Below are positions 1-37,052 of a DNA stretch of 37,052 nucleotides, in pieces. The notes below the pieces were generated by a model. The model was not told where the DNA came from. It was given only the letters and a program-made list of their open reading frames with translations, and did not search any database. This DNA comes from Elusimicrobiota bacterium (GTDB lineage Bacteria > Elusimicrobiota > Elusimicrobia > 2-02-FULL-39-32), in NCBI GenBank assembly GCA_021730935.1, contig JAKFYJ010000003.1:1-37052 (forward strand), in the 5' to 3' direction. The position numbers were made by a program, and so were the translations under genes. How positions within the stretch are numbered: the first letter of the stretch is position 1; each line of letters starts with the position of its first letter.

Positions 1-2
1 CC

Positions 3-18
3 GCTTAACGCTGTCTGT
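3..18. repeat. 16-bp imperfect direct repeat, left copy
   Basis: GCTTAACGCTGTCTGT here matches 775-790 with one mismatch (T/G at the tenth base). The right copy is the 3' end of aroD (minus strand). The two copies bracket the toxin-antitoxin pair at 131-780. This may be a boundary duplication left when the module inserted, but it is short enough that chance cannot be excluded. Confidence 0.45.
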
Positions 19-27
19 CCTTTCCTG

Positions 28-45
28 CACAGGTTGACATAATTC
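28..45 (+). repeat. 18-bp inverted repeat, left copy
   Basis: CACAGGTTGACATAATTC is the exact reverse complement of 6531-6548, which lies upstream of intI. In both places it sits upstream of a gene in the same relative orientation (higB here, intI there). It contains TTGACA but has no convincing -10 partner. Function unknown. Confidence 0.6.
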
Positions 46-86
46 GCTTCCCCTGGAGGTTCTTCCAATTGTTATTCTGTTGATGG

Positions 87-115
87 TTGACAGAATGTCG
101 TCCACAGGATACAAT
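87..115 (+). promoter_or_regulatory. Sigma70-type promoter of the HigBA-like pair
   Basis: TTGACA (87-92), a 17-base spacer and TACAAT (110-115) form a near-consensus promoter. The predicted transcript starts near 122, just ahead of the GAGGGCGGG stretch and the ATG at 131. Its position directly upstream of the toxin gene fits an autonomous toxin-antitoxin operon. Confidence 0.75.
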
Positions 116-130
116 TGAGGAGGGCGGGAA

Positions 131-463
131 ATGGAGCATCGGGAAAGGGAAGTTTTCAACTATGTCACGGCAAGCGGACGGGATGCATTCGGGGAATGGC
201 TTGACGGCTTGAAAGATGTCAAAGTCCGGGCCGTCATCAAGAAAAGAATTGACCGCATTGAGGAAGGGCTTTTTGGGGATCATTCTTTTGTGGGCCAGGG
301 GGTTTGGGAACTTCGCATTCACTTCGGCCCTGGATACCGAGTTTATTATGGAGAAGATGGCCCTGTCATTGTCCTTCTTCTTTGCGGGGGAGACAAGAGC
401 ACACAGAGCAAAGACATTCGCAAAGCCCAGGAATTCTGGGCAGAGTATAGGAGGCAAAAATGA
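131..463 (+). CDS. higB: HigB-like RelE/ParE-family toxin (addiction module killer protein)
   Basis: This 110-residue basic protein fits the phage Gp49/HigB-like branch of the RelE/ParE toxins, which usually cut mRNA on the ribosome. Family marks are the helical N-terminus, then VWELRIHFGPGYRVYY (about residues 58-73), then a hydrophobic strand VIVLLLCGGDKSTQ and a C-terminal helix with KAQEF. The R-x-Y-x-H-strand pattern and the length are normal for the family. The start is preceded by GAGGGCGGGAA. The stop overlaps the ATG of the downstream antitoxin by four bases, so the two are translationally coupled. The toxin-first order is typical of the higBA type. Activity is inferred from the family. 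Confidence 0.85.
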   Translation: MEHREREVFNYVTASGRDAFGEWLDGLKDVKVRAVIKKRIDRIEEGLFGDHSFVGQGVWELRIHFGPGYRVYYGEDGPVIVLLLCGGDKSTQSKDIRKAQEFWAEYRRQK

Positions 464-780
464 AACGAACCATTCGATACCATGATTATCTTGTTAAAAC
501 TCTCGCGAACTCCGCTGAAGCGGCGGCCTATCTAAACACGGCGGCAGAAGATGGGGAATTAAAATATCTCCTTAAAGCACTTCGGAATGTCGTTGAGGCG
601 CAAGGCGGAATCGGCGTGCTTGCGAAAAAAACAAAACTAAGCCGGACTTCTCTTTATAAAACACTTTCTCCGGACGGAAACCCGGAAGTCGGCACCCTTG
701 AAGTCATCTTGAAGGCATACGGCATCAAAATTAGCTTTGTAATGATGGATGAAAGCCGTCCGCATAAAAGAGCGGCTTAA
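460..780 (+). CDS. higA: HigA-like antitoxin (addiction module antidote protein)
   Basis: This 106-residue protein matches the antidote family that pairs with HigB/Gp49-like toxins. It would neutralise the toxin and bind the operon promoter. An N-terminal segment (YHDYLVKTLANSAEAAAYLN) is followed by a helix-turn-helix around GGIGVLAKKTKLSRTSLYKTLS (residues about 49-70) and a dimerisation tail ending in NPEVGTLEVILKAYGIKISF. The ATG overlaps the toxin's stop region (ATGA). Its last codons overlap the aroD stop on the other strand by four bases, so there is no room for a separate terminator. Neighbour and domain order both support the call. Confidence 0.85.
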   Translation: MKRTIRYHDYLVKTLANSAEAAAYLNTAAEDGELKYLLKALRNVVEAQGGIGVLAKKTKLSRTSLYKTLSPDGNPEVGTLEVILKAYGIKISFVMMDESRPHKRAA

Positions 781-790
781 CGCGGTCTGT
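775..790. repeat. 16-bp imperfect direct repeat, right copy
   Basis: GCTTAACGCGGTCTGT overlaps the aroD stop codon (minus strand) and the antitoxin stop (plus strand). It repeats 3-18 with one mismatch. On the minus strand this copy encodes the aroD end (...RPR stop); the left copy read the same way gives ...RQR stop. Confidence 0.45.
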
Positions 791-1526
791 AGGAAGGATA
801 AAAGAGCGAAAAGAGTTCTGTGAGTTCCTGGACGCTCATCTGGCCCGGAGCCGTCGGCTTGTTCATGTATCCATAAGACATTTCTGAGCCATACATAAAC
901 CCCGCCACGCGAGTCAGTCGTCCCAAATCTCCCATCCCGATGAATGTGCGGTGAACGCCGTCCAGGTTTTTGCATGCGGAAAACAGGTTGAGGACATCGT
1001 CGGAACTTTTGACCATTCCCGCGATTTTAAGCATGTCCCCGCCGTGATTTTTGAAAGATTCCAGAAGGGCGGAAATTTTTTTGGAGTCGGGGACGCCCGC
1101 GAAATCGTGATAAGAAAGGATTATTTTCTTGCGGTAATTTTTGGCGAGCGCAATCACTTCTTCAATCACATCGTCGGACTCAATTTCAACATCCACGCAA
1201 TCGGCCAGAGGAACGGCGTCTTCAAACAAAACTTTTCTTTCGCGCGCGTCCTGAACGGATTGGGATTGAGGCCCCTGCTCTTTGGCGCTCCTCACCGTGG
1301 CTATGAGGGGAAGAGCGGAAACTTCTTTGATCGCGGCAAGAATGGATTTGATGTTGGCGCGTTCTTTGGGTTTGAGAGAATCGATGCGGATTTCGATCAA
1401 GTCCGCGCCGAGCTTTTCAGCGCGCCTGGCGGAATCCACCACGCGTTCGCCGCCACCGAGGGAAGCGACGACGACGGGTTTAAGCCCGAGATTTTTCCAG
1501 ACTTCCTTCATCTTCTTTTTCGTCAT
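777..1526 (-). CDS. aroD: Type I 3-dehydroquinate dehydratase
   Basis: This enzyme dehydrates 3-dehydroquinate to 3-dehydroshikimate in the shikimate pathway, using a Schiff-base lysine. Visible motifs are EIRIDSL (substrate-binding Glu/Arg), SYHDF (catalytic His), MLKIAGM (Schiff-base Lys) and the C-terminal GRLTRVAG segment. At 249 residues it has the usual length. The reading frame is open upstream to a TTG at 1559. I place the start at the ATG at 1526; the ATG at 1511 is also possible and has an AAGGA further upstream. It overlaps the 3' end of tgt by 47 bases on the same strand, so the two are probably co-transcribed. Confidence 0.9.
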   Translation of the reverse strand: MTKKKMKEVWKNLGLKPVVVASLGGGERVVDSARRAEKLGADLIEIRIDSLKPKERANIKSILAAIKEVSALPLIATVRSAKEQGPQSQSVQDARERKVLFEDAVPLADCVDVEIESDDVIEEVIALAKNYRKKIILSYHDFAGVPDSKKISALLESFKNHGGDMLKIAGMVKSSDDVLNLFSACKNLDGVHRTFIGMGDLGRLTRVAGFMYGSEMSYGYMNKPTAPGQMSVQELTELFSLFYPSYRPR

Positions 1527-2622
1527 CCTTGAGAGTCCGCCGTTTCCTGAACTCTTCAAAAGTCCCGTTCTGAATGGCTTCGCGGGCTTCTTTCACCAAG
1601 TCCAGCAAAAAATGCAGGTTATGGATGCTCGCCAACCGCATGCCGAACATCTCGCCTTCGCGCAAGAGATGGTTCACATAAGACCGCGTATAACTTTTGC
1701 AGGCCATGCACTGGCACCCTTCGTCCAGAGGCCGGAAATCGTTCTCGAGCTTTGCGCCTTTCATGTTATAACGGCCTTCGCGCGTAAAAATGGTCCCGTG
1801 CCTGGCGCATTGCGTGGGGAAAACGCTGTCAAAAACGTCCACGCCGAGAGCGATGGAGTCCAGAAGTTCGTTCACAGAGCCCACGCCCATCAGATATCTC
1901 GGTTTGTCTTCGGGAAGCATGTGGGTTGTCTCGCTCAAAATCCTCATCATTTCGGGTTTGGGTTCGCCGATGGAGAGGCCGCCGATGCCGAAACCGTCGG
2001 GATTGAGTTCCAGCAATTTTTCTATGCACTCTTTGCGGAGATCAAAATTGGTTCCGCCCTGGGCGATGGCGAATAAATTTGGGATCCCGAGTTCGCGCCC
2101 TTTGGCGATGCCGCGTTTGGCCCAGCGCACCGTGCGGTCCGTCACATCCTTGATCTTCTCCGGGGTGGCGTCATGGAAAGGGCAATCGTCCAGGAGCATG
2201 GCGATGTCGCTCCCGATTTTTTTCTGCACTTCCATGCAGAGTTCCGGAGTATAAAGCCGCGCCGCTCCGCTATAAAAATCTCTGAAATTTAAACCTTCTT
2301 CGGTGATTTTTATGCCGAAGGCTTTCCGGATCACCTGGAACCCGCCGGAATCCGTGAAGATGGTTCCGTCCCACTGCATGAACTTGTGGAGCCCGCCCGC
2401 CGCCGCAATTTTATTTTCGTCCGGCCTGACATGAAGGTGCAATGCATTTGCTATAATAGCCTGCGTTCCCATCTCGTGGAGTTCCCCGGGCGAAACAGTT
2501 TTCACGCTTCCTTTGGTGGCCACAGGCATAAAAACGGGAGTTTTGACTTCTCCGTGAGGAGTCACAAACGAGCCGAGGCGCGCTCCGGACTTGGGATCTT
2601 TAGCAACAATTTTAAATGACAT
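1480..2622 (-). CDS. tgt: tRNA-guanine transglycosylase
   Basis: This enzyme exchanges guanine-34 of GUN-anticodon tRNAs for a queuosine precursor. Visible are the catalytic-loop DSGGFQV, GGLSIGEP, the VDVFDSVFPTQCARHGT segment carrying the nucleophilic Asp, and the zinc site CQCMAC plus a downstream His (SYVNH). At 380 residues it is normal length. The segment IGSDIAMLLDDCP is slightly divergent from the usual bacterial wording. The ATG lies behind a GGAAAAC stretch. It diverges from typA across 62 bases and is the first gene of a tgt-aroD transcript. Confidence 0.93.
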   Translation of the reverse strand: MSFKIVAKDPKSGARLGSFVTPHGEVKTPVFMPVATKGSVKTVSPGELHEMGTQAIIANALHLHVRPDENKIAAAGGLHKFMQWDGTIFTDSGGFQVIRKAFGIKITEEGLNFRDFYSGAARLYTPELCMEVQKKIGSDIAMLLDDCPFHDATPEKIKDVTDRTVRWAKRGIAKGRELGIPNLFAIAQGGTNFDLRKECIEKLLELNPDGFGIGGLSIGEPKPEMMRILSETTHMLPEDKPRYLMGVGSVNELLDSIALGVDVFDSVFPTQCARHGTIFTREGRYNMKGAKLENDFRPLDEGCQCMACKSYTRSYVNHLLREGEMFGMRLASIHNLHFLLDLVKEAREAIQNGTFEEFRKRRTLKDDEKEDEGSLEKSRA

Positions 2623-2684
2623 GGTCAGGTTTTCCAGTAAATGTGGTATAGTATGGACTTTTCCTCAGGGGAACATTATACATA

Positions 2685-4541
2685 ATGACAACAGATATGA
2701 CTGAAAATAATAAAGTGATACCTCGCAGGCCGGACGTTCGAAACATCGCCATCATCGCGCATGTCGATCACGGCAAAACCACGCTCGTGGACGCTCTCCT
2801 CCAGCAGACCGGCGAATTCAAGGTCAAACAGGACGCGGTTCAGGAAGCGGTTCTGGATTCCAACGAACTTGAACGCGAGCGCGGCATCACCATTTTGGCC
2901 AAGTGCACCTCTGTTCCCTATAAAGACCTCACCATCAACATCGTGGACACTCCAGGCCACGCCGATTTCGGCAGTGAAGTGGAACGCATTTTGGGTATGG
3001 TTGACGGCTGTCTTCTGCTCGTGGACGCTGTTGACGGGCCCATGCCCCAAACCAAATTTGTCTTGAAGAAATCCCTTGAGCTCGGATTGCACCCCATCGT
3101 GGTCGTCAACAAGATGGACCGCGAAAACGCCAGGCCCCACGAAGTGCTGGACGAAGTTTTCAGTCTTTTTATGGATCTGGGCGCCACTGACCCTCAGCTT
3201 GATTTCCCCGTGGTCTATTGTTCCGGCCGTGCCGGTTGGGCCACCATGGACGCCGCTCATCCGACCCCCGATCTTGCGCCTCTTTTTGAAACCATCGTGA
3301 AACATGTCCCCGGCCCCGAAGCGGATCCGGGCGCGTCTTTGCAGATGCTCGCCACCATTTTGGATTACAGCAGTTTTTTGGGACAGATCGCGATTGGCCG
3401 CATCATGAACGGCACCATAAAGAAGAGCCAGCAGGTGGCCATGGTCAAACTGGACGGCAAGGTTGTTCCTTTCCGCGCCACGCAGATTCAGGGATTTTTT
3501 GGGTTGGCGCGCAGGGAAATTGAGTCCGCCAAGGCCGGCGACATTGTGGCCGTGGCAGGAATGGAGTCCGTGGATGTTGGCGAAACGATCGCCGCCGCAG
3601 AGAACCCCATTGCATTGCCTCCCATTCACATTGATGAGCCCACCATCTCCATGGAATTTTTGGTGAACGACAGTCCCTTTGCCGGCCAGGAAGGGGAATT
3701 CGTGACGTCGCGCCACATCCGCGAAAAGCTTTTGGAAAAACAGAAGACCAGCGTCGGCCTCAAGGTTGAAGAGCTGGGCGCAGGACGGAGCGGAAATGCT
3801 CAGAACGCGTATAAAGTGTCAGGCCGCGGTGAACTCCAGCTTTCCATCCTGATCGAAACCATGCGCCGCGAAGGTTTTGAGCTTGCCGTTTCCCGTCCGG
3901 AAGTGATCATCAAGGTTGTGGACGGCGTGAAGCAGGAACCTTTTGAATATCTGATCGTGGACATCGACAAAGACCATCAGGGCGAAATCCTCCAGAACCT
4001 GGGACGCCGCCGCGCCGACATCCGTGACATGCAGCCCGAAGGCGAAAAGAATCTCCGCGTTGAAGCCATCATCGCCGCCCGCGCTTTGATCGGGTTTAAA
4101 TCCGAGTTTCTCACCCAAACCCGCGGCACAGGCATGATGCACCACTCTTTCCATGGCTATGCTCCCGTGGGAGAAGAAATTGTGATCCGCAAAAACGGCG
4201 TTTTGATCGCCAAGGAAAGAGGCGACACCACCGGATATGCCCTTGAGAATTTGCAGGAGCGGTCCACGCTTTTCGTGGGGCCGGGAATCCCTGTTTATGA
4301 AGGCATGATCGTGGGCGAAAACTCGCGCGAGCACGACCTCGTTGTGAACCCCTGCAAAAAGAAACAGCTTTCAAACATGCGCGCCTCAGGCAGTGACGAC
4401 GCGATTGTGCTCACCCCTCCCAAAATCCACACGCTCGAACAGGCGATCGAATATATCTCCGACGACGAGCTGGTGGAAGTGACCCCCAAGAGCATCCGCC
4501 TCCGCAAGAAACAGCTCCAAGAATCGAAGCGGAAAAAATAA
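2685..4541 (+). CDS. typA: Ribosome-associated GTPase TypA/BipA
   Basis: TypA/BipA is a translational GTPase related to EF-G that helps 50S assembly and stress adaptation. The G1 loop AHVDHGKTT (residues 25-33), the switch region [14 protein letters not shown] (G3) and NKMDR (G4) are intact. The C-terminal BipA domain has [18 protein letters not shown] and the conserved RGTGMMHH-x-F-x-GY segment. The length of 618 residues is typical. The ATG at 2685 follows AGGGGAAC at some distance; a second ATG at 2697 is possible. It stands alone between divergent tgt and the next unit. A TATAGT at 2647-2652 could be its -10 box, without a clear -35. Confidence 0.96.
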
Positions 4542-4613
4542 CCCGCGCCGAATTTGGCAACCATGAAAATCTGCCCCGACAGGGTGGAAGTTCATGACGT
4601 ACCGACATATATT

Positions 4614-4658
4614 TGACATTGAATAAACATCGATTCTCGCCTATAATAGAAAATGTCA
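4614..4658. promoter_or_regulatory. Promoter framed by an inverted repeat (probable autoregulatory operator)
   Basis: TTGAAT (4619-4624), 17 bases and TATAAT (4642-4647) form a near-consensus promoter. It is framed by TGACATT (4614-4620) and its reverse complement AATGTCA (4652-4658), so a dimeric repressor binding both arms would cover the whole promoter. The predicted start of transcription falls about six bases before the ATG at 4660. Confidence 0.65.
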
Positions 4659-4659
4659 T

Positions 4660-4920
4660 ATGAAGCCCGGACAAGAAATTATTGATCAAGGCATGCAAGA
4701 CCTTGCCCAGGGCCGGGAGACTATCCCCGCGCTCTTGGTTTCGATTGGTGCTCCGAGGTTGAGGCGTCTGGGAATGTCAATCGAGCATCCCCTGCTTTCC
4801 CCCGAACATCGTCTTTATGACAAATTAAGGATGTCCAACCCCGACGCGTCTCATTCCCAATACAACGCATGGATCCGGCGTCTGGTGAGCTTCGAGCGGG
4901 CGGCTGAATGCGCGAAATAA
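4660..4920 (+). CDS. Hypothetical 86-residue partner of a nucleotidyltransferase
   Basis: I do not recognise this family. It is mostly helical, with a charged middle (IEHPLLSPEHRLYDKLR) and no signal peptide or membrane segment. Its stop overlaps the ATG of the nucleotidyltransferase-like gene by 13 bases, indicating coupling. Its promoter carries an inverted repeat, as expected if this small protein is the antitoxin and repressor of a two-gene toxin-antitoxin or abortive-infection module. That role is inferred from layout only. There is no ribosome-binding site; the transcript probably begins almost at the ATG. Confidence 0.65.
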   Translation: MKPGQEIIDQGMQDLAQGRETIPALLVSIGAPRLRRLGMSIEHPLLSPEHRLYDKLRMSNPDASHSQYNAWIRRLVSFERAAECAK

Positions 4921-5432
4921 CAAGCCAGGAAAAAATTCAGAAGTTCATGCGCTCCTTTGGGAAAAGCGCGACACAAGAAGCCCGCGTTTATTTCACAGGC
5001 GGCACAACAGCAGTTTTGATGGGTTGGCGTGAGACGACCATCGACATTGACATGCGGTTTAATCCAGAGTTGGACGAACTGTTTCGCGCCCTTCCCGCGC
5101 TCAAAGAAGAACTGCAAATCAATATTGAATTGGCCGCTCCTTCCGATTTCATCCCTGCGCTTCCTGGCTGGGAAGAGCGTTGCGAGTTCATTGGGCGCGA
5201 AGGTAAAGTCACTTTTTATCATTATGATCCATATAGCCAGGCCTTGGCAAAGATCGAACGTGGCCACACCCAGGATTTGAAGGATGTTGAATCCATGTTT
5301 CAAAATGGGCTCCTGGACCGGCAAAAACTTCTTTCATTGTATCAGGCCATTGAATCCCAATTGCATCGATATCCTGCGATTGATCCCAAGACTTTTTCTC
5401 TCGCAGTTCATCAGATCACCGACAAGAAATAA
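4908..5432 (+). CDS. DUF6036-like / MNT-fold nucleotidyltransferase
   Basis: This 174-residue protein resembles the DUF6036 nucleotidyltransferases, related to the MNT and AbiEii-type enzymes found in two-gene defence or toxin-antitoxin modules. The core is FTGGTTAVLMGWRETTIDIDM (about residues 29-49): a GG motif followed by a D-x-D metal-binding pair, as in pol-beta-fold nucleotidyltransferases. A later conserved lysine region (LAKIERGHTQDLKDVESM) is also typical. It follows the small upstream gene with a 13-base overlap and converges with intI, only one base separating their ends. It may be AMP-transferring or toxic; this is inference. Confidence 0.75.
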   Translation: MREITSQEKIQKFMRSFGKSATQEARVYFTGGTTAVLMGWRETTIDIDMRFNPELDELFRALPALKEELQINIELAAPSDFIPALPGWEERCEFIGREGKVTFYHYDPYSQALAKIERGHTQDLKDVESMFQNGLLDRQKLLSLYQAIESQLHRYPAIDPKTFSLAVHQITDKK

Positions 5433-5433
5433 C

Positions 5434-6438
5434 CTAAACCACTTCCAGCGCGACTTCTCTCCGAAATTCGTTTTCCCGTTCCATCTGATCCAATGGGCTG
5501 ACAAACCGCTCGCTGGGCTTTTTCATGACATGAAGATAAATCTTCGTGGTTTCCATGCTGTTGTGCCCCAAAATTTCCTGAATTTCCCGGATGTTGGCGC
5601 CGGATTCGAGCAGGTGAGTGGCAAAGCTGTGACGGAAAGTGTGAGAGGACATCCGTTTTGTGATGCCGGCCAAACGCGACGCTTTGCGGAATTCTCTGTT
5701 GACGGAATCTTCGTGGATATGGTGGCGCCCTGTTCTGCCGCTTCTCGGGTCCCTCGACAAAGTTTTCGACGGGAAAACGTATTGCCAGCCCCATTCCTTG
5801 CCTGCGTTGAGAAATTTTCTCTCAATTGCATAGGGCAAATAAACCTGACCCAACCCTTTGGACAGATCGTCAAGATGCACTGCCTTGACCCATTCCAGAT
5901 GGGCCTTGAGCCCGTGTTTCACTGCTTGGGGCATCAAGGTGACGCGGTCCTTTTCACCTTTGCCGCTCCGCACGGTGATCTGCGACCTTTCAATATCCAA
6001 ATCATGGATTCGAAGCTGAAGACATTCAAACAACCGAAGGCCGGAACCGTATAATAATTGGGCGATTATTTTATAGACTCCTTGGAGAGGCGCCAAAATT
6101 TTCGCGGCTTCTGCCGAGGTCAGCACTGTGGGGACATAAAACCGTCGTTTGGCCCGCACGGAATCCGCGAAGTTTCCCAACTCTTGATTCAAAATATATT
6201 TATAAAGAAAAACGACCGCGTTGAGCGCCTGGTTTTGCGTCGAAGCAGAAACCTTTTGATCAAGAGCAAGATAAGTCAGGAATTGTTTGATGTCTGATGC
6301 TCCCATTTCCTTGGGATGTTTTTTGTTGTGAAAAAGGATGTAACGCCTGATCCAATCCACATAACTCTTTTCCGTATTGATTGAATAATGTTTCAGTCTC
6401 AACTCGTCCCTAACTTGATCCAATAGTTTTTTCTCCAT
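5434..6438 (-). CDS. intI: Integron integrase IntI
   Basis: This 334-residue tyrosine recombinase recombines attI and attC sites. Catalytic residues are visible: Arg135 (GSGLRL), Lys160 (SGKGEKDR), His266 and Arg269 (SHTFRHSFATHLL), His292 (LGH) and Tyr301 (KIYLHV). It also has the extra segment that separates IntI from XerC/D: KEWGWQYVFP followed by RSGRTGRHHIHEDSVNREF (about residues 214-250). I chose the ATG at 6438 because AAAGGACGG sits upstream and homology starts there; the frame stays open to 6588 but that extension looks non-coding. It diverges from the cassette array, the standard integron layout. I see no LexA box in its upstream region. Confidence 0.95.
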   Translation of the reverse strand: MEKKLLDQVRDELRLKHYSINTEKSYVDWIRRYILFHNKKHPKEMGASDIKQFLTYLALDQKVSASTQNQALNAVVFLYKYILNQELGNFADSVRAKRRFYVPTVLTSAEAAKILAPLQGVYKIIAQLLYGSGLRLFECLQLRIHDLDIERSQITVRSGKGEKDRVTLMPQAVKHGLKAHLEWVKAVHLDDLSKGLGQVYLPYAIERKFLNAGKEWGWQYVFPSKTLSRDPRSGRTGRHHIHEDSVNREFRKASRLAGITKRMSSHTFRHSFATHLLESGANIREIQEILGHNSMETTKIYLHVMKKPSERFVSPLDQMERENEFRREVALEVV

Positions 6439-6530
6439 AATAGCCGTCCTTTTTGCCGGATATCCACTCGCGAGGAGGGATTCAAATTTCACAGATATGA
6501 CATCATTTTTCAATTTAATCGCCGAGGGGG

Positions 6531-6548
6531 GAATTATGTCAACCTGTG
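6531..6548 (-). repeat. 18-bp inverted repeat, right copy
   Basis: The minus strand reads CACAGGTTGACATAATTC, identical to 28-45 on the plus strand. It lies about 95 bases upstream of the intI start. Confidence 0.6.
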
Positions 6549-6602
6549 TAGAAATGTCGGGTTTCCATAAACCAATAGTTATCAACAAAATATATTTATC
6601 TA

Positions 6603-6631
6603 TTGAATTTTCAAGGTTATTGGGGTATTCT
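6603..6631 (+). promoter_or_regulatory. Cassette promoter Pc (first copy)
   Basis: TTGAAT (6603-6608), a 17-base spacer and TATTCT (6626-6631) point into the array, in the place where integron Pc promoters lie. The same hexamers, spacing and part of the spacer (TCAAGGTT) recur at 11653-11681. Confidence 0.75.
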
Positions 6632-6687
6632 TGTCGTTGACAGACGAAGCACTAATCCGCAAAAATGCGGACTAATATATGTTAGGC
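6632..6687 (+). other. Primary attI recombination site
   Basis: The site ends in GTTAGGC (6681-6687), the core where the first cassette begins, and lies between intI and the first cassette. It has two copies of ACTAAT (6651-6656 and 6671-6676) around a small hairpin CCGCA-AAAA-TGCGG (6657-6670), resembling the direct repeats that bind integrase in known attI sites. The last 17 bases recur almost exactly at 11731-11744. Confidence 0.7.
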
Positions 6688-6704
6688 CCAGATAGTAGGA
6701 TTGA

Positions 6705-7040
6705 ATGAACCAGTGGAACATACCTGCGTGGCTTGAACGTGAGGTGCGGCAGCGAGACAAAAAGTGCGTATACTGCCGAATACCCATGCTTGAGTCGCCT
6801 CCTGCGGACGGATCGCGAAAATCTGTCGCGACGTGGGAGCACATCATAAACGATGCAAAAATTGTTACTCGAGAGAATATTGCGAGATGCTGTGCGTCTT
6901 GCAATTCAAGTAAAGGAACAAAGAAGCTTTCAGTCTGGATTGAGTCAAGTTACTGCAAGCGGCGCGGCATTGGCCGCGACACCGTTGCGGATGTCGTTAA
7001 ACAAGCTTTGGGCTGTATAAAGATACCCCTTGACAAATAA
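6705..7040 (+). CDS. HNH-family endonuclease (cassette 1)
   Basis: This 111-residue protein is a compact Cys4-HNH nuclease. Zinc ligands are Cys21 and Cys24 (CVYC) and the pair around CCASC (residues 62-66). The active-site His is His46 (WEHII), with Asn and Lys in NSSKGTKKL. Members cut DNA or RNA in restriction, homing or phage-defence contexts; the target here is unknown. The ATG has AGGATT just upstream and lies 24 bases after the attI core. No attC separates it from brnTA, so the three genes share one cassette. Confidence 0.8.
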   Translation: MNQWNIPAWLEREVRQRDKKCVYCRIPMLESPPADGSRKSVATWEHIINDAKIVTRENIARCCASCNSSKGTKKLSVWIESSYCKRRGIGRDTVADVVKQALGCIKIPLDK

Positions 7041-7058
7041 TTATATTATAATTATACT
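7030..7058 (+). promoter_or_regulatory. Internal promoter of brnTA
   Basis: TTGACA (7030-7035), 17 bases and TATACT (7053-7058) form a strong promoter inside cassette 1, overlapping the end of the HNH gene. The spacer and downstream part is an AT-rich near-palindrome (7038-7065), a plausible BrnA operator. The ATG of brnT lies six bases after the -10, so the message is probably leaderless. Confidence 0.75.
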
Positions 7059-7064
7059 ATAATT

Positions 7065-7358
7065 ATGTCAAAACTCCGGTTTGATTGGGATCCTCATAAA
7101 AATGCGTCTAATCAAAAGAAGCACGGAATTTCCTTTGAAGAAGCCCAAACTGCATTTTATGATGAAAACGGTAGAATGATGCATGATCCAGATCACTCAG
7201 AACAAGAGGACAGATTTATCTTGCTTGGAATGACAACCAAACCGCGCTTGCTTGCCGTTTGCCACTGTTATAGGTCTCAGGAATCAGTGATTCGTCTTAT
7301 TTCAGCGCGAAAAGCGACAAAAAAAGAGCACCGACAATATGGAGGACTTTTATCATGA
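7065..7358 (+). CDS. brnT: BrnT-family ribonuclease toxin (cassette 1)
   Basis: BrnT is a RelE-fold toxin that blocks translation by RNA cleavage. Family features are FDWDPHKNASNQKKHGISFEE at the N-terminus, a central EDRFILLG strand, and the RLISARKATKKEHRQY helix near the C-terminus. At 97 residues it has the usual size. The stop overlaps the brnA ATG by four bases. It has its own strong promoter within the cassette, so its expression does not depend on Pc; this would help stabilise the array through addiction, as argued for other integron toxin-antitoxin cassettes. Confidence 0.93.
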   Translation: MSKLRFDWDPHKNASNQKKHGISFEEAQTAFYDENGRMMHDPDHSEQEDRFILLGMTTKPRLLAVCHCYRSQESVIRLISARKATKKEHRQYGGLLS

Positions 7359-7564
7359 GAAAGGAATACGATTTTTCAAAATCTCAAAGAAACCCCTATC
7401 CCCCGATGCTGAAGAAGCAAATCACGATCCGCATCGAGGAAGATACTATTAATTATTTTAAAGGCCTTGCCACAAAATCCGGCATTCCTTACCAGAACCT
7501 TATTAACCTGTTTCTTCGCGATTGCGCCCACTCTCATAAAACGATTGTTCATAAGTGGGCCTAA
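7355..7564 (+). CDS. brnA: BrnA-family antitoxin (cassette 1)
   Basis: This 69-residue ribbon-helix-helix antitoxin neutralises BrnT and represses the operon. The family signature LKKQITIRIEEDTINYFKGLA and then IPYQNLINLFLRDCA is clear. The ATG overlaps the toxin stop. The stop codon TAA lies inside the first attC core (GCCTAAC), typical of genes packed tightly into integron cassettes. Confidence 0.93.
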   Translation: MRKEYDFSKSQRNPYPPMLKKQITIRIEEDTINYFKGLATKSGIPYQNLINLFLRDCAHSHKTIVHKWA

Positions 7565-7624
7565 CAATGCGATGGAGCGTATGAAAATGCAACGCATTTT
7601 CAACGCTCATCTTAGTCGTTAGGC
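7559..7624 (+). other. attC site 1
   Basis: 66 bp from GCCTAAC to GTTAGGC. Inner arms AGCGT and ACGCT and the hairpin AAAATGC/GCATTTT give the folded-site architecture. TGGGCCTAAC here is the exact reverse complement of GTTAGGCCCA at the start of cassette 1 (6681-6690). Confidence 0.9.
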
Positions 7625-7635
7625 GGGAGGTGGCT

Positions 7636-8133
7636 ATGACAAATATTTACTTATTGATAATGCAGATTGATAATTATGTCAGCAGTCTCGGGCCAATTAT
7701 CCTTTCCGTTGTAGCTTTTTTTGGAATTTATATGCTGTGGAAATCTGATGAGCAAACGGCCAAAGAAAGCTTCATGCCCCTATTAGTCGGATGGATACTT
7801 CTAATCATTTCCTTGTGTGAGATCTTGCATATTTTACCTTTCTTACCCATGTTTTATGGGTATACTTTTAATATCTTTATATTAATCGTCCTCAACACAA
7901 TACTCATGCTAGCCGGTTCAATCTCGCTTATTCGTAAGCATCATTTTGCTTTAACTTGCTTAAGCATAATTTTCCTCGGTTATTTTGGAATGATGATTTG
8001 GTATTTTATTCAAATATTTAGCAGCTCACTGCCAAATATTATGTCGATTGTAATAAACTTAGCCAAACCCGCCGCATTTGGACTTACTTGTTGTTATGTT
8101 TGGATGTTAAAAAAGAAAAATTGCCTACATTAA
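7636..8133 (+). CDS. Membrane protein of unknown function (cassette 2)
   Basis: This 165-residue, very hydrophobic protein has about five predicted membrane segments (near residues 15-36, 47-63, 74-96, 104-126 and 133-153). It has a short basic tail with KKKNC. I do not recognise a family. The frame is open from a GTG at 7630, but GGGAGG at 7625-7630 points to the ATG at 7636. Cassette 3 carries the same GGTGGCTATGA leader. It is AT-rich compared with the flanking chromosome. Confidence 0.7.
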   Translation: MTNIYLLIMQIDNYVSSLGPIILSVVAFFGIYMLWKSDEQTAKESFMPLLVGWILLIISLCEILHILPFLPMFYGYTFNIFILIVLNTILMLAGSISLIRKHHFALTCLSIIFLGYFGMMIWYFIQIFSSSLPNIMSIVINLAKPAAFGLTCCYVWMLKKKNCLH

Positions 8134-8140
8134 TCTGCTT

Positions 8141-8207
8141 GCCTAACAAAGCGATTGAGCGTATGAAAATGCTGGCGCATTTTCAACGCTCATCTTAGGC
8201 GTTAGGC
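8141..8207 (+). other. attC site 2
   Basis: 67 bp from GCCTAAC to GTTAGGC, with AGCGTATGAAAATG against CATTTTCAACGCT as the paired arms. It ends cassette 2; the match to the cassette 2 start is limited to the 7-bp core. Confidence 0.9.
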
Positions 8208-8224
8208 ATTGGGAATAGGTGGCT

Positions 8225-8647
8225 ATGAGGCGGGCGATTTTAGGGGTAACCTTAGGTGTTTTCATAAGTATTTTGTGCAGTGTGGTTTCTAGTTATATCA
8301 TTCCGAGCGGGAATCGTGTTTGGTTGATATTCCTACACTCAATGAGCGTATTTCTTGGTGGTTTAGGGGCAGAATTCTTCTCCAAGCAGGGGTGGAAAGG
8401 TGGTGCACTGGTGGGAGTTTCTTTGACATTACTCTATGCAATTGGGATCCTTGCGATTATTTTGAGTAGAATGCAGGGCGATATAATGGATATTTTCTCT
8501 TGGGAAAAAATAGGCCCGCCAATCATATCAACCATGAAGCTCATAGTGATGCCAGGAATCACTGCTATATTCCTAGGCACAATGGGAGCCGTCATTGGTA
8601 AGCGGATTCGTGGAAAACTGTCATTGAGAACAGCCGCTCAGGTGTAA
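8225..8647 (+). CDS. Four-helix membrane protein (cassette 3)
   Basis: This 140-residue protein has four hydrophobic segments (about residues 5-25, 31-53, 57-80 and 104-125) joined by short glycine-rich loops (GGLGAE, KGGALVG), and a basic C-terminus (KRIRGK). It resembles the general small multi-helix proteins of unknown function that are common in integrons; I cannot name a family. The ATG at 8225 is preceded by AGGTGG, better than the GTG at 8219. Confidence 0.7.
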   Translation: MRRAILGVTLGVFISILCSVVSSYIIPSGNRVWLIFLHSMSVFLGGLGAEFFSKQGWKGGALVGVSLTLLYAIGILAIILSRMQGDIMDIFSWEKIGPPIISTMKLIVMPGITAIFLGTMGAVIGKRIRGKLSLRTAAQV

Positions 8648-8653
8648 TCCAAT

Positions 8654-8754
8654 GCCTAACCATTCACTCCACCGTATGAAATCCGCGCAAAATGGTGGAA
8701 CTGTTGGCAGCAATTTTCACAGTGCGGATTTCAGCGGTGAGCTCAACGTTAGGG
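8654..8754 (+). other. attC site 3
   Basis: 101 bp from GCCTAAC to GTTAGGG, with ATGAAATCCGCGC paired to GTGCGGATTTCAG. CCAATGCCTAAC is the exact reverse complement of the start of cassette 3 (GTTAGGCATTGG), a 12-bp match. Confidence 0.88.
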
Positions 8755-8761
8755 CAATAAA

Positions 8762-8974
8762 ATGAACCAACGAGAATTGGAAATGCGGAAAAGTACAGAT
8801 GCAGATCTCAATATTCTGGTGCGCAAATGGTCGCCGGGAAATCCAGATCATGACGACGCAGAACGCGAGCTTTGCCGCCGCAGGGCATTATCGAAGCAAT
8901 GGACGCGCATCACTTTATATATTGCTGCTGCCTCTTTTCTTCTTGCCGCTTTTAGTTTCTGGATTAATAAATGA
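8762..8974 (+). CDS. Small single-span membrane protein (cassette 4, first gene)
   Basis: This 70-residue protein has a charged N-terminal half (NPDHDDAERELCRRR) and one hydrophobic helix at about residues 48-67 (ITLYIAAASFLLAAFSFWI). The family is not recognised. The ATG lies eight bases after the attC core with no clear ribosome-binding site, so translation may rely on a short leader. The stop lies eight bases before the next ATG, within the ribosome-binding site of the second gene. Confidence 0.6.
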   Translation: MNQRELEMRKSTDADLNILVRKWSPGNPDHDDAERELCRRRALSKQWTRITLYIAAASFLLAAFSFWINK

Positions 8975-8981
8975 GGAAGAA

Positions 8982-9170
8982 ATGAAAAAATATACCGTCG
9001 TTGTTTATATCATCTGCCTATCTTTACTGTTCTGGGTCTGCCAAAAAGCCAATACACCGTATGTGGCCATTGCAATTGTCGTCTCATTGGCGTTCAACAC
9101 TCTCCACAGAATCGAAGATTTATTGATTGAACTTTCCCAATCAAGAAAGAACGAGCATGAATTGCCCTAA
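8982..9170 (+). CDS. Small membrane protein (cassette 4, second gene)
   Basis: This 62-residue protein has two hydrophobic stretches (VVVYIICLSLLFWVC and YVAIAIVVSLAFNTL). The longer open frame from 8799 overlaps the first gene; the ATG at 8982 behind GAGGAAG (8974-8980) is the better start. The stop TAA lies in the attC core. It is probably made together with the gene before it; a small two-component membrane unit is possible. Function unknown. Confidence 0.6.
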   Translation: MKKYTVVVYIICLSLLFWVCQKANTPYVAIAIVVSLAFNTLHRIEDLLIELSQSRKNEHELP

Positions 9171-9266
9171 CAATGCGCTGCAGCGTATGAAATCCGCGCG
9201 ATTTTGAGAACTTATGAGTAAAAATTTAAGGAAGGCGGATTTCAACGCTGAGCTCAGACGTTAGCC
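9165..9266 (+). other. attC site 4
   Basis: 102 bp from CCCTAAC to GTTAGCC, with GCGTATGAAATCCGC against GCGGATTTCAACGC. ATTGCCCTAAC is the exact reverse complement of the start of cassette 4 (GTTAGGGCAAT), including the unusual GGG. Confidence 0.9.
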
Positions 9267-9289
9267 CTCAACTATGTTGGTCAAATAAA

Positions 9290-10150
9290 ATGGAGATTAA
9301 GAATAAATTTGGATTTATTTTAATTGCATGTCATTTGTTTTCATTTATGACATCAGCGGGAGAGGTATTTCCCAATAGAGATCTTGCATGTACCGCGTTA
9401 ATAGAATTCTCAAAAGGAGGAGAGGGGTCGGGCTTTTTCTTTCTTAGAAATGGTAATACATTTTTAGTAACTGCAAAACATGTTCTCGTTAATCCTGAAA
9501 CTGGGATTCTTAGGGATAAAGAAATCACTATTACTTCTGAATCTAAGGATCCGACCGAAAATAATCAAAATATTATAAAAGTTAATCTGGTCACGGCCCA
9601 GCAAAGCGGAAGACTAAAAAGTAACGACTCTCAAGATGTCACTGTAGTTTTGTTACAAAAGGATTCTTCTGGTTCTGGCAGTGAACCAGTCCTTCTGGAC
9701 GGTGTGGAAGTAATTCAAAAATCCAAAGCTGGTTTGATTGGAGTAATTGAGGATAAAACATCTTCTTTCGCAAAAGTTTCTATATCAAACGACGTATTTG
9801 TTATCGGCTATCCAAGCTCCCTTGGAATTCGTTCCACCCCACAATTTGATTATACTCGTCCATTGCTTCGCAAAGGAATTGTGGCTGGAAAGGACAATGA
9901 AGCCCGGACAATTATCATTGATTCCCCTGTTTATTTTGGGAATAGCGGTGGGCCAGTTTTTATTAAAGATCAAGTTGCCCTTGGTATAGACAATTTTTAT
10001 CTCATTGGAGTAGTAAAACAATTTATTCCGTTTGTGGAAACCTGGACAAACCAAACAACTAAATACCAAAACATCTCTGTTTCTAATTCAGGATATTCAG
10101 TTATTGCACCGACAGATGTAATTTTAGAGCTTCTTAAGAATTGGAAATAA
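9290..10150 (+). CDS. Secreted trypsin-like serine protease (cassette 5)
   Basis: This 286-residue protein has an N-terminal signal peptide (FGFILIACHLFSFMTSAG) and a chymotrypsin-fold domain. The probable catalytic triad is His64 (VTAKHVL), Asp116 (SQDVTVV) and Ser219 (YFGNSGGPVF), all in proper order. It lacks a PDZ domain, so it is not a DegP. It probably acts in the periplasm or outside the cell; the substrate is unknown. The ATG follows the attC core by about 30 bases, and no strong ribosome-binding site is visible. Codon use is AT-rich. Confidence 0.82.
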   Translation: MEIKNKFGFILIACHLFSFMTSAGEVFPNRDLACTALIEFSKGGEGSGFFFLRNGNTFLVTAKHVLVNPETGILRDKEITITSESKDPTENNQNIIKVNLVTAQQSGRLKSNDSQDVTVVLLQKDSSGSGSEPVLLDGVEVIQKSKAGLIGVIEDKTSSFAKVSISNDVFVIGYPSSLGIRSTPQFDYTRPLLRKGIVAGKDNEARTIIIDSPVYFGNSGGPVFIKDQVALGIDNFYLIGVVKQFIPFVETWTNQTTKYQNISVSNSGYSVIAPTDVILELLKNWK

Positions 10151-10162
10151 GAAAAGCAATCG

Positions 10163-10265
10163 GGCTAACAATGCGCTGCAGCGTATGAAATCCGCGCGAT
10201 TTTGGGTAACTTATGATAAAAAATTTAAGGAAAGCGGATTTCAACGCTGAGCTTAGGCGTTAGGC
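10163..10265 (+). other. attC site 5
   Basis: 103 bp from GGCTAAC to GTTAGGC, about 90% the same as attC 4, including the central AATTTAAGGAAxGCGGATTTC stretch. The GGGCTAAC end mirrors the unusual GTTAGCCC start of cassette 5. Confidence 0.9.
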
Positions 10266-10270
10266 ACATT

Positions 10271-10894
10271 ATGAAAGACTCAATGAACATTATAACTGGA
10301 TTTCTGATTTTAATATCTGCAGGACATCTGTGTGCCGCAGATCTTCGGAAAGAAATTGCAGCATGCTCTGCCTTAGACGGTGATTTAGACCGTCTCCAAT
10401 GTTTCGACAACTTATCACGGTCTTTCGAGCTAAATAAGCCAAAAATTATCCGAAAGATACATCCAAAAGCAGGAAAATGGATTCTTCAAGTTGACCAAAA
10501 TCCTATTGATGACACTAAAACTACAGTTGCGATTCTAAATGCTGATAGTGGAAAATCCAAGCAGGGCAATACTGTCTCACTAATTTTAAGATGCATGAGT
10601 AATAAACTTGAATCTTACATAACGTGGAATGATTACCTAGGATCAGATAGGACAGAAGTAACGATTAGAATTGGAACAAATACAGCCACAACAAGCTTTT
10701 GGGCTCTCTCATCGGATAACACCTCATCATTCTATCCCGGAGATGTTTCTGAATTTTTTAGCCAACTTTCATCCGCAAATAATTTTATAGCACAGGTCAC
10801 ACCATATAATGAAAATCCAACAACAGCAATTTTCGATACTACGGGAGCAGGAAAAGTAATTAGGCCCATACTTCAAACTTGTGGAAATAATTAA
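10271..10894 (+). CDS. VasI/TagO-like secreted protein (cassette 6)
   Basis: This 207-residue protein has a signal peptide (residues about 1-22) and resembles VasI/TagO, an accessory protein first described with type VI secretion loci. Family wording is visible: CSALDGDLDRLQCFDNL, GKWILQ followed by NPIDDTKTTV, LRCMSNKLESYITW, NDYLGSDRTEVTIRIG and VTPYNENPTTAIFDTTG. No other type VI gene is present, so it is probably either a free-standing member or cargo acquired through the integron. The ATG lies close behind the attC core. Confidence 0.78.
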   Translation: MKDSMNIITGFLILISAGHLCAADLRKEIAACSALDGDLDRLQCFDNLSRSFELNKPKIIRKIHPKAGKWILQVDQNPIDDTKTTVAILNADSGKSKQGNTVSLILRCMSNKLESYITWNDYLGSDRTEVTIRIGTNTATTSFWALSSDNTSSFYPGDVSEFFSQLSSANNFIAQVTPYNENPTTAIFDTTGAGKVIRPILQTCGNN

Positions 10895-10897
10895 TGT

Positions 10898-10981
10898 GCC
10901 TAACAAATCGCTGCAGCGTATGAATCCCGCGCAAAATAAGTTTAAGGAAGCGGGTTTTGCGGCTTAGCTCAAACGTTAGGC
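10898..10981 (+). other. attC site 6
   Basis: 84 bp from GCCTAAC to GTTAGGC. TAATGTGCCTAAC is the exact reverse complement of the cassette 6 start (GTTAGGCACATTA), a 13-bp match. Confidence 0.9.
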
Positions 10982-11005
10982 ATTACAATTTTGTAAAATG
11001 ACCTC

Positions 11006-11266
11006 GTGCCTGAAATAAGTCGTTTCTTCGGAATCATCATTCGAATGTTTTTCGATGATCATAATCCACCGCATTTTCATGTGGAATATAGCGGCAAGAA
11101 GGCTGTTTTTGATCTGCGCGGGAACATCCTTCAAGGGGATTTGAGATCGAAAGTAGCAGTGAGATTGGTGAGAGATTGGATCGATTTACATTCTTCTGAG
11201 TTGGAGTCTGATTGGAAACTGGCACAACAAGGTAAACCGCTTAAGAAAATCAAACCCCTTGAGTAA
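11006..11266 (+). CDS. DUF4160 protein (cassette 7)
   Basis: This 86-residue protein fits DUF4160: MPEISRFFGIIIRMFFDDHNPPHFHVEY, then the charged middle strand and a W-x-x-H-x-x-EL helix. DUF4160 proteins are usually encoded next to DUF2442 proteins, as here, and the pair is often treated as a putative toxin-antitoxin module. The start is a GTG. There is only an 11-base gap to the next gene, with AAAGGAG as its ribosome-binding site. Confidence 0.85.
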   Translation: MPEISRFFGIIIRMFFDDHNPPHFHVEYSGKKAVFDLRGNILQGDLRSKVAVRLVRDWIDLHSSELESDWKLAQQGKPLKKIKPLE

Positions 11267-11277
11267 AGGAGTTCACG

Positions 11278-11568
11278 ATGTGGAACTTAAATGACATTAT
11301 AAAAATAAAATATCTAAGACCGTATATCTATTTTGTTGAATTTGATGATGGAGTCAAAGGAGAAATAGACTTAAGCTTTCTTTTAGCCAAGGGGCCAGTT
11401 TTTAAGCCTCTCAAAAATATCAAACTTTTCCGTTCGGCTCATATTGAAGGCGGGACCATCAGCTGGCCGAATGGCGCGGATGTAGCACCTGAATCATTAT
11501 ATGAGGCCATCCAAGGTCGTACAACAAGCGATTCAAGCAAGTATATCTCGAGGCGTCGAGCTGCTTAG
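11278..11568 (+). CDS. DUF2442 protein (cassette 7)
   Basis: This 96-residue DUF2442 protein has YIYFVEFDDGVKGEIDLSFLL and the characteristic GTISWPNGADVAPESLYE segment. It is the partner of the DUF4160 gene just before it. No attC is found behind it, although every cassette before it has one; the next 170 bases hold a hairpin and a second promoter-attI module. Function is unknown beyond the putative toxin-antitoxin link. Confidence 0.85.
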   Translation: MWNLNDIIKIKYLRPYIYFVEFDDGVKGEIDLSFLLAKGPVFKPLKNIKLFRSAHIEGGTISWPNGADVAPESLYEAIQGRTTSDSSKYISRRRAA

Positions 11569-11598
11569 CTCATTATAACCCACCCTAGTTTTTCCGAA

Positions 11599-11626
11599 AA
11601 ACCTCGGATTTTTCAAAACGAGGTTT
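11599..11626. terminator. Inverted repeat, possible terminator
   Basis: AAACCTCG (11599-11606) pairs with CGAGGTTT (11619-11626) around a 12-base loop. It lies 30 bases after the DUF2442 stop and ahead of the second cassette promoter. No strong U-run follows, so a terminator role is only possible. Confidence 0.35.
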
Positions 11627-11652
11627 ATTCCAAAACCAATTAATATTTGTGA

Positions 11653-11681
11653 TTGAATAATCAAGGTTTATCGCCTATACT
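11653..11681 (+). promoter_or_regulatory. Second cassette promoter (Pc copy)
   Basis: TTGAAT (11653-11658), 17 bases and TATACT (11676-11681) match the Pc layout at 6603-6631, including TCAAGGTT in the spacer. It would restart transcription for the downstream half of the array. Confidence 0.75.
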
Positions 11682-11748
11682 TACCTTAATCCAGGCCAAA
11701 TTTTCGACCTGGATATTCCGGTGTTTATCGGACTAATCTATGTTGGTC
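11682..11748 (+). other. Second attI-like site inside the array
   Basis: The end CGGACTAATCTATGTTGG matches the primary attI end CGGACTAATATATGTTAG with two differences. As there, a small inverted repeat (CCAGG/CCTGG, 11691-11712) lies upstream. The cassette that follows starts with GTTGGTCCGTGC and ends with its exact reverse complement, so a true recombination crossover took place at 11742. No integrase gene is adjacent. Confidence 0.65.
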
Positions 11749-11796
11749 CGTGCAATTGCTTAGACTTGCGTGGGTGTCAAGCGTAGAGGGGGCTTA

Positions 11797-12120
11797 ATGT
11801 TTGATTGGAAGTTATATCTTCATGGTTTCGCTTGGATGTTTTTCATGGTTTCACCTATTCTTGAACTAATAATTTTAAGTGCAATGTATAGCTCCAATAC
11901 TCCTAGGTGTCAACGCCCAATTTTTAATGCTATGGGTGTGAGTATTCCAATAATTATTTTAATCATGTGTTTATGTGACATTTTTACTCCAAGTACCCCG
12001 AGCGCAAATATACGCTTGGATCTTGGTCTTATGCTTCCCTTAGCTATAGTAAATAGTATCTTTCTCATTGTGGCGTTTTGGATTATTTCTAAAGACAAAG
12101 TACAAGATAAGATGGAGTGA
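11797..12120 (+). CDS. Membrane protein of unknown function (cassette 8)
   Basis: This 107-residue protein has three hydrophobic segments (about residues 8-32, 42-62 and 78-98) and a short charged tail. The open frame begins at a GTG at 11770, but AGAGGGGG just before 11797 supports the ATG there. No family is recognised. It is the first gene behind the second promoter-attI module and is AT-rich like other cassette genes. Confidence 0.65.
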   Translation: MFDWKLYLHGFAWMFFMVSPILELIILSAMYSSNTPRCQRPIFNAMGVSIPIIILIMCLCDIFTPSTPSANIRLDLGLMLPLAIVNSIFLIVAFWIISKDKVQDKME

Positions 12121-12154
12121 TAAACTTTATTTTTGAGCTTTTGCTTGCAGCACG

Positions 12155-12238
12155 GACCAACAATTCGCTGGAGCGTATGAAACCCGCGCAAAATAAGTTT
12201 AAGGAAGCGGGTTTCAACGCTCAGCTCTGACGTTAGGC
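12155..12238 (+). other. attC site 8
   Basis: 84 bp from GACCAAC to GTTAGGC, about the same inside as attC 6 (GCGTATGAAACCCGCGC, AAATAAGTTTAAGGAAGCGG). GCACGGACCAAC exactly mirrors the unusual cassette 8 start GTTGGTCCGTGC. Confidence 0.9.
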
Positions 12239-12260
12239 AGCTGATCACAGGAGGTTTTTA

Positions 12261-12812
12261 ATGCGCAAGATCTCAGGTGTAATTTTGTCTTTAATTTTAT
12301 ATTCCAGCTCCCATTTAAATCTGCATGCGGAATCCATATATCTTTCAAATGAAAATGTTCAAAAAAAGTCGGAGGCCGCTTCCAGGAATCAAACGTCTAA
12401 AAAGAGATTGCCTCAACCTTCTAGCAATTCTGGGAGGGAGCAGAAATCGCCAGTAGAATCCGGAGAGACGCAACCTGAGGCGCCGCCTCAAACTTCAAAT
12501 ACTCCTCAGGACACTTCAGATTCTGACCAGGTTTTGAAACAGGTTGCGGATGGGCTTGAAAAGGGCGATATCGCAGCGATTCTAAAGCATTTTGATCCGC
12601 AATGTCGAAATAATTATGAATCAAGTTTTAAAAAATTTAGTTCGGGCAAGCTTGCGGAATGGGCCAATAGCTATCGTAATGCAAAATTCATAAAAGATTA
12701 TAAAGGGGAATTAAGGATATATAAAATGCCTATAAAAATCCCGAGCGGTGAAACTATTGAAACTGAAATGACGCTTTGCAAGGGACTTTCTGGATGGCTT
12801 ATCGGTAAATAA
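12261..12812 (+). CDS. Secreted protein with a Pro/Ser/Gln-rich linker (cassette 9)
   Basis: This 183-residue protein has a signal peptide (residues about 1-23), then a low-complexity linker rich in Ser, Gln, Pro and Glu (about 30-88), then a compact C-terminal domain (about 89-183). The C-terminal domain starts VLKQVADGLEKGDIAAILKHFDP, a pattern like the NTF2-like/DUF4878 lipid or ligand-binding folds; that link is tentative. AGGAGG lies seven bases before the ATG. Likely periplasmic or surface exposed. Confidence 0.72.
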   Translation: MRKISGVILSLILYSSSHLNLHAESIYLSNENVQKKSEAASRNQTSKKRLPQPSSNSGREQKSPVESGETQPEAPPQTSNTPQDTSDSDQVLKQVADGLEKGDIAAILKHFDPQCRNNYESSFKKFSSGKLAEWANSYRNAKFIKDYKGELRIYKMPIKIPSGETIETEMTLCKGLSGWLIGK

Positions 12813-12817
12813 GGGCA

Positions 12818-12895
12818 GCCTAACAATGCGCTGGAGCGTATGCTCGGGGTCCCCAAAGAGTGGTCCCCTCGTAACGCTGAGCTTAGGCGTCGGAT
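12818..12895 (+). other. attC site 9
   Basis: 78 bp from GCCTAAC to GTCGGAT; the last core is unusual (GTC rather than GTT). Its hairpin arms (GCTCGGGGTCCCC against GTGGTCCCCTCG) differ from the other sites. Confidence 0.8.
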
Positions 12896-12915
12896 TCCAA
12901 GGAGAAAGAATTATT

Positions 12916-13401
12916 GTGAAAATAATTAAATGTATTTGTCTCGTTTCGATGGGGCTTATTCTCGCCGGTTTTTCTCCGTCGATCATGCGTTCTGTCACAG
13001 AAAAAGATGATGAAAATGCCAAACTCTTTGAGCCGGAGCCAGCCAGGGCGCTCGTGTATGTGTTCCGGGACAATTCCTTTCTCGGACAAAGAGCGGCGAG
13101 CCAATTGGTTGTCAATAATGTGCCAGTCACAAAAAATGAACGAAATCAATTCAGTGTTGTTTCTCTTGCTTCCGGCACTTATAACTTCTTCTCTTATTCG
13201 TCCGGGGAGTCAAGCGTCACGGTGAATCTCATTCATAACAAAAGCAAATCCCCTATAACGGTCATGGCCGAACCGGGAAAAATTTATTATTTCCAGGAAG
13301 TGTTTAAACCCATGGGAGGATTTATTTTAAAAACTATTTCTGAAGAAGAAGCTAAACCAAAAATAAGAAAATGCAAGTTGGCGGCGCTTCACCAGCTATG
13401 A
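12916..13401 (+). CDS. DUF2846-like secreted protein (cassette 10)
   Basis: This 161-residue protein has an N-terminal signal-like helix (IKCICLVSMGLILAGFS) and a domain resembling DUF2846: ALVYVFRDNSFLGQRAASQL, a short beta repeat, SGTYNFFSY and PGKIYYFQEV. Family members are usually periplasmic or lipoproteins of unknown role. The frame is open from 12826 inside the attC, so I choose the GTG at 12916, which has AAGGAG upstream at 12899-12904. Confidence 0.72.
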   Translation: MKIIKCICLVSMGLILAGFSPSIMRSVTEKDDENAKLFEPEPARALVYVFRDNSFLGQRAASQLVVNNVPVTKNERNQFSVVSLASGTYNFFSYSSGESSVTVNLIHNKSKSPITVMAEPGKIYYFQEVFKPMGGFILKTISEEEAKPKIRKCKLAALHQL

Positions 13402-13413
13402 ATGTTCTTTGGC

Positions 13414-13489
13414 ATCCAACCCATCGTCGCAGTCGACAAATGCCACCGCTGTCGCCGTGCCATTTGCAGCAGAACTCTATTTGTTAGGC
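13414..13489 (+). other. attC site 10 (divergent)
   Basis: 76 bp from ATCCAAC to GTTAGGC, with no AGCGTATGAAA arm; the inner pairing is AAATGCCA against TGCCATTT with two mismatches. Its ATCCAAC end mirrors the unusual GTCGGAT start of cassette 10, with one mismatch. Confidence 0.65.
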
Positions 13490-13499
13490 ATCATTTACA

Positions 13500-13820
13500 A
13501 TGAAAAATTCTAAACTCCAAATTGGGGTTTCAATTATTCTGGTTATGGGTATCTTTTTTCTGGATTTTCGCTTTATGCGTCCCGGATCAGAGGTTACATC
13601 GACTGCTCTAGTGTCGAATGAGCGTACTTATTCTTCTGCGGAAGCCGAAGGCGGGCCCTTCCGTTATTTTATTGTGCAGCTGAATAATGGTTCCAAAGTA
13701 AATGCCCAAGTGGATAATTCTCTGATTTGTAAACCTGGGGGTCGTGTGCGAATTAAGTACTGGAAAAGCTTCGTGTTCGGCAGACCCACATTTTACTCTG
13801 TTATTGATTATCAGGAATGA
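13500..13820 (+). CDS. Membrane-anchored protein of unknown function (cassette 11)
   Basis: This 106-residue protein has one N-terminal membrane helix (about residues 7-24) and a small beta-rich domain (VTSTALVSNERTY, RYFIVQLNNGSKVNAQV, GGRVRIKYWKS, TFYSVIDY). The domain looks like an OB-like or NfeD-like barrel; that is a guess from strand pattern. The ATG follows the attC core by 10 bases. The stop TGA lies directly before the next attC. Confidence 0.65.
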   Translation: MKNSKLQIGVSIILVMGIFFLDFRFMRPGSEVTSTALVSNERTYSSAEAEGGPFRYFIVQLNNGSKVNAQVDNSLICKPGGRVRIKYWKSFVFGRPTFYSVIDYQE

Positions 13821-13821
13821 C

Positions 13822-13865
13822 GCCTAACAATGCGCGGTAGCGTATGCTGAACTTAGGCGTTAGAT
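13822..13865 (+). other. attC site 11 (very short)
   Basis: Only 44 bp from GCCTAAC to GTTAGAT. It keeps CAATGCG and GCGTATGCTGAACTTAGGCGT, the outer parts of neighbouring sites, but lacks the whole central hairpin. GACGCCTAAC mirrors the cassette 11 start GTTAGGCATC with one mismatch. Confidence 0.8.
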
Positions 13866-13878
13866 GGAGTCAAATTGA

Positions 13879-14289
13879 ATGAAAACATCTATTTATCTCG
13901 CACTATTTATATCCTTTTTGTTCCCCGCGAAAATGCTAGCGCAAGATGTAAAGGCTCCTCTGGTGGGGAAAGTTAAGTATTCGGAAGGAGGAGAGCCTGG
14001 CTGTGGCTTTTTTAAAGAAGGGGATAACACAGGCGATGTTTTACTCGATTTTGGAAGGGAGGAAGGCGCGTGGGTCAACATTGATGGCAAGGATATTAAG
14101 CTAGAAAACATAAGCCCACAAGAAGAAATAGGATCCGTATGGAAGTATAAGGCAAATAATATTACAGTTACCTTAAAACTAAAAATGACATCTAAAATGG
14201 AGTATCAGATTAAATATAAAGGACAGATGAGAGTTATACGTGATGGCAAGCAAACTGTTTTAGCAATCGTAGGTGAATGCGGTTGTTAA
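13879..14289 (+). CDS. Secreted protein of unknown function (cassette 12)
   Basis: This 136-residue protein has a clear signal peptide (IYLALFISFLFPAKMLAQ, cut near residue 22) and then a beta-rich soluble domain with CGFF and a C-terminal GECGC; the cysteines could form disulfides. No family is recognised. The ATG lies 17 bases after the attC core with no strong ribosome-binding site. The stop TAA is close to the next attC. Confidence 0.7.
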   Translation: MKTSIYLALFISFLFPAKMLAQDVKAPLVGKVKYSEGGEPGCGFFKEGDNTGDVLLDFGREEGAWVNIDGKDIKLENISPQEEIGSVWKYKANNITVTLKLKMTSKMEYQIKYKGQMRVIRDGKQTVLAIVGECGC

Positions 14290-14293
14290 CTCC

Positions 14294-14342
14294 ATCTAAC
14301 CATTTCCTCGAGCGGATGCGAGATGTGAAAACCATGTTAGTT
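14294..14342 (+). other. attC site 12 (truncated)
   Basis: AACTCCATCTAAC exactly mirrors the cassette 12 start GTTAGATGGAGTT, so the left half is real. The right half appears lost: GTTAGTT at 14336-14342 lies inside the next gene and does not mirror the end of cassette 13. Confidence 0.55.
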
Positions 14343-14675
14343 TTTCTTGCGGCTTTCTGCCTGTTCAGTTGTGATGTTAAATGGGAAAGCAAGTTTGCCG
14401 AAATTAAGACGGGGGCCACTCGCACTCAGGTCAAAAAACTAATAGGTGAGCCGTTGTCCATGAAAGATGGCATCGTTCCAAAAGTTCAATTTTGGGGACC
14501 GCAAGACAGTCTTGCCTCCGTGATTGGCGCTGGATCGCACTATGAAGAATGGACTTATAAAAATAATAAAGACGATTATTATGTTTGGTTTTCTTCCGGC
14601 GTCTTAAAGAATAATTGGATTGTTGTTGATAAGGGAGCATATCCACATGATGCAGTTTTTGAAGCAAGAAAATAA
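14316..14675 (+). CDS. BamE/SmpA-like lipoprotein (cassette 13)
   Basis: This 119-residue putative lipoprotein has the signal LVFLAAFCLFSC with the lipidated Cys19. The mature part resembles the BamE/OmlA fold: FAEIKTGATRTQVKKLIGEP, then EEWTYKNNKDDYYVWFSSG. BamE belongs to the outer-membrane assembly complex, but many small cassette lipoproteins share the fold with unknown roles. The frame continues upstream to 14277; ATG 14316 or 14334 fits the signal peptide better. It begins inside the truncated attC 12. Confidence 0.72.
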   Translation: MRDVKTMLVFLAAFCLFSCDVKWESKFAEIKTGATRTQVKKLIGEPLSMKDGIVPKVQFWGPQDSLASVIGAGSHYEEWTYKNNKDDYYVWFSSGVLKNNWIVVDKGAYPHDAVFEARK

Positions 14676-14684
14676 AGTTGTCCG

Positions 14685-14764
14685 GTCCTACAATGCGATC
14701 GAGCGTATGAAATCCAAGTTAAACTGGAATTCCGATTTATTTCATGCTGAAGCATGGCGATAAA
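14685..14764 (+). other. attC site 13 (degenerate)
   Basis: The body is plainly attC (CAATGCGATCGAGCGTATGAAATCC... TTTCATGCTGAAGC), but both ends are decayed: GTCCTAC on the left and GCGATAAA on the right. A further core-like GTCTAAC is at 14775-14781. Confidence 0.6.
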
Positions 14765-14795
14765 AATTGAGACTGTCTAACGAGTTATAAAGTCT

Positions 14796-14930
14796 ATGAA
14801 ATGCTCCCGGTGTTTAAAAGAAATTGATGATGATTCCAACTTTTGCGACCAATGCGGGGGAATTATTGAAGAGCCCCCAAACCCCGAACAAGAACCAGAG
14901 ATTTCATTTGTTGAGATATGGCATCCTTGA
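14796..14930 (+). pseudogene. Zinc-ribbon protein, N-terminal part (cassette 14, frameshifted)
   Basis: This 44-residue frame encodes a zinc ribbon with Cys3, Cys6, Cys17 and Cys20 (MKCSRCLKEI, NFCDQCGG), then an acidic Pro/Glu linker. It stops at TGA 14928. A second frame (14918-15022) continues with sequence that looks like the natural end of the protein, so one indel probably broke a gene of about 75 residues. Alternatively the two are separate overlapping genes. The cassette starts in decayed attC sequence. Confidence 0.55.
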
Positions 14931-15022
14931 TGGGCCTGGCGGCAATGAGCGTTTTTGTTCAATCAGACCAGGCAGAAGCCGCCAGAGAAATATTACGCGA
15001 AGAGCTTGGTTTTAATTTATAA
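14918..15022 (+). pseudogene. C-terminal remnant, DUF2007-like (cassette 14)
   Basis: This 34-codon frame includes SVFVQSDQAEAAREILREEL, which resembles the last helix of DUF2007 signal-transducing proteins, often found joined to zinc ribbons. It is in a different frame from the zinc ribbon just upstream. It ends four bases before the attC. Confidence 0.4.
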
Positions 15023-15025
15023 GCC

Positions 15026-15103
15026 GCCTGACCATACACTCTGTCGCATCAAATCCGCGATTAAAGAGTGCGCAAATTTCAACCCTGAGTTCAGTCGTTA
15101 ATC
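15026..15103 (+). other. attC site 14 (last in the array)
   Basis: 78 bp from GCCTGAC to GTTAATC, with CATCAAATCCGCG and AATTTCAACCCTGAG arms. Both cores deviate from the array consensus, as is usual at the old end of an array. Confidence 0.75.
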
Positions 15104-15110
15104 AACCCCA

Positions 15111-15140
15111 TTGACAGGCGGGCATAATACCGCGTATAAT
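15111..15140 (+). promoter_or_regulatory. Sigma70-type promoter of the AAA ATPase gene
   Basis: TTGACA (15111-15116), 18 bases and TATAAT (15135-15140) are both perfect hexamers. The ATG at 15147 is six bases after the -10, so a leaderless transcript is expected. Confidence 0.8.
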
Positions 15141-15146
15141 AACCGC

Positions 15147-16295
15147 ATGATTACACGCCGGATCGGGGCGCATCTCGCGGCTTCCAAAAAAAGCATTCTT
15201 CTGCTTGGCCCAAGGCAGACAGGCAAGTCCACATTGATCGCGAGCCTAAAGCCCGGCCTGACCATCAACCTCGCGCAGGAATCAACTTATCTGGAATTCC
15301 TCCAGGATCCTTCCCAGCTTGAAACCCGCCTTGGCGTTTATTCCAGGCCGACAAGCGTTTTTATCGACGAAGTTCAGCGCCTTCCGAGTCTGTTGAATAC
15401 GGTCCAGTCGATTTTGGATAAACCCAATAATCGGTTCAAATTTTATCTGACCGGCTCAAGCGCAAGAAAACTCAAACGGGGACATGCCAACCTTCTGCCC
15501 GGCCGCGTTCACGTATATTCGCTGGGTCCGCTCAGCGTGAGCGAATTGGGAGAGCGTCTCGACACGCGCAAGGCTCTTGCGATCGGCACTCTCCCTGGAA
15601 TTTGGACGGAACCGGATTCCGCGACCCGCCAGAAGACGCTTCGTTCCTATGCCGCAACCTATCTCAAAGAGGAAGTTCAGGCCGAAAACCTTGCCCGAAA
15701 CCTTGAAGGATTCGCGCGCTTTTTGAACGTGACTGCGGAATGGGCCGGACAATTTTTGGATTTGGCCAAACTGGCTTCGGCTTCGCAGATTGCGCGGCAA
15801 TCCGCTGTCCGATTCTTTGAGGTGTTGGAAGACTGTTTGCTGGTTCGGAGGGCAGAGGCCTTCGGAAAAAGTCTCACGCGGCGGCTGATTCAGCATCCAA
15901 AATTTTATTTTTTTGACGTCGGCGTTCTGAACGGCCTGCTGGGAAATTTTGAGGTTTCAAGCGACAGGATCGGCCGGCTGTTTGAACATCTTGTTTTCAA
16001 CCAAATCACTCATGAGGCCGGCGCCAGGGACCTTGACGTTCGGGTGTCTACATATCGCACCGAGCATGGCGCGGAAGTGGATTTCATTGTGGAGCGAGGG
16101 CATGAGGTCTTTGCGATCGAAGTCAAGGCATCGAAAATTATCGGTTCTGGAGGATTGCAGGGATTCCAGAGCTTCAAAGAATATTATGGAAAGCGGTTCC
16201 GGCCCATGGTGTTTTATCTGGGGGACGTCAAAAGGCGGGTCCGTGAAACCGAAATCTGGCCCTGGCAGGAAGGGATCGGGGAAATTTTTAAATGA
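15147..16295 (+). CDS. AAA_14/DUF4143 family ATPase
   Basis: This 382-residue protein has an N-terminal AAA-type ATPase domain (Walker A LLLGPRQTGKST near residue 20, Walker B SVFIDEVQRLP near 85, sensor YLTGSSARK near 112) and a C-terminal DUF4143 domain. The latter has the nuclease-like strand pattern EVDFIVERGHEVFAIEVKASK (D-x-ExK). These proteins are widespread and of unclear role. The start at 15147 lies directly behind a perfect promoter; the frame upstream to 15111 is non-coding. It may be part of the accessory region rather than core. Confidence 0.87.
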   Translation: MITRRIGAHLAASKKSILLLGPRQTGKSTLIASLKPGLTINLAQESTYLEFLQDPSQLETRLGVYSRPTSVFIDEVQRLPSLLNTVQSILDKPNNRFKFYLTGSSARKLKRGHANLLPGRVHVYSLGPLSVSELGERLDTRKALAIGTLPGIWTEPDSATRQKTLRSYAATYLKEEVQAENLARNLEGFARFLNVTAEWAGQFLDLAKLASASQIARQSAVRFFEVLEDCLLVRRAEAFGKSLTRRLIQHPKFYFFDVGVLNGLLGNFEVSSDRIGRLFEHLVFNQITHEAGARDLDVRVSTYRTEHGAEVDFIVERGHEVFAIEVKASKIIGSGGLQGFQSFKEYYGKRFRPMVFYLGDVKRRVRETEIWPWQEGIGEIFK

Positions 16296-16308
16296 GGAAA
16301 CGGAAACC

Positions 16309-16953
16309 ATGACCCCAGAAGAAATCCTTCAGCTTCCCATCCGCGTCTATAACGGGCCGATTCATCTCGTTGCCACGGCGGAAGATTTGTCTCGCGCGGC
16401 TCAAGCGATGCGCCATGAAAAGGTGGTGGGGATCGACACGGAAACGAGGCCGGCTTTCAAGAAAGGCGAATCGTATCTGCCTTGCCTCGTGCAGGTTGCG
16501 GCGTCAAAGGCAGTTTATCTGTTTCAGCTCAAAAAAATGGATTTTTCCGGAGCTCTCACGGAGATGCTGGAGAACCCGTCCCTCATCAAGGCCGGCATTG
16601 GGCTTGCGGACGACTTCAAAAGCCTCAAAAAAGTTTTTCCCTTTGCCCAGCTCAACACGGTGGATCTGAGCCTCATCGCCCAAAAACACGGGCACAAACA
16701 GTCCAGCGTCCGCAGTCTGTCCGCGGACCTTCTGGGGTTCCGCATCACCAAGGGCGCCGCCACTTCCAACTGGTCCAACCCCCAACTTTCGCCCAAACAA
16801 ATCGCTTATGCCGCCACCGACGCCTGGGTGTGCCGCGAACTTTTCCTAAAATTTCAGCAGTTGGGATATCTTGATCAGGAAGGATTGCTTATTTCGCCAC
16901 AGTCCGAAACAAAAACGCCGCCAGAAGAATCCCGATCACCGACGTCACATTGA
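16309..16953 (+). CDS. DEDD-family 3'-5' exonuclease (RNase D / WRN exonuclease like)
   Basis: This 214-residue protein has the DEDD exonuclease motifs: VVGIDTETRP (Exo I, Asp and Glu), KAGIGLADDFKSL (Exo II) and QIAYAATDAWVCRELF (Exo III, Tyr and Asp). It lacks the HRDC domain of RNase D, so it is closer to stand-alone WRN-type exonuclease domains acting on RNA or DNA 3' ends. GAGGAAACGG precedes the ATG, 14 bases after the ATPase gene, so the two are co-transcribed. It overlaps convergent DUF4321 by 65 bases; its last residues are low-complexity. Confidence 0.87.
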   Translation: MTPEEILQLPIRVYNGPIHLVATAEDLSRAAQAMRHEKVVGIDTETRPAFKKGESYLPCLVQVAASKAVYLFQLKKMDFSGALTEMLENPSLIKAGIGLADDFKSLKKVFPFAQLNTVDLSLIAQKHGHKQSSVRSLSADLLGFRITKGAATSNWSNPQLSPKQIAYAATDAWVCRELFLKFQQLGYLDQEGLLISPQSETKTPPEESRSPTSH

Positions 16954-17155
16954 ATTTAAACAGACATCCGAAAGTCACTTCTAAAACTCGCAAATCTAAA
17001 GTCGCCGGCTGAAGGCCCGCGGAAATTTCCTTTGAGAAAAGGTCATGGACCATGCCTTCCGGAAATGTGTGTCCAATAAATCCCCCGATGAAACTGCCGA
17101 GCAGCGCTCCCACCACGATCACCAAAATCCCTGTCAAAATGCTTTTCCCGCCCAT
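16889..17155 (-). CDS. DUF4321 membrane protein
   Basis: This 88-residue protein has two membrane helices (about residues 7-28 and 66-84) and the family motif ATLDLRVLEVTFGCLFKFNVTS between them. DUF4321 proteins are small inner-membrane proteins of unknown role in many bacterial phyla. AGGAGG lies seven bases before the ATG. It converges with and overlaps the exonuclease gene at its 3' end and lies downstream of cutA on the same strand, separated by a long inverted repeat. Confidence 0.8.
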   Translation of the reverse strand: MGGKSILTGILVIVVGALLGSFIGGFIGHTFPEGMVHDLFSKEISAGLQPATLDLRVLEVTFGCLFKFNVTSVIGILLAAFLFRTVAK

Positions 17156-17175
17156 TTATCCGCCTCCTGTTTAGC

Positions 17176-17310
17176 TTCTTAAAATGGGGTTATCCTCTTT
17201 TTCTTCGACACGCTCACCCGAGTGCGGGGCTCGCTTGGATCTCGCGAAAGCGTATGCCAGTCTTTCGCTCGATACAGTCTCAGAAAAACAGGATAACCCC
17301 ATTTTAAGAA
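17176..17310. repeat. MITE-like structured inverted-repeat element
   Basis: The outer arms are a perfect 21-bp inverted repeat (17176-17196 and 17290-17310, starting TTCTTAAAAT), extended by TTTTTCT with one mismatch. Inside lie two smaller hairpins: CGAG/CTCG (17219-17233) and GCGAAAG/CTTTCGC (17244-17268). No coding frame is visible. The cutA stop codon lies inside the right arm. It could be a small non-autonomous mobile element or a structured RNA. Confidence 0.75.
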
Positions 17311-17621
17311 ACAGACTCCTCGATCCACTTCAAATAATCCGTGTTCCCGTCCAAAATCGGGAGAGCAATCACTTCCGGCACAGAATAAGAATGAATTTTT
17401 TTGATGTGTTGTGTCAGTTTTTTTGTGAGGGACCTTTTCGTCTTTATGATCATGAGGGATTCGTGCGCCGTTTCAATCTTGCCTTGCCACCAATAGCTCG
17501 AGGAAATTTTGGGAAGAATGTTCACGCAGGCGGCGAGTTTATGCTTGAGGATGGAGGAGGATATTTTGCGGGCTTCTCTCTCTGAAGATGCGGTGGATAA
17601 AACTATACAAGTCCGAGCCAT
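17304..17621 (-). CDS. cutA: CutA-family divalent-ion tolerance protein
   Basis: This 105-residue protein matches CutA, a small trimeric protein linked to copper and other metal tolerance. Typical pieces are IVLSTASSEREARKISSSIL, LAACVNILP, SSYWWQGKIE, E-SLMIIKTK and the end YLKWIEESV. The length is normal. Its stop codon is supplied within the arm of the adjacent inverted-repeat element, which suggests insertion exactly at the end of the gene. It diverges from the peptidase gene across about 30 bases. Confidence 0.9.
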   Translation of the reverse strand: MARTCIVLSTASSEREARKISSSILKHKLAACVNILPKISSSYWWQGKIETAHESLMIIKTKRSLTKKLTQHIKKIHSYSVPEVIALPILDGNTDYLKWIEESVS

Positions 17622-17651
17622 ATGCGATGCATTATAGTATAATCATACCTC

Positions 17652-18719
17652 ATGGAAAATCACGAAAAGCACATGTTTGCCCGACGGAACGACACCTTGC
17701 GCCAGCGCCTCAAGGACAAGGGGCTGGACGCTTATCTCACTTTTGATCAGTCCGATGTGATGTATGTGTCCGGCATGCCGTCCGAAGGCTGTTTCGTTTT
17801 GATCTCGCAGTCGGGGGATTTCCTCTTCGCGCCTCTCCTGCTCGCCGAACACGCGCGTGCCGTCGTGCAAAAACCTATGAAGGTTGTTGAAGATCGGCGG
17901 CTCCTCAAAGCCATGGCGGGCATCATAAAGAAAAATGGCCTCAAAAAGATTGGCTATGACCCCGACAAAATCCAGGTCGGGCTTTTCAAATCTCTCAGTT
18001 CTCTGCCCAATGTCCATTGGGAACCCCTGGGCGGGTTCATTTTGTGGCAACGCATGTTCAAAGACGCTCACGAGATCGGACTGATTTCCAAAGCCTGCCA
18101 GCTGACCACGCGGTCCGCCGAAAAATGCCTGGCCACCCTCAAAGAAGGTATTACGGAACAGGAATTGTCGTTCAAGCTGGAACGGCTGTTTCAGGACGGA
18201 GGTTCCGTCAAACCCGCGTTCGAAACCATCGTCGCTTTCGGGGAAAGCGCGGCGTATCCTCACCATGTCGTCACGAAGAAGAAACTGGGCAAGAATATGG
18301 CCGTTTTGATGGACCTGGGCTCCTCGATGGAAGGGTATAAAAGTGATTTGACCCGCACGGGGTTTTTTGGTAAAATTTCACCCCGGTTTAAGAAGATTTA
18401 CAACATTGTCAAAGAAGCCCAAGCCGCCGGAATCGCCGCCGTACGCGACGGAGTTGCCGCGGGGAAGGTGGACTTTGTCTGCCGGGAAACCATACGAAAA
18501 GCCGGATTCGGGAAATTTTATGTGCATGGCACCGGGCACGGAGTGGGGCTGGACATTCATGAGCCGCCGCGCCTGGGGATCAGCGTGAAAGACATCCTGA
18601 AAGAAAACATGGTGGTCACCGTAGAGCCGGGCATCTATTTGCCGGGCGAGTTCGGGGTCCGCATTGAAGACACGGTTTTAGTCACAAAGGGAGGATGTAA
18701 AGTTCTGACGGTTGTGTAG
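17652..18719 (+). CDS. Xaa-Pro aminopeptidase (M24B family)
   Basis: This 355-residue metallopeptidase removes residues before proline. It has an N-terminal creatinase-like domain and the pita-bread catalytic domain, with metal ligands Asp (AVLMDLGS), Asp (SDLTRTG), His (GTGHGVGLDIHE), Glu (TVEPGIY) and Glu (RIEDTV). A TATAAT at 17638-17643 lies eight bases before the ATG, with a poor -35. An internal ATG at 17673 could also serve. The stop codon lies inside a palindromic repeat. It is often followed by efp, as here. Confidence 0.92.
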   Translation: MENHEKHMFARRNDTLRQRLKDKGLDAYLTFDQSDVMYVSGMPSEGCFVLISQSGDFLFAPLLLAEHARAVVQKPMKVVEDRRLLKAMAGIIKKNGLKKIGYDPDKIQVGLFKSLSSLPNVHWEPLGGFILWQRMFKDAHEIGLISKACQLTTRSAEKCLATLKEGITEQELSFKLERLFQDGGSVKPAFETIVAFGESAAYPHHVVTKKKLGKNMAVLMDLGSSMEGYKSDLTRTGFFGKISPRFKKIYNIVKEAQAAGIAAVRDGVAAGKVDFVCRETIRKAGFGKFYVHGTGHGVGLDIHEPPRLGISVKDILKENMVVTVEPGIYLPGEFGVRIEDTVLVTKGGCKVLTVV

Positions 18720-18744
18720 GGGCGATTCATGAATCGCCCGTACA
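18715..18744. repeat. 30-bp palindromic REP-like element
   Basis: TGTAGGGGCGATTC pairs with GAATCGCCCGTACA around the centre CATG-like dyad, with one mismatch; the inner 20 bases are a perfect palindrome. It covers the stop codon of the peptidase gene. Similar GGGCGATTC/GAATCGCCC palindromes recur in many bacterial genomes. It could also act as a transcription barrier. Confidence 0.7.
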
Positions 18745-18765
18745 GCATCAGGATTAAATAAAATT

Positions 18766-19323
18766 ATGATCGGCATCAGCGATTTCAAAAACGGCACCAT
18801 ATTCGAAAACGAAGGCACAGTTTATCAGGTCGTGTGGTTTCAGCACCACAAGCCCGGCAAAGGCGGAGCGGTCATGCGCACCAAGATCCGCAATGTCCGA
18901 ACGGGCGCGATCACCGAGCAGACTTTCAAGTCCGGCGAAAAGTTCAAGGAAGTGGACATGAGCCGCCGCAAGAAACAATATCTTTATAGCGACGGCGAAA
19001 AATACACTTTCATGGACCAGGAAACTTTTGATCAGATCGAAGTCACCAAAGAAAAGCTTGGCGATGCCGTGAATTATCTGAAAGAGAACATGGAAGTTGA
19101 ATCGCTTTATCTGGAAGACGAATTTTTGGGGCTCGATATGCCCGCTTCCGTCCTGCTCAAGGTGACCTATACGGTCCCCGGCATCAAGGGAGATTCCGTT
19201 TCCAACACCACCAAGCCCGCCACGGTGGAGACCGGCATTGAGCTTCTGGTTCCTCTCTTCATCAAAGAGGGAGACACGATCAAAGTGGACACGCGCACGG
19301 GAGATTATGTCGAGCGAGCCTAA
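18766..19323 (+). CDS. efp: Translation elongation factor P
   Basis: This 185-residue protein relieves ribosome stalling at polyproline. The modified-tip lysine is Lys32 in the loop HHKPGKGGA. The middle and C-terminal OB domains end in the usual GDTIKVDTRTGDYVERA. The length is standard. No lysine-modifying enzyme (EpmA/EarP) is in the window. Its end overlaps the accB start by 17 bases, a common efp-accB-accC order, so the genes are probably co-transcribed with translational coupling. Confidence 0.97.
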   Translation: MIGISDFKNGTIFENEGTVYQVVWFQHHKPGKGGAVMRTKIRNVRTGAITEQTFKSGEKFKEVDMSRRKKQYLYSDGEKYTFMDQETFDQIEVTKEKLGDAVNYLKENMEVESLYLEDEFLGLDMPASVLLKVTYTVPGIKGDSVSNTTKPATVETGIELLVPLFIKEGDTIKVDTRTGDYVERA

Positions 19324-19780
19324 AGAAATTCAGACCGATTCCGAGAAAGACCAGTTCAAAGACATCCTGGCTTTCATCGAGAAGACGGACCTCGAATATG
19401 TCGAGATCGAGCGCAAGGGCAAAAAAATTATGCTCAAGCGTTCCGCGCACGGCGTGCCCAGCCTTCATCCCCAGATGTCCGAAGCGGAACTGGCCCAGGC
19501 AGAAGAAGACAAGGGTCCCAAACATTTTATGATTCTTTCTCCCATCGTCGGAAGATTTCACAGTTCCATGGGTTCTGACAGGCCCGCGCTCGTTGTTGAG
19601 GGAAGCCACATCACCGCGGGACAGAGAGTCGCGATCGTGGAAGCCATGAAAATAAAAAAAGAAGTTTTTTCCGCTGTCACGGGCAAAGTGGTCAAGATCA
19701 ATGTTAACGATGGAGACGCGGTCGAATACGGACAGGAACTTTTCAAGATAGAAGTCGACGAGCCTGAAACGGAACAATAA
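19307..19780 (+). CDS. accB: Biotin carboxyl carrier protein of acetyl-CoA carboxylase
   Basis: This 157-residue protein carries biotin between the carboxylase and transferase parts of acetyl-CoA carboxylase. An acidic N-terminal region leads to the biotinyl domain with VEAMKIKKEV (the biotinylated Lys; Ile replaces the more common Met after it). The open frame reaches 19238, inside efp; the ATG at 19307 behind GGGAG is the natural start. Eight bases separate its stop from the accC ATG. Confidence 0.95.
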   Translation: MSSEPKEIQTDSEKDQFKDILAFIEKTDLEYVEIERKGKKIMLKRSAHGVPSLHPQMSEAELAQAEEDKGPKHFMILSPIVGRFHSSMGSDRPALVVEGSHITAGQRVAIVEAMKIKKEVFSAVTGKVVKINVNDGDAVEYGQELFKIEVDEPETEQ

Positions 19781-19788
19781 ATTTGCCT

Positions 19789-21141
19789 ATGTTTAAAAAA
19801 GTATTGATCGCAAACAGGGGGGAAATCGCAGTCCGGGTCATCCGCGCCTGCCGTGAACTCGGCATTCAGACCGTGGCCGTCCACTCGGAGGCCGACAAGG
19901 AAAGCCTGCATGTCCGCCTGGCCGACAAAGCCATCTGCATTGGGCCCGCCCCTGCCGCGGACAGTTATCTGAACATCCCCAGCATCATCTCCGCCTGCGA
20001 AATCACCGGAGCCGACGCCGTGCATCCGGGATATGGTTTCCTGTCGGAAAATGAAGACTTCGCCGAGATCTGCGAAGCGCACGGACTCACTTTTATAGGC
20101 CCTTCCAAAGATTCCATCGCGCGGATGGGCAACAAGATTGAAGCCAAGAAGATTGCCCGGGAATCCGGGTGCGATCTCATCCCCGGCTCGCCCAACGGCG
20201 TGACTCCGGACGATCCGGAAATGCTCAAACTTGCCCGCAAAATCGGTTATCCCATGATCGTGAAAGCGGCCGGCGGCGGCGGCGGAAAAGGCATGCGCAT
20301 CGTCACTCACGAAGAAGCGCTTTCCGACATGGTCAAGCTCGCTTCCAATGAAGCTCAGAGAGCCTTCGGCGATCCCAGAGTTTATCTCGAAAAATATCTT
20401 GAAGGTCCCAGGCATATTGAAGTTCAAATATTAGCCGACAAAAAGGGGAAAGTCGTTGCGCTTCCCGAACGCGACTGTTCGGTCCAGCGGCGTTATCAAA
20501 AACTCATTGAGGAGTCCCCTTCTCCGGCCGTTTCTGACAAACAGCGCAAGCGCCTGCTCCGGGCCGCCCGCAAGATCGCTCAGGAAGTGGGATATGTCAC
20601 CGTGGGCACGATCGAATTTTTAATGGACAAGAACGGCGCCTTTTATTTTATGGAAATGAACACGCGCATCCAGGTGGAACATCCCGTCACTGAAATGGTC
20701 ACGGGGCTGGACCTGGTCAAGTGGCAGATCATGCTGGCCGCGGGCGAACGCCTCACTTTTGACGAGGACGACATCCGCATCCGCACCCACGCCATCGAGT
20801 GCCGCGTGAACGCCGAAGATTCCGAACATGATTTCGTGCCCAGCCCCGGCAAAGTGGAAAAGTTCATCGTCCCCGGAGGCCCCGGAGTGCGCGTGGACAC
20901 TCATGTTTATTCGGGATACACCGTTCCGCCTTTTTATGATTCCCTGCTCGCGAAAGTGATTGTCCAGCACGACAATCGGGACGCCGCCATCACCCGCATG
21001 CGCCGCGCCCTTGGAGAATTCATCATTGAAGGCGTGCGGACCACCATTCCTTTTCATCAGAAGGTCCTCGAGCATGAGGCTTTCCGTTACGGCGATGTCA
21101 CCACGAACTTCATTGCCAAACACATCGCTGGAACCGAATAA
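19789..21141 (+). CDS. accC: Biotin carboxylase subunit of acetyl-CoA carboxylase
   Basis: This 450-residue ATP-grasp enzyme carboxylates biotin on AccB. MFKKVLIANRGEIAVRVIRA, the glycine-rich ATP loop KAAGGGGGKGMR, ERDCSVQRRYQKLIEE, FMEMNTRIQVEHPVTE and the C-terminal GYTVPPFYDSLLAK segment are all intact. A TTG six bases upstream is in frame, but the ATG at 19789 is the expected start. Only the accBC part of the complex is here; accA/accD are not in the window. Confidence 0.97.
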   Translation: MFKKVLIANRGEIAVRVIRACRELGIQTVAVHSEADKESLHVRLADKAICIGPAPAADSYLNIPSIISACEITGADAVHPGYGFLSENEDFAEICEAHGLTFIGPSKDSIARMGNKIEAKKIARESGCDLIPGSPNGVTPDDPEMLKLARKIGYPMIVKAAGGGGGKGMRIVTHEEALSDMVKLASNEAQRAFGDPRVYLEKYLEGPRHIEVQILADKKGKVVALPERDCSVQRRYQKLIEESPSPAVSDKQRKRLLRAARKIAQEVGYVTVGTIEFLMDKNGAFYFMEMNTRIQVEHPVTEMVTGLDLVKWQIMLAAGERLTFDEDDIRIRTHAIECRVNAEDSEHDFVPSPGKVEKFIVPGGPGVRVDTHVYSGYTVPPFYDSLLAKVIVQHDNRDAAITRMRRALGEFIIEGVRTTIPFHQKVLEHEAFRYGDVTTNFIAKHIAGTE

Positions 21142-21171
21142 ACCTCTCCTTCTCAAAAAATTTATAAGACC

Positions 21172-21648
21172 ATGAAGGAGACAAAAAAAGTCTTTTCACG
21201 CGCTGTTCTCGCCCGAATGCTTTCCAGGCGGGGGAAGCAGAAAATCGTTTTCACGAACGGCTGTTTCGATCTTTTGCATGTCGGGCATGTGCGGCTTTTC
21301 AAAAAAGCCAGGAGTCTTGGAGACAAGTTGGTGGTCGCGGTCAACAGCGACGATTCTGTCAGGCGGCTGAAAGGTTCCGCCAGGCCCTTGGTTTCCGAAA
21401 AAGAGAGGGCCGAGCTCCTTGCTTCTTTGAACTGCGTGGATTATGTCATCGTTTTCGACGAGGACACGCCATTGGAGAGCATCCTGGCGCTCAAGCCCGA
21501 TGTTCTGATCAAGGGCGCGGATTATGGGCTGTCTGAAATTGTCGGCAACGAAATCGTAAAAAAAGTTGTCCGCTTTCCCATCGTCAAAGGCGTTTCAACC
21601 ACGAACCTGATCAAAAAAGTCTTAAAGGCGTATGGCGATAAAGTTTAA
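21172..21648 (+). CDS. rfaE2: Heptose-1-phosphate adenylyltransferase (RfaE2/HldE C-domain type)
   Basis: This 158-residue cytidylyl/adenylyltransferase-fold protein has FTNGCFDLLHVGHVRLFKKA (with the HxGH motif), VAVNSDDSVRRLKG, and the ending GVSTTNLIKK that matches the ISTTxxIxK motif. It would activate heptose-1-phosphate for LPS inner core, supporting a Gram-negative host. It lacks the kinase domain found in fused HldE. The 3' end overlaps the next gene by 17 bases. A related glycerol-3-phosphate cytidylyltransferase is the alternative. Confidence 0.88.
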   Translation: MKETKKVFSRAVLARMLSRRGKQKIVFTNGCFDLLHVGHVRLFKKARSLGDKLVVAVNSDDSVRRLKGSARPLVSEKERAELLASLNCVDYVIVFDEDTPLESILALKPDVLIKGADYGLSEIVGNEIVKKVVRFPIVKGVSTTNLIKKVLKAYGDKV

Positions 21649-22060
21649 AGACAAAAGCGTTTTCCGTCTTCTGGACGCGAATCTGAACCGTTGCCGCGAA
21701 GGATTGAGAGTCCTCGAAGACACGGCCCGTTTCGTGCAGAACGATCCGAGATTTTTCCGCCTGTTCCGCCGGGAACGGCACAAGCTGGACATTTTGACGC
21801 GCAAGCTTTATCCGGAACTGATTGCCGCGCGCGACAGCCAGGACGACGAAGGCCGCGTCATCCGGGAATCCGCCCGGCCCAACATCGGGGCCCTGATCTT
21901 CGCCAATTTCAGGCGGTGCGAAGAGTCTTTGAGGGTGCTCGAAGAATACGGCAAACTTTTTTCTGCGCGCGCGGGGAGCGAGTTCAAAGAAATCCGTTTC
22001 GCGGTTTATCGTATGGAGCGGGACGCGCAGAGAAAATGGGAGCTCAAAAATTCATGGTGA
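21632..22060 (+). CDS. thiD2: ThiD2-type thiamine-pathway protein
   Basis: This 142-residue helical protein resembles the ThiD2 domain that is fused to the N-terminus of ThiE in some bacteria. It has LLDANLNRCREGLRVLEDTA and the second repeat FRRCEESLRVLEEYGKLF, a duplicated motif. It overlaps thiE directly downstream, so fusion partners are here separate genes. Its role is probably in hydroxymethylpyrimidine activation; this is inferred from family and neighbour. Confidence 0.78.
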   Translation: MAIKFKDKSVFRLLDANLNRCREGLRVLEDTARFVQNDPRFFRLFRRERHKLDILTRKLYPELIAARDSQDDEGRVIRESARPNIGALIFANFRRCEESLRVLEEYGKLFSARAGSEFKEIRFAVYRMERDAQRKWELKNSW

Positions 22061-22719
22061 CGGCATTGAGACAGCGCATGACGGCGGCGCAAAAAATTCG
22101 GGCCGCGAAACTTTATGCCGTGACCTGCCCTTCGCCCGCGGGCGAAAATTACGCGGACATGGTTCGGAAAGCCATCTCAGGCGGCGCGGATGTCATTCAG
22201 CTGAGGGACAAAAATCTGAGCGGCAGGCAATTGCTCGAAATTTCGAGAGAACTCACAAGAATTTGCCGCGCCCAAGACGCTCTTTTCATATTGAATGACC
22301 GCCTGGACATCGCGATCGCGGCCGGCGCTGACGGCGTCCATCTGGGCCAGGACGACATGCCTTTGCCTGAAGCAAGGGAAATTTTGAAAGACCTGGGCCT
22401 CTCACAGTTTTTGATCGGTGCTTCCACCCACTCTTTGGAGCAGGCGCTCAAGGCGGAATCGGAAGATGCGGATTATCTCGGCTGCGGCCCCGTGTTCGCC
22501 ACGCCCACCAAACCGGATTATCAGGCCCAAGGGCTGGAATTGGTCCGCCAATACCGCGCCAACATCCGCATCCCGTTTGTGGCGATCGGCGGCATCGACG
22601 CGTCAAACATAGAGCAAGTAAAAGAGGCCGGAGCAAATTGCATCGCCGTGGTTCGGGCAGTTTTCGCACAAGATGACATTGAGTCAGCTGCAAGGTCTTT
22701 GAAACAAAAAATCTCATGA
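22054..22719 (+). CDS. thiE: Thiamine-phosphate synthase
   Basis: This 221-residue TIM-barrel enzyme joins the pyrimidine and thiazole halves of thiamine. Motifs are GGADVIQLRDKN, ILNDRLDIAIAAGADGVHLGQDD, IGASTHSLEQAL, YLGCGPVFATPTKP and VAIGGIDASN. The frame extends far upstream inside the previous gene; I choose the ATG at 22054, which overlaps that gene's stop. The ATG at 22078 is possible. The stop overlaps the thrB start (ATGA). Confidence 0.93.
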   Translation: MVTALRQRMTAAQKIRAAKLYAVTCPSPAGENYADMVRKAISGGADVIQLRDKNLSGRQLLEISRELTRICRAQDALFILNDRLDIAIAAGADGVHLGQDDMPLPEAREILKDLGLSQFLIGASTHSLEQALKAESEDADYLGCGPVFATPTKPDYQAQGLELVRQYRANIRIPFVAIGGIDASNIEQVKEAGANCIAVVRAVFAQDDIESAARSLKQKIS

Positions 22720-23636
22720 ACAAGTGTGTAAAAATCCGCGTTCCGGCCAGCACGGCCAATCTGGGGTCTGGGTTTGATGTGTTCGGCCTGGCCCTGGGGC
22801 TCTATAACGAACTCGAAATGGAAATGGTTTCGGGGGATTCAGGAGTCTGCATTGAGATCGACGGAGAAGGTGAAAATTCTCTTTCTCGTGATAAAAAAAA
22901 TCTCGTCTGGCAGGCCGCGCTCAAAACTTTCAAGGCCGTGAATTTTCCGCATGAGCGTTATGGATTTTGCCTGAAAGCCATAAACAGAATTCCGCTTGCT
23001 CGCGGGCTCGGATCCTCTGCGGCGGCGGCTCTCTCGGGAATTTTGGCTGCGAATGCGGTCAGCGGCAACAAGCTTTCGCGCGAAGATATTTTGGGTCTCG
23101 CGGTGGAGTTTGAAGGGCACCCCGACAATGTCGCGCCCCAGCTTTTCGGAGGGCTTTGCGTTTCAGTGATGAGCGGAGGCATTCAGGTGGTCCGTCTGGA
23201 CCCGCCCAAAAATTTAAAAGCCGTGGTTTGCGTTCCCGAATTTGAGCTCTCCACGAAAAAAGCCCGGGCCGCTTTGCCGGCAAAAATTTCTCACAAGGAC
23301 GCCGTGTTCAATGTTTCTCGCTCGGCTCTCTTGGTCGCGGCGTTCGGGACAGGCAATTCGGACCTTTTAAAAATCGCCATGAGCGACCGGCTGCACCAGC
23401 CTTATCGCAAAAAGCTGGTTCCGGGATTTGACGCGGTTTTGGAAGAGGCCTATAAAGCCGGAGCCTGCGGGGCGGCTCTTTCCGGCGCGGGTCCCGCAAT
23501 GTTCGCTTTTGTTCCATCGTCGAAAGTTTCCCAAGTGGGGCGGGCCATGGAGCGGGGATTTGCTTCGGCAAAAGTCCGTTCAAAATCTTTGGTTTTGCAG
23601 TTTAATCTTAAAGGCGCAGAGGTTTTAAGTAAATGA
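22716..23636 (+). CDS. thrB: Homoserine kinase
   Basis: This 306-residue GHMP kinase phosphorylates homoserine on the way to threonine. The N-terminal [19 protein letters not shown], the ATP loop [13 protein letters not shown] and the C-terminal [14 protein letters not shown] are classic. Length and order are normal. ATG overlaps thiE, and its TGA overlaps the lysC ATG, so a tight operon is likely. Confidence 0.95.
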
Positions 23637-24883
23637 AAATGAAAAAGAAAAAATTAGTCGTGATGAAATTCGGCGGATCTTCCGTCGCGGACGCTGAAAA
23701 AATAAAAACGGTCGCGCGCAAAGTTTTCGCGAAAACCAAGCTCGGGCACAAAGCCGTGGTTGTCGTCTCCGCGCCCGGAGACATGACCGACGATCTTTTG
23801 GAGATGGCCGACAAAATTTCCCAAAACCCTCCCGACCGGGAACTGGACATGCTTTTGGCCACGGGAGAGCAAGTTTCCATCGCTTTGCTTTCCATGGCCA
23901 TTCATGAATTGGGCGGAAATGCCGTTTCTTTGACAGGTCCCCAGGCGGGAATTTTCGCCGATTCGTCTCACACAAAAGCGCGCATCACGCAGATCAAGCC
24001 GTCCAAGATTCACGACGAACTCAAAAAAGGCAAAGTGGTCATCGTTGCCGGGTTCCAGGGATTGAATCCCAATCAGGACATCACCACTCTGGGACGAGGC
24101 GGCTCAGATTTGACTGCGGTCGCTCTGGCGGCGGCCTTGAAAGCGGACGAATGCGAAATTTATACAGACGTCAAAGGCGTCTATACGACGGACCCCCGCA
24201 TTGTGCCCGAAGCGCAGAAACTGGACCGCATTTCCTATGATGAGATGCTCGAACTCGCGGGCGCCGGGTCCCAGGTGATGCAGGCCAGATCAATCGAAGT
24301 CGCAAAAAAATATGGAGTCGACATTCATGTCCGCTCAACTTTCTCGGAAGATGAAGGCACATGGATCGTCAAGGAGGTTTCAGGCATGGAAGATGTGGTG
24401 GTTTCAGGAGTGGCATACGACAAGAATCAGGCGAAGCTTTCAGTGACCGACATCCCGGACCGTCCCGGAATCGCGGCGAAAATTTTCGGCGCTCTCGCCG
24501 GCATCCAGGTGAATGTGGACATGATCATTCAGTCCGCTGCGCAGGACAACACCAACGACATTTCCTTCACCGTTTCCAAAGCGGATCTCAAGAAAGCCGT
24601 GCCCTTGCTGGAAAGCGTGAGCAAAGAACTGGGCGGCAAAGGTTTGTTGGTTGACGAAAAAATTGCCAAGGTCGCCATTGTGGGCGTGGGCATGAAAAGC
24701 CATGCGGGAGTTGCGGCAAAAATGTTTGAGGCGCTCGCGCAGAACAAAATCAACATTGAAATGATCAGCACTTCCGAAATCAAAGTCTCGTGCGCCGTCA
24801 AAGAAGAAGACGGACAGAAAGCGGTGCAGGTTTTGCACAAGGCTTTTGGTTTGGGCACAAAAATAAAATCCGGAGCAAAATGA
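23633..24883 (+). CDS. lysC: Aspartate kinase
   Basis: This 416-residue enzyme starts the aspartate family (lysine, threonine, methionine). The catalytic domain has [31 protein letters not shown] and [16 protein letters not shown]. Two ACT domains follow ([16 protein letters not shown] and [19 protein letters not shown]), pointing to allosteric control by end products. The ATGA overlaps on both sides couple it to thrB and cimA. Confidence 0.96.
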
Positions 24884-26502
24884 AGAAAACTGGAAACAGT
24901 TCGCGCGTAAAACTTTTCGACACCACTCTGAGGGACGGCACCCAAGGATCAGGCGTCTCTTTGTCCGTCGAGGATAAACTCAAGATCGCGGTCGCGCTTG
25001 ATAAACTCGGCGTCCACTACATCGAGGGCGGCTGGCCCGGCTCGAACCCGAAAGACGAACTCTTTTTTAAAGAGGCCCGCAAGCTAAAATTCAAGCAAGC
25101 CAAACTGACGGCTTTCGGCTCCACGCGCCGCAAGGACAAGGCCGCTCATCAGGATCCCAACTTGCAGGCCATCGTCCGCGTGAAAACTCCCGCCGCCTGT
25201 ATCTTCGGGAAATCCTGGGACTTTCAGGTGATCCACGCTCTCCGCGCGACCCTCGACGACAACATCAAGATGGTCGGCGATTCCGTCCGCTTTTTAAAAT
25301 CCAAAGGATTGGAAGTCATTTATGACGCCGAACATTTTTTTGACGGATATCGCGCAAATGCCCAGTATGCCCTGGCAACCTTGAAAGCCGCCTCGGATGC
25401 AGGCGCAAACAATTTGACTCTTTGCGACACCAACGGCGGAAGCCTCCCGTCGCATATCCGCGAAATCGTTCAGGCCGTCCGCTCGGAGCTTCCCGGCGCA
25501 TCTTTCGGGATCCACACGCACAATGATTCCGATTGCGCCGTGGCCAACGCTGTCACGGCCATCGAGGAAGGAGTTTCGCTTGTTCAGGGAACCATCAATG
25601 GATATGGAGAACGGTGCGGAAACGCGAATTTAATTTCCATCATCGCCAATCTAAAATTAAAGCTCGGCATCGATTGCGTGAGCCAGGATCAGCTCCAATG
25701 GCTGACCGAAGTCTCGCGCTATGTCGCCGAAATCGCCAACCTGGTTCCCAATGATCATCAGCCCTATGTGGGAGTCTCCGCGTTCGCCCACAAAGGCGGC
25801 GTGCATGTTTCCGCGATGGCCCGCCACACCAAAACTTATGAACACATCGATCCGGATTTGGTGGGCAATGAGCGGCGCATCCTGGTCTCTGAATTGTCAG
25901 GACAGTCCAATGTTCTGCTCAAGGCCAAGGAAATGAACATGGATTTCTCCAAGAACACGGAAGCGGTCAAGTCCGTGATCGAAGCCGTGAAAAAGATGGA
26001 ACAACAGGGATATCAGTTTGAAGGAGCCGAAGGCTCTTTTGCGGTCCTGGTTAAGAAAGCGCTCGGCGAACACCGAACCTTCTTTGATCTTCTGGGGTTT
26101 AGCGTCACGGTTGAACATAACCAAGGCACGGGGGAAATCGTCTCTCAAGCAACCCTGAAACTCAAGATCAAAGGCGAAGTCCAGCACACAGTTTCAGAAG
26201 GCGACGGTCCCGTGAACGCGCTCGACAACGCTTTGCGGAAAGCCCTGGAAAAATATTATCCGACCCTCAAGTCCGTTTCTTTGACGGATTTCAAAGTGCG
26301 CGTGGTGAACGCTTCAGGCGGCACCAAGGCCAAGGTTCGGGTGCTGATTGAGTCCCGCGACCACAAGGACGAGTGGAGCACGGTCGGGGTCTCCGAGAAC
26401 ATCATCGAAGCGTCCTGGCACGCCCTGGTGGACTCGATTGAATATAAACTTTTAAAAGACGCAGTTAAACCGACTAAACGCGGCGGTAAAGTCCATCATT
26501 AA
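24880..26502 (+). CDS. cimA: Citramalate synthase
   Basis: This 540-residue enzyme condenses pyruvate and acetyl-CoA to citramalate, a threonine-independent entry to isoleucine. [48 protein letters not shown] and the LeuA-type C-terminal regulatory domain identify CimA rather than LeuA. The ATG at 24880 overlaps the lysC stop. Its last codons after KLLKD ([13 protein letters not shown]) look foreign: a perfect copy of the preceding 66 bp lies at 27000-27065, followed by a different ending (RLPKRK stop) that is probably the original tail. Confidence 0.94.
26395..26460 (+). repeat. 66-bp direct repeat, left copy (in cimA)
   Basis: It begins GAGAACATCATCGAAG and ends AAACTTTTAAAAGAC; all 66 bases are identical to 27000-27065. 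It is the coding 3' end of cimA ([20 protein letters not shown] and KD). Confidence 0.97.
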
Positions 26503-26972
26503 TGAACTTTTTCAGAGTGGCTCATATTGAAGATAAGTTTTTTCCCGCGATGGGCGTTATTTTTTTTATTGTTTCATGCTTTTTCTGGCATGGCGCGATT
26601 CAATTTAATAAACGGGCAATAAAAACTGAAGGTGTCATCATCGGAAATTATGACGCTGATGTTGTTGGTGGATGGGCGGGCCGAGGGCGCTTCCCAAGCC
26701 TTACCCCTCACAGGTTTTTTCTTCGCGCTTCAAAATTAATGTTTGTAGATCTCAAAAGCCAAGTTCACAATGTAATTCTGAAGGGGAGTTATTATTATCC
26801 GCAAAAGGTCATGATCTTTTATGATCCAGCTGAGCCCGAACATGTATTTGATGAATCGTTTTTTTGGTATAAAGGCTATCCGTGGAAACTCACGGTGGCA
26901 ACTTTGTTAATATTCTTCTTCTGGAGAGATTCTTATATGCATTATTTAAAATCTTTTAGACCGGAGAAATGA
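26502..26972 (+). CDS. DUF3592-like membrane protein carried on an inserted segment
   Basis: This 156-residue protein has two membrane helices (about residues 14-31 and 128-145) around a soluble beta domain with TEGVIIGNYD and a KVMIFYDPAEPEHVF ending, a DUF3592-like pattern. Its ATG overlaps the cimA TAA by one base. It is AT-rich, unlike its neighbours, and sits between two perfect 66-bp copies of the cimA 3' end, so it is cargo of a 605-bp insertion. Function unknown. Confidence 0.7.
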   Translation: MNFFRVAHIEDKFFPAMGVIFFIVSCFFWHGAIQFNKRAIKTEGVIIGNYDADVVGGWAGRGRFPSLTPHRFFLRASKLMFVDLKSQVHNVILKGSYYYPQKVMIFYDPAEPEHVFDESFFWYKGYPWKLTVATLLIFFFWRDSYMHYLKSFRPEK

Positions 26973-26999
26973 TAAAATTCCGAGATCTGAAGGGGGCAG

Positions 27000-27065
27000 G
27001 AGAACATCATCGAAGCGTCCTGGCACGCCCTGGTGGACTCGATTGAATATAAACTTTTAAAAGAC
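27000..27065 (+). repeat. 66-bp direct repeat, right copy (displaced cimA 3' end)
   Basis: This is the same sequence as 26395-26460. It continues in the cimA frame with CGCTTGCCAAAACGGAAATAA, encoding RLPKRK and a stop, a plausible native CimA end now cut off from its gene. Confidence 0.97.
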
Positions 27066-27068
27066 CGC

Positions 27069-27098
27069 TTGCCAAAACGGAAATAAACTTAGTATAAT
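27069..27098 (+). promoter_or_regulatory. Promoter of the ilv operon
   Basis: TTGCCA (27069-27074), 18 bases and TATAAT (27093-27098) form a good promoter. The -35 lies within the displaced cimA tail. The transcript would run through the IlvD-like gene, ilvB, ilvN, ilvC and possibly secY onward. Confidence 0.7.
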
Positions 27099-27139
27099 AC
27101 TTGGCTCGCATAAACCGCACCTTATGGCCGAGGGGTGCG

Positions 27140-28807
27140 TTGTGTGCTATTTTTGTCGCATTGAAAAAACAGGTAAAATTGAAAAAGAAAAAAGCGTCAG
27201 CAGATAAAAATAAAGAAGTGTTGCAGTCGACTCCCGCGGCGGCGAACCAAACGCCGAACATCGGGATCATCGGCTGGAACTTGCCCAAATTTATGGCCCA
27301 GCACGAAGGATATCTTGCTGAGATCAAGCGCGGCATCGAATCTTCCGGCGGCCAGACCATTTTTTACGGAATTTCCGGCGGCGCCGATGTTCTCCCAGGG
27401 TTCGCAGGCAACGGGCACAGAGATGCTCAGGGCGACCTCATCAAGAAAACCACCGATTCCAATTTCAAACCCAATTATTGGCTTCCTTCCCGCGACATGG
27501 TGGCTGACCAGATTGAAGTCCTGACCCATCAGGAAAATCTCACCGCGCTTGTGTTCGTCCCCTGGTCTGTCAGTTCCCTTGTGGGAATGATGATGGCAAC
27601 AGCCAGGACCGGCATCCCGGCAATATTTCTTCCTTATTATAAGACCTGGCCCATCCTTTCCAGCTTGGGGGATATTCAGGACAAAAAAGACGAAATCAAC
27701 ATTTCTTATAGCCATTGCTCAAGTCTCCTCCTTCTCGAGATCTTTGGGCTCACGAAGCTGGGCACTCTGGAATCGATTTTTGCCAAAGACGATAAAAAGA
27801 ACGCTCAGACTTTCGCGCTTGGCACAGGATCTGAAATGGACCTGGCGTCCTGGGGCGGGAAGCGAGTCGTGGAGATGGCAAGACAGAACATTTCTTCCAA
27901 AAGATTTTTTTCACAAGCTTCTTTCGGGAACGCCCTTGCGGTGGACATGGCTTTGGGAAACAGCGCAGAAACCGTCCTTCACTTGCGCGCGTTGGCTGTG
28001 GAAGCAGGAGTTCCCTTGACCCCCGCTTTCATCAATGACTATGCCAAGAAAGTTCCCCAACTTGTCACCATGAATTCTTCCGGAGAATTCGCGATGAACG
28101 ATTTCAAGAGCTGGGGCGGAATTTTGCCTCTCCTGGGCGCGCTCAGCGGATTTTTGCAGGCGTCTCCCACCGTGATGGGCCGAAACCTCATTGAGTTCGC
28201 GCGCGATGCCGCGAGCGTGAAATCCCCTTTCAAGATCTCCAACCCCAACCGCAAACACGGCGGGCTCAGCATCCTTTTCGGAAACCTTGCCGCTGAAGGC
28301 GCTGTTTTCAGAGTGGCTGGATTAAAAGAACAGTGGATCAGCGCGAGCGGTCCGGCGAAAGTTTTCAATTCGGAAGCGGAATGCGTTTCTGCGATCCAGA
28401 ATAAAAAAGTTAAAAAGGGCGATGTGATCGTCCTCAGATATTGCGGTCCCAAGGGAAGCCCCGGCATGCCTTCTCTCGATATGGTCCCTCACGCTCTCGA
28501 AGAAAAGGGACTTGAAGACCAGGTGGTGATCGTGACGGACGGACGCATGAACGCGTCGGGATCCACTCCCGCATTTGTGCATGTGGCGCCGGAAGCCGCG
28601 GTGGGAAGCGCTCTTTCCGTGGTTCAGGACGGAGACATCATATTTTGGAATTTCAACGAACGCTCTCTCACGGTGCGTTTAACGGACACAGACATCAAGG
28701 TGCGCCTTTCGCGTTGGCGCGAGCAAGAGAAGAATATGCGCAACAGCTTTTTGTTCCGCTATTCGAAGTACTCCTCTTCCAGCTCCTCTGGTGCAACTTT
28801 AGTTTAA
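27140..28807 (+). CDS. IlvD/Edd-family dehydratase homologue with missing Fe-S cysteines
   Basis: At about 555 residues, this protein aligns by motif to dihydroxy-acid dehydratase: NIGIIGWNL, YGISGG, LPSRDMVADQIEVL, NSAETVLHLRALA, RYCGPKGSPGMPSLDM and VTDGR. Where IlvD has GGCDK it reads VPWSV (about residues 140-144), and the first N-terminal Cys is also absent; only a Cys in SHCSS (about 193) is near an expected ligand position. It may be a degenerate or different dehydratase. The start is unclear: the frame opens at 27101, directly behind the -10, so a TTG at 27140 after GAGGGG is my choice. Confidence 0.75.
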   Translation: MCAIFVALKKQVKLKKKKASADKNKEVLQSTPAAANQTPNIGIIGWNLPKFMAQHEGYLAEIKRGIESSGGQTIFYGISGGADVLPGFAGNGHRDAQGDLIKKTTDSNFKPNYWLPSRDMVADQIEVLTHQENLTALVFVPWSVSSLVGMMMATARTGIPAIFLPYYKTWPILSSLGDIQDKKDEINISYSHCSSLLLLEIFGLTKLGTLESIFAKDDKKNAQTFALGTGSEMDLASWGGKRVVEMARQNISSKRFFSQASFGNALAVDMALGNSAETVLHLRALAVEAGVPLTPAFINDYAKKVPQLVTMNSSGEFAMNDFKSWGGILPLLGALSGFLQASPTVMGRNLIEFARDAASVKSPFKISNPNRKHGGLSILFGNLAAEGAVFRVAGLKEQWISASGPAKVFNSEAECVSAIQNKKVKKGDVIVLRYCGPKGSPGMPSLDMVPHALEEKGLEDQVVIVTDGRMNASGSTPAFVHVAPEAAVGSALSVVQDGDIIFWNFNERSLTVRLTDTDIKVRLSRWREQEKNMRNSFLFRYSKYSSSSSSGATLV

Positions 28808-28825
28808 ACGGATAAAAATTTAAAA

Positions 28826-30559
28826 ATGGAAAGAACTGGCGCAGAAATTATCGTTGATTGCTTGATTAAAGAAGGCGTGGATGTGATTTTCGGCATCCCC
28901 GGAGGCATGAACTTGCCCTTCTTTGACGCGCTTTATGGTTCCCGCATCCGCGTGGTGCTGACCCGTCACGAACAGGGCGCGGCCCATATGGCAGATGGAT
29001 ACTCCCGCTCGACCGGACGCGTGGGCGTTTGCACAGCGACTTCCGGACCCGGAGCAACCAATTTGATCACAGGCCTTGCGACCGCGCACATGGATTCCAT
29101 CCCCATGGTGGCGATCACAGGCCAGGTGAAGACGGAAGCCATCGGTTCCGACGCGTTCCAGGAAGCGGACGCCACCGGCTGTTCCCGCCCCATCACCAAA
29201 CACAATTTCCTCGTGAAAGACGTGAAAGACCTTGCGCGCGTCATCAAAGAAGCTTTTTATATCGCCTCCTCCGGACGCCCGGGCCCCGTGCACGTGGATG
29301 TGCCCATTGATGTTCAGCGCGCCAAAACCGAATTTGTTTATCCCGAAACGACGGACATCCGCTCTTACAATCCTGTGTTGAAAAGCGACAAGGAACAGAT
29401 CAAGAAAGCCGTGGAACTTTTCAAGGCGGCCGAACGCCCTCTCCTTTATGTCGGCGGCGGCGTGGTTCTTTCAGGGTCAGCCGGCACCTTGCGTGAAATC
29501 GCGGAAAAAACGGGAACTCCCGTGGCTTCCACTCTCATGGCCAACGGCGTGATGCCGTTTGATCATCCTCTGTATATGGGCCCGCTCGGCATGCACGGCA
29601 AATATTCCACCAACACCGCCATGCAGAAATGCGATCTCCTCATCTCCTGCGGCGCGCGTTTTGACGACAGAGTGACCGGAAAAATTTCCAGCTTTTCTCC
29701 CCTTTCCAAAAAAATCCATTTCGACATCGATCCCGCGAACATCGGCAAAGTGGTCAAGGTGGACGCTCCTGTGGTGGGAGACCTGAAACTCTGCTTGAAA
29801 GAGTTTCTGGACGAATTGCCCCGCATGAACCACAAGGAATGGGCTGATCAGATCCGTGAATGGGACGCGAAACATCCTTTCGCTTACAAAGACGACACGG
29901 AAACTCAATTTATCAAGCCGCAGATGATCATCAAGAAACTTCATGAGCTTACCAAGGGCGAAGCGATCGTGACAACGGGAGTGGGCCAGCACCAGATGTG
30001 GGCCATGCAGTGGTATCCCTGCAAAACTCCGCGTCATTTTCTCACGAGCGGCGGTTTGGGCACGATGGGTTATGGTTTCCCTTCCGCCATCGGCGCCAAG
30101 GCCGGAAATCCCCGGAAAGAAGTGATCTGCATCGACGGCGACGGCTCTTTTCAGATGACCATGTCGGAGATGGCCACGGCGATTCAGGAAAAATATAAGA
30201 TCATCGTGATCGTGCTCAACAATTATTATCTCGGCATGGTGCGCCAGTGGCAGGAACTTTTCTATAAAGAAAGATTTTCGGGCTCTTCCCTCATGGAAAG
30301 CGGAGGGATGGGAGATAAAGACAGAAAAATTAATCCCAGAGAGCTCAAATATATTCCCGATTTCGTGAAATTTGCCGAAGCGTATGGTGCGCTCGGAATC
30401 CGCGTGACCAAAGAATCTGAAGTGGGTCCGGCTCTCGAGAAAGCCCTCAAGGCTGAAGGCCCCGTCATTCTGGACTGCATCATCCACCCGGAAGAAAAAG
30501 TGTTTCCCATGGTGCCTGCTGGAGCGAGCCTGGACGAAATCATCGTGGACTTGGCATGA
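28826..30559 (+). CDS. ilvB: Acetolactate synthase, large (catalytic) subunit
   Basis: This 577-residue thiamine-diphosphate enzyme condenses pyruvate (or with 2-oxobutyrate) in valine and isoleucine synthesis. The catalytic Glu is in TRHEQGAAHMADGY. CTATSGPGATNLITGLA, RFDDRVTGK, and the ThDP motif GDGSFQMTMSE ending in NN are intact. N-terminal PGGMNLPFFDAL replaces the usual GGAVLPIYDAL, a mild change. The ATG follows the IlvD-like gene by 18 bases; the stop overlaps ilvN (ATGA). Confidence 0.96.
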   Translation: MERTGAEIIVDCLIKEGVDVIFGIPGGMNLPFFDALYGSRIRVVLTRHEQGAAHMADGYSRSTGRVGVCTATSGPGATNLITGLATAHMDSIPMVAITGQVKTEAIGSDAFQEADATGCSRPITKHNFLVKDVKDLARVIKEAFYIASSGRPGPVHVDVPIDVQRAKTEFVYPETTDIRSYNPVLKSDKEQIKKAVELFKAAERPLLYVGGGVVLSGSAGTLREIAEKTGTPVASTLMANGVMPFDHPLYMGPLGMHGKYSTNTAMQKCDLLISCGARFDDRVTGKISSFSPLSKKIHFDIDPANIGKVVKVDAPVVGDLKLCLKEFLDELPRMNHKEWADQIREWDAKHPFAYKDDTETQFIKPQMIIKKLHELTKGEAIVTTGVGQHQMWAMQWYPCKTPRHFLTSGGLGTMGYGFPSAIGAKAGNPRKEVICIDGDGSFQMTMSEMATAIQEKYKIIVIVLNNYYLGMVRQWQELFYKERFSGSSLMESGGMGDKDRKINPRELKYIPDFVKFAEAYGALGIRVTKESEVGPALEKALKAEGPVILDCIIHPEEKVFPMVPAGASLDEIIVDLA

Positions 30560-31113
30560 AGAAAAATACGGAGTTGAAACACACGATTTCAGTTTTGGTT
30601 GAAAATCGCGCGGGCGTTCTGGCGCGCATCTCGGGCCTTTTTTCCGCCCGGGGATATAACATCGATTCTCTCGCGGTCGGCGAAACGCAAGATCCGTCCG
30701 TGTCCCGCATGACGATCGTGGTCAAGGGCGACGAAGGCATTTTGGATCAGGTGGAAAAACAGCTCAACAAGCTGATTGATGTCATCAAGCTTTCGGATTA
30801 TATCGAAACTTCGCACTTGGAACGCGACCTCGCCCTGATCAAAGTGAAAGCGGACAAAAACAACCGCTCGGAACTTTTGCAGGTGGTGGACATTTTCCGC
30901 GCGAAAATCGTGGACGTCGCTCCCGGATCTTTGATCGTGGAAGCCACCGGAGACGAAGACAAAATTTTGGCGCTTCTGGATATGCTGAAACCTTTCGGCA
31001 TCATCGAGATGTGCCGCACGGGGATCGTGGCCATGGCGCGCGGCGACGCGTCTCTGACGATTTCTGAAAAGCAGAACAAAGAAAAATCTGAAAAGGTAGG
31101 AGCTCATGTCTAA
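30556..31113 (+). CDS. ilvN: Acetolactate synthase, small (regulatory) subunit
   Basis: This 185-residue protein has an N-terminal ACT domain ([31 protein letters not shown]) and the C-terminal half with [13 protein letters not shown]. It activates IlvB and mediates valine feedback inhibition. The ATGA overlap with ilvB and 8-base overlap with ilvC indicate a single operon. Confidence 0.95.
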
Positions 31114-32140
31114 AACCGAAACCAAAGAAGCCCAGAAGTTTTACGAGAAAGACGCCGACATCAAATTGCTGAAAGGCAAGAAGATCGTCGTTCTGGGTTA
31201 TGGCTCACAAGGGCACGCTCAGGCCTTGAACCTGAAAGACAGCGGTCTGAATGTGACCGTTTCCGTGAGAAAAGGCGGCAAGGGATATAATCTCGCGGTC
31301 AAACACGGATGGCAGGAAGGCAAAAATTTGGTCACCAACAACGCGGAAGCCGTGAAGGGCGCGGACTGGGTTCATTTCCTTTTGCCCGACGAAACCCAGA
31401 GAGAAGTTTGGGAAAACGAAGTCCGCCCCAACCTCAAGAAAGGCGCCGTCATCAGTTTTTCTCACGGTTTCAACATCCGTTTCAGCCAGGTTGTGCCGAC
31501 GAAAGAATGCGATGTGGTGTTGATCGCTCCCAAAGGTCCCGGACATCTCGTCCGCCGGACCTATGAAGAAGGCAAGGGCACTCCCGCTCTCGTCGCGGTG
31601 GAACAGGATTTTAGCGGCAAAGCTTTGAAGCTCGCTCTCGCGTTTTGCGCGGGCATCGGTTCCGCAAGAGCCGGAGTCATCTTGACCACTTTCCTCGAAG
31701 AAACCGAGACCGATCTCTTCGGCGAGCAGACAGTTCTTTGCGGCGGCGTTGTGGACTTGATCAAGGCCGGATTTGAGACTCTCACAGAAGCCGGATATCA
31801 GCCCGAGATCGCCTATTTCGAGTGTCTCCACGAGCTCAAACTCATCACGGACTTGATTCAGGAAGGCGGCATTTCCTGGATGAATTATTCTATTTCTGAC
31901 ACGGCCGAATACGGCGAATATTCCCGCGGGCCGCGCATCATCACGGAAGACACCAAGAAAGAGATGAAGAAAATTCTATCGGAAATTCAGTCCGGGCTTT
32001 TCGCGAAAGAATATATTCTGGAAAACCGCGCGGGACGCCCCATGTTCAATTCTTTGAGAAAGAAAACGCAGAATCACCCCATTGAAAAAGTGGGAGAAAA
32101 ACTTCGGGCCATGATGCCTTGGCTTAAAAAGAAGGAATAA
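31106..32140 (+). CDS. ilvC: Ketol-acid reductoisomerase (class I)
   Basis: This 344-residue enzyme isomerises and reduces acetolactate. The Rossmann loop [36 protein letters not shown], and the knotted domain with [16 protein letters not shown] and ECLHELKLI (metal ligands) are complete. The length marks it as the short, class I form. AGGAGCTC precedes its ATG. Its TAA overlaps the ATG of secY (TAATG). Confidence 0.97.
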
Positions 32141-33468
32141 TGCTTAAATCATTCGCCGATATATTCGAAGTTCCCGAACTCAAGAAAAAAGTTCTCTTCA
32201 CCCTCGGAGTTCTCATGGCTTATCGCCTGGGAGCCGTGGTCCCGCTTCCTGGGATCAACTCAGACGCGGTCCGCATGCTCTTTGAATCCCAGAAGAACAC
32301 GCTCCTCGGATTTTTGGACATATTTTCGGGCGGCGCCCTTGGACGCTTCTCCATTTTTTCCATGGGCATCATGCCTTATATCAACGCCAGCATCATCATC
32401 AGTCTTTTGCAGGGCGCGCACATTTTTCCGCACCTGGACCGTTTGCAGAAAGAAGGGGAACTGGGCCGCAAGAAGATGAACCAATATACCCGTTATCTGA
32501 CCCTTGGCCTCGGCGCCATTCAGTCTCTCGGATTGGTTTATAGTCTCGCGAAACTGCCCACCCCCGGAAACCTTCCCATCATCGACAATCCTTCCGCCGC
32601 TTTTTATGCCCTGAGCGTCCTGACCCTCATGACCGGCACGGTGCTCGTCATGTGGATGGGCGAACAGATCACGGAAAACGGCATCGGAAACGGAATCTCT
32701 CTCATCATTTTCACCGGCATCGTGATCGGGCTTCCCCGCGGGTTGGGAGACCTTTTCCGCCTTCTCCGCATCGAAGAAATTTCAATTTTCAGCGCTCTCA
32801 TCCTTCTCGCAGTCGTGCTGGGGTTCACGGCCTTCACCGTGTTTGTTGAAACGGGACAGAGAAAAATCCCCGTGCAATACGCGAAACGCGTTGTCGGCAG
32901 AAAAGTCATGGGAGGCGTCAGCACATTTTTGCCCATCAAGGTGGACACTTCCGGAGTCATCGCCGTTATCTTCGCCGTCTCCATCTTGTCCGTTCCCATG
33001 ACCCTCGCGCAGTTTTTTCCCGACAACTCTTTCTGGCACAAGTTCATGAATATCTGGAACCGCGGCGGCTGGATCTATGAAACGCTCTATGGCGGATTCA
33101 TTGTCTTCTTCTGCTATTTTTATAACTCCATTCAGTTCAATCCCAATGATCTTGCGGAGAACCTCAAAAAGTGGGGCGGATTTATTCCCGGCATCCGGCC
33201 CGGCGAGCCGACCGCTCAATATATCCAGAAAGTTTTGGAGCGCATCACGCTTTGGGGCGCGATCTTCATCGTGATCATCGCCATTCTCCCCGATATTCTC
33301 CGTCAGAAAATGAACGCGCCGTTTTTCTTCGGCGGCACATCGCTCCTCATCGCGGTGGGCGTGGCGCTCGACACCATCGGGCAAATCGAATCTCACTTGA
33401 TCGTCCGCAACTATGAAGGTTTCATGAAGCAGAACCGGATCAAGGGCCGTTGGTTCAACGTCCGCTAA
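32140..33468 (+). CDS. secY: Preprotein translocase subunit SecY
   Basis: This 442-residue protein is the channel of the Sec translocon, with about ten membrane helices. PLPGINSDAVRM, the plug-region MGIMPYINASIIISLLQ, VETGQRKIPVQYAKR and the cytosolic loop FIPGIRPGEPTAQYI are standard. The ATG overlaps the ilvC stop by one base, so it is translated by coupling to ilvC instead of to rplO, its usual upstream neighbour. Confidence 0.97.
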   Translation: MLKSFADIFEVPELKKKVLFTLGVLMAYRLGAVVPLPGINSDAVRMLFESQKNTLLGFLDIFSGGALGRFSIFSMGIMPYINASIIISLLQGAHIFPHLDRLQKEGELGRKKMNQYTRYLTLGLGAIQSLGLVYSLAKLPTPGNLPIIDNPSAAFYALSVLTLMTGTVLVMWMGEQITENGIGNGISLIIFTGIVIGLPRGLGDLFRLLRIEEISIFSALILLAVVLGFTAFTVFVETGQRKIPVQYAKRVVGRKVMGGVSTFLPIKVDTSGVIAVIFAVSILSVPMTLAQFFPDNSFWHKFMNIWNRGGWIYETLYGGFIVFFCYFYNSIQFNPNDLAENLKKWGGFIPGIRPGEPTAQYIQKVLERITLWGAIFIVIIAILPDILRQKMNAPFFFGGTSLLIAVGVALDTIGQIESHLIVRNYEGFMKQNRIKGRWFNVR

Positions 33469-33485
33469 GGCTGCGAGGAAGATCT

Positions 33486-34139
33486 TTGAAATTATCCATT
33501 TTAGGCCCCCCGGGATCCGGCAAAGGCACGCAGTCCACACGGCTCGCTGATCGTTTGGGAATCGTTCACATTTCCACGGGCGATATCTTGAGGACTGCCG
33601 TGAAAGACAAGACGGTCCTTGGAAAGAAAGCCCATGAGTTCATCAACAGCGGCCAGCTGGTTCCGGACGATGTCATGATCGGCATCGTGAAAGAGCGTAT
33701 TTCCGAGAAGGACTGCAAAAAAGGATTTATTCTGGACGGGTTTCCCCGCACGATTCCTCAAGCCGAGATGTTGGACACAATCATCCCTCTGGACGGCGTG
33801 ATCTTCTTCGACGTTTCCGAGGAAGCCTGCGTGGCGCGGCTCACGACAAGAAAAATTTGCCCCAAGTGCGGCTTGATTTATAACCCGACGACGCACCCGC
33901 CTTTGGTTGCCGGCAAATGCGACAAGTGCAAAGGGCCTCTCGCCACGAGAGACGACGACAAAGTGGAGACGGTGAAAGAGCGGCTTAAGGTTTATAACAA
34001 GTCGACCGAGCCTCTGGTTAATTTTTATAAAAATAGCGGGCGTCTGCTTCACATCGACGCAAGCCCTCCTCCGGACGAGGTCTTTGAAAAGCTGGTTGAA
34101 ATGGTGCAGGCCCATGAGCGCGGCTCAGCGCGGGACTGA
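33486..34139 (+). CDS. adk: Adenylate kinase (zinc-type LID)
   Basis: This 217-residue enzyme balances AMP, ADP and ATP. The P-loop SILGPPGSGKGTQS, GFPRTIPQAEML and the LID with four cysteines (CPKCGLIYN and CDKCKG) are visible, so the LID binds zinc. The start is a TTG at 33486 behind GAGGAAG; the frame is open further upstream to 33450, inside secY. Its end overlaps map by 26 bases. Confidence 0.95.
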   Translation: MKLSILGPPGSGKGTQSTRLADRLGIVHISTGDILRTAVKDKTVLGKKAHEFINSGQLVPDDVMIGIVKERISEKDCKKGFILDGFPRTIPQAEMLDTIIPLDGVIFFDVSEEACVARLTTRKICPKCGLIYNPTTHPPLVAGKCDKCKGPLATRDDDKVETVKERLKVYNKSTEPLVNFYKNSGRLLHIDASPPPDEVFEKLVEMVQAHERGSARD

Positions 34140-34878
34140 GCTTAAGAGCGCCAAAGAAATTGATTCTTTGCGCGCCGCAGGAAAAATGGCCGCGGGCCTT
34201 TTGAACGCGGTCTGCAAGGAAGTCAAAGTCGGAGTCACAACAGATTTTTTGGACAAAGTTGGCGCTGATTATATCAAGGCGCAAGGGGGCAAGCCCGCAT
34301 TTTTGGGATATCGCGGGTTCCCGAAAACCATATGCATCTCCGTGAACGAAGAAGTGGTTCACGGAATCCCGGGACCGAGAAAGCTGGTTGAGGGAGACAT
34401 TGTCGGAATCGATGTCGGAGTTCTTTTAAACGGATGGTATGGCGACACAGCGCGCACGATGGCTGTGGGAAAAATTTCTCCTGAAGCTCAGCGGCTGATG
34501 GACGTTTCCAAAATGTCTTTGGATCGGTCCATTGAAGCGGCAAAGGCAGGCAACCGGCTGGGCGACATATCAAACGCGATGCAGTCGGTGGTTGAGTCCG
34601 CCAAGTTCACGGTTGTTCGGGAATATGGCGGGCACGGCATTGGGCGAGCGTTGCACGAAGATCCGCATATCCCTTGTCTGGGACGCGCGGGAACAGGGAT
34701 CCGGCTGGTTCCGGGAATGGTCTTGGCTCTCGAAGTGATGGCAAATGCCGGGACGCACGAAATCGATCATCTTTCAGACGGATGGACGGTGGTGACGAAA
34801 GATAAAAAATTTTCGGCGCATTATGAACACACGATCGCGATCACGGAGAGCGGCACGGAAGTGATCACACAAATTTGA
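34114..34878 (+). CDS. map: Methionine aminopeptidase, type I
   Basis: This 254-residue metalloenzyme removes the starting Met from new proteins. Metal ligands lie in GIDVGV, GDTART, GGHGIGRALHE, ALEVMA and HYEHTIAITE. The ATG at 34114 is inside the end of adk; no strong ribosome-binding site is visible, consistent with coupling. The secY-adk-map-infA order is a conserved spc arrangement. Confidence 0.95.
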   Translation: MSAAQRGTELKSAKEIDSLRAAGKMAAGLLNAVCKEVKVGVTTDFLDKVGADYIKAQGGKPAFLGYRGFPKTICISVNEEVVHGIPGPRKLVEGDIVGIDVGVLLNGWYGDTARTMAVGKISPEAQRLMDVSKMSLDRSIEAAKAGNRLGDISNAMQSVVESAKFTVVREYGGHGIGRALHEDPHIPCLGRAGTGIRLVPGMVLALEVMANAGTHEIDHLSDGWTVVTKDKKFSAHYEHTIAITESGTEVITQI

Positions 34879-34892
34879 AGGACTAAAAGAAT

Positions 34893-35144
34893 ATGGCAAA
34901 AGAAGAAAAAATAGAAGTTGAAGGCAAAGTACAGGAGGCGCTCCCCAACGCGATGTTCCGCGTTCAGATCGAGGGAGGGCATGTCGTGCTCGCGCACATT
35001 TCGGGGAAGATGCGCATGCATTACATCAGGATTTTAGCAGGAGACAAGGTGCGAGTGGAACTTTCTCCGTATGATTTAACGCGCGGCCGCATCATTTACC
35101 GCGGCGAAAAGAGAGAACCTCAGCCCAACACCGGAGGAAAATAA
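34893..35144 (+). CDS. infA: Translation initiation factor IF-1
   Basis: This 83-residue OB-fold protein binds the ribosomal A site during initiation. [38 protein letters not shown] and [18 protein letters not shown] are classic, with a slightly longer C-terminal tail. The stop touches the rpmJ ATG without a gap. Confidence 0.97.
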
Positions 35145-35258
35145 ATGAAAGTGCGCGCATCCGTAAAGAAAATTTGCAACAAATGCAGAGTGATAAAAAG
35201 ACAAGGCGTTGTTCGTGTCGTCTGCTCGGACCTGAGACACAAGCAGCGGCAAGGATAA
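35145..35258 (+). CDS. rpmJ: 50S ribosomal protein L36
   Basis: This 37-residue protein has the zinc-binding Cys11, Cys14, Cys27 and His32 and the typical [14 protein letters not shown] start. The gene begins immediately after infA and is short enough to be missed by length filters. It is the zinc-containing (C+) form. Confidence 0.97.
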
Positions 35259-35270
35259 TAAGGAGAACCT

Positions 35271-35669
35271 ATGGCGCGTATTGCGGGACTGGAATTACCT
35301 AAAGAAAAAAGAGTGGAGATCGGCTTGGCCTATGTTTATGGCGTGGGCCGCCCTTTGGCAATCAAGATTTGCCGGGAGACGGGCGTTGAGCTCGGGATCC
35401 GCATTAAAGATTTGACCGACGGAGACGTCAGCAAAATCAATAATTATATCACGCAGAATTTAAAAGTCGAAGGAGATCTGAGGCGCGAAGTTCAGGGACA
35501 TATTCGCCGCTTGATCGACATCGGGGCCTATCGCGGCCTCCGCCACAGACGCAATCTCCCAACCCGCGGACAGCGCACCAAGACGAACGCGCGCACGCGC
35601 CGCGGCAGAAGAAAGACGGTCGGATCAGCTCGGGTCGAAAAACCCGCGGCTTCCGCCGATAAAAAATAA
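35271..35669 (+). CDS. rpsM: 30S ribosomal protein S13
   Basis: This 132-residue protein lies at the head of the small subunit and contacts t[34 protein letters not shown]-like [15 protein letters not shown] and [14 protein letters not shown] are characteristic. AAGGAGAA lies at normal spacing from the ATG. The tail is slightly extended. Confidence 0.97.
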
Positions 35670-35686
35670 AGGATCGGGGAAATAAC

Positions 35687-36115
35687 ATGGCAGAACAAAA
35701 GGGAGCACCAGCATCCGCCGCCTCAGCCTCCACGAAAGTCAGGGCGAAGCGCAAGAAAATTTGGAAGAACGTTGGGTTGGCCAAAGTGCACATCCAATCT
35801 TCATTCAACAATACGATCGTGAACATCACCGACGAGCGGGGCAACTGCATCGTCTGGTCCTCAGCGGGTTCCTGCGGTTTCAAGGGAACCAAGAAAGGGA
35901 CGCCATTCGCGGCAAGCATCGCGGCGGAAAACGCCGGAAAACGCGCGATTGAAGCGGGCGTCAAGCAAGTGTCTGTTTTTGTGCGCGGACCGGGATCGGG
36001 ACGCGAAACGGCGATCCGGGGATTGCAGTCGGCCGGACTCATCGTCATGACCATTCGTGACGTGACGCCGCTGCCGCATAACGGGTGCCGTCCGCCCAAG
36101 CCAAGGAGGGTTTAA
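35687..36115 (+). CDS. rpsK: 30S ribosomal protein S11
   Basis: This 142-residue protein shapes the platform of the small subunit. [39 protein letters not shown] and [16 protein letters not shown] are typical. It has an Ala/Ser-rich N-terminal extension of about 15 residues. It follows rpsM with an ordinary spacing. Confidence 0.97.
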
Positions 36116-36119
36116 TAAC

Positions 36120-36752
36120 GTGAGGTATAGTGGACCAGTTTGCAGACTTTGCCGGAGAGAAGGGGTCAAACTTTTCTTGAAGGGCGACAAATGTTTTACG
36201 AAATGCGTGCTCGACAAACGCAAAAGCGTGCCCGGCATGCACGGGAAATCATTCACGGGCGGACGCAAAGCCTCTGAATATAACAAGCGCCTCCGCGAGA
36301 AGCAGAAGCTTCGCCGCGTGATCGGCCTGGCTGAACGGCCTTTCCGCCGTTACTTCGCCCTCGCCGCCAAGAGACCCGGGTTGACCGGTGAAAACCTCCT
36401 CCGGATGTTGGAAACGCGTTTGGACAATGTGACCCAGCGTTTAGGTTTCGCCATTTCCAAAGTGGCCGCGCGCCAGATGGTGCTTCACGGGCACATGCTT
36501 GTGAACGGGAAAAGAGTGAGCATTCCTTCGTTCCAGCTCAAACCCGGCGATGTCGTTTCGATGAGAGAAAGTTCCCGCGCCAACACGACGTATCTCAGAT
36601 GGTGGGAGCAGACGCATCAGTCTTCCGCGTTCCCGTCCTGGCTCGAATCCAACGCCGGGACTTTCAGCGGCACGGTCAAGACCTGGCCCATGAGGGACGA
36701 AATGTCCTTCCCCGTCAACGAACAGTTGATCGTGGAATTGTATTCCAAATAA
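36120..36752 (+). CDS. rpsD: 30S ribosomal protein S4
   Basis: This 210-residue protein starts small-subunit assembly. The start is a GTG behind AAGGAGG. Four N-terminal cysteines (8, 11, 25, 29) make the zinc-binding C+ form. The S4 RNA-binding domain (LDNVTQRLGFAISKVAARQMV, LVNGKRVSIPSF) is intact. Confidence 0.96.
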   Translation: MRYSGPVCRLCRREGVKLFLKGDKCFTKCVLDKRKSVPGMHGKSFTGGRKASEYNKRLREKQKLRRVIGLAERPFRRYFALAAKRPGLTGENLLRMLETRLDNVTQRLGFAISKVAARQMVLHGHMLVNGKRVSIPSFQLKPGDVVSMRESSRANTTYLRWWEQTHQSSAFPSWLESNAGTFSGTVKTWPMRDEMSFPVNEQLIVELYSK

Positions 36753-36785
36753 GAAAGAATTTAGAAAAAGTTAAGGAGAGTTAAA

Positions 36786-37052
36786 ATGAAAATTCAGGAC
36801 TTTATACTGCCGGAAAAGATTCAGTTTGAAAAAGAAGAAGTCAGCGAGACCTACGGCAAATTCGTTGCCGAACCGTTTGAGCGGGGCTATGGGCACACCA
36901 TTGGAAACTCTCTGCGCAGAATTCTCCTTTCATCCCTCGAAGGAGCCGCCGTCACCGCGGTGAAAGTCCAGGGCGCGCCTCACGAATATTCCGTCGTGCG
37001 CGGCGTCAAGGAAGACGTGATGGAAATCATTTTGAACCTGAAGAAACTCCGC
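36786..37052 (+). CDS. rpoA: RNA polymerase alpha subunit (partial, cut by the window end)
   Basis: The first 89 codons are present: [38 protein letters not shown] and [15 protein letters not shown], the N-terminal dimerisation domain. AAGGAGAG precedes the ATG. The frame is open at the window edge, and the gene order after rpsD is the normal alpha operon. Confidence 0.97.

Follow-up and report, generated by a model that had tools for sequence, protein, structure and literature searches.

The window, meaning the whole 37,052-nucleotide stretch of DNA analysed here, carries a genuine integron in which an intact intI heads cassettes that all point in one direction (Table 1). It lies among chromosomal genes, with typA to the left and AAA/DUF4143, aspartate kinase and ilv genes and secY to the right, and the GC content of the cassette region was 38-43% per kb (7001-15000) as compared to 46-56% in the flanking kilobases. 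An earlier note on this DNA had described a chromosomal integron of the sedentary type with cassettes more AT-rich than the flanks, and this description was borne out. Together with the chromosomal site, the largely homogeneous attC family (best pairs 91-95% identical) places the locus with the sedentary chromosomal integrons.

The listed intI ORF begins further upstream than the ATG used in Table 1, at a TTG at position 6588. Its product scored 418 bits against NCBIfam TIGR02249 (cut-off 265) and its best solved relative was IntI4 (2a3v, E 3.9e-76, residues 55-368), a full-length match, while XerA matched more weakly (E 1.1e-31). In a quick tree the protein separated from the Xer proteins of the same genus with full support. 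These three results ruled out a Xer identity, including a grouping with XerC/D, and agree with the claim of a complete intI with the IntI-specific segment.

Table 1. Features of the integron and its immediate surroundings (R1 and R3, attC covariance models; G001, sister species; C, contig).
Feature	Position	Strand	Evidence or description
Gene pair left of intI	4661..5431	+	86 aa ORF without family and DUF6036 nucleotidyltransferase (E 1.3e-10)
intI, integron integrase	5434..6438	-	334 aa counted from ATG
attI-A	6591..6688	+	TTGAAT-17-TATTCT promoter-like pair 6603-6631, hairpin, core TAATATATGTTAGG
Cassette 1	6705..7564	+	weak HNH-like ORF 6705-7040, BrnT 7065-7358, BrnA/CopG-like antitoxin 7355-7564
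attC 1	7559..7624	+	R1 76.1 bits, R3 E 7.2e-8, fold z -6.7
Cassette 2 ORF	7636..8133	+	no family above cut-off
attC 2	8141..8207	+	R1, R3, fold
Cassette 3 ORF	8225..8647	+	no family
attC 3	8654..8754	+	R1, R3, fold
Cassette 4, two overlapping ORFs	8762..9170	+	no family above cut-off
attC 4	9165..9266	+	R1, R3, fold
Cassette 5, trypsin-like peptidase	9290..10150	+	Trypsin_2 E 1.6e-9
attC 5	10163..10265	+	R1, R3, fold
Cassette 6, VasI-like	10271..10894	+	PF11319 E 7.7e-7
attC 6	10898..10981	+	R1 85.7 bits, R3 E 2.9e-10, fold z -0.16
DUF4160 and DUF2442 genes	11006..11568	+	11006-11266 and 11278-11568, between attC 6 and attI-B
Terminator-like hairpin ahead of attI-B	11593..11618	+	2 found in stretch, 0.2 expected
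attI-B, inside array	11641..11749	+	TTGAAT-17-TATACT 11653-11681, two leader hairpins, core TAATCTATGTTGG
First cassette ORF after attI-B	11770..12120	+	no family above cut-off
attC 7	12155..12238	+	R1, R3, fold
Cassette ORF	12261..12812	+	no family above cut-off
attC 8	12818..12895	+	R1 71.2 bits, R3 just E 0.7, fold z -1.6
Cassette ORF, DUF2846	12916..13401	+	E 4.8e-9
Atypical attC candidate	about 13414..13489	+	by eye only, missed by R1 and R3
Cassette ORF	13500..13820	+	no family
Short attC	13822..13865	+	R1 38.8 bits (in training), R3 E 0.16
Cassette ORF	13879..14289	+	no family
Cassette ORF	14277..14675	+	weak BamE match, under cut-off
Decayed attC candidate	14294..14342	+	R1 E 0.61 over 14294-14382, outside training
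Decayed attC candidate	14685..14754	+	R1 E 0.073, outside training
Cassette ORF, 44 aa, zinc-ribbon-like	14796..14930	+	first cassette of G001 C112 matches over 21 residues
Last attC, decayed	15026..15103	+	R1 E 1.6e-4, outside training

The attC sites were evaluated using two covariance models, R1, trained on nine window sites and one site from contig C27 of the same genome, and R3, trained solely on five sites of the sister species G001. R1 returned eight window sites at 71.2-98.2 bits and a ninth, the short attC, well below them, scores that are partly circular because the model was built largely from window sites; every window site scored higher on the plus than on the minus strand. R3 detected seven sites at E <= 7.2e-8, gave weak matches at two more (E 0.16 and 0.7) and had no match at the remaining four of the 13 window candidates. 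Taken together, the two models therefore make nine attC sites convincing and four decayed or atypical. Thus the 13 recognisable sites of the earlier note are reduced to nine, which form a same-direction series of paired-arm sites rather than isolated hits. Thirteen equal sites were also rejected on folding, as only 6 of 13 bottom strands folded at z <= -3.4, and attC 6 and attC 8, although good in R1, folded poorly. Covariation was high, with 93.3% of cells paired as compared to 26-44% in a slid control, a result favoured by taking the structure from the same alignment.

The attI expected beside intI was found (attI-A). No recognisable attC separates the DUF4160/DUF2442 genes from the cassette that follows, and a second attI (attI-B) is located there instead. 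Because this second module sits inside the array, the window contains two arrays in tandem; the common direction that had been claimed was upheld while the single array with one attI was not. Crossover would be expected after G6681 in attI-A and after G11742 in attI-B. Direct alignment of attI-A to the inner stretch gave a score of 31, with 1 of 500 shuffles as high (38), and a window scan with 90 bp of attI-A scored 27 at the inner stretch and 26 elsewhere. The relation between the two sites is evident only by way of the sister-species sites: attI-B is 76% identical over 156 bp to a site on G001 C38 and 77% over 93 bp to one on G001 C103, and a stretch resembling the terminator-like hairpin precedes both of these.

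An attI model (R2) trained on six sites scored attI-B at 105.7 bits and recovered a seventh site on contig C54 (95.7 bits, E 3.7e-14). All seven sites scored 94-106 bits, and no other match in 662 kb exceeded 24 bits. Over the seven, the promoter hexamers and core were invariant at 21 of 29 columns (4/6 in the -35 and 5/6 in the -10) as compared to 11 of 85 in spacer, leader and upstream sequence. A hairpin preceded the core in 7/7 folds, and the cassette starts directly after the conserved core TAATnTATGTTRG. A simple promoter scan did not list the TTGAAT-TATTCT pair of attI-A and gave one site at attI-B against 1.1 in shuffles, no excess; the designation of these elements as promoter-like rests on their conservation.

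The genome of the window (G000) carries four attI, two in the window and one each on C27 and C54, the latter two without intI, which contradicts the single-attI layout of the earlier note. The C27 copy of the attI interval (92% over 246 bp) is followed by cassettes. On C54 a weak attC lies one gene downstream of the attI (E 0.6, and E 0.028 in another attC search) and was undetected by R3. The layout in G001 is similar, with three attI modules and one intI: on C103 the attI is about 1.1 kb from intI, and C38 and C112 carry attI without intI. One clear attC each was found on C27, C38 and C112. Arrays at the remote loci are short and in part decayed. Three attI-bearing inserts are missing at the corresponding site in sister genomes. 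The C27 insert has AAATT at both ends, which may be a target duplication or chance, and the right end of the G001 C38 insert is its attC while the left end has no clear signature. That this is an ordinary single-attI chromosomal integron, with the other attI-like sites being chance matches or binning artefacts, is highly improbable: although both genomes are draft bins (95% and 79% complete) and the C54 attI lies close to the end of its contig (about 0.4 kb), the gap in R2 scores is wide, the C27 and C38 flanks were matched in sister genomes and similar layouts occur in two bins of different species.

The attI modules are confined, within the family, to the two genomes that have intI: IntI was found in 2 of 9 genomes and R2 matches above 90 bits in the same two, with one weak match in a third genome (G006, 26.2 bits, E 0.36). 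Among 334 genomes of the phylum R2 matched only G000 (4 sites) and G001 (3 sites), both with intI, a scan that weak relatives could escape because its filters were stricter and few candidates were scored per genome. At 64 further loci taken from integrase matches the best score was 23.8 bits (E 0.44), and R2 therefore fails to reach the attI of other lineages. attC families are shared more among the platforms of one genome than between genomes. In a comparison of 15 sites, from which the five weak window sites and one C103 site were excluded, similarity across contigs within a genome reached 71.9 and 95.6 bits and between genomes 34.2 bits at most. attC families are largely genome-specific across platforms, but the C27-C54 pair, at 32.2 bits, fell below this between-genome maximum.

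These data suggest a multi-platform sedentary chromosomal integron in which one IntI serves several attI platforms in trans, a reading to which we assign a probability of about 0.72. The platforms would be the attI beside intI, the second within the same array and further ones at distant chromosomal sites that lack intI, each module consisting of a promoter-like pair directed toward the cassettes, a hairpin leader and the core, followed by a cassette. IntI would recombine cassettes at the remote attI in trans, and each module may drive its own first cassettes, giving several expressed first positions per genome. If so, the cell would gain more expressed slots and cassettes could move between loci.

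It is unlikely that the remote attI are instead functionless leftovers of whole integrons that were repeatedly inserted or duplicated and then lost every intI but one. The C27 copy does start at the intI start codon, as though intI had been removed, the distal attC are decayed, and integrase-less attC clusters (CALINs) are commonly regarded as degraded integrons in the available text of PMC9024848. However, only the promoter hexamers and core have stayed invariant among the diverged attI copies, and when G000 and G001 were searched with the IntI protein, intI-length matches came from C25 and C103 only; the other matches were the C27 attI interval and Xer-like pieces, with no intI remnant matched at C54, C38 or C112.

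A separate explanation concerns only the origin of attI-B and is compatible with several platforms served by one IntI. The DUF4160/DUF2442 genes could have been captured behind attC 6 as a cassette ending in attI-B in place of attC, which we consider possible though on balance doubtful. The order attC 6, DUF4160/DUF2442, attI-B is as expected, and attI-ended cassettes are known in class 1 and 2 integrons, where IntI1 excises and inserts them (PMC12901181, as far as its available text goes). In G001 C38, on the other hand, a copy of the DUF6036 pair (80% identity across 771 bp) has the attI-B homology block about 21 bp behind it, and these neighbours flank the segment from intI to DUF2442 in the window, an arrangement that fits an integron of intI and attI-A inserted between them. 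A further suggestion, speculative and rather unlikely, is that the attI modules move as well. Units ending in attI, often preceded by a small gene pair, would be carried by IntI to other places in the chromosome and there give rise to new platforms, each equipped with a promoter. On this view an integron would be a network spread across the genome with more than one expressed first position, and would have escaped notice since searches for attI stop at class 1.

In textbook accounts an integron comprises one integrase, typically a single attI nearby and one promoter located there, and the cassettes closest to attI are therefore the ones expressed. Because one attI beside the integrase is the typical description, three or four attI with promoter-like sequences per integrase, most of them remote from intI, are unusual. 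The locus resembles sedentary chromosomal integrons in its IntI, adjacent attI, same-direction cassettes, homogeneous attC and mostly unknown genes, and differs in having two attI per array and attI modules elsewhere without intI. CALINs occur at several loci in Xanthomonas and can be mobilised in trans according to the available part of PMC12444791. They share with our remote loci cassettes at intI-less sites and an IntI elsewhere in the genome; here, in contrast, an attI module with promoter-like sequence heads the remote clusters, which that part of the paper does not report for Xanthomonas. As described in the available text of PMC9024848, IntegronFinder 2.0 detects attI for class 1 only and by default requires two attC for a CALIN, so that the C27, C54, C38 and C112 clusters fall below it. 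Since current tools seek intI and attC, platforms of this kind would be recorded as degraded clusters lacking an integrase. The attI-type (delta-attI) cassettes known from class 1 and class 2 integrons also have attI replacing attC within an array; in the accessible part of PMC12901181 they carry mostly 14-18 nt of attI, exceptions being a 244 nt segment and a full 65 bp attI1, and belong to mobile resistance integrons, whereas here the modules are about 100 bp and also stand alone at chromosomal loci. In a limited literature search, no description of complete attI modules dispersed without an integrase was found.

Cassette genes were compared by blastp using 73 ORFs from six arrays, and no gene common to two platforms of one genome was found. 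A C54 cassette gene that resembled the window ORF at 12261-12812 by eye was dropped, as it was absent from blastp at 1e-3. Four links were detected among the 73 ORFs, two between the window and G001, one within C27 and one within C103.

The integrase of the window scored 418 bits against the NCBIfam integron-integrase model (cut-off 265) and aligned over nearly its full length with Vibrio IntI4 (E 3.9e-76), as compared to E 1.1e-31 for XerA. A quick 59-row tree gave it a fully supported pairing with the integrase of the sister-species genome G001 and placed it apart from the Xer proteins of the genus, answering the earlier question of whether it would group with XerC/D. IntI was present in 30 of the 340 phylum genomes searched, five of which (G166, G185, G189, G209 and G230) had two or three matches, with three in G209. 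Within the family IntI was present in two of nine genomes, exactly the two with attI sites of the type described by our attI model. The window makes up all of contig C25 in the draft genome G000 (2.71 Mb, 96 contigs, completeness 95.5%). On contig C103 of G001, intI seems to be located within an array, because a BrnA-like cassette with attC remnants lies on its 3' side (13535-13240 of stretch L083).

Thirteen attC candidates had been picked by eye. A covariance model trained on nine window sites and one site of contig C27 gave eight candidates scores of 71-98 bits and a ninth a score of 38.8. Three more had E values of 1.6e-4, 0.073 and 0.61 and one was not found. Of the 13 recognisable sites counted earlier, nine are convincing and these four are decayed or atypical. 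A second model, trained on five G001 sites and no others, detected nine window sites, seven of them with E <= 7.2e-8 and the other two weakly. Paired positions covaried above shuffled and slid controls, and 6 of 13 single bottom strands folded at z <= -3.4. Given these scores, covariation and folds, the array is real and its distal end is decayed. The cassettes were more AT-rich than the flanks, as the earlier note had said (GC per kilobase 38-43% over 7001-15000 vs 46-56%). Window 7495-7568, the BrnA gene end and start of attC 1, was 93% identical over 74 bp to a stretch of the G001 C103 array at its distal end (L083 5200-5127), well above the usual identity between genomes.

The description of one array with a single attI had to be given up. 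A second attI inside the array was 76% identical to the G001 C38 site (11590-11744, 156 bp) and 77% identical to the intI-side site of G001 C103 (11652-11744, 93 bp). It is preceded by a terminator-like hairpin. From the DUF4160/DUF2442 pair (11006-11568) up to the next cassette, no attC could be recognised. Promoter scanning gave one promoter-like site vs 1.1 in shuffles, so the putative promoter is supported by conservation among attI sites, not by the scan. As the DUF6036 pair adjoins attI-B in G001 C38, the inner attI-B may go back to an older platform that had no integrase and received an intI-attI-A integron; alternatively, it may be an attI-ended cassette like those described as excised and inserted by IntI1 (PMC12901181).

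Integrase and attI features of the window and of G001
Feature	Contig	Position	Strand	Remarks
intI, integron integrase	C25	6438 down to 5434	minus	334 aa counted from ATG
attI-A	C25	6591-6688		beside intI
attI-B	C25	11641-11749		TTGAAT-17-TATACT; two leader hairpins; core TAATCTATGTTGG immediately 5' of next cassette
attI	G001 C103	~1.1 kb from intI		two genes between
attI	G001 C38			one site, without intI
attI	G001 C112			one site, without intI

The window intI-attI interval also matched contig C27 (92% over 246 bp), where homology runs from the intI start codon to the predicted crossover with cassettes behind and intI is absent from the attI locus. Two cassette genes of this platform are related (L051 6042-6413 and 7162-7530; 43% over 118 aa). 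The attI model, built on six sites, recovered those six in the family and added a seventh on contig C54 of G000 (E 3.7e-14) and a single weak match in G006 (E 0.36); over 334 phylum genomes, with stricter filters, only the seven were found, in two genomes. One gene downstream of the C54 attI lies a weak attC match (E 0.6), identical to window attC 5 over 36 nt; the G001-trained model gave no match there. Promoter hexamers and core were invariant in 21 of 29 columns across the seven sites, the hairpin in 6 of 14, and spacer, leader and upstream sequence in 11 of 85; because the copies are related, this conservation is a description and not an independent test of constraint.

The reading with the best support is that of a single integrase with several attI platforms (probability about 0.7). 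Its main rival, that the remote attI sites are relic platforms left after intI loss, agrees with the C27 homology beginning at the intI start codon and is rather unlikely. Among 15 attC sites compared, matches across contigs of one genome scored as high as 71.9 bits (G000) and 95.6 bits (G001), as against a maximum of 34.2 between genomes; C27 with C54 reached only 32.2. Such sharing within genomes fits one integrase shuffling among its platforms, and duplication could also produce it. No cassette gene common to two platforms of the same genome was found, which argues against one and the same cassette having been exchanged often and recently. Integrase-less cassette loci in several places resemble the integrase-less attC clusters (CALINs) at several loci in Xanthomonas, described as accessible to IntI in trans (PMC12444791). 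Integrons are described as typically carrying a single attI near the integrase, and attI outside class 1 as undetected by IntegronFinder 2.0 (PMC9024848); archaeal attI are described adjoining intI (PMC9668308), and tests with phage integrons and integrase-less clusters used attI1 (PMC9892861). While such clusters at several loci are known, a search of the open-licence literature found no report of entire attI modules scattered without integrase.

Empty sites were compared for the C27 array, the G001 C38 unit and the window locus behind typA. At the junction, the genes on either side of the C27 array are separated by ~33 bp in G002 and by ~54 bp in G003; G001 has ~1.4 kb of different sequence there. 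G000 and G002 lack the C38 unit, which consists of the DUF6036 pair, attI, one cassette and attC; its flanks are 144 and 74 bp apart in these genomes. Because the equivalent of window 16917 follows typA in G001 after ~0.7 kb (another gene by eye), the window block from typA to 16917 is absent from the corresponding G001 site; for 16304-16841, both G001 and G002 carry the equivalent on other contigs. The DUF6036 pair (to 5431), intI (5434-6438) and the attI-A interval (6438-6687) are abutting homology blocks, and in related genomes each of them has another neighbour. On G001 C12 (L151 ~700-1470), at the site where G000 has its integron, typA is followed by another nucleotidyltransferase-like gene (by eye) and then by a near-duplicate of the end of typA, as if this were an insertion hotspot.

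Between intI and attI-A (~6524-6557) lies a 25-33 bp sequence around TGTCAACCTGTGTAGAAATGTC that recurs in the genus, with six further places in G000 at E <= 0.01 and 8, 23 and 2 copies in G001, G002 and G003. It is perhaps a mobile-element end. On G002 C126 two copies, both facing outwards, flank a YhcG/DUF1016 nuclease gene.

What the first reader, a model, noticed from the sequence alone, without database searches (positions are those of the whole stretch)
11575..11760. A second promoter-attI module without an integrase in the middle of the cassette array
11653-11748 repeats the layout of the real attI region at 6603-6687: TTGAAT, 17 bases, a -10 box, TCAAGGTT in the spacer, an internal hairpin, then CGGACTAAT(A/C)TATGTT at the crossover. 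The next cassette starts with GTTGGTCCGTGC and ends with its exact reverse complement, so recombination really used this site. Known integrons usually have one attI beside intI. This one may have arisen by joining of two integrons with loss of the second intI, and it would both restart transcription and offer a second entry point for cassettes.
Basis: partly seen in the sequence, partly recalled or inferred. Interest (0 to 1): 0.9.

Follow-up and report, generated by a model that had tools for sequence, protein, structure and literature searches.

The report
Dispersed integron entry sites lacking integrase
The cassette array holds a second complete promoter-plus-attachment site, and the same kind of site recurs without an integrase gene at other chromosomal places in this bacterium and its sister species, so one integrase probably feeds genes into several landing sites instead of the usual one.

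Summary
Window 11653-11742 is a real attI-type site: -35 TTGAAT, 17 nt, -10 TATACT, two leader hairpins, L box, crossover G11742. It follows a toxin-antitoxin-like pair (DUF4160/DUF2442) that has no attC. Its first cassette has a 12-nt R'/R'' match. A model built only from attI1-type sites recovers it above all noise in 1.07 Mb.

It is not a local oddity. The host genome has one integron integrase but four such sites (C25 attI1 and attI2, C27, C54); sister species G001 has one intI and three sites. All seven have TTGWAW-17-TATWCT exactly 50 or 60-61 nt from the crossover, and six start arrays with matching first cassettes. The six loci differ between the two species, and the orthologous places examined in relatives lack the insert. 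attI2 is closest to G001's intI-linked attI, not to attI1.

Best reading: attI2 ends an attI-terminated, TA-carrying cassette unit, one of a dispersed family of attI-Pc platforms served by one IntI, partly in trans. Closest known: delta-attI-type cassettes of mobile integrons, and CALINs. No report of dispersed intI-less attI platforms turned up in the open literature searched. Recombination in trans and transcription are inferred.

The parts
5434..6438 (-). intI, integron integrase (334 aa)
   Evidence: TIGR02249 418.6 bits, cut-off 265; the only clear integron integrase in the genome
6438..6687 (+). intI upstream region plus attI1; 251-bp module duplicated without intI at G000:C27
   Evidence: 91.6% identity to L038 5779-6028
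6603..6681 (+). attI1 (type A): -35 TTGAAT 6603, -10 TATTCT 6626, hairpin 6657-6670, crossover G6681
7559..10981 (+). array 1 attC sites: 7559-7624, 8141-8207, 8654-8754, 9165-9266, 10163-10265, 10898-10981
10976..11742 (+). attI-terminated, cassette-like unit: from attC crossover (G10975) to attI2 crossover (G11742), no attC inside
11006..11266 (+). DUF4160 ORF (toxin-antitoxin-like pair, first gene)
   Evidence: Pfam PF13711 E 1e-19
11278..11568 (+). DUF2442 ORF (second gene of the pair)
   Evidence: Pfam PF10387 E 3.8e-14
11593..11613 (+). terminator-like hairpin and T run between the pair and the promoter
   Evidence: counterpart hairpins in G001:C38 and C103; not unusually stable
11653..11681 (+). 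Pc promoter of attI2: TTGAAT-17-TATACT
11689..11714 (+). leader hairpin 1 (ATCCAGG/CCTGGAT), at the expected 5' end of the transcript
11717..11732 (+). leader hairpin 2 next to the L box
11729..11749 (+). attI2 core: L box CGGACTAAT, crossover G11742, R box GTTGGTCC
11743..12232 (+). first cassette behind attI2 (ORF 11770-12120); attC 12153-12238, R'' match GCACGGACCAAC 12150-12161
12818..12895 (+). second attC of array 2; weaker ones at 13822-13865, 14685-14760 and 15026-15103

Best explanation
attI2 is a complete second attI-Pc landing site. It forms the 3' end of an attI-terminated, cassette-like unit (10976-11742) that carries a toxin-antitoxin-like pair, and it belongs to a family of dispersed attI-Pc platforms. 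Each platform has a promoter at fixed distance from an IntI crossover and a hairpinned leader; several also have an upstream terminator-like hairpin and a TA-like pair. The single IntI of the genome probably inserts cassettes at all of them, in cis at attI1 and attI2 and in trans at C27 and C54, so each platform drives the first genes of its own array. Shown: homology of the sites, copies without intI at other loci, insertion into loci that are intact in relatives, and matching first cassettes at six of seven sites. Inferred: promoter activity, recombination in trans, and movement of the unit by IntI through attC x attI recombination.
For: Cross-recovery by an HMM built from the other site type. 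Seven sites in two genomes and only noise in 29 other class relatives. attCs in the host genome lie on C25 and C27, with a truncated one on C54 at E 0.92. -10-to-crossover distance exactly 50 nt (three sites) or 60-61 nt (four sites). First cassettes show 8-12 nt R'/R'' matches at six of seven sites, against about 2% or less of background GTT starts. attCs on different platforms of one genome are close relatives: C54 and C25 90% over 61 bp, G001 C38 and C112 94% over 64 bp. Loci without the insert in relatives: RlmB-DsbA, MtnP-Cdd, GT1-GT2, LhgO-response regulator, MltG-O-antigen ligase, typA-XaaPro. In G001, intI-TA-attI likewise lies between an attC-type crossover (L040 13248) and its attI crossover (10967). 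IntI1 excises and inserts cassettes of the architecture attC-ORF-deltaattI2-238 experimentally (PMC12901181).
Against: No expression or recombination data. Both genomes are fragmented and incomplete (95% and 79%), so a second intI in a gap cannot be excluded. The left edges of C27, C54 and C112 could not be pinned to a G^TT junction; C27 has AAATT on both sides, which would fit another insertion route. The attC of C112 lacks R'' and that of C54 is truncated, so some platforms may be decaying.
Confidence: 0.62

Rival explanations
1. attI2 is the original intI-linked attI of this integron, and attI1 with six cassettes was inserted later between the intI promoter region and the TA-attI2 block. 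This is a different history with the same present-day function.
For: In G001 the only attI near intI is of type B and lies beyond a TA pair, orthologous in kind to attI2. The intI upstream region is similar in both genomes (1 of 1000 shuffles reaches the score), but no attI1-type site follows it in G001. attI1-type modules also occur elsewhere (C27, C112).
Against: Only two genomes; their intI loci lie at different chromosomal places and the TA pairs are not homologous, so strict orthology of position is not shown.
Confidence: 0.4
2. Two integrons became adjacent and the second intI was lost.
For: Two attI sites of different type, each followed by cassettes, in one locus.
Against: No intI remnant was noticed between 10981 and 11650, which holds the DUF4160/DUF2442 pair; intI-less sites are the rule in this genus rather than a single accident.
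Confidence: 0.2
3. The orphan sites are relics: former integrons whose intI was deleted, with cassettes acquired before the loss and no activity now.
For: C27 begins exactly where intI would start; damaged or truncated attCs at C112 and C54; a partial 41-bp attI copy in G027.
Against: Promoter, spacing, L box and crossover are intact at all seven sites although copies are only about 70-81% alike, and stem changes on both sides keep the leader hairpins paired. Attached attCs match those of the intI-linked array of the same genome.
Confidence: 0.25
4. Chance resemblance, an ordinary cassette with an internal promoter, or a degenerate attC.
For: The pairwise match outside 16 bp is weak, and one promoter-like match is expected by chance in this stretch.
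Against: no attC-like score in 10985-11800 and no RYYYAAC partner box.
Confidence: 0.03

Closest known systems
Delta-attI-type (attI-terminated) gene cassettes of class 1 and 2 mobile integrons (PMC12901181)
   Same: ORF preceded by attC or attI and ended by attI sequence instead of attC; attC(aadA1)-aadB-deltaattI2-238 keeps 244 nt of attI2 and is mobile; one natural case has a complete attI1 downstream.
   Different: There the attI piece is usually 14-18 nt of a mobile integron's own attI. Here it is a full, diverged attI with a promoter, ends a TA-like gene pair, lies in a chromosomal integron of an uncultured class, and the same module is dispersed over the chromosome.
[quoted passage not shown] Xanthomonas (PMC12444791)
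   Same: Cassettes at chromosomal loci away from intI, which IntI could move in trans.
   Different: These clusters begin with an attI-Pc site. IntegronFinder 2.0 does not detect attI outside class 1 (PMC9024848), so such sites would be missed by routine annotation.
attG sites (Loot et al. 2024, cited in PMC11023631 and PMC12444791)
   Same: Genomic places outside the integron where IntI inserts cassettes.
   Different: attG sites are neither attI nor attC, consensus sequences in host DNA. The sites here are inserted modules of about 100 bp or more with promoter and hairpins.
Complex class 1 integrons with two attI sites, e.g. in SGI1 (PMC7056807)
   Same: Two attI sites in one element, each with cassettes.
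   Different: Those belong to a complex class 1 integron; here the two sites are diverged, of two types, and share one intI.

Membership tests
Integron (chromosomal) | intI of the integron integrase family | tested here: met
   TIGR02249 418.6 bits, cut-off 265
Integron (chromosomal) | array of attC sites with paired R''/R' | tested here: met
Integron (chromosomal) | one attI, beside intI (usual, stated in PMC3607928 and PMC9024848; not strictly defining) | tested here: not met
   two in the window, four in the genome
attI site (claim for attI2) | homology to an intI-linked attI of the same system | tested here: met
   77% to the attI nearest intI in G001
attI site (claim for attI2) | a cassette with matching R'/R'' directly at the crossover | tested here: met
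   12-nt exact match
attI site (claim for attI2) | bound and recombined by IntI | not testable with these tools
   needs an assay
attI-terminated (delta-attI-type) cassette | ORF between an attC crossover and an attI crossover, no attC of its own | tested here: met
attI-terminated (delta-attI-type) cassette | attI piece derived from the attI of an integron | tested here: met
   homologous to attI1, closer to C54 and to G001's attI
attI-terminated (delta-attI-type) cassette | excised and inserted by IntI | not testable with these tools
   shown for IntI1 in PMC12901181, not here
[quoted passage not shown]
   no intI nearby, but only one attC each was detected

The most novel reading that the evidence does not exclude
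A distributed integron: landing sites with promoters, and even the integrase gene, move around the chromosome as attI-terminated cassettes through IntI itself, so one integrase fills several separately expressed arrays in trans, with toxin-antitoxin pairs travelling on the platforms.
Probability: 0.35. Interest if true: 0.86.

Novelty: new variant of a known kind. Interest (0 to 1): 0.72.

Why it matters
Integrons are described as having one attI, next to intI, so that mainly the first cassettes of one array are expressed (PMC9024848, PMC3607928). Several attI-Pc platforms served by one integrase would give several 'first positions', letting a cell express several arrays at once and keep cassettes at many loci. 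It would also offer a way for the platform itself, normally called immobile, to spread: as an attI-terminated cassette. Because standard tools do not detect attI outside class 1, other integrase-less clusters may hide the same feature, which makes the idea testable by a genome-wide survey.

Tried and rejected
Pairwise alignment alone is too weak to prove homology beyond the crossover block, so I used cross-recovery by an independent model. attI2 as a degenerate attC: rejected. An 18-base pattern in viral contigs: 12 hits, about what chance gives by my estimate, none with the rest of the site. The genome-contig scan with an integrase alignment returned no close relatives. The same sites in 29 other genomes of the class: only noise. 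Orphan copies of their own attI in G013 and G020: none; in G027 a 41-bp partial copy. Transposon-like terminal inverted repeats at the C27 insertion: none seen by eye. The terminator-like hairpin upstream of attI2 is conserved in kind but not unusually stable, so only suggestive. One search sent with a mistyped genetic-code suffix was rejected by the tool.

Full report
WHAT WAS CLAIMED.

CHECK OF THE OBSERVATION. The integron is real. intI at 5434-6438 (minus) matches NCBIfam TIGR02249 at 418.6 bits, cut-off 265. attI1 and attI2 both carry -35 TTGAAT, a 17-nt spacer and a -10 (TATTCT at 6626, TATACT at 11676), with crossover G at 6681 and 11742. A profile built only from attI1-type sites (attI1, C27, G001:C112) was run over 1.07 Mb of loci. 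After its own members it ranked all four attI2-type sites (attI2 with E 0.0013), while the best noise was 0.4. The similarity therefore extends from promoter to crossover. The reverse test (attI2-type model) recovers C112 at 3.6e-7 but attI1 and C27 only at noise level (0.45 and 0.58), so C112 is the bridge between the two types. The motif TTGWAW-N17-TATWCT occurs 8 times in 262 kb of the relevant loci, 7 of them at these sites, and once in 1.77 Mb of other loci. The cassette behind attI2 begins GTTGGTCCGTGC and its attC opens with the exact reverse complement at 12150-12161.

WHAT PRECEDES IT. Between the attC ending at 10981 and attI2 there is no attC (best score 3.1 bits; no RYYYAAC box). 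There are two co-oriented ORFs, DUF4160 and DUF2442, which I call toxin-antitoxin-like from general knowledge of such small pairs. The segment T10976-G11742 thus starts at an attC crossover and ends at an attI crossover.

THE SITE HAS RELATIVES. A DNA search with 11600-11745 found G000:C54:14059-14167 (81%, E 3.9e-23), G001:C38:16805-16946 (76%) and G001:C103:10965-11057 (77%). A pattern search found an almost identical attI1 copy at G000:C27:5952-6017, part of a 251-bp, 91.6% duplicate of window 6438-6687 that starts at the intI start codon and has no intI. A model of six sites added G001:C112:4067-4154 (E 2.5e-11) and nothing above noise in 29 other genomes of the class. G000 is the window's own genome; G001 is a sister species of the same genus. 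Each has one clear intI.

TWO TYPES. Type A (attI1, C27, C112) has one leader hairpin and exactly 50 nt from -10 to crossover. Type B (attI2, C54, C103, C38) has two hairpins and 60-61 nt. The difference is about one helical turn, so the face of the helix would be kept (inference). In type B, hairpin 1 begins about where transcription should start, and its stem changes on both sides among copies (ATCCAGG/CCTGGAT, ATCCAAG/CTTGGAT, TCCGGG/CCCGGA), which suggests selection on the folded strand. I read these pairs by eye; one copy needs a 1-nt register shift.

ORPHAN PLATFORMS START ARRAYS. At six of the seven sites the first cassette has an 8-12 nt exact R'/R'' match, so cassettes were inserted there. 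In G000, attCs were found on C25 and C27, with a truncated one on C54 at E 0.92; in G001 they lie on C103 and C38, with a damaged one on C112. attCs of different platforms in one genome are close relatives of each other, as expected if one integrase draws on one pool.

INSERTIONS. In relatives the neighbouring genes are adjacent or close: RlmB-DsbA (G001:C38 against G000:C18, G002:C86), MtnP-Cdd (C54 against G001:C124, G002:C86), the divergent glycosyltransferases (C27 against G002:C16, G003:C430, G005:C150), LhgO and response regulator (C112 against G000:C23). The intI-bearing loci also differ: in G001:C12 typA and the Xaa-Pro peptidase gene are 3.1 kb apart, and the similarity there covers only typA and the genes right of the integron. 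G001's integron sits between MltG-like and O-antigen-ligase-like genes, which are close together in G000:C1 and G002:C63. So six loci, three per genome, none shared. The right edge of C38 is an attC crossover GCG^TTATGAATTCC at the rlmB stop codon.

THE G001 COMPARISON. In G001 the attI nearest intI lies 1.1 kb away, beyond an MNT/HEPN pair, and is of type B. Beyond the far end of its intI are two attC 3' ends (crossovers at L040 13529 and 13248) and an antitoxin cassette 59% identical to a window cassette; the full attC score there is low (11.2 bits) because only the 3' half remains. So intI-TA-attI in G001 is bounded the same way as TA-attI2 in the window. The DUF6036 protein next to the window's intI is 86% identical to the one next to the orphan attI of G001:C38, although the loci differ: TA-like pairs seem to travel with platforms.

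MECHANISM. Most likely IntI recombines attC cassettes into all these attI sites, and Pc expresses the first genes of each array. An attC-ORF-attI segment can itself be excised and inserted, as shown for class 1 and 2 constructs (PMC12901181: attC-aadB-deltaattI2-238 excised at 20/80%; attI1-aadB-attI1 at about 100%). Such a unit landing at a chromosomal site would plant a new attI-Pc platform. Shown here: anatomy, dispersal, array start points, shared attC type. Inferred: action in trans, promoter activity, IntI-driven spread. The left edges of C27, C54 and C112 could not be tied to a G^TT junction, and AAATT lies on both sides of C27, so another insertion route remains open.

WHICH SITE IS OLDER. 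attI2 matches G001's attI better than attI1 does, and G001 keeps an intI upstream region similar to the window's without an attI1-type site behind it. This favours attI2 as the older intI-linked site and attI1 plus six cassettes as the later insert, but two genomes are too few to decide.

COMPARISON WITH THE KNOWN. One attI per integron is the stated norm (PMC3607928, PMC9024848). In-array attI remnants are known in mobile integrons (PMC12901181), and two attI sites in an SGI1 complex integron (PMC7056807). CALINs and attG insertions are known (PMC12444791, PMC11023631). Searches for orphan, multiple or secondary attI in the open library gave no report of dispersed intI-less attI platforms; this covers open-access text only. 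I rate it a new variant of a known kind.

LIMITS. Both genomes are fragmented and incomplete; the taxon is not named by the tools; nothing here measures activity.

Noticed in passing
window 6438-6687 against L038 5779-6028: The C27 duplicate starts at the position of the intI start codon and sits upstream of a divergent glycosyltransferase gene, so the old intI promoter may now drive that gene.
   Followed up: partly
L040 13248-13536: Cassette remnants (attC 3' ends and a BrnA-like antitoxin gene) lie on the far side of intI in G001, so the integrase gene itself sits inside an array.
   Followed up: partly
window 4660-5432 and L134 11979-12769: A gene pair with a DUF6036 protein (86% identical) accompanies intI in one species and an orphan attI in the other, at unrelated loci.
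   Followed up: partly
L155 2748-3336: A RelE/HigA-like pair (TIGR02684 antidote) follows the last attC of the C112 platform, mirroring the pair that follows the last attC of array 1 in the window.
   Followed up: no
L201 766-806 (G027:C512): A relative from another family has a 41-bp, 93% partial copy of its own attI on another contig, with TTGAAA-17-CAAACT, but a GTG crossover and no attC seen: a possible orphan relic.
   Followed up: partly
L011, L013-L023: Many integron-integrase-like genes of the class have no attC detected nearby by the model used, and several share a similar coding-like upstream block; they may be a different recombinase group.
   Followed up: no
window 9290-10150: A 286-aa cassette product looks like a trypsin-type serine protease by eye; no NCBIfam hit.
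   Followed up: no
window 6705-7040 and L040 6666-6717: Short stretches of cassette genes are shared with the array of the sister species although the arrays lie at different loci.
   Followed up: no

Follow-up and report, generated by a model that had tools for sequence, protein, structure and literature searches.

The gene at the ilvD position of the branched-chain amino acid operon in the window, by which we mean the whole 37,052-nucleotide stretch analysed here, probably encodes an IlvD/EDD-family pseudoenzyme that serves the synthesis of branched-chain amino acids in a structural or regulatory capacity. This reading is based on the loss of the iron-sulfur cluster site, of nearly all Mg residues and of the catalytic Ser, together with a retained predicted fold, purifying selection and the presence of a canonical IlvD elsewhere in the genome. 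The host is assigned to the class Elusimicrobia, and related loci carry that name.

The cluster-less homologue is encoded on the forward strand at 27179..28807 (542 amino acids from a TTG at 27179), within an uninterrupted frame at 27101-28807. Starting from the TTG at 27140 would make the gene up to 39 bases longer. TTG 27179, which has AGGT just 5' of it and matches the starts of the homologues, is the likely start, since the homologues open with M(A/G)RKK... where the window has LKKKKASADK. The protein scores 115.4 bits against Pfam PF00920 (gathering cut-off 27) and 181.1 bits against PF24877 (gathering cut-off 27.7), and these two domains and the predicted fold place it by homology in the IlvD/EDD superfamily. 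Against TIGR00110, the NCBIfam equivalog of dihydroxyacid dehydratase (DHAD), it reaches 304 bits, below the curated cut-off of 618, and four other cluster-less homologues score 308-375 bits against the same cut-off. A pseudogene or sequencing error was rejected for the window gene. Among the homologues, the copy in G001, a genome of the same genus, is split by an assembly gap of N. In G032 (L043, 7923-9597) the cluster-less IlvD lies in two overlapping frames, through either an assembly frameshift or genuine decay; the genome is 14% contaminated and its split copy remains doubtful.

Residues conserved in DHADs, namely Cys121, Cys194, Asp80, Asp122, Lys123, Glu446 and Ser472 (PMC9543379, PMC5770437), were followed in an alignment of 23 sister-class and 18 class Elusimicrobia canonical rows with 13 cluster-less proteins (the window protein and 12 homologues). 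The replacement of GGCDK by VPWSV, which an earlier note had read from the sequence, is borne out by the canonical rows, which have GGCDK or NCDK there. The Cys-Asp-Lys site, comprising the cluster Cys, the Mg Asp and the carbamylated Lys, is S-V-S at residues 130-132 (27566..27574, forward strand; alignment columns 268-270). The third cluster Cys, that of SC[GQ]G, is also gone and is aligned with Ile173 (27695..27697, forward strand), the local alignment being uncertain by a few residues. GMREM is changed to GMPSL, with Ser432 in place of the Mg-ligand Glu (28472..28474, forward strand), and RFSGG to RMNAS, with Asn458 in place of the catalytic Ser of DGRFSGG (28550..28552, forward strand). 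Wherever the sites are covered, Cys121, Asp122, Cys194 and Glu446 are lost in the window protein and all 12 homologues. Lys123 is lost in all aligned cluster-less proteins but one (L017, an isolated K), as is Ser472 in all but L013, and the CDK motif is absent from every cluster-less homologue that covers the site. The residues replacing CDK vary by family, with PWS[VI].S in f1, GD[SA] in f4 and others in f6 and f12 (for example PWSV, GDSH, ADRS and GEQN). In several copies an Asp aligns at the Mg-ligand position Asp80, beside a loop modelled with low confidence (pLDDT under 50).

The N-terminal Cys, reported missing in the earlier note, is indeed absent; its absence is not diagnostic alone, because Cys48 is found only in [2Fe-2S] DHADs while those of the [4Fe-4S] type have Gly there (PMC9543379), as does the presumed ancestor (VPGH). 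That cysteines from other positions had moved into the cluster site, which would have undone the note's claim, was rejected: no Cys is conserved across all 13 cluster-less proteins, and the few present fall off the cluster positions. Cys180 of the f1 copies lies ~7 residues from the SC[GQ]G Cys position, at the start of the next helix.

The window gene is not the only ilvD of its genome. A full canonical copy was found on another contig (G000:C52:9183-10865), with the motifs TPCN, GGCDK, SCGG, GMREM and RFSGG and 774 bits against TIGR00110 (cut-off 618). The earlier note had left two options, of which dehydration of dihydroxy acids by the window protein without the usual cluster thus finds no support, while the other, that a different enzyme does the chemistry and this gene is used differently, is strengthened and extends to 15 genomes of four families, its actual use being a matter of inference. 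Any IlvD was found in 20 of the 235 class Elusimicrobia genomes searched. The cluster-less form occurs in 15 of these 20 (families f1, f4, f6 and f12), and every one of the 15 carriers has a second, canonical-type IlvD elsewhere, in some cases fragmentary in the assembly. The IlvD-bearing genomes without the cluster-less form are G002, G039, G012, G013 and G073, the first two being incomplete genomes in which no ilvC was seen either. No missing step of branched-chain amino acid synthesis that the window gene might fill was found in the genome, which has two aconitase-family proteins (one LeuC-sized, 468 amino acids) and two IDH/IPMDH-family proteins. Outside the class, G304 carries three IlvD/EDD homologues of different score classes (C11, C65 and C75). 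The viral contigs searched held no relative, and in the plasmid search the best-ranked matches showed 28-32% identity, the annotated ones being called ilvD or araD.

In the window, the operon has the order thiE-thrB-lysC-cimA-[156-aa ORF]-cluster-less gene-ilvB-ilvN-ilvC-secY-adk-map. The thrB, lysC, cimA, ilvB, ilvN and ilvC products score above NCBIfam cut-offs, whereas thiE, secY, adk and map were named by eye from the sequence. The position ahead of ilvB-ilvN-ilvC noted earlier is confirmed by the NCBIfam assignments of the neighbours. On the forward strand, cimA (citramalate synthase, 24880..26502; TIGR00977, 743 bits, cut-off 450) lies upstream, and the genes for the large (ilvB, 28826..30559; TIGR00118, 763 bits, cut-off 538) and small (ilvN, 30556..31113) subunits of acetolactate synthase and for ketol-acid reductoisomerase (ilvC, 31106..32140) follow, while lysC and thrB encode aspartate kinase and homoserine kinase. 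A 66-bp stretch from the 3' end of cimA is repeated exactly and in the same direction (26395-26460 and 27000-27065), its two copies flanking the inserted 156-aa ORF (26502-26972), which has no significant Pfam match; in the relatives G001, G007, G003 and G004, cimA and the IlvD-like gene show no such insertion between them. Just 5' of the cluster-less gene, following the repeated cimA end, lies a near-consensus sigma-70-like site (TTGCCA-18-TATAAT, 27069..27098, forward strand; 11/12, a consensus match only). TATAAT is found upstream of the cluster-less gene in all six f1 genomes checked, that of the window included, and this suggests a putative internal operon promoter ahead of the gene.

The cluster-less gene is located between cimA and ilvB in all four families, wherever the contig shows both sides, and this context is kept at 29-34% protein identity. 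In those genomes of the class that have ilvC, the gene accompanies native ilvB wherever the latter has remained in the operon, and it is missing from all three in which ilvB is foreign or relocated. In G012, cimA-ilvN-ilvC is kept without the cluster-less gene and ilvB (L089, G012:C39), and the ilvB of G013 and G073 is of another kind (45% identity vs 63-77%), neither genome having the cluster-less gene. The native-type ilvB of G012 stands alone on C9 (L114), between thioredoxin-reductase-like and leucyl-aminopeptidase-like genes. The tie to native ilvB may be mere physical linkage, and since three class members with ilvC are without the gene, some lineages can dispense with it. All 12 genomes sampled from other classes of the phylum have a canonical ilvD in the slot after cimA, followed by native ilvB in 11 of the 12, with motifs of the VPGH/NCDK/SCQG/GMREM/RFSGG ([4Fe-4S]) type.

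Phylogenetic analysis placed the cluster-less proteins in one clade with support of 100/98, although all are fast-evolving long branches, so that this monophyly could be partly attraction. A single origin is supported independently of the tree by synteny and by residue 106, where every cluster-less row that covers the position has Asp instead of Glu, a change unique to the group. With long outgroups removed, the cluster-less and sister-class IlvDs fall on one side of a branch (100/99). Forcing the cluster-less proteins together with the second IlvDs of the class costs 361 log-likelihood units (AU p=5.4e-5), and an origin as a decayed copy of those second IlvDs was rejected accordingly. Descent in place from a working [4Fe-4S]-type ilvD of the cimA-ilvD-ilvB slot is thus well supported by tree and synteny: with a canonical ilvD in the same slot of the sister classes, the operon's own enzyme appears to have died in place while second copies took over. 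The second IlvDs fall among plasmid-borne IlvDs of other phyla in the tree, on at least three separate branches, a TPCN type in f1, another TPCN type in G020 and an IPGH/VPGH type in f4, f6 and f12 (second-copy loci of these multiple origins are L001, L018, L026, L032, L073, L080 and L087). Because of this placement, at least three acquisitions of the working IlvD seem to have occurred in the class, of the Cys ([2Fe-2S]-like) as well as the Gly ([4Fe-4S]-like) type. A simple [2Fe-2S]-for-[4Fe-4S] swap for oxygen tolerance fits only partly, as the second copies in G022, G028, G032 and G033 have Gly at the diagnostic position.

The cluster-less protein is under purifying selection, weaker than that on canonical IlvD or IlvB. 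Between G007 and G008 (95% identity) its dN/dS is 0.16 (p=2e-15), from 49.5 synonymous changes and 30.5 non-synonymous ones, against a neutral expectation of 62 for the latter; the corresponding ratios are 0.026 for IlvB and 0.075 for canonical IlvD, and among the ilv and cim genes compared this gene evolves fastest. An AF2 model of the window protein, built from a 10-row alignment (pLDDT 75, pTM 0.77), has a confident core; confidence is low at the former Asp80/GHEG loop, close to the loop that held Cys194 and next to the one that held Glu446. It matches Synechocystis DHAD (6nte) with Z 35.3 over 455 residues and solved DHADs in general with Z 29-35, the top 17 structure matches all being IlvD/EDD, and the family fold is thus predicted to be kept. 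Within the N-terminal half, conservation is best retained in helix 104-118 (PSRDMVADQIEVLTH; 27488..27532, forward strand), which corresponds to the central helix at the dimer interface of CcXyDHT (PMC5770437). This helix keeps 0.70 of the mean pairwise identity of the sister enzymes and the C-terminal end 0.75, as against only 0.20-0.37 for the old Asp80, CDK, Cys194 and Glu446 loops. R105, D110, E113, N251 and R509, among others, are invariant in the cluster-less proteins. From this pattern of conservation, we infer that the protein may have been kept for its surfaces or assembly, the pocket not being the reason.

Tree and synteny give good support to the following course of events: an ancestor of class Elusimicrobia gained a second IlvD, after which the operon IlvD lost catalysis and yet was kept. 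The dead IlvD would still dimerise via its conserved interface helix and would act by protein-protein contact as a structural or regulatory partner. AHAS (IlvB/IlvN) and KARI (IlvC) are favoured as partners because they were inherited vertically with the cluster-less gene, while the second IlvD was replaced several times; we prefer these operon enzymes to the second IlvD with modest confidence. A stronger proposal, in which the cluster-less IlvD couples AHAS/KARI to the dehydratase step as a required subunit without catalysis of its own, or else has gained a new cluster-free activity, is doubtful.

Pairing of the dead copy with the active second IlvD of the same genome, which it would stabilise or regulate, agrees with the occurrence of a second IlvD in every carrier and with the conserved interface helix. 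Moreover, the IlvD/EDD active site lies at the dimer interface and is shared across the dimer (PMC5770437), so that an inactive half could cover the site of its partner, and dead paralogues that activate partners have a reported precedent in the trypanosomal AdoMet decarboxylase prozyme (PMC5201418). However, with second IlvDs from at least three family branches such pairing would need re-making, and the f1 copies are without the N-terminal RAPNRAML-type stretch thought to cover the active site of the partner, and we consider this heteromer unlikely. The main deflationary rival, that the frame persists mainly for a promoter or for translational coupling of ilvBNC-secY while the protein slowly decays, could account for the fast evolution of the gene between G007 and G008, the promoter-like site directly 5' of it in f1 and its absence from three class members with ilvC. 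It is disfavoured by the selection on the protein, by a frame kept open across four families at about 30% identity and by the invariant residues; a promoter alone, furthermore, needs no 540-codon frame, and such a relic is quite unlikely.

A pocket remodelled to catalyse a different reaction or to sense a ligand would explain why new residues are conserved within f1 at the old CDK loop (PWS[VI].S), as well as E264 and W490. The replacing residues nevertheless differ between families, and conservation is lowest in the former cofactor loops, unlike what a shared new active site would show, making a new cluster-free enzyme improbable. For a cluster-independent dihydroxyacid dehydratase, which only the operon position recommends, the canonical IlvD in the genome, the loss of Mg ligands and catalytic Ser along with the cluster, and the low TIGR00110 score leave hardly any room.

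With [4Fe-4S] IlvDs, such as E. coli IlvD and the sister-class enzymes, the window protein shares both Pfam domains, the fold, the operon slot and the side of the tree, but not the cluster Cys, CDK, the Glu ligand or the catalytic Ser. The sugar-acid dehydratases and Edd (CcXyDHT, RlArDHT and So6PGDHT) are alike in fold (Z 25-29) and, unlike the window protein, keep CDK, the third Cys, the Mg ligands and the Ser, while 2gp4 is cluster-free only as an apo form. The CDK Cys, the third Cys and the Mg ligands are described as fully conserved in the IlvD/EDD family (PMC5770437, PMC9543379), and a lineage without CDK and the third Cys was not described in the open-licence papers found. Our search of the open-licence literature, a limited one and weak evidence in itself, returned no papers on branched-chain amino acid synthesis in Elusimicrobia or on IlvD pseudoenzymes. 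Metabolism offers other cases of a catalytically dead homologue retained alongside an active one, among them the AdoMetDC prozyme (PMC5201418) and the indole-synthesis pseudoenzyme of eudicots (PMC12727527); in these unrelated families partner and effect are demonstrated, whereas the window protein is known from its sequence and a predicted model.

The cluster-less IlvDs are a probable pseudoenzyme branch of a well-known enzyme family. The branch has lost all or nearly all of the conserved cluster cysteines and Mg ligands and has nevertheless stayed in a single operon slot while the class diversified, and to name the operon gene ilvD from its position would be a mistake. The living [4Fe-4S]-type relative in the sister classes, the dead descendant in the class and the second enzymes of several origins form a natural series, along which the replacement of an oxygen-sensitive Fe-S enzyme, and the reason for keeping its dead remnant, can be tested. 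Should the cluster-less IlvD be a required subunit, it would add a hitherto unrecognised level of control or assembly to branched-chain amino acid synthesis in class Elusimicrobia.
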